In this document: positions 1-23,700 of the stretch, piece after piece
Position numbering within the stretch: position 1 is the first letter of the stretch
How the letters are laid out: the number at the start of each line of letters is the position of its first letter
Source of the DNA: a virus
Reading direction: 5' to 3' (one strand)
IMG/VR virus record: IMGVR_UViG_3300006749_000138
Location: 1 to 23,700 of that record
Length of the DNA stretch: 23,700 nt
Notes under the pieces: generated by a model
The model's database searches: none
Seen by the model: the letters and a program-made list of their open reading frames with translations, nothing else
Told to the model about the DNA's origin: nothing
Position numbers and translations under genes: made by a program

Positions 1-19
1 CTAGATACAACAACAAGTA

Positions 20-301
20 ATGAATGAAATCTTTGAAGCTATGTTATCTGGGCTCGATGAGCTCAGTATTTATACTACTAAACCTATGACAAGAGACGAC
101 GTACCTGACATCGAGGGTGCTCAGGTTATCAAGCCTTTGTATTTACTTATCAAGATAGATATAGATGCAGAGAAACACAACACACCACACAAAGCATACC
201 TATATGGCGACAAGTTCTGCAAGGACAGGGAGTATGAGCTGGTCGATTATCACTATCCTATGAGCTATAGTGAACGCCACTACCCTTACATCGCACAATG
301 A
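20..301 (+). CDS. Early hypothetical protein, 93 aa
   Basis: I do not recognise this protein. It is 93 residues, soluble-looking, acidic in the first half and rich in Tyr/His near the C-terminus; no transmembrane segment or known motif is visible. The ATG is reached through a TAATG junction (TAA at 18-20), so the upstream gene, whose last codons only are in the window, probably ends there and translation is coupled. It overlaps the next small gene by an ATGA junction at 298-301. Its place upstream of the phage RNA polymerase is where T7-like phages keep host-takeover genes transcribed early by host polymerase; that role is inferred from position only. Confidence 0.7.
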   Translation: MNEIFEAMLSGLDELSIYTTKPMTRDDVPDIEGAQVIKPLYLLIKIDIDAEKHNTPHKAYLYGDKFCKDREYELVDYHYPMSYSERHYPYIAQ

Positions 302-444
302 AACTAACAGAACAGGATATAGCTGAGATATGCTATGACATACCCAAACGTAAGAACACTAAAGGTCGTAAGAAACCACAAGCCTTACGTGCCGCAAAAA
401 AGCGTACAAAGCAGTTAGTGCAACGACTCTCCTCACAGTCGTAA
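298..444 (+). CDS. Small basic early protein, 48 aa
   Basis: A 48-residue ORF starting at the ATGA overlap with the preceding stop. The first ~16 residues are mixed (KLTEQDIAEICYDIPKR), followed by a strongly Lys/Arg-rich stretch, so a nucleic-acid-binding role is possible but unproven. Start/stop overlap with the upstream gene and collinearity support it as real. No family recognised. Confidence 0.6.
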   Translation: MKLTEQDIAEICYDIPKRKNTKGRKKPQALRAAKKRTKQLVQRLSSQS

Positions 445-513
445 CTAATTGCTTTATTATAGCTGGTGTCACAAGACATTGGCACAACATCACAATCATC
501 AACACGGACGCAC
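445..513 (+). promoter_or_regulatory. 69-bp gap among early genes, possible promoter
   Basis: Most early genes here overlap, but this gap does not. It is AT-rich at 445-463 with TTTATTATAG, which could serve as a host sigma-70 type -10 region. The segment at 474-488 begins ATTGGCAC, like the start of the promoter I remember for the Syn5 phage polymerase, but the second half does not match. A transcription start here is only a possibility. Confidence 0.2.
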
Positions 514-672
514 ATGACCTACACACTATACAGAGCCACCATGGACAATGATGTACTCTTCCCTGTATATGCTACAGATGATGAAGAAGCTGCATACAAA
601 TCACAAGAGATTGCTAAAATGTATTATGGACGCAACCTCAAAGACGTAAAAAGAATCAAAGAGAAACTATGA
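514..672 (+). CDS. Early hypothetical protein, 52 aa
   Basis: Unrecognised 52-residue protein. I chose ATG 514 over the upstream GTG at 466 because the reading frame from 514 starts with a compact beta-like segment (MTYTLYRATMDND) followed by an acidic helix, while the 16 extra residues are Ser/Thr/Gln-rich and look non-coding. The second half is a helix ending in a basic tail (DVKRIKEKL). Its stop overlaps the next start in an ATGA at 669-672. Confidence 0.55.
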   Translation: MTYTLYRATMDNDVLFPVYATDDEEAAYKSQEIAKMYYGRNLKDVKRIKEKL

Positions 673-992
673 GATACTACCCAAACAACTGGCAAGCCAT
701 CAAGGACACACCACCCGAGTGGTTTGAGTCTATTGAGTATGACGAGTTCATGGCTTGGAAGATGGACGGTTGGGAGTTTCCTACCTCTGTGTTCTGCATG
801 ATACGTACACGCAACTGTGAAACTGACAAGGTTACAGAGTACATCTACCAATCTAAGTCAGCAGCAGCTAAGAAAGTCAACAAGATACTTCACGACCACG
901 ACTGTGAGTTTACTGTGTGTACCCATGATTACGTTTCGTTCATGAAACCAGAAAAATACATTACAGAAGGAGACAAGGAAAACTATGTCTAA
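669..992 (+). CDS. Early hypothetical protein, 107 aa
   Basis: Unrecognised 107-residue protein, aromatic-rich at its N-terminus (RYYPNNW, PEWFESIEYDEFMAWK) with a YIYQSKSAAAKKVNKIL helix in the middle and a charged C-terminus. Two Cys occur in a DCEFTVC segment, but no metal motif is clear. It is translationally coupled to its neighbours (ATGA at its start, 8-nt overlap at its end). Inferred to be an early host-interaction gene from position. Confidence 0.65.
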   Translation: MRYYPNNWQAIKDTPPEWFESIEYDEFMAWKMDGWEFPTSVFCMIRTRNCETDKVTEYIYQSKSAAAKKVNKILHDHDCEFTVCTHDYVSFMKPEKYITEGDKENYV

Positions 993-1194
993 CACACACG
1001 AAGTACCGCCATCAGACGTGTACACATATTACAACCAAGCATTACAGATGCTTAGCCCAAAACATCCTCACTACGAGGAAGTACGTAAACACTTACTAGC
1101 ACAGGTGCAAGATGAACTCGCAGACACATATAACGGAAGATCAAGTCACGGAACAGGTCAACTTAGAACGGTCGCAGATCAAGCAGGGTCTTAA
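985..1194 (+). CDS. Early hypothetical protein, 69 aa, overlapping RNAP start
   Basis: An ORF of 69 residues beginning MSNTHEVPPSDVYTYYNQAL, with a good GAAGGAG ribosome-binding site at 966-972. Its last 83 nt lie inside the 5' end of the RNA polymerase gene in another frame. The first ~50 residues look like a normal helical protein, but the last ~18 (Gly/Ser/Arg/Thr-rich) look like overprinted sequence. The ORF is probably real; whether it is a separate protein or a translational lead-in to the polymerase is open. Confidence 0.55.
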   Translation: MSNTHEVPPSDVYTYYNQALQMLSPKHPHYEEVRKHLLAQVQDELADTYNGRSSHGTGQLRTVADQAGS

Positions 1195-3463
1195 ACGACT
1201 ACAAGATCAAACCTACAAGCTAGAACAACAGCAGTATTCTTCTGCTACAGTGTATGGTATATCTTCTATTGACGCATTACTACCACGCGTAGTTGCACGT
1301 ATCGAGAATACCAACAAGAAAATACATCAAGGCAAGTACGGAGCCGCCTTCAAAGATATACACCAGTACCTCGCAAGTATCGAAGCACTTGCTGCATCCG
1401 CTATTGCATGCAAGGTTACATTTGATAATGTCTTTGGTTACAAGGATGGCTGTAATACTGCTACAAATATATGCACCATGATAGGTAAAGCTATCGAAGA
1501 TGAGTGCCACATGCGTCATTACGAGCATCATGCACCGGCTTTACTTAAAACACTCAAGGACAACTACTGGCACAAAGCCTGTGGTACACACCAGAAGCTA
1601 GTTGTTATCAGGACGCTGATGAACAGAGCTAAGGTTACACCATGGACATCTTGGAGTACAAGTATTCGCACCAAGCTAGGTGGTTGGTTACTCGACTGTA
1701 TCATGGAATCAAGTGGCTGGTTCTACAAGCAACGCCTTCGCACAGGCCGTAAGACCACTGTGTTCATAGCTCCTACAGCTGAGTTCATGGACATCAAGGA
1801 TGAAGTAATGGCAAATGCAGAGCTTTTCAGCCCGTTAGCATGGCCTATGCTAGTGCCTCCACGCGACTGGTCTAACGAGCAAGTCGGCGGATATATTCTT
1901 AATGAGGTGATGCAAGGTCATGAGCTCGTTCGACGAGGCGATCACGCACTAATACAGGGGGAAATCCCACTTGCTTTTCTCAATAAAATACAACAGGTAA
2001 AATATCGGTTAAACCCGTTCGTAGTCAATGTCGCTATGCTGTTACAAGACAGGGGGATAAGTGTGGGTAAGTTTCTACCGATTGTTCATTACGACCTCCC
2101 ACCCAAACCAGTTGACATTGAGACTAACAAAGAGTCGAGAAAAGCGTATCGCAGATCAGCGGCAGAGGTTATGAACAAGAGAGCAGCAGAGTTCAAGAGA
2201 TCCTGTCGCACACGTATGACTATGGAAGCTGTCGATCGCTTCAAGGACAGAGAGTTCTACATACCATGGTCATTTGACTACAGAGGTCGAGCCTATCCCA
2301 TTCCAGCTTTTTTGACACCACAAGACACAGACTTTGGTAAATCTTTACTACAGTTTGCTGACCCTGCGGCACTAAATGAAGCGTGTGAGGATTGGCTTGC
2401 CTTTCAAGTCGCTACTACATACGGTCTTGACAAGTCTACTATGCAAGAAAGGCTTGACTGGACACACAACAATGTCTCACTTGTCTCACGCGTTGCGACT
2501 GACCCACTTAACAATCTAGGTGATTGGGAGGGTGCAGATGAGCCATGGTTATTCTTGGCTGCATGCGAGGAGTACTATCATTGTTGCTTGCTTTGCGATA
2601 GGACACAGACTTCGTTACCCGTCGCTACAGACGCTACATGTTCTGGCCTCCAAATATTGGCTGGCCTAGCCCGTGATAGATCGACTGCACTGTTGGTAAA
2701 TGTAGTACCATCAGAAAGACCACAAGATGCCTATGCTGTGGTCGCCAAGGTTGCACAGCCTTATATTCCAGAGAAGTACCGTTCCGTCTGGGATCGTAAA
2801 TGTGTAAAGCGTACAGTTATGACTATACCATACAACGCTAAACCTTTTTCCAATAGGTCGTATATCAAAGACGCTCTCAAAGAGAAGAGTGTCGAGGTAG
2901 ACAAAGACGATCTCACAATCATCGTTCAATCAGTTCGTTCGGCTATGCAGGCAGTTGTGCCCGGGCCAATGTCAGTTATGAGATGGATCGAGGATGAGAT
3001 CGGTAAGACTATACGTAGAGGAGAAAGCTATATAGAATGGACGACCCCTTCTGGTTTCGTAGTTAGACAGCGGTACTTCAAAAAGAAAGTAGAACGTATA
3101 CAACTACAACTATTAGGTCGTTGTGACCTATCCGTCGCAGTAGAAGACGGGAAGGAGGTCGACATTAACAGGCACAAGGCAGCTACTGCTCCTAACCTTA
3201 TCCATAGTCTAGATGCAAGCTTGTTACACCTTGCGTTACGGAGATTTGATGAGCCGATAGCACTAATTCATGACAGTGTGTTAAGCAGAGCTTGCGATAT
3301 GGATAAACTCAGTGCTATAATAAGGGAGACGTACATGATTCTCTTTGCAGAACATGACTATCTCAACACCTTTGCCAGTCAGATACAGGCAGAGACAGAA
3401 CCACCGATCGTTGGCGACTTACAGCCAGAGACGGTTATTGAATCCACTTATTTCTTTTGTTAA
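1112..3463 (+). CDS. Phage single-subunit DNA-directed RNA polymerase
   Basis: T7-type RNA polymerase, 783 aa against 883 in T7. It transcribes phage middle and late genes. Visible motifs are motif A DATCSGLQ with catalytic Asp507, the RGRAYPIP segment, motif B (RKCVKRTVMTIPYNAK, with the conserved Arg, Lys and Tyr), and motif C IHDS with Asp721. The specificity-loop equivalent lies around ERIQLQLLGRCDLS, where the residues aligned with T7 N748, R756 and Q758 are Q, D and S, so its promoter should differ from T7's. It ends YFFC where T7 ends FAFA. ATG 1112 is chosen because the following ~20 residues already resemble the T7 N-terminal domain and no later ATG fits. It overlaps the upstream ORF by 83 nt and is followed after 2 nt by the ssDNA-binding protein. 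Confidence 0.97.
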   Translation: MNSQTHITEDQVTEQVNLERSQIKQGLKRLQDQTYKLEQQQYSSATVYGISSIDALLPRVVARIENTNKKIHQGKYGAAFKDIHQYLASIEALAASAIACKVTFDNVFGYKDGCNTATNICTMIGKAIEDECHMRHYEHHAPALLKTLKDNYWHKACGTHQKLVVIRTLMNRAKVTPWTSWSTSIRTKLGGWLLDCIMESSGWFYKQRLRTGRKTTVFIAPTAEFMDIKDEVMANAELFSPLAWPMLVPPRDWSNEQVGGYILNEVMQGHELVRRGDHALIQGEIPLAFLNKIQQVKYRLNPFVVNVAMLLQDRGISVGKFLPIVHYDLPPKPVDIETNKESRKAYRRSAAEVMNKRAAEFKRSCRTRMTMEAVDRFKDREFYIPWSFDYRGRAYPIPAFLTPQDTDFGKSLLQFADPAALNEACEDWLAFQVATTYGLDKSTMQERLDWTHNNVSLVSRVATDPLNNLGDWEGADEPWLFLAACEEYYHCCLLCDRTQTSLPVATDATCSGLQILAGLARDRSTALLVNVVPSERPQDAYAVVAKVAQPYIPEKYRSVWDRKCVKRTVMTIPYNAKPFSNRSYIKDALKEKSVEVDKDDLTIIVQSVRSAMQAVVPGPMSVMRWIEDEIGKTIRRGESYIEWTTPSGFVVRQRYFKKKVERIQLQLLGRCDLSVAVEDGKEVDINRHKAATAPNLIHSLDASLLHLALRRFDEPIALIHDSVLSRACDMDKLSAIIRETYMILFAEHDYLNTFASQIQAETEPPIVGDLQPETVIESTYFFC

Positions 3464-3465
3464 TT

Positions 3466-4032
3466 ATGAGCAAAAACGTACACGTCACAGACGAAGTAAA
3501 ACTAGAAGGCTTTCAAGCCATACTTGAGCCCGGTAAGTTCGGCTATTCCCTCGCTGCTATTGTAGGTGAGGACATGGTTGAAGCACTGGAGACTGAAAGA
3601 AAAGCTGTCCTTGCATGGGCAGAGTCTAAACTAAAGAACCCAAAGAGAGCTACACTCAAGCCAACACCATGGGAAGAGGTAGCTGATGGTAAGTTTAAGA
3701 TTAAGTTCTCATGGGGAGAGGACAAAAAACCACCTGTTGTTGATACCGAAGGATCACCAGTTACAGATGCCAAGACACCTATCTACGGTGGGTCAACTGT
3801 AAAGCTAGGCTTCTTCCAGAAACCATACATCTTGAAAGATGGAGTTACTTATGGTAGTTCACTCAAGCTTGTCGGCGTACAAGTCGTCGAGATCAAAGGA
3901 TCAGCAGCAGGCGTAGACACAGACAGCATGGACGAGGAAGCTGTAGCTGACTTGTTCGGTAAGACTGAAGGCTTCAAGGCCACAGTTGCTGTACCAGAAG
4001 AAAGTGCCCAAGAAGAAGAAGACGACTTTTAA
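3466..4032 (+). CDS. Single-stranded DNA-binding protein (T7 gp2.5-like)
   Basis: A 188-residue protein at the gp2.5 position, directly after the RNA polymerase. It should coat single-stranded DNA at the fork and recruit the helicase and polymerase. It carries the hallmark acidic tail ending in an aromatic residue (QEEEDDF), which in T7 contacts gp4 and gp5. The body contains basic/aromatic strands (FKIKFSWGEDKKPP, KLGFFQKPYILKDG) consistent with an OB fold. ATG 3466 is preferred to the TTG at 3457, which lies inside the RNAP stop region. Its acidic tail is encoded in sequence that also carries the start of endonuclease I in another frame. Confidence 0.9.
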   Translation: MSKNVHVTDEVKLEGFQAILEPGKFGYSLAAIVGEDMVEALETERKAVLAWAESKLKNPKRATLKPTPWEEVADGKFKIKFSWGEDKKPPVVDTEGSPVTDAKTPIYGGSTVKLGFFQKPYILKDGVTYGSSLKLVGVQVVEIKGSAAGVDTDSMDEEAVADLFGKTEGFKATVAVPEESAQEEEDDF

Positions 4033-4375
4033 ATCCAAGCTAGAGGTCAGCGTTGCTGAACTGCTTGACCAGCTTGGAGTCATTTGGGAGTATGAGTCAC
4101 ACAAGGTAGCGTATACTATTATGCACCACTACACCCCTGACTTCATACTTGCCAATGGCATATGTCTCGAAACCAAAGGGTATTGGGACGCTGAAGACCG
4201 ACGCAAGGTGTTGGCTGTCATACGTGACAATCCAGACCTTGACGTACGCATGGTGTTCCAAGCACCCTTTAATAAAATCAGCAAGAAATCTAAGACTACA
4301 TACGCCCAATGGTGTGAAAAACACGACATCAAGTGGGCAGCAGTACACGCAATCCCCATTGATTGGCTAACATGA
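4004..4375 (+). CDS. Endonuclease I (T7 gp3-like Holliday-junction resolvase)
   Basis: Homologue of T7 endonuclease I, which cleaves branched DNA and helps degrade host DNA. From a GTG start the protein is 123 aa. The catalytic set is visible: Glu14 in FKSKLEVS, Glu31 in WEYES, Asp46 in YTPDF, and Glu56/Lys58 in LETKG, matching T7 E20, E35, D55, E65 and K67. The C-terminal part (YAQWCEKHDIKW) also matches. No ATG is available; GTG 4004 gives an N-terminus of T7-like length (MPKKKKTTFKSKLE), while TTG 3986 would add six residues. It overlaps the ssDNA-binding protein by 29 nt and the primase-helicase by an ATGA. Confidence 0.92.
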   Translation: MPKKKKTTFKSKLEVSVAELLDQLGVIWEYESHKVAYTIMHHYTPDFILANGICLETKGYWDAEDRRKVLAVIRDNPDLDVRMVFQAPFNKISKKSKTTYAQWCEKHDIKWAAVHAIPIDWLT

Positions 4376-5955
4376 ACACAATATCAGAATTTGTGGCACA
4401 TGAACCATGCGATAACTGTGGTTCGTCAGATGCTAACTCACGTTACTCTGACGGCCACGCGTACTGTTTCTCGTGCCAAAAGTACACCCCGGCGGACGGG
4501 GACACATCCACCTATATAATGAATACAAATGCACAATTCCTCGGATCAGCTGAACAGCTGCAGAAGCGAAGAATCAGCGAAGCAACCAACTCCTTTTACA
4601 GAATCTATAGGTACGGAAACACCTTACGTTTCCCCTACTATGATGACGATGGCAAGGTTGTTGGCTTCAAAATTAAGACTAAATCAAAAGACTTCCATTA
4701 CGAAGGCCAGACTTCAAGCACTTTATTCGGGCAACATTTATTTCCAGCAAATGGTAAACGAATTGTTATTACAGAAGGAGAACTAGATGCTGCCAGTTGT
4801 TATGAAGTTATGTCAGGTTGGCCCATGGTCAGCCTTCCTCATGGTGCGTCAGCAGCAAGAAAGGACTTACAAAAAGCCATACCCTTCCTGCAAGGCTACC
4901 AAGAAATTGTCCTCTTCTTCGACAACGACGAAGCAGGGCGTGAGGCCACTGAATCTGCCTCGAGCGTACTCCCAGCCGGCCGCGTTAAGATTGCTAGACT
5001 CGATGCTTACAAAGATGCAAGCGATGCACTCCAAGCTAACGACGCTGAAGCAATAAGACGTGCAATATGGGATGCCAAACCATACAGGCCAGATGGCATC
5101 ATAGATGGTAAAAATTTACTTGGCTTAGTCACAGAGCCTACTAAAACCTGTGACCATGAGTACCCATTTGAAGGGCTCAACGATAAACTACACGGCATCA
5201 GATATGGTGAGCTGACTACGCTCACAGCTGGGTCAGGTAGTGGTAAGACCTCTTTGGTCAGGGCTATTGCTGCTGACCTCCTAGCAAAAGGAGAGACTGT
5301 TGGCATACTTGAGCTTGAGGCAAACAATAAACGTACAGCACTCGGCTTGATGTCCGCTGCACTAGGTAAACCGTATCATATTGGAGAACATGACAGAGAA
5401 GAACTCACCACTGCATTTAATGATACTCTATCAAACTGGAATGTTTTTCTGTTTGATGGGTTTGGTAGCTTTGACCCTGACGTTATTTACAATAGGATCG
5501 AATACCTTGCCAGTGGACTGGAGTGTCGTATTATATTCCTCGATCATCTTAGTATATTATTAAGTGGACTCGACGGAGATGAGCGACGTATGATCGACTC
5601 AACAATGACGAAACTCAGGTCATTGGTAGAGCGTACAGGCATCGCACTATTTTTAGTATCACATTTAAGGAGAACAAACAGTGACAATAATTCGCACGAG
5701 GAAGGAGGACGTGTATCCCTCGGACAACTACGTGGATCTCATTCGATTGCTCAGCTCAGCGATTCGGTCATCGCTTTGGAACGTGACCAGCAAGGAGAGG
5801 CTGACGCTAATCTCACAACTTTGCGAGTCCTTAAAAACCGTTTCTCAGGAGAAGTCGGAGTCGCTACACAACTGAGTTATGATTTATCCACATGTCAATT
5901 CTATGAAAATAAACCCGAAGAAACAGTTGAGTTCAACCCAACTACAGATTTTTAA
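4372..5955 (+). CDS. Primase-helicase (T7 gp4-like)
   Basis: Bifunctional primase/DnaB-family helicase of 527 aa. N-terminal zinc-binding domain: Cys13/Cys16 (CDNC) and Cys32/Cys35 (CFSC). TOPRIM primase core: Glu135 in TEGELDA and FFDND at 183-187. Helicase: Walker A GSGSGKTS with Lys292, Walker B IIFLDHLS, then LFLVSHLRR and LRGSHSIAQLSDSVIALERDQQ, the last almost identical to T7. It unwinds the fork and lays down primers for the phage DNA polymerase. ATG 4372 overlaps the endonuclease stop (ATGA); the in-frame TTG at 4363 is less likely. An internal ATG around residue 48 could in principle give a short helicase-only form as in T7 gp4B, but I see no strong ribosome-binding site for it. Confidence 0.96.
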   Translation: MNTISEFVAHEPCDNCGSSDANSRYSDGHAYCFSCQKYTPADGDTSTYIMNTNAQFLGSAEQLQKRRISEATNSFYRIYRYGNTLRFPYYDDDGKVVGFKIKTKSKDFHYEGQTSSTLFGQHLFPANGKRIVITEGELDAASCYEVMSGWPMVSLPHGASAARKDLQKAIPFLQGYQEIVLFFDNDEAGREATESASSVLPAGRVKIARLDAYKDASDALQANDAEAIRRAIWDAKPYRPDGIIDGKNLLGLVTEPTKTCDHEYPFEGLNDKLHGIRYGELTTLTAGSGSGKTSLVRAIAADLLAKGETVGILELEANNKRTALGLMSAALGKPYHIGEHDREELTTAFNDTLSNWNVFLFDGFGSFDPDVIYNRIEYLASGLECRIIFLDHLSILLSGLDGDERRMIDSTMTKLRSLVERTGIALFLVSHLRRTNSDNNSHEEGGRVSLGQLRGSHSIAQLSDSVIALERDQQGEADANLTTLRVLKNRFSGEVGVATQLSYDLSTCQFYENKPEETVEFNPTTDF

Positions 5956-5970
5956 ACCTAACCCACCTAC

Positions 5971-5977
5971 TAGGAGA
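5971..5977 (+). promoter_or_regulatory. Ribosome-binding site fixing a GTG start
   Basis: AGGAGA about 11 nt before GTG 5988. No ATG is available before the first exonuclease motif, so this site decides the start of the exonuclease ORF. Confidence 0.6.
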
Positions 5978-5987
5978 GCAAAACAAC

Positions 5988-6530
5988 GTGCAAGATTTAG
6001 AGACAAAACCTACTACCCTCCTGTTCGATCTGGAAACAACACCACTCGACGCAGCTAGGACTGAAATACATTGCCTCGTCATTCTCGACTATGAGACTGG
6101 TGAGACTGAAAGATACAATGATACTGGTGCAGATCAGCCTATCCTAAGCGGTGTCAAATACCTAATGGATGCTGACACTATCATTGGACACAACATCATC
6201 GGCTTTGACATTCCGGTGCTGCAAAGATGTTACCCTTTCTTTGAACCGAGAGGAGTCATCGTAGATACATTATTATTATCAAGGCTATACCATCCTGATA
6301 TGCTTGACGTTGATCGCAAGCGTAAGGTAGAAGGTATGCCAACCAAGCTTTATGGTCGCCACTCTTTGGAGTCCTATGGCCACAGGTTGGGAGAATACAA
6401 AGGGAACTTTGGACAGACTTCCGACTGGTCACACTGGAGCAAGGAGATGGAGGACTATTGTGAACAAGATACAATCGTTACAAGAAAACTATGTCAACAT
6501 TTCCACCCTTACCTGATTGGGTCAAACTAG
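5988..6530 (+). CDS. DNA polymerase 3'-5' exonuclease domain (split gene, part 1)
   Basis: A 180-residue protein matching the N-terminal proofreading exonuclease of T7 gp5. Exo I is FDLET (Asp14/Glu16), Exo II is GHNIIGFDIPVL, and Exo III is EDYCEQDTIVT with its Asp. The segment GRHSLESYGHRLGEYKG matches T7 GSHALEAWGYRLGEMKG. It stops at TAG 6528, where T7 continues into the polymerase, and the polymerase part follows in another frame with a 40-nt overlap. It starts with GTG, supported by the ribosome-binding site at 5971. It presumably proofreads in trans as a complex with the next ORF. Alternatives are a programmed frameshift joining the two or a sequencing error. Confidence 0.93.
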   Translation: MQDLETKPTTLLFDLETTPLDAARTEIHCLVILDYETGETERYNDTGADQPILSGVKYLMDADTIIGHNIIGFDIPVLQRCYPFFEPRGVIVDTLLLSRLYHPDMLDVDRKRKVEGMPTKLYGRHSLESYGHRLGEYKGNFGQTSDWSHWSKEMEDYCEQDTIVTRKLCQHFHPYLIGSN

Positions 6531-7753
6531 AACATCAGGTCGCACACATACTACAAAAACAGGAAGAACATGGATGGTACTTTAATGAGAGCTCTGCACG
6601 GGAACTTGAGCAAACTCTCAGATCAGAACTTTCAGAAGCTACTGAAATACTACGGAGGAGACACCCTTTCGTTGCCGGAGCAGTGTTCACTCCTAAGCGA
6701 AATAACAGGACACAAGGGTACGTACAAGGATGCCCCTTCACCAAACTCAAACAACTCAACCCCACATCAAGAGATCAAATAGCATGGATACTGAAGACAC
6801 ACAGCAACTGGACACCGAACTCGTTGACAGCCTCCGGGAAGGCGGTTATAGACGAGACCGTATTAAAAGATATTGGGTCGGAGACAGCCCTGTTGTTTCT
6901 TCGATGTCTAGATATTACCAAGAAATTGGGGATGATCTCGGAAGGCGTGAACGCATGGCAAAAGCTGAGTACGACGTGTAACAGAATACACCACCACTGC
7001 TCAGTAGCCACCAGCACATTCAGATGTGCACACAGAAAACCAAACTTAGCACAAGTACCATCAGATGAAAGATTCAGACAACTATTCCAAGCCACACCTA
7101 CCTATAAGATGGTTAGTGCCGACCTTAGTGGGATTGAGCTCCGTATGCTTGCTCATTACCTTTCGAGGTACGATAATGGCCGGTATCAACGAATACTTAC
7201 TGAGGGGGATATTCACCAGACTAACGCCGAAAGGATTGGAATCACTAGACGGCAAGTTAAAACTGTTACCTATGCCTTCCTCTATGGGGCCGGCGACGCC
7301 AAGCTCGGGTATTCCTTCGATAAACAGCTCACTGAAACCGCAGCTAGACGTAAAGGGAATGAAATAAGAAAGGCGTACGTTGCAGCTATTCCCGGTTTGA
7401 AGGAGTTGCTTGATGCCACGCAGAAGTGTGCGGCCAAAGGTTTCGCAAAAGGAATTGATGGCCGTAAGATCAAGGTAGATAAGGCACACAAGTTTCTTAA
7501 CTACCTATTGCAAGGCTCAGCAGCTACAATAGCCAAAAGATGGATGGTGATTGTGAATGATTGCCTACCACATGATGCTCACCAACTATCGTTCGTCCAT
7601 GACGAGCTAAACTACGAATGTTATCCCAAAGATACTGAAGAGTTAGCCAAGTGGCTCGAAATGTCTGCTAAACTAGCAGGCGAATATTATCACCTAAGAT
7701 GCCCTATCGCAGCTGAAGCTAAGATTGGGTTTACTTGGGCAGACGTACACTAA
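6491..7753 (+). CDS. DNA polymerase, family A polymerase domain (split gene, part 2)
   Basis: A 420-residue polymerase domain of the T7 gp5 type. Motif A is SADLSGIELR (Asp211); motif B is KTVTYAFLYGAGD, with the Tyr that in T7 (Y526) allows dideoxynucleotide use; motif C is VHDE (His370, Asp371, Glu372). CAHRKPNLAQVPS matches T7 ATHAFPNLAQIPG. The start lies exactly at the exonuclease/polymerase linker: KLEHQVAHILQKQEEHGWYF aligns with T7 IEHRAAWLLAKQERNGFPF. The stretch corresponding to the T7 thioredoxin-binding insertion seems much shorter (roughly FVAGAVF to LKQL), so the processivity mechanism may differ. ATG 6491 is the only start in the overlap. Confidence 0.95.
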   Translation: MSTFPPLPDWVKLEHQVAHILQKQEEHGWYFNESSARELEQTLRSELSEATEILRRRHPFVAGAVFTPKRNNRTQGYVQGCPFTKLKQLNPTSRDQIAWILKTHSNWTPNSLTASGKAVIDETVLKDIGSETALLFLRCLDITKKLGMISEGVNAWQKLSTTCNRIHHHCSVATSTFRCAHRKPNLAQVPSDERFRQLFQATPTYKMVSADLSGIELRMLAHYLSRYDNGRYQRILTEGDIHQTNAERIGITRRQVKTVTYAFLYGAGDAKLGYSFDKQLTETAARRKGNEIRKAYVAAIPGLKELLDATQKCAAKGFAKGIDGRKIKVDKAHKFLNYLLQGSAATIAKRWMVIVNDCLPHDAHQLSFVHDELNYECYPKDTEELAKWLEMSAKLAGEYYHLRCPIAAEAKIGFTWADVH

Positions 7754-7759
7754 ACCACC

Positions 7760-8497
7760 ATGAAACTACTAATTGATGCAGACTACATAGTATATAAGTG
7801 CTGTGCAGCCTGTGAAACTGAAATTGACTACGGCGAAGACGTTATTTTTGTTACATCTAACTTTTCTGACGCTTATAAGGCCGTAAAACGTGAAATAGAC
7901 AATATAAATATGCAATTTGGCAGTTTTGGCTCACCAGTACTGTTTTTTAGTGACTCTGTAAATTTTAGGAAAAAAATTTCCCCAGATTACAAGGGTCATC
8001 GAAACAGAAAGAAGCCATGCGGCTACAAACGTGTCATACGTAACCTACATGTTGAGTTTGACGTTATAACCATGCCAGAGCTGGAAGCTGATGATGCTAT
8101 GGGCATCTACGCTACAAAGTTTCCCGGCAACACTATCGTCTCACCTGATAAAGATATGAGACAGATACCCGGTAAATTATATAACTTAGAGGACACTACA
8201 ACAATTACACCAGAAGAGGGTGCTAAATGGCATCTAATACAGACACTAGCTGGCGATCAGACTGATGGCTACAGTGGCGTGCCCGGTATTGGTGTAAAAA
8301 GAGCAGCTACGCTGTTCGATAAAGAAGGCTACGGCTGGGCTACAGTTGTAAAAGCATTTGAGGACAAAGGGTTGACTGAAGAAGATGCTTTACTTAATGC
8401 AAGATTAGCCAGAATACTCACAATAGATGACTATGATACCAAATCAAAAACCCCACTTCTCTGGACACCCAAAGCCGATTACAAAATTGACGGTTGA
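7760..8497 (+). CDS. 5'-3' exonuclease (T7 gp6-like)
   Basis: FEN/RNase H-family exonuclease, 245 aa, which in T7 removes primers and degrades host DNA to feed phage replication. Metal-binding acidic motifs are visible: LIDADYIVY at the N-terminus, PELEADDAMGI, and VSPDKDMRQIP. The helix-hairpin region GDQTDGYSGVPGIGVKRA matches T7 GDITDGYSGIAGWG. FFSDSVNFRKKISPDYKGHRNRKKPCGY matches the T7 segment FTDSVNWRK...YKANRKAVKKPVGY. It starts 6 nt after the polymerase stop; its end overlaps the next small ORF. Confidence 0.95.
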   Translation: MKLLIDADYIVYKCCAACETEIDYGEDVIFVTSNFSDAYKAVKREIDNINMQFGSFGSPVLFFSDSVNFRKKISPDYKGHRNRKKPCGYKRVIRNLHVEFDVITMPELEADDAMGIYATKFPGNTIVSPDKDMRQIPGKLYNLEDTTTITPEEGAKWHLIQTLAGDQTDGYSGVPGIGVKRAATLFDKEGYGWATVVKAFEDKGLTEEDALLNARLARILTIDDYDTKSKTPLLWTPKADYKIDG

Positions 8498-8642
8498 ACA
8501 AGACCTCAAAATGAGGCTCATCGAAGATGGGTTACGGAAAAACTATAATAAAAAGGAGGATGTTATTACCGTCTTCCTTGCATTACAAGAACAAAACTTT
8601 ATACTAGGTAACAATTTAAAAGAACTACTACAATACTTATAA
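8487..8642 (+). CDS. Small hypothetical protein between exonuclease and RNR, 51 aa
   Basis: Short, mostly helical protein (VEQDLKMRLIEDGLRKNYNKKEDVITVFLALQEQ...). No family recognised. The start is uncertain: TTG 8487 gives an 11-nt overlap with the exonuclease and a natural-looking N-terminus MTVEQDLK; ATG 8427 (71-nt overlap) and ATG 8511 are alternatives, and none has a clear ribosome-binding site. The stop overlaps the RNR start (TAATG), indicating translational coupling with nucleotide metabolism. No function is proposed. Confidence 0.6.
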   Translation: MTVEQDLKMRLIEDGLRKNYNKKEDVITVFLALQEQNFILGNNLKELLQYL

Positions 8643-10015
8643 TGTCTACTCAATTCATTTCTCGCACCGGCAGAGTGCAATCTTGGATCGACGATCCTAC
8701 ATCAAGGCTGCCTGTATCTTGTACCATCTTTGTTGTTGAAGACAGCATGGAAGGGCCAGAGGGTATAGAAGCTAGCTGGAGGTTTGCATCCCATGCACTG
8801 CGTTATGGTGCAGGATGTGCTATCCACCTGTCTAAACTTAGACCCGAGGGACACACAAACGACAAAGGACTGGTAGCTACAGGCCCAGTCAGCTTCGGTA
8901 AGATATACTCAGCTCTCAACGAAACACTTCGTAGAGGTGGGGCTTACAAGAACGGAGCAATAGTTCTGCATCTTGACTTAAATCATGCAGACATACTAAA
9001 ATTTATAACTACACCCAGACAGGAACTACCATGGGTGAAGCGTTGCGTTGACATAACACCAGCAATGTGGCGTAACTGTAACAGAGAAACAAAGGAGGCT
9101 TTACTACATGGAATCAAATCAGGAGACATCTGGCTCAACAAAATTAAATACGACGGAGAAGGGGCTCGTATCTATGGAAACGTATGCCTTGAAGTATACT
9201 TGCCCTCACGTGGAACATGCTTGCTACAGCATGTCAATCTCGGTGCCTGTTCAATCGACGACCTTCAAAAGGCTTTCGTATCAGGCATGTCCGAGTTGTG
9301 TGATCTCCATGGCAGGACAGGTGTTGGAGAATCTGGAGAATACCTTACCTCGGAAGTCGACAGACAAGTTGGGCTTGGAGTGCTCGGTCTTGCCAACTTC
9401 CTCAGACAATACAGTATCTCGTACGAGGACTTTGGGGAGGCACTTAGACGAGTAAACCAAGGGCTCTCCGCAAACGATGCACCGGGCATAGCAGCTTGGG
9501 GATTACAACACGCTATCTTTGAAGCATCACAGATAGCAAGAGAACATAACATGGTAAGGGCGTTCGCTATTGCACCCACTGCCAGTTGCAGCTATCGCAG
9601 TAAAGACCTAGACGGCTATACATGCACACCCGAGATAGCACCACCAATAGCTAGAACCGTAGACAGAGACTCCGGCGAGTTCGGAGTAGAGAGAGTTGAA
9701 TACGGCGACGTTGAGATTGCAAGTGAAGTAGGATGGGACGCATATAAGCGTGTAGCAGACGAAATCATCACAATGCTCGATAGGACAGGATTGCTTCATG
9801 GCTACAGCTTCAACAGCTGGAGCGACGTAGTAACTTACGACGAAGCGTTTATCGAAGAGTGGCTAGCTAGTCCACAGACTTCGTTATATTATTCCCTCCA
9901 AGTCATGGGCGATGTACAAGATAAGTCTGATGCTTACGCAGCGTTAGGTGATATTGATGTCGACGATTACTTGGCAGGCATTTTAGATAAACCCCAATGC
10001 GACTGCGAACAATGA
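8642..10015 (+). CDS. Ribonucleotide reductase large (alpha) subunit, minimal class I type
   Basis: Reduces ribonucleotides to deoxyribonucleotides for phage DNA synthesis. At 457 aa it is far shorter than E. coli NrdA (~760): the N-terminal ATP-cone and helical domain are absent. Active-site residues are visible: Cys27 (LPVSC, equivalent to C225), the Asn180/Cys182/Glu184 triad (NVCLE, equivalent to N437/C439/E441), and Cys193 (equivalent to C462). PTASCS resembles the phosphate-binding PTGS region. A Tyr416-Tyr417 pair in SLYYSLQ sits where class I enzymes carry the radical-relay pair Y730/Y731, which class II lacks. The tail ends CDCEQ rather than the usual spaced Cys pair. The next gene overlaps by ATGA and looks like the beta subunit, strengthening class I over the B12-dependent class II label often given to such genes. 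Confidence 0.9.
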   Translation: MSTQFISRTGRVQSWIDDPTSRLPVSCTIFVVEDSMEGPEGIEASWRFASHALRYGAGCAIHLSKLRPEGHTNDKGLVATGPVSFGKIYSALNETLRRGGAYKNGAIVLHLDLNHADILKFITTPRQELPWVKRCVDITPAMWRNCNRETKEALLHGIKSGDIWLNKIKYDGEGARIYGNVCLEVYLPSRGTCLLQHVNLGACSIDDLQKAFVSGMSELCDLHGRTGVGESGEYLTSEVDRQVGLGVLGLANFLRQYSISYEDFGEALRRVNQGLSANDAPGIAAWGLQHAIFEASQIAREHNMVRAFAIAPTASCSYRSKDLDGYTCTPEIAPPIARTVDRDSGEFGVERVEYGDVEIASEVGWDAYKRVADEIITMLDRTGLLHGYSFNSWSDVVTYDEAFIEEWLASPQTSLYYSLQVMGDVQDKSDAYAALGDIDVDDYLAGILDKPQCDCEQ

Positions 10016-10725
10016 ACCCATACGAAAAACTATTTAACAGGAAAAGAACATGGACACCCGTCCAACCTACCAAAGGAGCACTGAAAGAAGGTGCTGAAGA
10101 AACCATCAAGCGTGCTCTCGCAATACGTCATATGGAGCTACCAGTTGGAGACTTCATTCTTGAGGGTCTTGAGAAAGAAGTACCCGATACAGCTAGAAAG
10201 CTTCTCATCTCGAATGTTAAAGATGAAGAGAAGCATGACATTGCGTTAAACTTTATTGTCGATGCTCACGGAGCCGACATACAATCAGAATTAGAAGCTA
10301 TAAAAATAAGAGATGCTTGGATTGCACACCCCGATCATACTATTACAAAAGCCCTCGTTGCAGAGCGAGCTATATTCTTTGTTCTACTACCTTTCTTTAG
10401 GTTTACTGGTGATGCTGCTATCAGAACAGTATCAGCTGATATATCCAGAGACGAGCAAGTACACGTGGCAACGAATAGCTTGGTCTGTGCCGAGCTTGGC
10501 CTTCGTCCTAGCAGTAGCTTGGATAAGCTTAGGAAGGCAACTATTTCATGGGTAATGCAACCCTTGAAAACTTCACCGGACAAACATTTAGACAAACAGT
10601 TCTGGCTTGATGCGAGCGACCGGTTGATGTACGAAGGTAAAGCACCACAGTTTGCTGATACCAGAGCAGCTCGTATGCCAGCATTTTTTGAACATGCAAA
10701 TACAAACCTCCCCCAATACGCTTAG
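10012..10725 (+). CDS. Ribonucleotide reductase small (beta) subunit, ferritin-like, no radical tyrosine
   Basis: 237 aa from ATG 10012 (ATGA overlap with the alpha subunit; ATG 9997 would overlap more). The spacing of acidic/His residues fits a di-metal ferritin-like RNR beta subunit: Glu42, Glu72 with His75 (DEEKHD), Glu118 (VAERAIFF), and Glu148 with His151 (RDEQVH). In E. coli NrdB the radical Tyr122 is four residues after the first EXXH His; here that position is Leu79, so no tyrosyl radical can form there. It may use a Mn/Fe or other tyrosine-independent cofactor. I recall a published re-annotation of cyanophage RNR as class I with such an unusual beta. Alternative: a ferritin-like protein of another function, which is less likely given the coupling. 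Confidence 0.75.
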   Translation: MNPYEKLFNRKRTWTPVQPTKGALKEGAEETIKRALAIRHMELPVGDFILEGLEKEVPDTARKLLISNVKDEEKHDIALNFIVDAHGADIQSELEAIKIRDAWIAHPDHTITKALVAERAIFFVLLPFFRFTGDAAIRTVSADISRDEQVHVATNSLVCAELGLRPSSSLDKLRKATISWVMQPLKTSPDKHLDKQFWLDASDRLMYEGKAPQFADTRAARMPAFFEHANTNLPQYA

Positions 10726-10879
10726 CTTTCACTCAGAGAAGCTAGAGAAATTGGTAGAGGATTTGGAGTCCAAGTTCGCTTGGCATCCCGTCCACCCCAA
10801 GGAGGACTTAGCCTCCATTATGTACAGATCCGGTCAAGAGTCGGTAGTACAATATATAAAATCTATTTTAGAGGAATAA
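10694..10879 (+). CDS. Small hypothetical protein, 61 aa
   Basis: A 61-residue helical protein (LEKLVEDLESKFAWHPVHPKEDLASIMYRSGQESVVQYIKSILEE) starting at ATG 10694 inside the end of the beta-subunit gene (32-nt overlap). No motif recognised. The amphipathic helix-turn-helix look and the well-formed C-terminus suggest a real coding region. A GAGGAATAAC stretch at its end supplies the ribosome-binding site of the next gene. Confidence 0.6.
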   Translation: MQIQTSPNTLSFHSEKLEKLVEDLESKFAWHPVHPKEDLASIMYRSGQESVVQYIKSILEE

Positions 10880-10881
10880 CT

Positions 10882-11157
10882 ATGTGCGTAGGCCCATTTA
10901 GAAGACAACCACCAACACCGGCAGCACCAATCCCACAACCAATACAGCCTAGAAACCCTGACTTAGTGCAGACTGCTAAACTACCTAGCAAAAAGGAACT
11001 ACTAGATCCTGATGATGTAGCTGGCGTTGAGTATGGTACATCAGCTAAGAAAGAAGATCAAAGAGGAGCATCCAAAAGAATGGGTACAGACGCTTTGAAA
11101 ATCAATATCAATTCTGGTGGTGGTGAAGGCGGAACAACTGGAGGAATAAATGTCTAA
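10882..11157 (+). CDS. Putative tail/adaptor protein resembling T7 gp7.3
   Basis: A 91-residue, low-complexity protein: a Pro-rich N-terminal part (FRRQPPTPAAPIPQPIQP), a charged middle, and a Gly-rich C-terminus ending GGINV. T7 gp7.3, a small virion tail/adaptor protein encoded just before the portal, ends with a similar basic-then-Gly pattern (KKSLSVARSSGGGINI, from memory). Same position immediately upstream of gp8, similar size, and the shared terminal GGIN motif support the call. GAGGAA at 10871-10876 is a good ribosome-binding site. It overlaps the portal start by 8 nt. The call rests on position and a short motif, so moderate confidence. Confidence 0.6.
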   Translation: MCVGPFRRQPPTPAAPIPQPIQPRNPDLVQTAKLPSKKELLDPDDVAGVEYGTSAKKEDQRGASKRMGTDALKININSGGGEGGTTGGINV

Positions 11158-12736
11158 GGCTAGGGAAAGATACACCCAGCTACTAACAAACAGAACACAG
11201 TTTCTTGATACAGCAGTTGAGTGCTCTGAACTTACCCTGCCTTATCTAGTCCAACAGGATGACAACTACAAAGGTAAACGTACTCTAATACAACCCTACC
11301 AATCAGTAGGAGCCAAAGCAGTGGTAACACTTGCAGCAAAGCTTATGCTTGCAATCTTACCACCACAGTCGGCCTTCTTTAAATTACAAGTAAGAGACGA
11401 CCAGCTTGGTGAACAGATGGATCAATCTATGCGTAGTGAGCTAGACCTATCATTCTCAAAAATTGAGAGATTGATTATGGATTACATAGCTGCATCCAGC
11501 GATAGAGTTGTAGTGCATCAGGCATTGAAACATCTGATTGTATCTGGTAATGCTCTTATATTTATGAGCAAGGAAGGCTTAAAGCACTATCCATTACAGA
11601 GGTACGTTGTCAATAGAGACGGTAACGGTAACGTTGTAGAGATCGTTACAAAAGAATTAATTAACAGGGAGATATTAGGTCTCGAATCACCTAAGCCTCC
11701 AGAACAGCCAGTTAATGGCGACTATGGTTCGACAGAAGATGACGCAGAGGTGTATACCTACGTGCGTATGGATGAAAACAGTGGACGCTGGCTGTGGCAT
11801 CAAGAAGCTGACGATCAGATACTTGAAGGCACACGTAGTACAGCACCAAAAGGTACTTCTCCATGGTTGGTTCTTCGATTCAACACAGTAGACGGTGAAG
11901 ATTACGGTAGAGGTAGAGTAGAAGAGTTTCTCGGTGACTTGCGAAGTCTCGATGGATTGTCTCAGGCTCTCGTAGAGGGTGCAAGTGTAGCAAGTAAGGT
12001 TGTCTTTCTTGTCTCACCATCAGCTACAACCAAACCCGGAACGCTGGCTAAGGCCGGCAACGGTGCTATTATACAAGGTAGACCAGAAGATGTAGGAGTC
12101 GTGCAAGTTGGTAAGACTGCTGACTTCTCAACAGCTGCTAACCTAGCATCACAGATAGAAAGAAGAATACTCGAAGCCTTCTTGGTTATGAATGTCAGGA
12201 ACGCAGAGAGGGTAACAGCAGAAGAGGTACGCCTCACACAGTTAGAACTAGAGAAGTCTTTGGGTGGCTTATTCAGCTTGCTCACAGTAGAGTTCCTAGT
12301 ACCCTATCTCAATAGAACATTGCTGATACTACAACGAAGCAACCAAATACCTAACCTACCAAAGAATCTTGTTAGGCCAAAGATCGTGGCTGGTATCAAC
12401 AGTCTCGGCAGAGGTCAGGACAACGAAGCTTTAACTAGGTTTATACAAACAGTTGCACAAACACTAGGCCCAGAAGCGTTGATGAAGTACATAGATCCTA
12501 CAGAAGCTATCAAGAGATTAGCAGCTGCACAGGGTATTGACGTACTTAATCTTGTACGTACAGGTCAACAGCTAGAACAGATGAAGGAACAGCAGACACA
12601 GGAAATGCAATCTAAGTCTCTACTAGATCAAGCTGGTCAGCTAGCCGGTACACCACTTATGGATCCTAGCAAGAACCCAGACATAGCTGAACAAGCAGCT
12701 GGAGTGCTGGGCAACCTAACACAACCACCACAGTAA
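11150..12736 (+). CDS. Portal / head-tail connector protein (gp8-like)
   Basis: 528 aa against 536 for T7 gp8. It forms the dodecameric portal through which DNA is packaged and the tail attaches. The N-terminal ARERYTQLLTNRTQFLDTAVECSELTLPYL and the segment YQSVGAKAVVTLAAKLMLAILPP are typical of podovirus connectors, as is RNAERVTAEEVRLTQLELEKSLGG in the stem/crown region. The C-terminal ~60 residues are Gln-rich and flexible. It sits between the adaptor-like gene and the scaffold gene as in T7. Confidence 0.95.
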   Translation: MSKARERYTQLLTNRTQFLDTAVECSELTLPYLVQQDDNYKGKRTLIQPYQSVGAKAVVTLAAKLMLAILPPQSAFFKLQVRDDQLGEQMDQSMRSELDLSFSKIERLIMDYIAASSDRVVVHQALKHLIVSGNALIFMSKEGLKHYPLQRYVVNRDGNGNVVEIVTKELINREILGLESPKPPEQPVNGDYGSTEDDAEVYTYVRMDENSGRWLWHQEADDQILEGTRSTAPKGTSPWLVLRFNTVDGEDYGRGRVEEFLGDLRSLDGLSQALVEGASVASKVVFLVSPSATTKPGTLAKAGNGAIIQGRPEDVGVVQVGKTADFSTAANLASQIERRILEAFLVMNVRNAERVTAEEVRLTQLELEKSLGGLFSLLTVEFLVPYLNRTLLILQRSNQIPNLPKNLVRPKIVAGINSLGRGQDNEALTRFIQTVAQTLGPEALMKYIDPTEAIKRLAAAQGIDVLNLVRTGQQLEQMKEQQTQEMQSKSLLDQAGQLAGTPLMDPSKNPDIAEQAAGVLGNLTQPPQ

Positions 12737-12739
12737 AAC

Positions 12740-13522
12740 ATGGCAGAAACATTATCATACGAAAATAATACACCAACTGAGACAGTTGAGACTAATCTTA
12801 CCCCTGACGAACAAGATTCATTACGAGTTGCGGAAGCACAGGAGCAAGGTAAGGAGCCTGCACCAGCAGAAGAAGAGCCTTTACTTGCCGGTAAGTATAA
12901 GAACGCTGAAGAGCTAGAGAAAGCGTACAAAGAACTAGAAAGTAAACTAGGCGAAAAGAAAGAAGAGACAGCTGAACCTGAGAAACCAGAGGTATCTGAT
13001 CACGCACAGCTGATAACCAGTGCATCAGAGGAGTGGAGTAAAGCTGGAGGTAAGCTTACAGATGCTACCAAAGCTAAGCTAGCAGAAATGTCTAGTCAAG
13101 ATTTACTCAACGCTTACATGGAAGTGCAAGGCAATCAACCTGTACAACAGATACCTGAGATAAGTAACGATGATATTTCAAGCATCAAGGAATCAGTAGG
13201 TGGCAACACCCAGTACACTCAAGTCATTAACTGGGCTAAGAGTAATCTACCCGAAGAAGTAATACAAGGCTACGACCAGACTATAGAAAGTGGTAGCCTT
13301 GCAGCCATAAAGCTGGCTGCTGCTGGGCTCAAAGCTCAGTATGAGGCAGCCAACGGCTCAGAGGGTAAGACCTACACAGGTAAAGCTGCATCAAACAAGG
13401 GTGATGTATTCCGAAGTCAAGCGGAACTCATCCGAGCTATGGATGATCCAAGGTATGACAACGATGAAGCATACCGTAATGACATTCTAGAAAAACTTGA
13501 CAGATCAGACATTAATTTTTAG
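12740..13522 (+). CDS. Capsid assembly / scaffolding protein (gp9-like)
   Basis: 260 aa, strongly acidic N-terminal half rich in Glu, Lys and Ala (coiled-coil-like, e.g. KYKNAEELEKAYKELESKLGEKKEE) and a structured C-terminus ending LEKLDRSDINF. This is the usual composition of tailed-phage scaffold proteins, which direct procapsid assembly and are then released. It starts 3 nt after the portal stop. In T7 the capsid gene follows directly; here about 3.5 kb of accessory genes is inserted between scaffold and capsid. Its stop codon overlaps the ribosome-binding site for the first microprotein. Confidence 0.9.
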   Translation: MAETLSYENNTPTETVETNLTPDEQDSLRVAEAQEQGKEPAPAEEEPLLAGKYKNAEELEKAYKELESKLGEKKEETAEPEKPEVSDHAQLITSASEEWSKAGGKLTDATKAKLAEMSSQDLLNAYMEVQGNQPVQQIPEISNDDISSIKESVGGNTQYTQVINWAKSNLPEEVIQGYDQTIESGSLAAIKLAAAGLKAQYEAANGSEGKTYTGKAASNKGDVFRSQAELIRAMDDPRYDNDEAYRNDILEKLDRSDINF

Positions 13523-13527
13523 GAGAG
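13521..13527 (+). promoter_or_regulatory. Ribosome-binding site heading the microprotein chain
   Basis: AGGAGAG overlapping the scaffold stop and 2 nt before ATG 13530. It is the only strong Shine-Dalgarno sequence I see for the following run of 14 small ORFs, most of which then start on the previous stop. Confidence 0.55.
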
Positions 13528-13529
13528 CT

Positions 13530-13595
13530 ATGGCTTACGGTCCAAAAAAGAAAACAAAAAAAGTAAAGAAACCTAAAAAAGGAATGAAATACTAA
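13530..13595 (+). CDS. Microprotein 1, 21 aa polylysine peptide
   Basis: Very short ORF, MAYGPKKKTKKVKKPKKGMKY in substance: about half its residues are Lys and none is acidic. A strong ribosome-binding site (13521-13527) and a TAATG junction with the next ORF argue that it is translated. It may bind nucleic acid or neutralise charge, but this is composition-based inference only. No family recognised. Confidence 0.55.
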   Translation: MAYGPKKKTKKVKKPKKGMKY

Positions 13596-13783
13596 TGCCG
13601 CATACTAAAAACGTTAACTCATTTGATGAGCAAAACACTCAGGATGCTGGTGGTAAGAAAGCTAAACGCAAACGCTTACCACAACCGATTAGAGGTATAG
13701 CTAACTTCTTAAATGAAGAACAAGCAGCAACTCAAGAAAACTTTGAGAAGCTTCGTAAACTTAAAAAGAAACCTAGATACTAA
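13595..13783 (+). CDS. Microprotein 2, 62 aa, FDEQ-type
   Basis: 62 residues with NSFDEQNTQDAGGKKAKRKR near the N-terminus and a basic C-terminus (FEKLRKLKKKPRY). The FDEQ-x-T-x-x-A-x-GK pattern recurs in microprotein 10 of the same cassette, including the identical 12-base stretch TTTGATGAGCAA, so the two look paralogous. Start and stop both sit in TAATG junctions. No known function. Confidence 0.65.
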   Translation: MPHTKNVNSFDEQNTQDAGGKKAKRKRLPQPIRGIANFLNEEQAATQENFEKLRKLKKKPRY

Positions 13784-13959
13784 TGGCTGATTATAAACAG
13801 TTAACTATCGACGACGAGTTCAAAAGGCTTAAAAAAATTAAAGATGAGGGCCGTCGTTATTCACCCAATGAGGTTGATACAAGGGGAGGATCTCCCGGTC
13901 AAATCTTCAAAAGGGTTGAGAACTTTAAAAAGAAAAACAACAACTCAGTAAACGCATGA
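13783..13959 (+). CDS. Microprotein 3, 58 aa basic
   Basis: Unrecognised 58-residue basic protein (ADYKQLTIDDEFKRLKKIKDEGRRY..., ending KKKNNNSVNA) with a Gly/Ser turn in the middle. It starts in a TAATG and ends in an ATGA shared with hli1. It is too short for domain assignment. Confidence 0.6.
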   Translation: MADYKQLTIDDEFKRLKKIKDEGRRYSPNEVDTRGGSPGQIFKRVENFKKKNNNSVNA

Positions 13960-14087
13960 CACACAACCACAACGGCCAGAAATGGCACCCAGCTGAAGAG
14001 CTGAACGGCAGACTAGCCATGCTAGGATTCGTAATTGCTGTTGGTACTTACATCACAACTGGACAAATTATCCCCGGAATATTATAA
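13956..14087 (+). CDS. hli: High-light-inducible protein 1 (Hlip), 43 aa
   Basis: Single-helix chlorophyll-binding protein of the CAB/ELIP/Hlip family; in cyanobacteria these bind chlorophyll and carotenoid at photosystem II and protect it under light stress. The signature AEELNGRLAMLGF, continued by VIAVGTYITTGQIIPGI, carries the Glu and Asn/Arg pigment and ion-pair residues in one membrane helix. The short N-terminus (MTHNHNGQKWHP) is typical of phage forms. Translation is coupled upstream (ATGA) and downstream (TAATG) to a second hli. Together with psbA downstream, it supports photosynthesis during infection. Confidence 0.92.
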   Translation: MTHNHNGQKWHPAEELNGRLAMLGFVIAVGTYITTGQIIPGIL

Positions 14088-14194
14088 TGACACCCGAAGC
14101 AGAAAGATTTAATGGCTGGGCAGCGATGCTTGGTTTTATAGCAGCAGTTGGAGCATACGCAACAACAGGACAAATCATACCCGGTATTTTCTAG
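14087..14194 (+). CDS. hli: High-light-inducible protein 2 (Hlip-like), 35 aa, altered motif
   Basis: A second, even shorter Hlip-like protein directly behind the first. AERFNGWAAMLGF aligns with the AEELNGRLAMLGF of hli1, and the C-terminal halves (AVGAYATTGQIIPGIF versus AVGTYITTGQIIPGIL) are nearly the same, so it looks like a tandem duplicate. The Arg of the conserved E-x-x-N-G-R motif is Trp here, which should remove the Glu-Arg ion pair used in helix pairing. It starts at TAATG and ends in TAGTG. Confidence 0.82.
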   Translation: MTPEAERFNGWAAMLGFIAAVGAYATTGQIIPGIF

Positions 14195-14346
14195 TGCCAA
14201 AAGGAGCCGGCAAAAAATACTCTGGCAAACAAATGAAGATTGCTAGAGTCGCACCACCACGTGACAAGATCACAGGAGCAGATTTTAAAGGACTAAAAAA
14301 TGGCAAGAAAAAGAAAGGGAGTAAGCCTGTCTCTCGGAAGAGGTGA
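14194..14346 (+). CDS. Microprotein, 50 aa basic, GTG start
   Basis: Lys/Arg-rich 50-residue ORF (PKGAGKKYSGKQMKIARVAPP..., ending KPVSRKR) starting with GTG on the stop of hli2 (TAGTG). The last 47 nt overlap the next ORF in a different frame. It is collinear with its neighbours and not recognised. Confidence 0.5.
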   Translation: MPKGAGKKYSGKQMKIARVAPPRDKITGADFKGLKNGKKKKGSKPVSRKR

Positions 14347-14551
14347 GAAAAGTCGCAAAGGCGGACTAACAGCTAAAGGTAGAGCCAAGTACAATCGTGC
14401 CACTGGCTCTAAACTCAAAGCTCCACAGCCCGGAGGAGGGGCTAGAAAGAGGTCATTCTGTGCCCGTATGGGTGGCATGAAAGGCCCAATGAAAAAACCA
14501 AACGGCAAGCCTACAAGAAAGGCTCTTGCTTTACGTAGATGGAAATGCTAA
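14300..14551 (+). CDS. Conserved small basic marine-phage protein, 83 aa
   Basis: 83 residues. The core RKGGLTAKGRAKYNRATGSK and the following LKAPQPGGGARKRSFCARMGGMKGP and RKALALRRWKC resemble, from memory, a small-protein family common in marine phages, often encoded near virion genes; I cannot name the family securely. The Cys in SFCARM and the C-terminal Trp-Lys-Cys recur in that family. Its start lies 47 nt inside the preceding ORF rather than at its stop. Function unknown; the basic, Gly-rich composition suggests nucleic-acid contact. Confidence 0.75.
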   Translation: MARKRKGVSLSLGRGEKSRKGGLTAKGRAKYNRATGSKLKAPQPGGGARKRSFCARMGGMKGPMKKPNGKPTRKALALRRWKC

Positions 14552-14721
14552 TGGCTAAGAAAAAAAAGATTAACAAACCTGTCAAAGACTTAAAAGATTT
14601 TGATGATCCTAATTCTCAGATCAACAAGAACAATTATAAGTTAGATCAGATAGGTAAAAAGAAAAGAAACAAATATGTAATGAACCATGATTTCTTTAGC
14701 GATAACGGCAACGTAGTATAA
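14551..14721 (+). CDS. Microprotein, 56 aa basic
   Basis: 56 residues, Lys-rich N-terminus (MAKKKKINKPVKDLKDFDD) and a more mixed C-terminus (YVMNHDFFSDNGNVV). ATG 14551 is on the previous stop (TAATG) and is preferred to an in-frame ATG four codons upstream. Unrecognised. Confidence 0.6.
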   Translation: MAKKKKINKPVKDLKDFDDPNSQINKNNYKLDQIGKKKRNKYVMNHDFFSDNGNVV

Positions 14722-14915
14722 TGGCTATTATTTTTGGTATTGATGGTTCCAAGCAGAACCGCAAGGGATCTAAGATTGCTATGGATCTTACACCTAGAAA
14801 CGAAAAGAATCTAAACAAAAGAATAAAAATGGATCCTTTCACAGGTGGCGATGAACTTGATAAAATAATCAAAGAGCAACGCAAACGTAAAAAAAACATG
14901 AAAGGTAAATCGTGA
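14721..14915 (+). CDS. Microprotein, 64 aa basic
   Basis: 64 residues beginning MAIIFGIDGSKQNRKGSK, then alternating charged residues, with a C-terminal helix (DELDKIIKEQRKRKKNMKGKS). It starts in a TAATG and ends in a TGATG junction. Unrecognised. Confidence 0.6.
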   Translation: MAIIFGIDGSKQNRKGSKIAMDLTPRNEKNLNKRIKMDPFTGGDELDKIIKEQRKRKKNMKGKS

Positions 14916-15085
14916 TGCGAAAAACAAAAAAGATACGACCCTTTGATGAGCAAGATACAAAACTTGCTAGGGGTAAAACTGTTAAACAACAAGCTAAGAC
15001 CGATGTACTTAACATGGTCAAGACACTAACTAAGCAAAATAAACATGTTGAAGCCCAAGCTCTATTCAAAGAGTCATTCAAATAA
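14915..15085 (+). CDS. Microprotein, 56 aa, FDEQ-type paralogue
   Basis: 56 residues. IRPFDEQDTKLARGKTVKQQ aligns with NSFDEQNTQDAGGKKAKRKR of the 13595-13783 protein, pointing to duplication within the cassette followed by divergence. The C-terminal part forms a probable helix (VLNMVKTLTKQNKHVEAQALFKES). It is joined to neighbours by TGATG and TAATG. Function unknown. Confidence 0.62.
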   Translation: MRKTKKIRPFDEQDTKLARGKTVKQQAKTDVLNMVKTLTKQNKHVEAQALFKESFK

Positions 15086-15147
15086 TGCACAAGAAAACTA
15101 AAAAAAAGGGCGGCAAGAAATGTGGCTGCCCACACGGAGGTAAGTAA
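15085..15147 (+). CDS. Microprotein, 20 aa Lys/Gly/Cys peptide
   Basis: 20 codons: a Lys-rich start (HKKTKKKGGKK) then CGCPHGGK. The Cys-x-Cys-x-x-His is suggestive of metal binding but too short to claim. It is flanked by TAATG junctions on both sides, which is the main reason to accept it. Confidence 0.45.
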   Translation: MHKKTKKKGGKKCGCPHGGK

Positions 15148-15311
15148 TGGGTAAGTTATGTCCTCGCGGTAAGGCAGCAGCCAAACGCAAATTCAAAGTA
15201 TACCCCTCTGCATACGCTAACGCTTACGGTGTTAAGGTATGTAAAGGACAAGTTAAAGCCGGTGGCAAAAAGAAAGCTGCACCCGGATATTCACGTAAGA
15301 AAAGAAGGTAA
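15147..15311 (+). CDS. Conserved small basic marine-phage protein, 54 aa
   Basis: 54 residues with KLCPRGKAAAKRKFKVYPSAYANAYGVKVCKG, a motif that I remember from many aquatic phages and some large viruses (a DUF5872-like pattern; the name should be checked). The two Cys, in LCP and VCKG, are conserved there. The C-terminus is a basic tail (SRKKRR). It starts and ends in TAATG junctions. Function unknown. Confidence 0.72.
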   Translation: MGKLCPRGKAAAKRKFKVYPSAYANAYGVKVCKGQVKAGGKKKAAPGYSRKKRR

Positions 15312-15460
15312 TGGCATTAACTAAACGCCAACAAGATACTCTTAAAAAACATTCCAAACATCACTCTGCCAAGCATATGGCTATGATGCGTAAGGATATG
15401 AGAGCAGGCATGAGCTTTTCAGCAGCACACAAAAAAGCACAAAAGGCAGTAGGCAAATGA
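15311..15460 (+). CDS. Conserved small helical His/Lys-rich protein, 49 aa
   Basis: 49 residues: [48 protein letters not shown] recall similar LTKRQ...LKKHSKHHT...HM..M proteins in marine phages, of unknown function. It is helical, cationic and rich in His and Met. It starts in a TAATG and ends in an ATGA shared with the next ORF. Confidence 0.7.
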   Translation: MALTKRQQDTLKKHSKHHSAKHMAMMRKDMRAGMSFSAAHKKAQKAVGK

Positions 15461-15708
15461 GTTTAAGACGATGGTTTAAAGAAGAATGGGTAGACACCAA
15501 GACCGGCAAGCCTTGTGGCCGCCAAAAAGGGGAGAAACGCAAAGGCTATCCAGCTTGCCGTCCGTCGAAACGCGTTTCTTCCAAGACTCCTAAGACTACT
15601 GGTGAGATGTCAAAAGGCGAAAAGGCCAAGTTTAACAGATCAAAGACCAGTAGCCGTAGGATCAACTACAATCACAAACGACGAAATAAATTAAAAATTA
15701 GAAAATGA
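15457..15708 (+). CDS. Conserved small basic protein, 83 aa, upstream of psbA
   Basis: 83 residues. The N-terminal [20 protein letters not shown] followed by [11 protein letters not shown] is a motif I remember from marine phage and large-virus small proteins (W-V-D-x-K-T-G-K-P-C-G-R, then Y-P-x-C-R-P). The remainder is Lys/Arg/Ser-rich. Its stop overlaps the psbA ATG (ATGA 15705-15708), so psbA translation depends on this ORF. Function unknown; a nucleic-acid or metal role is possible from the two Cys. Confidence 0.75.
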
Positions 15709-16745
15709 TTACAGCTCAAACACAAACTCTAACTAGACAAGAAAACAACTGGCAAAGGTTCTGTGAGTGGGTCACATCTACCGACAACCGCCTCTATGTG
15801 GGGTGGTTCGGTACATTAATGATACCCGCACTCTTAACAGCAGCAACATGTTTTATCGTAGCATTTATCGCTGCACCTCCCGTCGACATTGACGGCATAC
15901 GTGAGCCAGTTGCAGGCTCTTTGCTATTTGGTAATAATATAATCTCAGGAGCAGTAGTACCTAGCTCTAATGCTATAGGTCTACACTTCTATCCTATATG
16001 GGAAGCAGGCACATTAGACGAGTGGCTATACAATGGTGGCCCTTATCAGCTTGTTGTCTTCCATTTCCTCATTGGTATCTCAGCATACATGGGTCGCCAG
16101 TGGGAACTCAGTTACAGATTAGGCATGCGTCCTTGGATTGCAGTAGCTTACTCTGCACCTGTATCAGCAGCGTTCGCTGTATTCCTTGTGTACCCGTTCG
16201 GTCAAGGGAGTTTCAGTGATGGTATGCCTCTTGGTATTAGTGGTACTTTCAATTTTATGTTCGTATTCCAAGCAGAGCACAATATACTTATGCACCCTTT
16301 CCATATGGTCGGTGTTGCTGGGGTATTCGGTGCAGCTCTTTTCTCTGCTATGCATGGAAGTCTCGTTACTAGCTCTCTCGTTCGCGAGACAACTGAACTC
16401 GAGTCTCAGAACTATGGGTACAAGTTCGGTCAGGATGGTGAAACCTATAATATTGTCGCTGCTCATGGCTATTTCGGCAGACTGATTTTCCAGTATGCGT
16501 CATTCAATAACAGCCGTGCTCTTCATTTCTTCCTTGCTGTCTTCCCTGTTGTTGCTATATGGATCACCTCAATGGGTATATCAACAATGGCCTTTAACTT
16601 AAACGGTTTCAACTTTAACCAGTCAATCGTTGATGCTAACGGCAAAGTTATACCTACATGGGCTGACATAGTAAACAGACAGAACCTTGGTATGGAAGTA
16701 ATGCACGAAAGAAACGCACATAATTTCCCTCTAGACTTAGCATAA
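15705..16745 (+). CDS. psbA: Photosystem II D1 protein
   Basis: D1 reaction-centre protein, 346 aa (numbering here is D1 standard +2). Redox and metal residues are present: Tyr163 (YZ), Asp172, Glu191, His192 and His200, the Ser of YASFNNS at the QB site, and the C-terminal Mn ligands in [15 protein letters not shown]. Gln132 corresponds to the Gln/Glu130 switch that separates D1 forms. The protein stops exactly at the mature C-terminal Ala344, so the usual ~16-residue extension removed by CtpA is missing. Replaces rapidly turned-over host D1 in the thylakoid so that photosynthesis continues during infection. Fairly divergent from host copies (e.g. [26 protein letters not shown]). Translation is coupled to the upstream ORF. 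Confidence 0.98.
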
Positions 16746-16750
16746 GTCCA

Positions 16751-16812
16751 CGTCCGTTCATCCTTCGGGACGCATGAGATCTGACCATGGAACGGGGGTC
16801 AGGTACTGAGGT
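16751..16812 (+). promoter_or_regulatory. Glutamine-riboswitch-like pseudoknot ('Downstream-peptide' RNA motif)
   Basis: Non-coding leader between psbA and a 33-codon ORF. Stem 1: CCGTTC (16754-16759) pairs with GAACGG (16790-16795). Inside it is a TTCG-capped hairpin (TCC 16761-16763 with GGA 16768-16770). A second 8-bp stem, ATCTGACC (16779-16786) with GGTCAGGT (16797-16804), encloses the 3' strand of stem 1, giving an H-type pseudoknot. The CGTTCATCC...GGGACG...GGAACG order and the short peptide gene downstream match what I know of the Downstream-peptide/glnA class that binds L-glutamine in cyanobacteria and cyanophages. The ribosome-binding GAGG follows at 16808. Not checked with a covariance model. 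Confidence 0.75.
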
Positions 16813-16817
16813 AACTT

Positions 16818-16919
16818 ATGTCTCAAGTAGAACTACAAGCTCGAATCAAAGAGCAAAGAGATCATGCTAGAGCTATGAAACTTAAGTATCGTGGCATCGC
16901 ATACACACCCAACAGGTAA
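16818..16919 (+). CDS. Riboswitch-linked downstream peptide, 33 aa (DUF4278-like end)
   Basis: 33 codons with a GAGG ribosome-binding site 6 nt before the ATG. The C-terminal half MKLKYRGIAYTPN resembles the DUF4278-type 'YRG-x-x-Y' motif common in short cyanobacterial and cyanophage proteins and typical of peptides behind the Downstream-peptide RNA motif. The N-terminal half is a charged helix (VELQARIKEQRDHARA). Its synthesis is presumably controlled by the leader, in response to glutamine as the nitrogen signal. The stop codon TAA lies inside the 5' strand of a tRNA-like stem. The molecular role is not known. Confidence 0.7.
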   Translation: MSQVELQARIKEQRDHARAMKLKYRGIAYTPNR

Positions 16920-16955
16920 GTGGCACACTGGGAGGTTCGAGTCCTCCCTTACCTA
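16914..16955 (+). other. tRNA-like minihelix (acceptor stem plus T-arm)
   Basis: AGGTAAG (16914-16920) is exactly complementary to CTTACCT (16948-16954). The second strand directly abuts a perfect 5-bp T-stem GGAGG/CCTCC with canonical 7-base T-loop TTCGAGT (16936-16942). This is the 7+5 bp geometry of a tRNA top half, with an A at the discriminator position (16955) but no encoded CCA. Only 10 nt (16921-16930) stand where D- and anticodon arms would be. It could be a decayed tRNA or a deliberate RNase P-type processing signal; it is not a complete tRNA. Confidence 0.6.
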
Positions 16956-16957
16956 TT

Positions 16958-17013
16958 GGCTTTTGCCCTCTACGGAGGATACCTTAAGCCGTCATGACGG
17001 TGGGATAGACCAC
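16958..17013 (+). other. Run of RNA hairpins upstream of the capsid gene
   Basis: Three possible hairpins in succession: GGC-TTTT-GCC (16958-16967); CCTC (16967-16970) with GAGG (16975-16978) closed by the very stable TACG (UNCG) tetraloop, which competes with the first; and the 12-base perfect palindrome CCGTCATGACGG (16989-17000). GTGG (17000-17003) can also pair with CCAC (17010-17013). No T-run follows, so this is not an obvious terminator. It is likely structured 5' leader RNA of the capsid message or part of the riboswitch/minihelix unit. Confidence 0.45.
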
Positions 17014-17071
17014 AAAAAACTGGCCAAAAATTTCAGTACTGAGAAAGTAAACACATAATACATTCTTAGAA
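17014..17071 (+). promoter_or_regulatory. AT-rich capsid upstream region with palindrome, possible late promoter
   Basis: AT-rich stretch before the capsid ATG containing a perfect 10-base palindrome TCAGTACTGA (17032-17041) and ATAATAC (17056-17062). The capsid start has no clear Shine-Dalgarno sequence. A late promoter for the phage polymerase would be expected in front of gene 10, but its consensus is not known to me, so the assignment is by position only. Confidence 0.25.
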
Positions 17072-18241
17072 ATGGGACAACAAAATTCAACTCTGACTAC
17101 AGGTATTACCAATCTGGGTCAGGCTAATGGTAGTGGTGATAAGAGAGCCCTTTACCTTAAATTGTTTTCCGGAGAAATGTTCAAAGGCTTCCAAAGGAAC
17201 ACGATAGCTCGTGACCTTGTGATGAGAAGAACACTTCAAAACGGAAAATCTCTTCAGTTCATCTACACTGGACGCACAAAAGCCGAGTATCATACACCCG
17301 GAAACAGCATCCTAGGTAACTCAGACTCTGCACCACCAGTAGCAGAAAAAACAATAACTGTTGATGATTTATTAATCAGTTCAGCTTTTGTTTATGAGCT
17401 AGATGAAACACTCTCACACTATGATTTGAGAGGTGAGATCTCTAGAAAGATTGGATACGCTCTTGCAGAGCAGTATGACAGAAAGATCTTCAGAGCTATC
17501 ACAAAAGCTGCACGTACAGCACACCCTATCACAAAGTCTAACTTTGTAGAGCCCGGTGGAACACAGCTACGTGTAGGTACAAACGCACAGGCTTCTGACG
17601 CCTACAACTCTGGTTTCTTAATCAACGCCTTCTACGACGCTGCTGCGATCCTAGACGAGAAGGGCGTGTCTGGTGAGGGTAGAGTAGCTGTTCTTAACCC
17701 AAGACAGTACTACGCACTTATACAGAACGTAGAAACTAACGGACTAATCAACCGTAACGAAAGAGGAGACGCATTACAGTCTGGTAACGGCATCATTGAG
17801 ATCGCTGGTATCCAGATCTTCAAGTCAATGAACATCCCATTCTTCGGTAAGTTCGGTACAAAGCTCGGCGGTTCTGCATCTGCTACAGATCCCGGAACAG
17901 CTGCACCACTTAACAATGGTGACTTCGTAGGCGAAACAATGGCTGACGAAAGAGCTGGTACATCTGCAACTAAGACTGTTAACACATATGGTAACAGCGA
18001 TAACTTCAATAACAGCTGTGGCTTAATCTTCCAGAAAGAAGCTGCTGCATGTGTTGAAGCAATCGGCCCACAAGTTCAGACAACATCTGGAGACATCTCA
18101 GTGGTATACCAAGGAGACGTTATCTTAGGTCGTCTAGCTATGGGTGCAGACTCACTCAACCCAGCAAGTGCTGTTGAGTTGATTGCCGGTAAAGCAGTTT
18201 CTGCTGCATCTGGTTCTGCAAACACAACTACTTTCGAGTAA
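17072..18241 (+). CDS. Major capsid protein (gp10-like)
   Basis: 389 aa HK97-fold capsid protein. The N-terminal GSGDKRALYLKLFSGEMFKGFQR parallels T7 AAGDKLALFLKVFGGEVLTAFAR. QFIYTGRTKAEYHTPG, the ITVDDLLISSAFVYELDETLSHYD segment and the C-terminal part (VYQGDVILGRLAMGADSLNPASAVEL) also match the family. It is slightly longer than T7 gp10A (345 aa), with Gly/Thr-rich insertions around residues 265-310. No C-terminal frameshift extension like T7 gp10B is possible, since a terminator follows within 16 nt. It is preceded by structured RNA rather than a clear ribosome-binding site. Confidence 0.96.
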   Translation: MGQQNSTLTTGITNLGQANGSGDKRALYLKLFSGEMFKGFQRNTIARDLVMRRTLQNGKSLQFIYTGRTKAEYHTPGNSILGNSDSAPPVAEKTITVDDLLISSAFVYELDETLSHYDLRGEISRKIGYALAEQYDRKIFRAITKAARTAHPITKSNFVEPGGTQLRVGTNAQASDAYNSGFLINAFYDAAAILDEKGVSGEGRVAVLNPRQYYALIQNVETNGLINRNERGDALQSGNGIIEIAGIQIFKSMNIPFFGKFGTKLGGSASATDPGTAAPLNNGDFVGETMADERAGTSATKTVNTYGNSDNFNNSCGLIFQKEAAACVEAIGPQVQTTSGDISVVYQGDVILGRLAMGADSLNPASAVELIAGKAVSAASGSANTTTFE

Positions 18242-18256
18242 TTTACACTTTTATAC

Positions 18257-18279
18257 GGGGGCTTCGGCTCCCTTTTTTT
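18257..18279 (+). terminator. Intrinsic transcription terminator after the capsid gene
   Basis: GGGGGC-TTCG-GCTCCC forms a 6-bp stem (one G-U pair) with a UUCG tetraloop, followed by seven T. It lies between capsid and tail tube A, the same position as T7 T-phi behind gene 10. Partial termination here would make capsid mRNA more abundant than tail mRNA. Confidence 0.9.
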
Positions 18280-18282
18280 CTT

Positions 18283-18894
18283 ATGGCTTCCACAACTATT
18301 GACATCGACACAGAACTGTCCGCAGTAAATAATATACTGGGGGCTATAGGTCAAGCACCAATCACAACACTTAACTTTGACAACCCAGAAATATCATTTA
18401 TATATAATCTACTCCGCGATGCCAACGTAGACACGCAGGCAGAGGGGTGGCATTTTAACACAGAAAAACACGTAGAGTTTGCTAAAGACGCTAACGGTAA
18501 CATTGCAATAGGTAATGATATATTATCTATGGATTTACACGATAATCGTTTTGATAGACGTAAAGATTTAGTACGTCGTAACGGTAAACTATATGATAAG
18601 ATAAAACATACAGACGTCTTTGAAACTGATTTATTATTAGATGTTGTACGTCTGTATCTTTTTGAAGATCTACCTATTGTATTTAGAAGATACATAACTA
18701 ACAGAGCAGCCAGAACAGCAGCTACACAACTTGTTGCTAACCCACAACTTGTAAAATTAATTGCTCAAAAAGAGGCTTTATCTCGTGCAGCTCTCATGGA
18801 GTACGAGTGCAATCAAGCAGATCACAGCATGATGGGCTTTGAAGACGAAACTCACTACAGAACTTATCAACCATTTAGAAATCTAAGGAGATAA
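18283..18894 (+). CDS. Tail tubular protein A (gp11-like)
   Basis: 203 aa (T7 gp11 is 196). It forms the adaptor ring between portal and nozzle. Typical N-terminus TELSAVNNILGAIGQAPITTLN followed by NVDTQAEGWHFNTEKHVEF, and a central LYDKIKHTDVF; the C-terminus is helical (NRAARTAATQLVANPQLV). Its ATG is 4 nt after the terminator T-run, and there is no recognisable Shine-Dalgarno sequence, which is odd for a virion gene. It overlaps tail tube B by one base (TAATG). Confidence 0.92.
   Translation: MASTTIDIDTELSAVNNILGAIGQAPITTLNFDNPEISFIYNLLRDANVDTQAEGWHFNTEKHVEFAKDANGNIAIGNDILSMDLHDNRFDRRKDLVRRNGKLYDKIKHTDVFETDLLLDVVRLYLFEDLPIVFRRYITNRAARTAATQLVANPQLVKLIAQKEALSRAALMEYECNQADHSMMGFEDETHYRTYQPFRNLRR
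18885..18890 (+). promoter_or_regulatory. Ribosome-binding site of tail tube B
   Basis: AAGGAG four bases before ATG 18894, inside the last codons of tail tube A. It fixes the start at the TAATG junction. Confidence 0.6.
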
Positions 18895-21689
18895 TGGCAG
18901 GCATTACACAAACTATACCTCAATACTCACTAGGAATGTCAGAACAGCCTGACCAGCTAAAATTTCCCGGTCAGGTACAAGAGGTAACAAACGCAATACC
19001 AGACATAACCAGAGGTCTATTTAAAAGACCGGGTGCTAAAAGAATCGGAACTGACAAGCTAGCTAATGTACAGAGTGGTGGTTCGTGGTTTCATTATTTC
19101 AGAGATCAAACTGAAGGATCCTACATAGGTCAAGTAGCAGCTGATGGTCAAGTCAGAGTCTGGCGTTGTAGCGACGGACAGCAAATGACCACAGCTTACG
19201 GCACAGGCGGACAGACAGCAATACAAAACTATTTAGCAACTAGCACACCAGAAAATTTACAATTCCTTACCATTAATGATACCACCTTTGTTAATAGCCG
19301 TGATAGCTCTAATGCTAACACTCTCGTTGGGACAACGGGAACTACAGATGCTACTCCAGATGCTCACTTCGGGTTCGTAGAACTACTACGTACAGAAAAC
19401 GGAAGACAGTATGGACTTAATATTCACGGTTCTAATACAACAGTTACAACAGTTACCCGAGCTACACGTATCAAAATATCAAGTGATACACTAGACGAAT
19501 CAGACGGCACAGGTCACTGCCCCGGTATCGGTACACAAGTGTTTAGTATAGACTCAGGGTCTAAGAAGAACTTAATATTTAGAATCAATACTTTGGGGCA
19601 ACAAGGCGTCAGCCCTAACTATAGTGCTAGCCAAAATGGGCCGGGTGGTAATAACTACCGATGCAGTTATAATAGAGAAGTAGTATTACTACATGGTGGA
19701 GAAGGATGGGTTACAGGTGATACAACCACGGTAACACTAGACTCTGCATCAGGCGGTGGTTCTGGTGGAGCTACTCATGCTACATATACTATACGTGTAG
19801 AAGATCACGAATCTACACAAGTTAACGCAACTATATCCTCAGCTGGTGATGGCCTTATACGTCCAGAACCTACACCTTTTGATGCAGATACAGCAGTAAC
19901 AGCTGATACTATTATTGGTGGTATTTTAGCAGATCTACCTAGCGGTATTACAGGTAAACACATAGGTACAGGTATATATCTTTCTAGCTCTAGTCCATTT
20001 AGTGTTGATGTTGTAGAAGAAGATTTGATGCGATGCTTTCAGTCATCTATAAACGATGTTCAAAATCTACCTAACCAATGTAAACACGGATATATAGTAA
20101 AAGTATCTAATGCTTTACGAGCAGATGAAGATGACTACTATCTTAGATTCGATGGACAGAACAATAAAGATGGTGTAGGCTCTTGGTCTGAGTGTGCAAA
20201 ACCGGGTATAGCTAAGACACTAACTAACATGCCTCTAGTTATACAACGTACAGCTACAACTACATTTACTGTTAAACAGTTTACATACAAAGATAGAGAA
20301 GTAGGTGATGATTTAACTAATCCGCTACCTTCTTTTGTAGGGGCTCGTATTAACAAAGTATTGTTTTTCCGAAACAGGCTAGCACTCCTGTCAGGAGAAA
20401 ACGTAATAACGTCGCGACCGGGATCGCTTGGTACACCTGACTTCTTTATAGAAACAGCTCTTACAGTATCAGCTAGCGACCCTGTAGATATATCCGCTGC
20501 ATCTATGTTTCCATCAGAATTGTTTGATGGTATTGAAACTAATACAGGTCTACTGATATTTAGTACAAACCAACAGTTTTTACTTGCAGCTGACGATACA
20601 GTATTTAACCCAGATACAGCTAAGCTTAGAAGTGTATCTACTTTTAATTATAACGAAACTATAGCTCCAATATCATTAGGTACTACAGTAGCATATATTG
20701 ATAACTCTGGTAAGTTTAGTCGATTCAATGAAATGGCAAACATACGAAGAGAAGGAGAGCCGTCGATAGTTGACGTTAGTAAAGTTGTGCCTACACTCTT
20801 ACCAAAAGATATAGACTTACTTACTAACTCCAGAGAAAACTCTATAATACTAATGAGTAAAACTGGATCAGATGTAGTGTTTGGTTATAGGTATTTCCAA
20901 GTGTCTGAACAAAGAAAACAGGCTGCATGGTTTAAATGGAAACTAAACAATCCATTAACATATCATTTTATTATAAATGATGAGTATTTCTTTTTAGATA
21001 GTGATTACTATTTACAAAGCATCAAACTCGTGCAGACTTCAACCGATCCAAGTATAGTACAAGATGAAACAGATTTCTTACTCCACGTGGATAATCATAC
21101 TAATGTTAGCGGTGGCAGCTTTAACGCAACTACGAATATCACCACCTTTAGCGGTGTTAGTTGGTTAAACACTGTTACAACACCAAACCATGATCTAGTA
21201 GTTGTCGATACAAATACTAACTCAACACGTGTTGGTAGATATGCTAAACCTACAGTATCTGGTACAAGCTTTACTTTACCGGGTAACTGGTCTGGAGCAA
21301 CTCTTGTGATAGGCTATATCTATCCATACGAGGTTAAGTTTCCTAGATTCTATCCAACTAGACAGCAAGGTAATGCTAGTAGAGCTGATGTAAACGCATC
21401 ATTAGTATTACATAGAATTAAAATACACTTTGGTAAGATAGGTCTTTATGAAACTACACTTAAACGTGTTGGTAAACCTGACTACACAGAAGTATACGAA
21501 TCTACACAATTAGATGAGTATGATGTGTCTGATGCACCATATCTAGATGAGTTTATTAAGACCATACCTGTATACGAAAGAAACACAAACGTTGATGTAA
21601 TACTTAGATCATCACACCCTGCTCCAGCTACGTTACGTGCGTTGGCTTGGGAAGGAGACTTTTCACCCAGATTTTACAAACGTGTCTAA
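18894..21689 (+). CDS. Tail tubular protein B (gp12-like nozzle)
   Basis: 931 aa, longer than T7 gp12 (794). It forms the tail nozzle. The N-terminal motif SLGMSEQPDQLKFPGQVQEVTNAIPDITRGLFKRPGAKRI is characteristic (T7 begins with a similar 'GVSQQPDRQR..G' plus KRPGT-like stretch). The middle holds the typical EFP/FFRNRLALLSGENVITSRPG segment and the IETNTGLLIFSTNQQFLLAADD part. The C-terminus (ETTLKRVGKPDYTEVY..., ALAWEGDFSPRFYKRV) is also typical. Extra length is mainly in Thr/Ser/Gly-rich loops between residues ~150 and 330. It overlaps the next gene by 8 nt. Confidence 0.95.
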   Translation: MAGITQTIPQYSLGMSEQPDQLKFPGQVQEVTNAIPDITRGLFKRPGAKRIGTDKLANVQSGGSWFHYFRDQTEGSYIGQVAADGQVRVWRCSDGQQMTTAYGTGGQTAIQNYLATSTPENLQFLTINDTTFVNSRDSSNANTLVGTTGTTDATPDAHFGFVELLRTENGRQYGLNIHGSNTTVTTVTRATRIKISSDTLDESDGTGHCPGIGTQVFSIDSGSKKNLIFRINTLGQQGVSPNYSASQNGPGGNNYRCSYNREVVLLHGGEGWVTGDTTTVTLDSASGGGSGGATHATYTIRVEDHESTQVNATISSAGDGLIRPEPTPFDADTAVTADTIIGGILADLPSGITGKHIGTGIYLSSSSPFSVDVVEEDLMRCFQSSINDVQNLPNQCKHGYIVKVSNALRADEDDYYLRFDGQNNKDGVGSWSECAKPGIAKTLTNMPLVIQRTATTTFTVKQFTYKDREVGDDLTNPLPSFVGARINKVLFFRNRLALLSGENVITSRPGSLGTPDFFIETALTVSASDPVDISAASMFPSELFDGIETNTGLLIFSTNQQFLLAADDTVFNPDTAKLRSVSTFNYNETIAPISLGTTVAYIDNSGKFSRFNEMANIRREGEPSIVDVSKVVPTLLPKDIDLLTNSRENSIILMSKTGSDVVFGYRYFQVSEQRKQAAWFKWKLNNPLTYHFIINDEYFFLDSDYYLQSIKLVQTSTDPSIVQDETDFLLHVDNHTNVSGGSFNATTNITTFSGVSWLNTVTTPNHDLVVVDTNTNSTRVGRYAKPTVSGTSFTLPGNWSGATLVIGYIYPYEVKFPRFYPTRQQGNASRADVNASLVLHRIKIHFGKIGLYETTLKRVGKPDYTEVYESTQLDEYDVSDAPYLDEFIKTIPVYERNTNVDVILRSSHPAPATLRALAWEGDFSPRFYKRV

Positions 21690-22122
21690 ATACATACACC
21701 CACTCACAATAGAGGCTGCTACAGAAGTGGCCTCTAACCTACGTCCAGACGACCTCAGAGAGGTACAAGAGGGTCACGGGATAGATCCTACCCTCTTACC
21801 AGTTCTAATGACTCACGACCCATCCTACGTGTATTTTACAGTGCCTGACGGCAAGACTGCTGGCATGGCCGGAGTAGGAAAAGAAGGTGATATATGGATG
21901 CTTTGCACCCCTGCTATACACCGATACCCAATTACATTTGCAAGAGAAGCGAAGCGGTATGTCGATAGCCGCGAAGAGCGACTCCTTTGGAATATAGTTG
22001 ATAGTAGAAACACAGTACATTTAAAACTGCTGAAGTTTCTTGGTTTCAAGTTTTTACGTAAGTTAAAACATGGGCCGAACAATGTAACATTTATAGAATT
22101 TTGCCGTGTGCATAGACGCTAA
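21682..22122 (+). CDS. Internal virion protein A (gp13-like, GNAT-related fold)
   Basis: 146 aa from GTG 21682, an 8-nt overlap with tail tube B; an upstream GTG at 21637 would overlap much more. The C-terminal part LLWNIVDSRNTVHLKLLKFLGFKFLRK parallels T7 gp13 (LWNFVWVGNTSHIRFLKTIGAVFHEE) and is the C-terminal half of an acetyltransferase-like fold. In T7, gp13 is needed for core assembly rather than known acetylation. Position between gp12 and gp14 fits. An AAGGAG at 21651-21656 is too far upstream to serve GTG 21682 well. Confidence 0.82.
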   Translation: MSKYIHPLTIEAATEVASNLRPDDLREVQEGHGIDPTLLPVLMTHDPSYVYFTVPDGKTAGMAGVGKEGDIWMLCTPAIHRYPITFAREAKRYVDSREERLLWNIVDSRNTVHLKLLKFLGFKFLRKLKHGPNNVTFIEFCRVHRR

Positions 22123-22711
22123 CGAAGGGCTTAGAAAAGAAGCCCAACTAAAAGCCCAAGAAAAAAATGCAAGATTTCAAGCTGAAACTGTTAAATATTT
22201 TAACAAAGAACCACAGCTTGAAAGAGCACAAGAAGCTAACGTTTTAGGTTTTTCACGAGATACCAGTGATGCCTACGTTAGATCTTTAAGAACTATAGGT
22301 AAAGGTAGAAAGTTTAACGAAGATGCTACTCGAGCTTACTTTGCTACACAACCAGTAAATGAAGGCGGTAGAAGCCGCAGATTCGGAGCTAAACAGTATC
22401 AGCTACTATTAGCTAAAAGATCAAAAGTTGACAGCGTGATAGATAACGTTCTTGGACAAGACGCTGCAACTGTAAGACAACTTAACGTGCGTAAGTTTCA
22501 ACAAAAAAATGCTGCGGCTAGAGAAGCTCTTGGTATACCTCCATCATACGGAACACCAGTAATGATGCCTCCAACAAATAGGCTTGGTGGTGCTTTACAG
22601 ATTGCACAAACAGGACTAAGTATTGCATCTAGTGTATATGGTTTAGGAGGACTAGGTGCTGGAAAGGCAGGGCCACTTAGCGGTTTACCCGGATTTTTAG
22701 GAGGTGCATAA
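22106..22711 (+). CDS. Internal virion protein B (gp14-like)
   Basis: 201 aa (T7 gp14 is 196). It starts at GTG 22106, 17 nt inside the previous gene, with N-terminus MCIDANEG (T7 gp14 begins MCW). Long Ala/Gln/Lys/Arg-rich helices occupy residues ~10-140. The C-terminus is Gly/Leu-rich and hydrophobic (ALQIAQTGLSIASSVYGLGGLG, then LSGLPGFLGG), suitable for insertion into the outer membrane during ejection. Unlike T7, the hydrophobic part appears at the C-terminus only. The call rests on position, size and composition. Confidence 0.75.
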   Translation: MCIDANEGLRKEAQLKAQEKNARFQAETVKYFNKEPQLERAQEANVLGFSRDTSDAYVRSLRTIGKGRKFNEDATRAYFATQPVNEGGRSRRFGAKQYQLLLAKRSKVDSVIDNVLGQDAATVRQLNVRKFQQKNAAAREALGIPPSYGTPVMMPPTNRLGGALQIAQTGLSIASSVYGLGGLGAGKAGPLSGLPGFLGGA

Positions 22712-22714
22712 ACA

Positions 22715-23700
22715 ATGACATCATCATTTGGAAACGTCATAGGTACACCACGGGATAGATTACCCGAAACTGGTGATAACTATGCAAGAGTCGAACCTGA
22801 CTTAACAGATGCTGTAAATAATGAAATAACAAAACAGCAAGCTGACACCCAAGAGTTTTACAATCAGATGATTGAAATAGAAAAACTCAAACAAAAAAAC
22901 TTTAACGATAATTTAAACGGTATTGCAGATCTACTTGGTACTGCTAATACATTTAAGCAGCAACTTGATGCTGATAAAGATGCTAGAGAACAAATAAGAG
23001 ACGCTAAAGATCTATACAATAATAGAATAAAAGCTACTGAGTTTGAAAATGCACTTAAACGTGGTGAAGTATTAGAGGCACAAGACACTGCATTTTTATT
23101 AGATGCTAGAAAAAAAGATCGTAAATTACAGCAACTTCTTAACACTAAGTTTCTTACAAATACAGACGAAGTAAGTGTTAAAGAGTTAAAAAGAAAAAAT
23201 GAAGTTATAGTAGGAGGTCTAGGTACGTATGCTTTAAACGCAAACCTAAAAGATAAACCTACAACTGTTGAAGCAGAAGAAGTAGTTGACAGGGGTATGC
23301 AAGCTGCTGTCGCTAATGTTTTTATTAATGCTCAAAGACTTGGACTTAATGTTAAAGGTCGTGAGTTTAGAATGTACTTTACACGCGAGCTTTATCCCAA
23401 ACTAGCAAAGAAAAGAGAACAATTACTAACTGCTTGGGAAAATGATAACTTTAGAACTTTTGAAACTAAAAGAGTAGAGAGGACAGATAAATACATACGA
23501 ACAGAATTAACAACCGCAGCTAACAGCTACAACGTTAATGATCCAAGTACTATTGTTAATCTTAACGATGAAAATGTAGGACTATTAACACGACTTGGTT
23601 TTGATTTTACAGATAAGTTTGAAACACCAAAAGATGGTATAAATTATTTAGTAGATAGAGTTGTAGCTTTAGCTGATAATGGAGATATAAGTGAATATGA
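22715..23700 (+). CDS. Internal virion protein C (gp15-like), cut by window end
   Basis: Open from ATG 22715 to the last base without a stop: at least 328 residues of a larger protein. It is strongly helical and charged, with Lys/Asp/Glu/Asn/Gln-rich segments (e.g. EIEKLKQKNFNDNLNGIADLLGTANTFKQQLDADKDAREQIRDAK). Its place after gp14-like and this composition match T7 gp15 (747 aa), a core protein ejected into the cell to form the DNA conduit. No motif specific enough to prove homology is visible in the part present, so the name rests on order and composition. It may also be a fused or extended core protein. Confidence 0.72.
   Translation, partial: MTSSFGNVIGTPRDRLPETGDNYARVEPDLTDAVNNEITKQQADTQEFYNQMIEIEKLKQKNFNDNLNGIADLLGTANTFKQQLDADKDAREQIRDAKDLYNNRIKATEFENALKRGEVLEAQDTAFLLDARKKDRKLQQLLNTKFLTNTDEVSVKELKRKNEVIVGGLGTYALNANLKDKPTTVEAEEVVDRGMQAAVANVFINAQRLGLNVKGREFRMYFTRELYPKLAKKREQLLTAWENDNFRTFETKRVERTDKYIRTELTTAANSYNVNDPSTIVNLNDENVGLLTRLGFDFTDKFETPKDGINYLVDRVVALADNGDISEY

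Follow-up and report, generated by a model that had tools for sequence, protein, structure and literature searches.

A conserved leader RNA and exchangeable tRNA-like signals at the capsid gene suggest that ocean cyanophages borrow host tRNA-trimming enzymes for their coat-protein message

Structures resembling parts of tRNAs mark processing sites in several known transcripts. The mascRNA and menRNA (MALAT1 tRNA-like, RF01684) are released by RNase P and RNase Z, while in mitochondria and plastids intergenic tRNAs set the ends of mRNAs (tRNA punctuation). Among phages, M3 RNA of phi80 and C4 RNA of P1 and P7 are tRNA-like substrates of host RNase P. The cut made by RNase Z follows the discriminator base; that of RNase P falls at the 5' edge of the acceptor. 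The locus described here shares with mascRNA and menRNA a tRNA-like acceptor and T-arm within a longer transcript. With PhotoRC-II and the other cyanophage motifs (Weinberg 2010, PMC2864571) it shares the presence of structured cis RNAs in a cyanophage; no motif at the capsid gene is described in that work, and the word "capsid" is absent from its main text. With Glutamine-II (Downstream-peptide RNA, RF01704), an ON switch that is probably translational (PMC6698751), it shares the aptamer, the spacing to a short ORF, the cyanobacterial or cyanophage setting, and a YRG motif of the DUF4278 type.

The window (the whole stretch of DNA analysed, 23.7 kb of a virus record) comes from a T7-like marine cyanophage, and among its genes are psbA and those for a Gp10A-like major capsid protein and a T7-type RNA polymerase. 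The isolates nearest to it by the block between psbA and the capsid gene include P-SSP7, P-SSP2, and S-TIP37, which share the order psbA - short ORF - capsid. Elsewhere in the window, the DNA polymerase is split into two overlapping ORFs (5988-7753; exonuclease of 180 aa, polymerase of 420 aa), and small Lys/Arg-rich ORFs form a run from the scaffold protein to psbA (13595-15708), including a DUF5872 match and PHROG families of unknown function. An earlier note on this DNA had proposed that a glutamine-riboswitch-like pseudoknot, a short peptide, a tRNA-like minihelix, and a UNCG hairpin form a single unit ending at 17013. All four elements are real, and the boundary is correct to within one base (Table 1).

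Table 1. Features of the window at and around the capsid leader
Feature	Position	Strand	Evidence
psbA (photosystem II D1), gene 5' of the block	15705..16745	+	Photo_RC 291.5 bits
Glutamine-II riboswitch aptamer (RF01704)	16752..16804	+	cmscan 50.4 bits, gathering 33, E=1e-9
GAGG, likely ribosome binding site of the peptide, 3 nt past the aptamer	16808..16811	+	read from sequence
33-aa peptide with DUF4278 motif (LKYRGIAYTP)	ATG 16818 to TAA 16919	+	Pfam PF14105
tRNA-like minihelix	16914..16955	+	7+5 bp, T-loop TTCGAGT
Minihelix acceptor	16914-16920/16948-16954	+	AGGTAAG/CTTACCT, 7/7 paired
Minihelix T-stem GGAGG/CCTCC	16931-16935/16943-16947	+	sequence pairing
Minihelix T-loop TTCGAGT	16936-16942	+	
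Discriminator-like A of the minihelix, then TTGGC	16955	+	
Predicted processing junction between N and UU, RNase Z-type position	16955..16956	+	constant helix-N-UU spacing, three unrelated module types
Capsid leader RNA, 59 nt, four helices	16956..17014	+	covariation; model R1 78.6 bits here
Leader P1	16958-16965/16983-16990	+	
Leader P2, UACG loop (CCTC-TACG-GAGG, 16967-16978)	16967-16970/16975-16978	+	
Leader AUAC bulge	16979-16982	+	
Leader P3 palindrome	16989-17000	+	
Leader P4, GAUAGA loop	17000-17003/17010-17013	+	
Major capsid protein gene, 57 nt past the leader	17072..18241	+	Gp10A-like 245 bits

The riboswitch belongs to Glutamine-II by Rfam membership, which lends support to the proposed glutamine sensing; matches above gathering occur in relatives also. 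The short peptide likewise appears to be riboswitch-controlled, as had been suggested: its ORF (MSQVELQARIKEQRDHARAMKLKYRGIAYTPNR) starts 14 nt past the aptamer, and its C-terminus matches DUF4278 (30 bits, cutoff 25.3). This pair of riboswitch and peptide is already known, and the novelty lies downstream of the riboswitch. In one relative (L021:833-940), the riboswitch is joined straight to the second half of the leader, the module and the 5' strand of P1 being gone, apparently by natural deletion.

The minihelix is the only T-arm with a fully paired acceptor partner on either strand of the whole window. Its acceptor has 7 bp and its T-stem, closed by the T-loop, 5 bp, forming a 12-bp stack with one base past the acceptor. 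As the earlier note had proposed, it is tRNA-like and lies where processing would part the psbA/peptide mRNA from the capsid mRNA. Neither ARAGORN nor Rfam returned a full cloverleaf tRNA (RF00005) in the window, and a tmRNA was rejected, as both programs gave no match there. A permissive Rfam scan of the block yielded sub-threshold matches only; the best tRNA-like one was to RF01684, at 16.1 bits against a gathering threshold of 42.5.

Folding energies of single sequences fail to separate the elements from chance (z-scores of +0.92, -1.84, and -0.83), and the analysis of the leader therefore relied on relatives. Loci were gathered via the capsid protein and via a 19-base pattern; 100 distinct leader copies were extracted, 58 of which were aligned (A1). 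RNAalifold independently returned from A1 the fold P1-P4 that had been drawn by eye. P1 has 8-9 bp; P2, of 3-4 bp, is capped by UACG, UAAG, CAAG, or CACG; next comes an AYAC bulge; P3 is a palindrome (CCGUCUAGACGG or CCGUCAUGACGG); and P4 reads GUGG-GANAGA-CCAC. In A1, 92.2% of the cells are paired and 10 of the 19 pairs undergo two-sided change, with 151 two-sided cells as against 54.6 +/- 6.7 after shuffling and no more than 32 with the strands slid, although kinship among the sequences inflates such counts. The third P1 pair is seen as C-G, A-U, U-G, and U-A without mismatch. Divergent leaders, found by searching with the core of another module (the third, described below) and without using leader sequence, retain the GANAGA loop while P4 becomes GUAGG/CCUAC, GUGUG/CACAC, GUCUG/CAGAC, or GUCG/CGAC; their P3 consists of other palindromes. 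In a model-based alignment (A2, 89 matches), fitted to the model and hence biased towards it, two-sided change extends to 14 of the 19 pairs. Given the many pair types and the slid-strand controls, the leader is very likely a genuine fold. Covariation and an Infernal match, whose joint absence had been set beforehand as grounds for giving up the finding, were both looked for, and the finding stood. The predicted UNCG hairpin exists but is P2 of the four-helix leader, not a separate element.

Searches of Rfam 15 found no family above gathering for the leader, either in the window or in 20 relatives; under permissive settings the leader reached 13.6-16.9 bits at most. A local GGC-GCC hairpin was rejected as part of the leader fold: its third base pairs with a distant strand (C-G, A-U, U-A, U-G), while the local GCC stays fixed. 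P1 and P3 have the CC at 16989-16990 in common and may compete for it. P3 is mostly a perfect palindrome, loop included (CUAG, CAUG, AUAU; others in divergent phages), a hint of RNA dimers or of a function at the DNA level. Two relatives (L164, L186) carry a longer hairpin that extends P2, with P1, P3, and P4 unchanged, and in distant phages (L232, L253, L296, L301) the palindrome and P1/P2 with an ACAC bulge are reordered after the third module.

The capsid gene lies directly 3' of the leader in all 157 copies with more than 200 nt of downstream sequence, at a distance of 46-90 nt (median 60). The link is not circular, because part of the set came from the pattern alone. Of 10 complete phages searched with the covariance model, 9 yield a single match and S-B28 an extra one of 12 bits; 8 additional records yield one apiece, which is weak for S-TIP28 and SS120-1. 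In these last two (L215 and L312), highly diverged leaders lie 5' of the capsid gene, with E about 0.02-0.06 per genome. The leader is present in 18/18 cyanophage records or contigs searched whole and in more than 100 ocean viral contigs. An attP/integration role or a host origin was rejected: occurrences of the 19-base pattern in cellular genomes sit in contigs of phage architecture or are chance matches (Komagataeibacter, Xylophilus) that lack the element. Five contigs from bacterial MAGs bear the cyanophage block (L218, L222, L224, L226, L227), probably through binning contamination. The block is not a fixed unit. The riboswitch and psbA are common 5' of the leader yet often missing near it, as judged by pattern and tblastn searches, and in many phages a full tRNA-Gly or another hairpin takes the place of the minihelix. 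The notion of a single unit is thus only partly right, since riboswitch and leader also exist separately.

One of three modules adjoins the leader on its 5' side: the minihelix, a tRNA-Gly that is whole or nearly so, or a hairpin built on a 15-nt core. S-TIP37 has the minihelix, and 9515-10a and S-RIP2 have the third of these modules. All three have a common geometry, in which the end of a helix is followed by one base, UU, and then P1. Minihelix T-loops conform to T[TG]C[AG]ANN, changes in the T-stem are compensatory, and acceptor-strand pairing over 50 relatives is 4.96, as against 4.20 +/- 0.11 (maximum 4.63) in 500 permutations. As single sequences, minihelix modules are unusually stable (mean z -2.3), and some have weak acceptor stems of 4-5 bp. 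The T-stem is separated from UUGG by 8 nt in 42 and by 9 nt in 15 of 57 copies. A complete tRNA-Gly(UCC) occupies the same place in NATL1A-7, where it is annotated so, and in L049, L052, and L055; the last three, together with L003, contain a tRNA (RF00005) with full cloverleaf and anticodon, and L068 has a tRNA-Gly form with an altered D-arm (Rfam 30 bits). The core of the third module, CACCUCA-GA-GUCGGA, is nearly invariant, sits in a covarying stem of ~10 bp, and lies 11 nt from UUGG in 94/126 copies. Reading its UCAGAGU as a T-loop was rejected, as this breaks down for UCAGUGU variants.

The modules have been exchanged repeatedly. A FastTree phylogeny of 218 capsid proteins implies 36 module changes, at least 31 of which are forced by well-supported branches. 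Recombination between capsid and leader could explain part of them; against this counts the pair P-SSP2/L299, in which both flanks are homologous and align, the module alone differs, and the break falls exactly between N and UU. The right-hand junction is the same in L102/L306. A second copy of the third module is found 5' of another gene, whose product has 164-228 aa and unknown function, in four contigs (L110:373-520, L172, L187:121-250, L283). There it is followed, after one base, by an unrelated structured leader that starts with UU (UUCC(C)UUGACC...GGUCAAGG).

The reading towards which we lean is that the tRNA-like module is a tRNA-type processing signal that frees the capsid mRNA with a structured 5' end. 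That a whole tRNA, half of one, and a third helix can stand in for each other at one exact junction is most simply explained if they are processing signals, and the constancy of the capsid gene downstream argues that the device serves the capsid mRNA, not the upstream one. A late transcript would read through the upstream genes, which in this window are psbA and the peptide under glutamine control, and on into the capsid gene. The module would fold as the acceptor/T-arm half of a tRNA, and host tRNA-maturation enzymes would cut it: RNase Z behind the discriminator-like base, RNase P on the 5' side, or both. The resulting capsid mRNA would start 5'-UU, with P1-P4 immediately next. Such a structured end might resist 5'-end-dependent decay and may aid translation. 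Cyanobacteria possess both RNase P and RNase Z, and host rne is induced during P-SSP7 infection (PMC10989914), so that a structured 5' end would be useful. Since mimicry of a tRNA is not evident in the third module, a single enzyme for all three modules is a guess.

It is possible, though on balance unlikely, that P1-P4 instead controls translation of the capsid gene or its autoregulation, for instance by giving ribosomes a standby site or by binding a phage protein, and that the modules stay uncut and insulate it as strong hairpins. The strict linkage to the capsid gene would suit such a role, as would the conserved GANAGA loop of P4 and the AYAC bulge, which resemble protein sites. Insulation leaves unexplained, however, why the insulating role should fall to a tRNA, a T-arm minihelix, or a hairpin with the 15-nt core, each of them always ending one base before UU, and why the identical junction recurs 5' of an unrelated leader.

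Two further explanations are improbable. If the tRNA-like pieces were functionless, decaying phage tRNA genes beside a functional leader, complete tRNA-Gly genes at the same site and intermediates without a normal D-arm would be expected, and both are found; yet pairing in the T-stem and acceptor is maintained by compensatory change, the junction is precise, and the modules have replaced one another in both directions instead of disappearing. No more credible is a role at the 3' end of the psbA/peptide mRNA, which the module would mark or protect as a tRNA-like terminus: it does sit where upstream coding regions end, with many stop codons at or just 5' of it, but the upstream gene is variable and the downstream gene constant. 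Most improbable is that the conserved GGTGGGATAGACCACA serves mainly as a T7-type promoter 5' of the capsid gene, a reading prompted by the polymerase encoded in the window and by a GGGA..GACCACA string that we take to resemble the T7 phi10 start, and rejected because the string occurs once in the window and per complete genome instead of recurring at several starts, varies freely or is lost where pairing stays (GTCTG GAGAGA CAGAC and others), and lies downstream of P1 and P2, whose covariation implies that both are transcribed.

If the module is a processing signal, the riboswitch could have a bearing on it. The stop codon of the peptide (16917-16919) falls in the acceptor strand of the minihelix, so that ribosomes completing the peptide should open up the module. 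Where a minihelix locus encodes a peptide with the YRG motif, 33-44 nt separate the end of the stop from UUGG (34/34 cases), and the stop lies within the tRNA-like fold in 24 of the 25 minihelix loci whose acceptor can be placed; at third-module loci, many upstream stop codons are located just 5' of the hairpin instead. With an ON switch upstream, translation of the peptide and folding of the module should compete, and peptide translation and module processing would then be mutually exclusive. A doubtful extension of this idea is that glutamine decides whether the small peptide, taken as a nitrogen signal, is translated or the capsid mRNA is matured. At high glutamine, the peptide would be translated and the terminating ribosome would open the module; at low glutamine, the module would fold, and cleavage by tRNA enzymes would set free a capsid mRNA whose 5' end is structured. 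The non-tRNA module would represent a new minimal substrate (or a ribozyme) that phages freely exchange for a tRNA. The overlap may also be mere compact packing.

The leader adds a new RNA family tied to the most highly needed protein of cyanophages. Should the processing model be true, tRNA punctuation would extend to phages, and the natural swaps of real tRNA, half tRNA, and non-tRNA could show, as ready-made experiments, how little tRNA-processing enzymes require of a substrate. The model would also open a testable path by which nitrogen status could affect virion production, in infections that rank among the ocean's commonest. Searches of Rfam and of an open-access library of papers turned up no account of either the capsid leader or the module exchange.

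Set against the described systems, the locus departs from each in a different respect. Relative to Glutamine-II/Downstream-peptide RNA, a tRNA-like module and a capsid leader adjoin, and the end of the ORF overlaps the tRNA-like fold. The M3 RNA of phi80 and C4 RNA of P1 and P7 are small or antisense RNAs, whereas here the structured RNA is the leader of the capsid mRNA and the cut is proposed. The minihelix is not a member of the mascRNA/menRNA family, and its conserved partner is the leader of a downstream mRNA. Unlike organellar punctuation, the arrangement belongs to a phage, concerns one junction, and often employs half a tRNA or a non-tRNA substitute. We take the leader to constitute a new structured-RNA family in a tRNA-punctuation-like arrangement.

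What the first reader, a model, noticed from the sequence alone, without database searches (positions are those of the whole stretch)
16914..16955. Acceptor/T-arm minihelix lacking D- and anticodon arms
A 7-bp stem abutting a 5-bp stem with the canonical TTCGAGT loop is exact tRNA top-half geometry and unlikely by chance. RNase P is known to accept such minimal substrates; cleavage at its 5' side (before 16914) would cut inside the end of the peptide ORF and remove its stop codon. Alternatively it is a phage tRNA that lost its middle.
Basis: partly seen in the sequence, partly recalled or inferred. Interest (0 to 1): 0.72.

Follow-up and report, generated by a model that had tools for sequence, protein, structure and literature searches.

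The report
Swappable mini-tRNA in cyanophage capsid leader
Just in front of the main capsid gene, ocean viruses that infect photosynthetic bacteria carry a conserved folded RNA whose first part is a stripped-down tRNA, a whole tRNA or a different hairpin, probably a signal that lets host enzymes cut out and protect the capsid message; the cutting itself has not been tested.

Summary
Window 16914-16955 is a tRNA top half: 7-bp acceptor, 5-bp T stem, TTCGAGT loop. None of 1000 simulated windows contained one. The window is a T7-like cyanophage contig, and the element is the first part of a leader RNA in front of the major capsid gene (MCP). The leader's core (16956-17015) has four covarying or invariant helices. 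A model of it matches 22 of 23 related phage genomes, strongly in 16, there always upstream of MCP. Directly before the core there is almost always one of two module types. One is tRNA-like: a mini-tRNA with T-loop U54/C56/R57/A58 and a covarying acceptor, an intact tRNA-Gly(UCC), or a tRNA-Gly with a decayed D arm. The other is an unrelated-looking 10-bp hairpin with an almost invariant 15-nt loop. The two types have replaced each other at least 12 times on the MCP tree. Best reading: the module is a boundary and processing signal, cut by host RNase P and/or RNase Z, that gives the MCP mRNA a defined, structured 5' end. Conservation and exchange are shown; cutting is inferred. The attP, terminator and passive-pseudogene readings are disfavoured. 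I found no Rfam family and no paper describing the leader.

The parts
15705..16745 (+). psbA (photosystem II D1), gene upstream of the leader
   Evidence: ORF; psbA in the same place in P-SSP7, S-TIP37 and others; used as query that retrieved host psbA at up to 87% identity
16752..16804 (+). Glutamine-II riboswitch aptamer, upstream neighbour, not part of the leader core
   Evidence: Rfam RF01704, 50.4 bits, E 1e-9
16818..16919 (+). 33-aa ORF with DUF4278 start (MKLKYRGIAYT); its TAA (16917-16919) lies inside the 5' acceptor strand
   Evidence: sequence; Pfam PF14105 E 7e-7
16914..16955 (+). 5' module, type T1 (mini-tRNA): acceptor 16914-16920/16948-16954, linker 16921-16930, T stem 16931-16935/16943-16947, T loop 16936-16942, discriminator-like A16955
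   Evidence: sequence; chance test; conservation and covariation
16913..16914 (+). predicted RNase P cut (inferred only)
   Evidence: geometry of acceptor/T-arm substrates (PMC11143913)
16955..16956 (+). predicted RNase Z cut after the discriminator-like A; the downstream RNA would start UUGGC (inferred only)
   Evidence: conserved junction module-A-UUGG
16956..17015 (+). core of the MCP leader RNA: P1 16958-16965/16983-16990, P2 with UACG loop 16967-16970/16975-16978, GATA bulge 16979-16982, P3 palindrome CCGTCATGACGG 16989-17000 (competes with the P1 base), P4 17000-17003/17010-17013 with loop GATAGA
   Evidence: 65-sequence alignment A2: 90.9% of cells paired, covariation 0.333 vs 0.109 shuffled, 0/500; model R1 matches 22/23 phage genomes
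17033..17042 (+). perfect palindrome TCAGTACTGA; relatives have palindromes of other sequence after P4
17072..18241 (+). major capsid protein gene, the gene served by the leader
   Evidence: ORF; 46-72% identity to T7-like cyanophage MCPs; tblastn

Best explanation
The minihelix is the exchangeable 5' module of a conserved leader RNA of the major capsid gene in T7-like cyanophages. It marks the boundary between the upstream message (here psbA, riboswitch and small ORF) and the MCP message. Host tRNA-maturation enzymes most likely recognise it as a minimal tRNA precursor: RNase Z cutting after the discriminator-like base (16955/16956), RNase P cutting before the acceptor (16913/16914), or both. 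The upstream RNA would then end in a compact helix and the MCP mRNA would start with the folded core (UUGGC, P1-P4), helping to protect both ends from exonucleases. In phages with the second hairpin type, that hairpin would do the same job. Shown: fixed position, structure conservation, module exchange. Inferred: cutting, identity of the enzyme, protection.
For: Position: nearly every MCP locus with enough upstream sequence has the leader, and model R1 matches 22 of 23 phage records, strongly in 16, there upstream of MCP. Structure: T loop in 63 distinct T1 loci has U54 62, C56 63, R57 63, A58 62 (the search pattern favoured such loops, but every non-T2 locus except L153 fitted it); own acceptor strands pair better than all 5000 permutations among 24 distinct mini types; acceptor plus T stem is most often 11-12 bp, the tRNA distance used by RNase P (PMC11143913). 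Real tRNAs at the same site: tRNA-Gly(UCC) in NATL1A-7, L025, L064, L179, and another cloverleaf in L216/L217; D-arm-decayed tRNA-Gly in L061, L062, L078. No encoded CCA follows any T1 module. Exchange: T1 or T2 fills the site in all 85 loci of the MCP tree (4 assigned by eye), 15 changes, at least 12 forced by starred branches. T2 has 10 bp all with compensatory changes and folds as 10 + 2 bp in SS120-1, again about 12 bp to a loop. Cyanobacteria have RNase P, RNase Z and the 5' exonuclease RNase J (PMC10989914). RNase P cleaves acceptor/T-stem/T-loop hairpins (PMC11143913).
Against: No RNA end has been mapped. T2 lacks a canonical T loop, so one enzyme for both modules is an assumption. Position 55 of the T loop is G in 36 of 63 T1 loci, not the U usual in tRNA. 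L074 keeps only 5 of 7 acceptor pairs and some other T1 acceptors are interrupted by mismatches. The distance from acceptor to UUGG varies by 1-3 nt. In the P60-like group the module lies about 100 nt from the core. RNAalifold on the sequence alignment recovers only the T stem. The MCP tree cannot separate module exchange from recombination of the MCP gene itself.
Confidence: 0.45

Rival explanations
1. The module is a structural boundary or stabiliser only: a compact helix that protects the 3' end of the upstream mRNA or helps the core fold, while cutting, if any, is done by RNase E, RNase III or another enzyme that does not read tRNA features.
For: T2, with no T loop, does the job in more loci than T1 (88 vs 63); the middle of T1 is poorly constrained.
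Against: The T loop is held to tRNA rules (C56 63/63, A58 62/63), and whole tRNAs occupy the site; a plain stabiliser needs neither. The T2 loop is also almost invariant.
Confidence: 0.25
2. tRNA mimicry in cis: the module binds a tRNA-reading host factor (synthetase, EF-Tu, ribosome) to tune MCP translation, without being cut.
For: A conserved acceptor/T arm directly upstream of the capsid gene; whole tRNAs at the same site.
Against: No conserved acceptor sequence that could be an identity element: at least 24 different 3' strands. No anticodon in mini forms; exchangeable with T2.
Confidence: 0.12
3. A decaying phage tRNA gene without present function.
For: Intact, D-arm-decayed and mini forms exist at the same site.
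Against: Compensatory acceptor changes, constrained T loop, no free loss among the 85 tree loci.
Confidence: 0.05
4. A DNA-level element such as a phage promoter or protein-binding palindrome, the minihelix being incidental.
For: Invariant GGTGGGATAGACCACA block in most loci, palindromic P3 and a further palindrome downstream; single match in the window.
Against: P1, P2 and P4 covary as RNA helices (GTGG/CCAC, GTAGG/CCTAC and GTGTG/CACAC), which a DNA signal would not need.
Confidence: 0.05
5. A phage attachment site (attP) copied from a host tRNA gene.
For: Related phages such as P-SSP7 and S-TIP37 carry tRNA-derived attP sites (PMC8776855).
Against: [quoted passage not shown] T-arm matches occur in 10 of 12 host genomes; the four examined are tRNA-Trp with a different acceptor. 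No match was sought beyond these genomes.
Confidence: 0.01

Closest known systems
Model RNase P substrates (acceptor stem, T stem, T loop; PMC11143913)
   Same: Same geometry: about 12 bp of stacked helix capped by a T loop, no D or anticodon arm.
   Different: Those are laboratory constructs; this is a natural element in a phage mRNA leader, it has a segment of roughly 8-20 nt between acceptor and T arm in most mini forms, and cleavage is untested.
mascRNA / MEN-beta tRNA-like RNA (Rfam RF01684)
   Same: A tRNA-like element inside a longer transcript that (own knowledge) RNase P and RNase Z cut out, fixing the ends of the neighbouring RNAs.
   Different: Mammalian lncRNA 3' end, different sequence and size. 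Only the S-TIP28 module gives a sub-threshold match (E 4.4).
tRNA punctuation of polycistronic RNA in mitochondria (own knowledge)
   Same: tRNAs between coding regions serve as cutting signals for mRNA ends.
   Different: Here one site per genome, mostly reduced tRNAs, and replaceable by a non-tRNA hairpin.
RNase III processing sites of T7 early and late mRNA (own knowledge)
   Same: Same phage group; processing gives discrete, stable mRNAs with structured ends.
   Different: Other enzyme class and structure. RNase III recognition of T1 or T2 was not tested.
Armless mitochondrial tRNAs (own knowledge)
   Same: tRNA-like RNAs that lack D and/or T-side arms and are still processed.
   Different: Those keep an anticodon; the T1 mini forms do not.

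Membership tests
tRNA | 7-bp acceptor and 5-bp T stem with T loop U54/C56/R57/A58 | tested here: met
   sequence; T-loop table
tRNA | D arm and anticodon arm with anticodon | tested here: not met
   10-nt linker only; ARAGORN and Rfam find no tRNA
tRNA | aminoacylated and used in translation | not testable with these tools
   no anticodon, so not expected for the window copy
Minimal RNase P substrate | about 12 bp of acceptor plus T stem capped by a T loop | tested here: met
   12 bp in the window; mode 11-12 over T1 loci
Minimal RNase P substrate | cut at the 5' end of the acceptor by RNase P | not testable with these tools
   needs in vitro cleavage or 5'-end mapping
RNase Z substrate | acceptor/T arm, discriminator, no encoded CCA | tested here: met
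   no CCA follows any T1 acceptor
RNase Z substrate | cut after the discriminator | not testable with these tools
   needs biochemistry
mascRNA-menRNA (RF01684) | match to the Rfam model at gathering score | tested here: not met
   no match in the window; best related match 21.5 bits vs 42.5 needed
attP site in a tRNA gene | exact match to a host tRNA segment | tested here: not met
   12 host genomes, only T-arm matches with 1-2 mismatches; the four examined are tRNA-Trp
[quoted passage not shown]
   psbA, riboswitch and small ORF lie upstream; known attP sites are elsewhere (PMC8776855)
Intrinsic terminator | GC-rich hairpin followed by a T run | tested here: not met
   scan finds none at 16914-16955; ATTGGC follows
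Any Rfam family (core) | match at E <= 1 | tested here: not met
   only Glutamine-II in the window; no match on the cores of 11 related loci at E <= 5

The most novel reading that the evidence does not exclude
A phage mRNA is punctuated by the host's tRNA-maturation enzymes through a module that evolution has repeatedly rebuilt: whole tRNA, reduced tRNA, or a non-tRNA hairpin (T2) that mimics the same 12-bp-to-loop geometry for the same enzyme. T2 would then be a new kind of substrate for RNase P or RNase Z, and the leader a new RNA family controlling capsid expression in abundant ocean phages.
Probability: 0.3. Interest if true: 0.85.

Novelty: new variant of a known kind. Interest (0 to 1): 0.7.

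Why it matters
Capsid protein is needed in bulk late in infection, and these phages infect Prochlorococcus and Synechococcus across the oceans; I found no account of how they set capsid mRNA level and stability. The element gives exact, testable cut sites in phages that can already be engineered (S-TIP37 and P-SSP7 were used in PMC8776855). The exchange of tRNA and non-tRNA modules at one site is a natural experiment on what RNase P or RNase Z will accept, and shows tRNA top halves standing alone in phage genomes. The core is also an RNA family that could be added to annotation pipelines.

Tried and rejected
1. attP reading: host genomes were searched for the T arm; hits in 10 of 12, the four examined are tRNA-Trp with a different acceptor, and the known attP of this phage group is elsewhere.
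2. Intrinsic terminator: none at the site.
3. Phage promoter at GGTGGGATAGACCACAA (it resembles the start of T7 class III transcripts, from memory): single match in the window, but P4 varies by compensatory change, so RNA structure is the better reading.
4. T2 as a host-derived motif: model R2 finds nothing in 13 cyanobacterial genomes and only the MCP leader in phages, apart from one weak hit in S-TIP28.
5. Acceptor covariation by RNAalifold: only the T stem is recovered because MAFFT misaligns the acceptor strands; the swap test was used instead.
6. Literature: searches for the leader, for cyanophage tRNA-like elements and for capsid mRNA processing found nothing relevant. Sullivan 2005 is not held. 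The S-SRP01 paper reports no tRNA genes although T2 and the core are there.
7. L153, an MCP locus without a module, looks like a deletion or chimeric contig and was not pursued.

Full report
WHAT IS THERE. The window comes from a virus record of 23,700 bases with the gene order of T7-like cyanophages: phage-type RNA polymerase, scaffold, psbA, major capsid protein (MCP) and tail genes. Between psbA and MCP lie a Glutamine-II riboswitch (16752-16804), a 33-aa ORF with a DUF4278 start (16818-16919), the minihelix (16914-16955) and a further 116 bases before the MCP start codon. A strict search for tRNA top halves finds this site only, and 0 of 1000 simulated windows has one. Folding energy alone is unremarkable (z -1.75), so the case rests on comparison.

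IT IS CONSERVED AND IN ONE PLACE. A sequence search with the interval finds 35 phage records, nearly all cyanophages. In the representative records inspected the match lies directly upstream of MCP; in one, S-TIP28, the matching piece is the riboswitch. A motif from the downstream part recovers 120 IMG/VR stretches. An independent survey anchored on the MCP protein rather than on the RNA finds the leader in nearly every locus with enough upstream sequence; exact regular expressions miss some copies mainly because the last helix has changed by compensation.

THE CORE. Window 16956-17015 is a structured RNA. On 65 distinct sequences, 90.9% of cells pair, the covariation score is 0.333 against 0.109 for shuffles (0 of 500), and sliding the partners destroys it. 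P2 pairs in 99.6% of cells with many double changes and usually ends in a UACG-type loop. P1 covaries at several pairs. P4 appears as GTGG/CCAC, GTAGG/CCTAC or GTGTG/CACAC around GATAGA or a close variant. P3 is invariant and palindromic and shares two bases with P1, so these two helices may compete. A covariance model (R1) gives a match in 22 of 23 phage records, the exception being a pelagiphage. In 16 of them the match is strong (E 1e-4 or better) and lies upstream of MCP. In the P60-like and MPP-C relatives it is weak (E 0.0016 to 0.026) but at the right place. The S-CBP2 match (E 0.35) is on the other strand and not convincing; there a P2-like piece is visible by eye. Rfam has no family for it.

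THE 5' MODULE. Directly before the core sits one of two module types: 63 distinct loci with a tRNA-like module (T1) and 88 with a hairpin (T2); one contig (L153) has neither. The T1 set contains intact tRNA-Gly(UCC) (NATL1A-7, L025, L064; also L179), another cloverleaf (L216/L217, called tRNA-Leu by ARAGORN, identity uncertain), tRNA-Gly copies with an intact anticodon arm but a decayed D arm (L061, L062, L078), and mini-tRNAs with the acceptor, often one short hairpin, and the T arm. In these 63 loci the T loop has U54 in 62, C56 in 63, a purine at 57 in 63, and A58 in 62, while position 55 is G in 36 and T in 27. The search pattern asked for such loops, so the figure is partly built in; what carries weight is that every non-T2 locus except L153 fitted it. 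The acceptor strands differ widely (GAGTA/TACTC, GCTAAG/CTTAGC, ACTGAT/ATCAGT, GACTG/CAGTC, GCTTG/CAAGC), and each 5' strand fits its own 3' strand better than others: summed score 118.5 against at most 111 in 5000 permutations. Acceptor plus T stem is most often 11 or 12 bp and no CCA follows. For the window's own type, the nearest contigs keep all 7 pairs, the next group 6 of 7 with a changed linker, and L074 5 of 7.

T2 is a 10-bp helix, every pair showing compensatory change (0.831 against 0.296 shuffled), with a nearly invariant 15-nt loop CACCUCRRWGUMGGA. Folding of SS120-1 closes two further pairs inside it, giving again about 12 bp to a loop. T2 occurs only in the MCP leader, apart from one weak hit in S-TIP28, and is absent from 13 cyanobacterial genomes. 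On a tree of 85 MCPs, all loci have T1 or T2 (four T1 cases were assigned by eye), and the label changes 15 times, at least 12 by well supported branches. Recombination of MCP against its leader could inflate that number, but not the fact that the site is always filled in that set.

HOW IT MOST LIKELY WORKS. A site that accepts a whole tRNA, a reduced tRNA or a T2 hairpin, always just before a folded leader of the capsid gene, looks like a boundary signal. [quoted passage not shown] Cyanobacteria have RNase P, RNase Z and RNase J (PMC10989914). The simplest model is that tRNA enzymes cut at one or both ends of the module; the upstream RNA would then end in a stable helix and the MCP mRNA would start with UUGGC and P1. 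A cut only on the 3' side would spare the stop codon of the small ORF. Every step after 'conserved and exchangeable structure' is inference. That T2 is handled by the same enzyme is the weakest link.

ALTERNATIVES. attP is disfavoured: the integration sites of this phage group match the first half of tRNA-Leu and lie downstream of the integrase gene (PMC8776855), and the matching host T arms that were examined belong to tRNA-Trp. A terminator is disfavoured. A passive pseudogene is disfavoured by covariation and by the near absence of loss. A plain stabilising hairpin and tRNA mimicry without cutting remain open.

KNOWN OR NEW. It works like a tRNA punctuation signal or mascRNA, but membership was either not met (mascRNA model) or not testable (cleavage). 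I found no description of this leader in Rfam or in the papers searched; the library is partial, so novelty is provisional.

Noticed in passing
window 17033-17042 and the 60 nt after P4 in related loci: A perfect palindrome of changing sequence follows the core: longest palindrome in 60 nt averages 10.9 vs 6.3 in shuffles, and 79% vs 10% reach 10 nt. Sequence varies but self-complementarity through the centre is kept, as for RNA dimerisation or a symmetric hairpin; unexplained.
   Followed up: partly
window 16752-16919: Glutamine-II riboswitch followed by a 33-aa ORF with a DUF4278 start; the riboswitch is also found upstream of the leader in several relatives.
   Followed up: no
L221 (P-SCSP1k, MPP-C clade) 1406-1428: Only the P2/GATACC part of the core is recognisable and no T1 or T2 module is seen; a GATCTAAC/GTTAGATC hairpin stands in front.
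   Followed up: no
L229 (P60), last 200 nt before MCP: The T1 module overlaps the end of the scaffold gene and can be drawn with four arms, like a nearly complete tRNA.
   Followed up: no
L014 (S-TIP28) 1761-1801: The module gives a sub-threshold Rfam match to mascRNA-menRNA (21.5 bits, E 4.4); suggestive as analogy only.
   Followed up: no
window 13956-15708: Between scaffold and psbA: a high-light-inducible-like ORF (13956-14087; Pfam chlorophyll-binding match E 0.0024, below cut-off) and a run of small lysine/arginine-rich ORFs, one matching DUF5872.
   Followed up: no
window 8642-10015: Ribonucleotide reductase ORF of 457 aa; its best Pfam match covers only part of the barrel domain.
   Followed up: no
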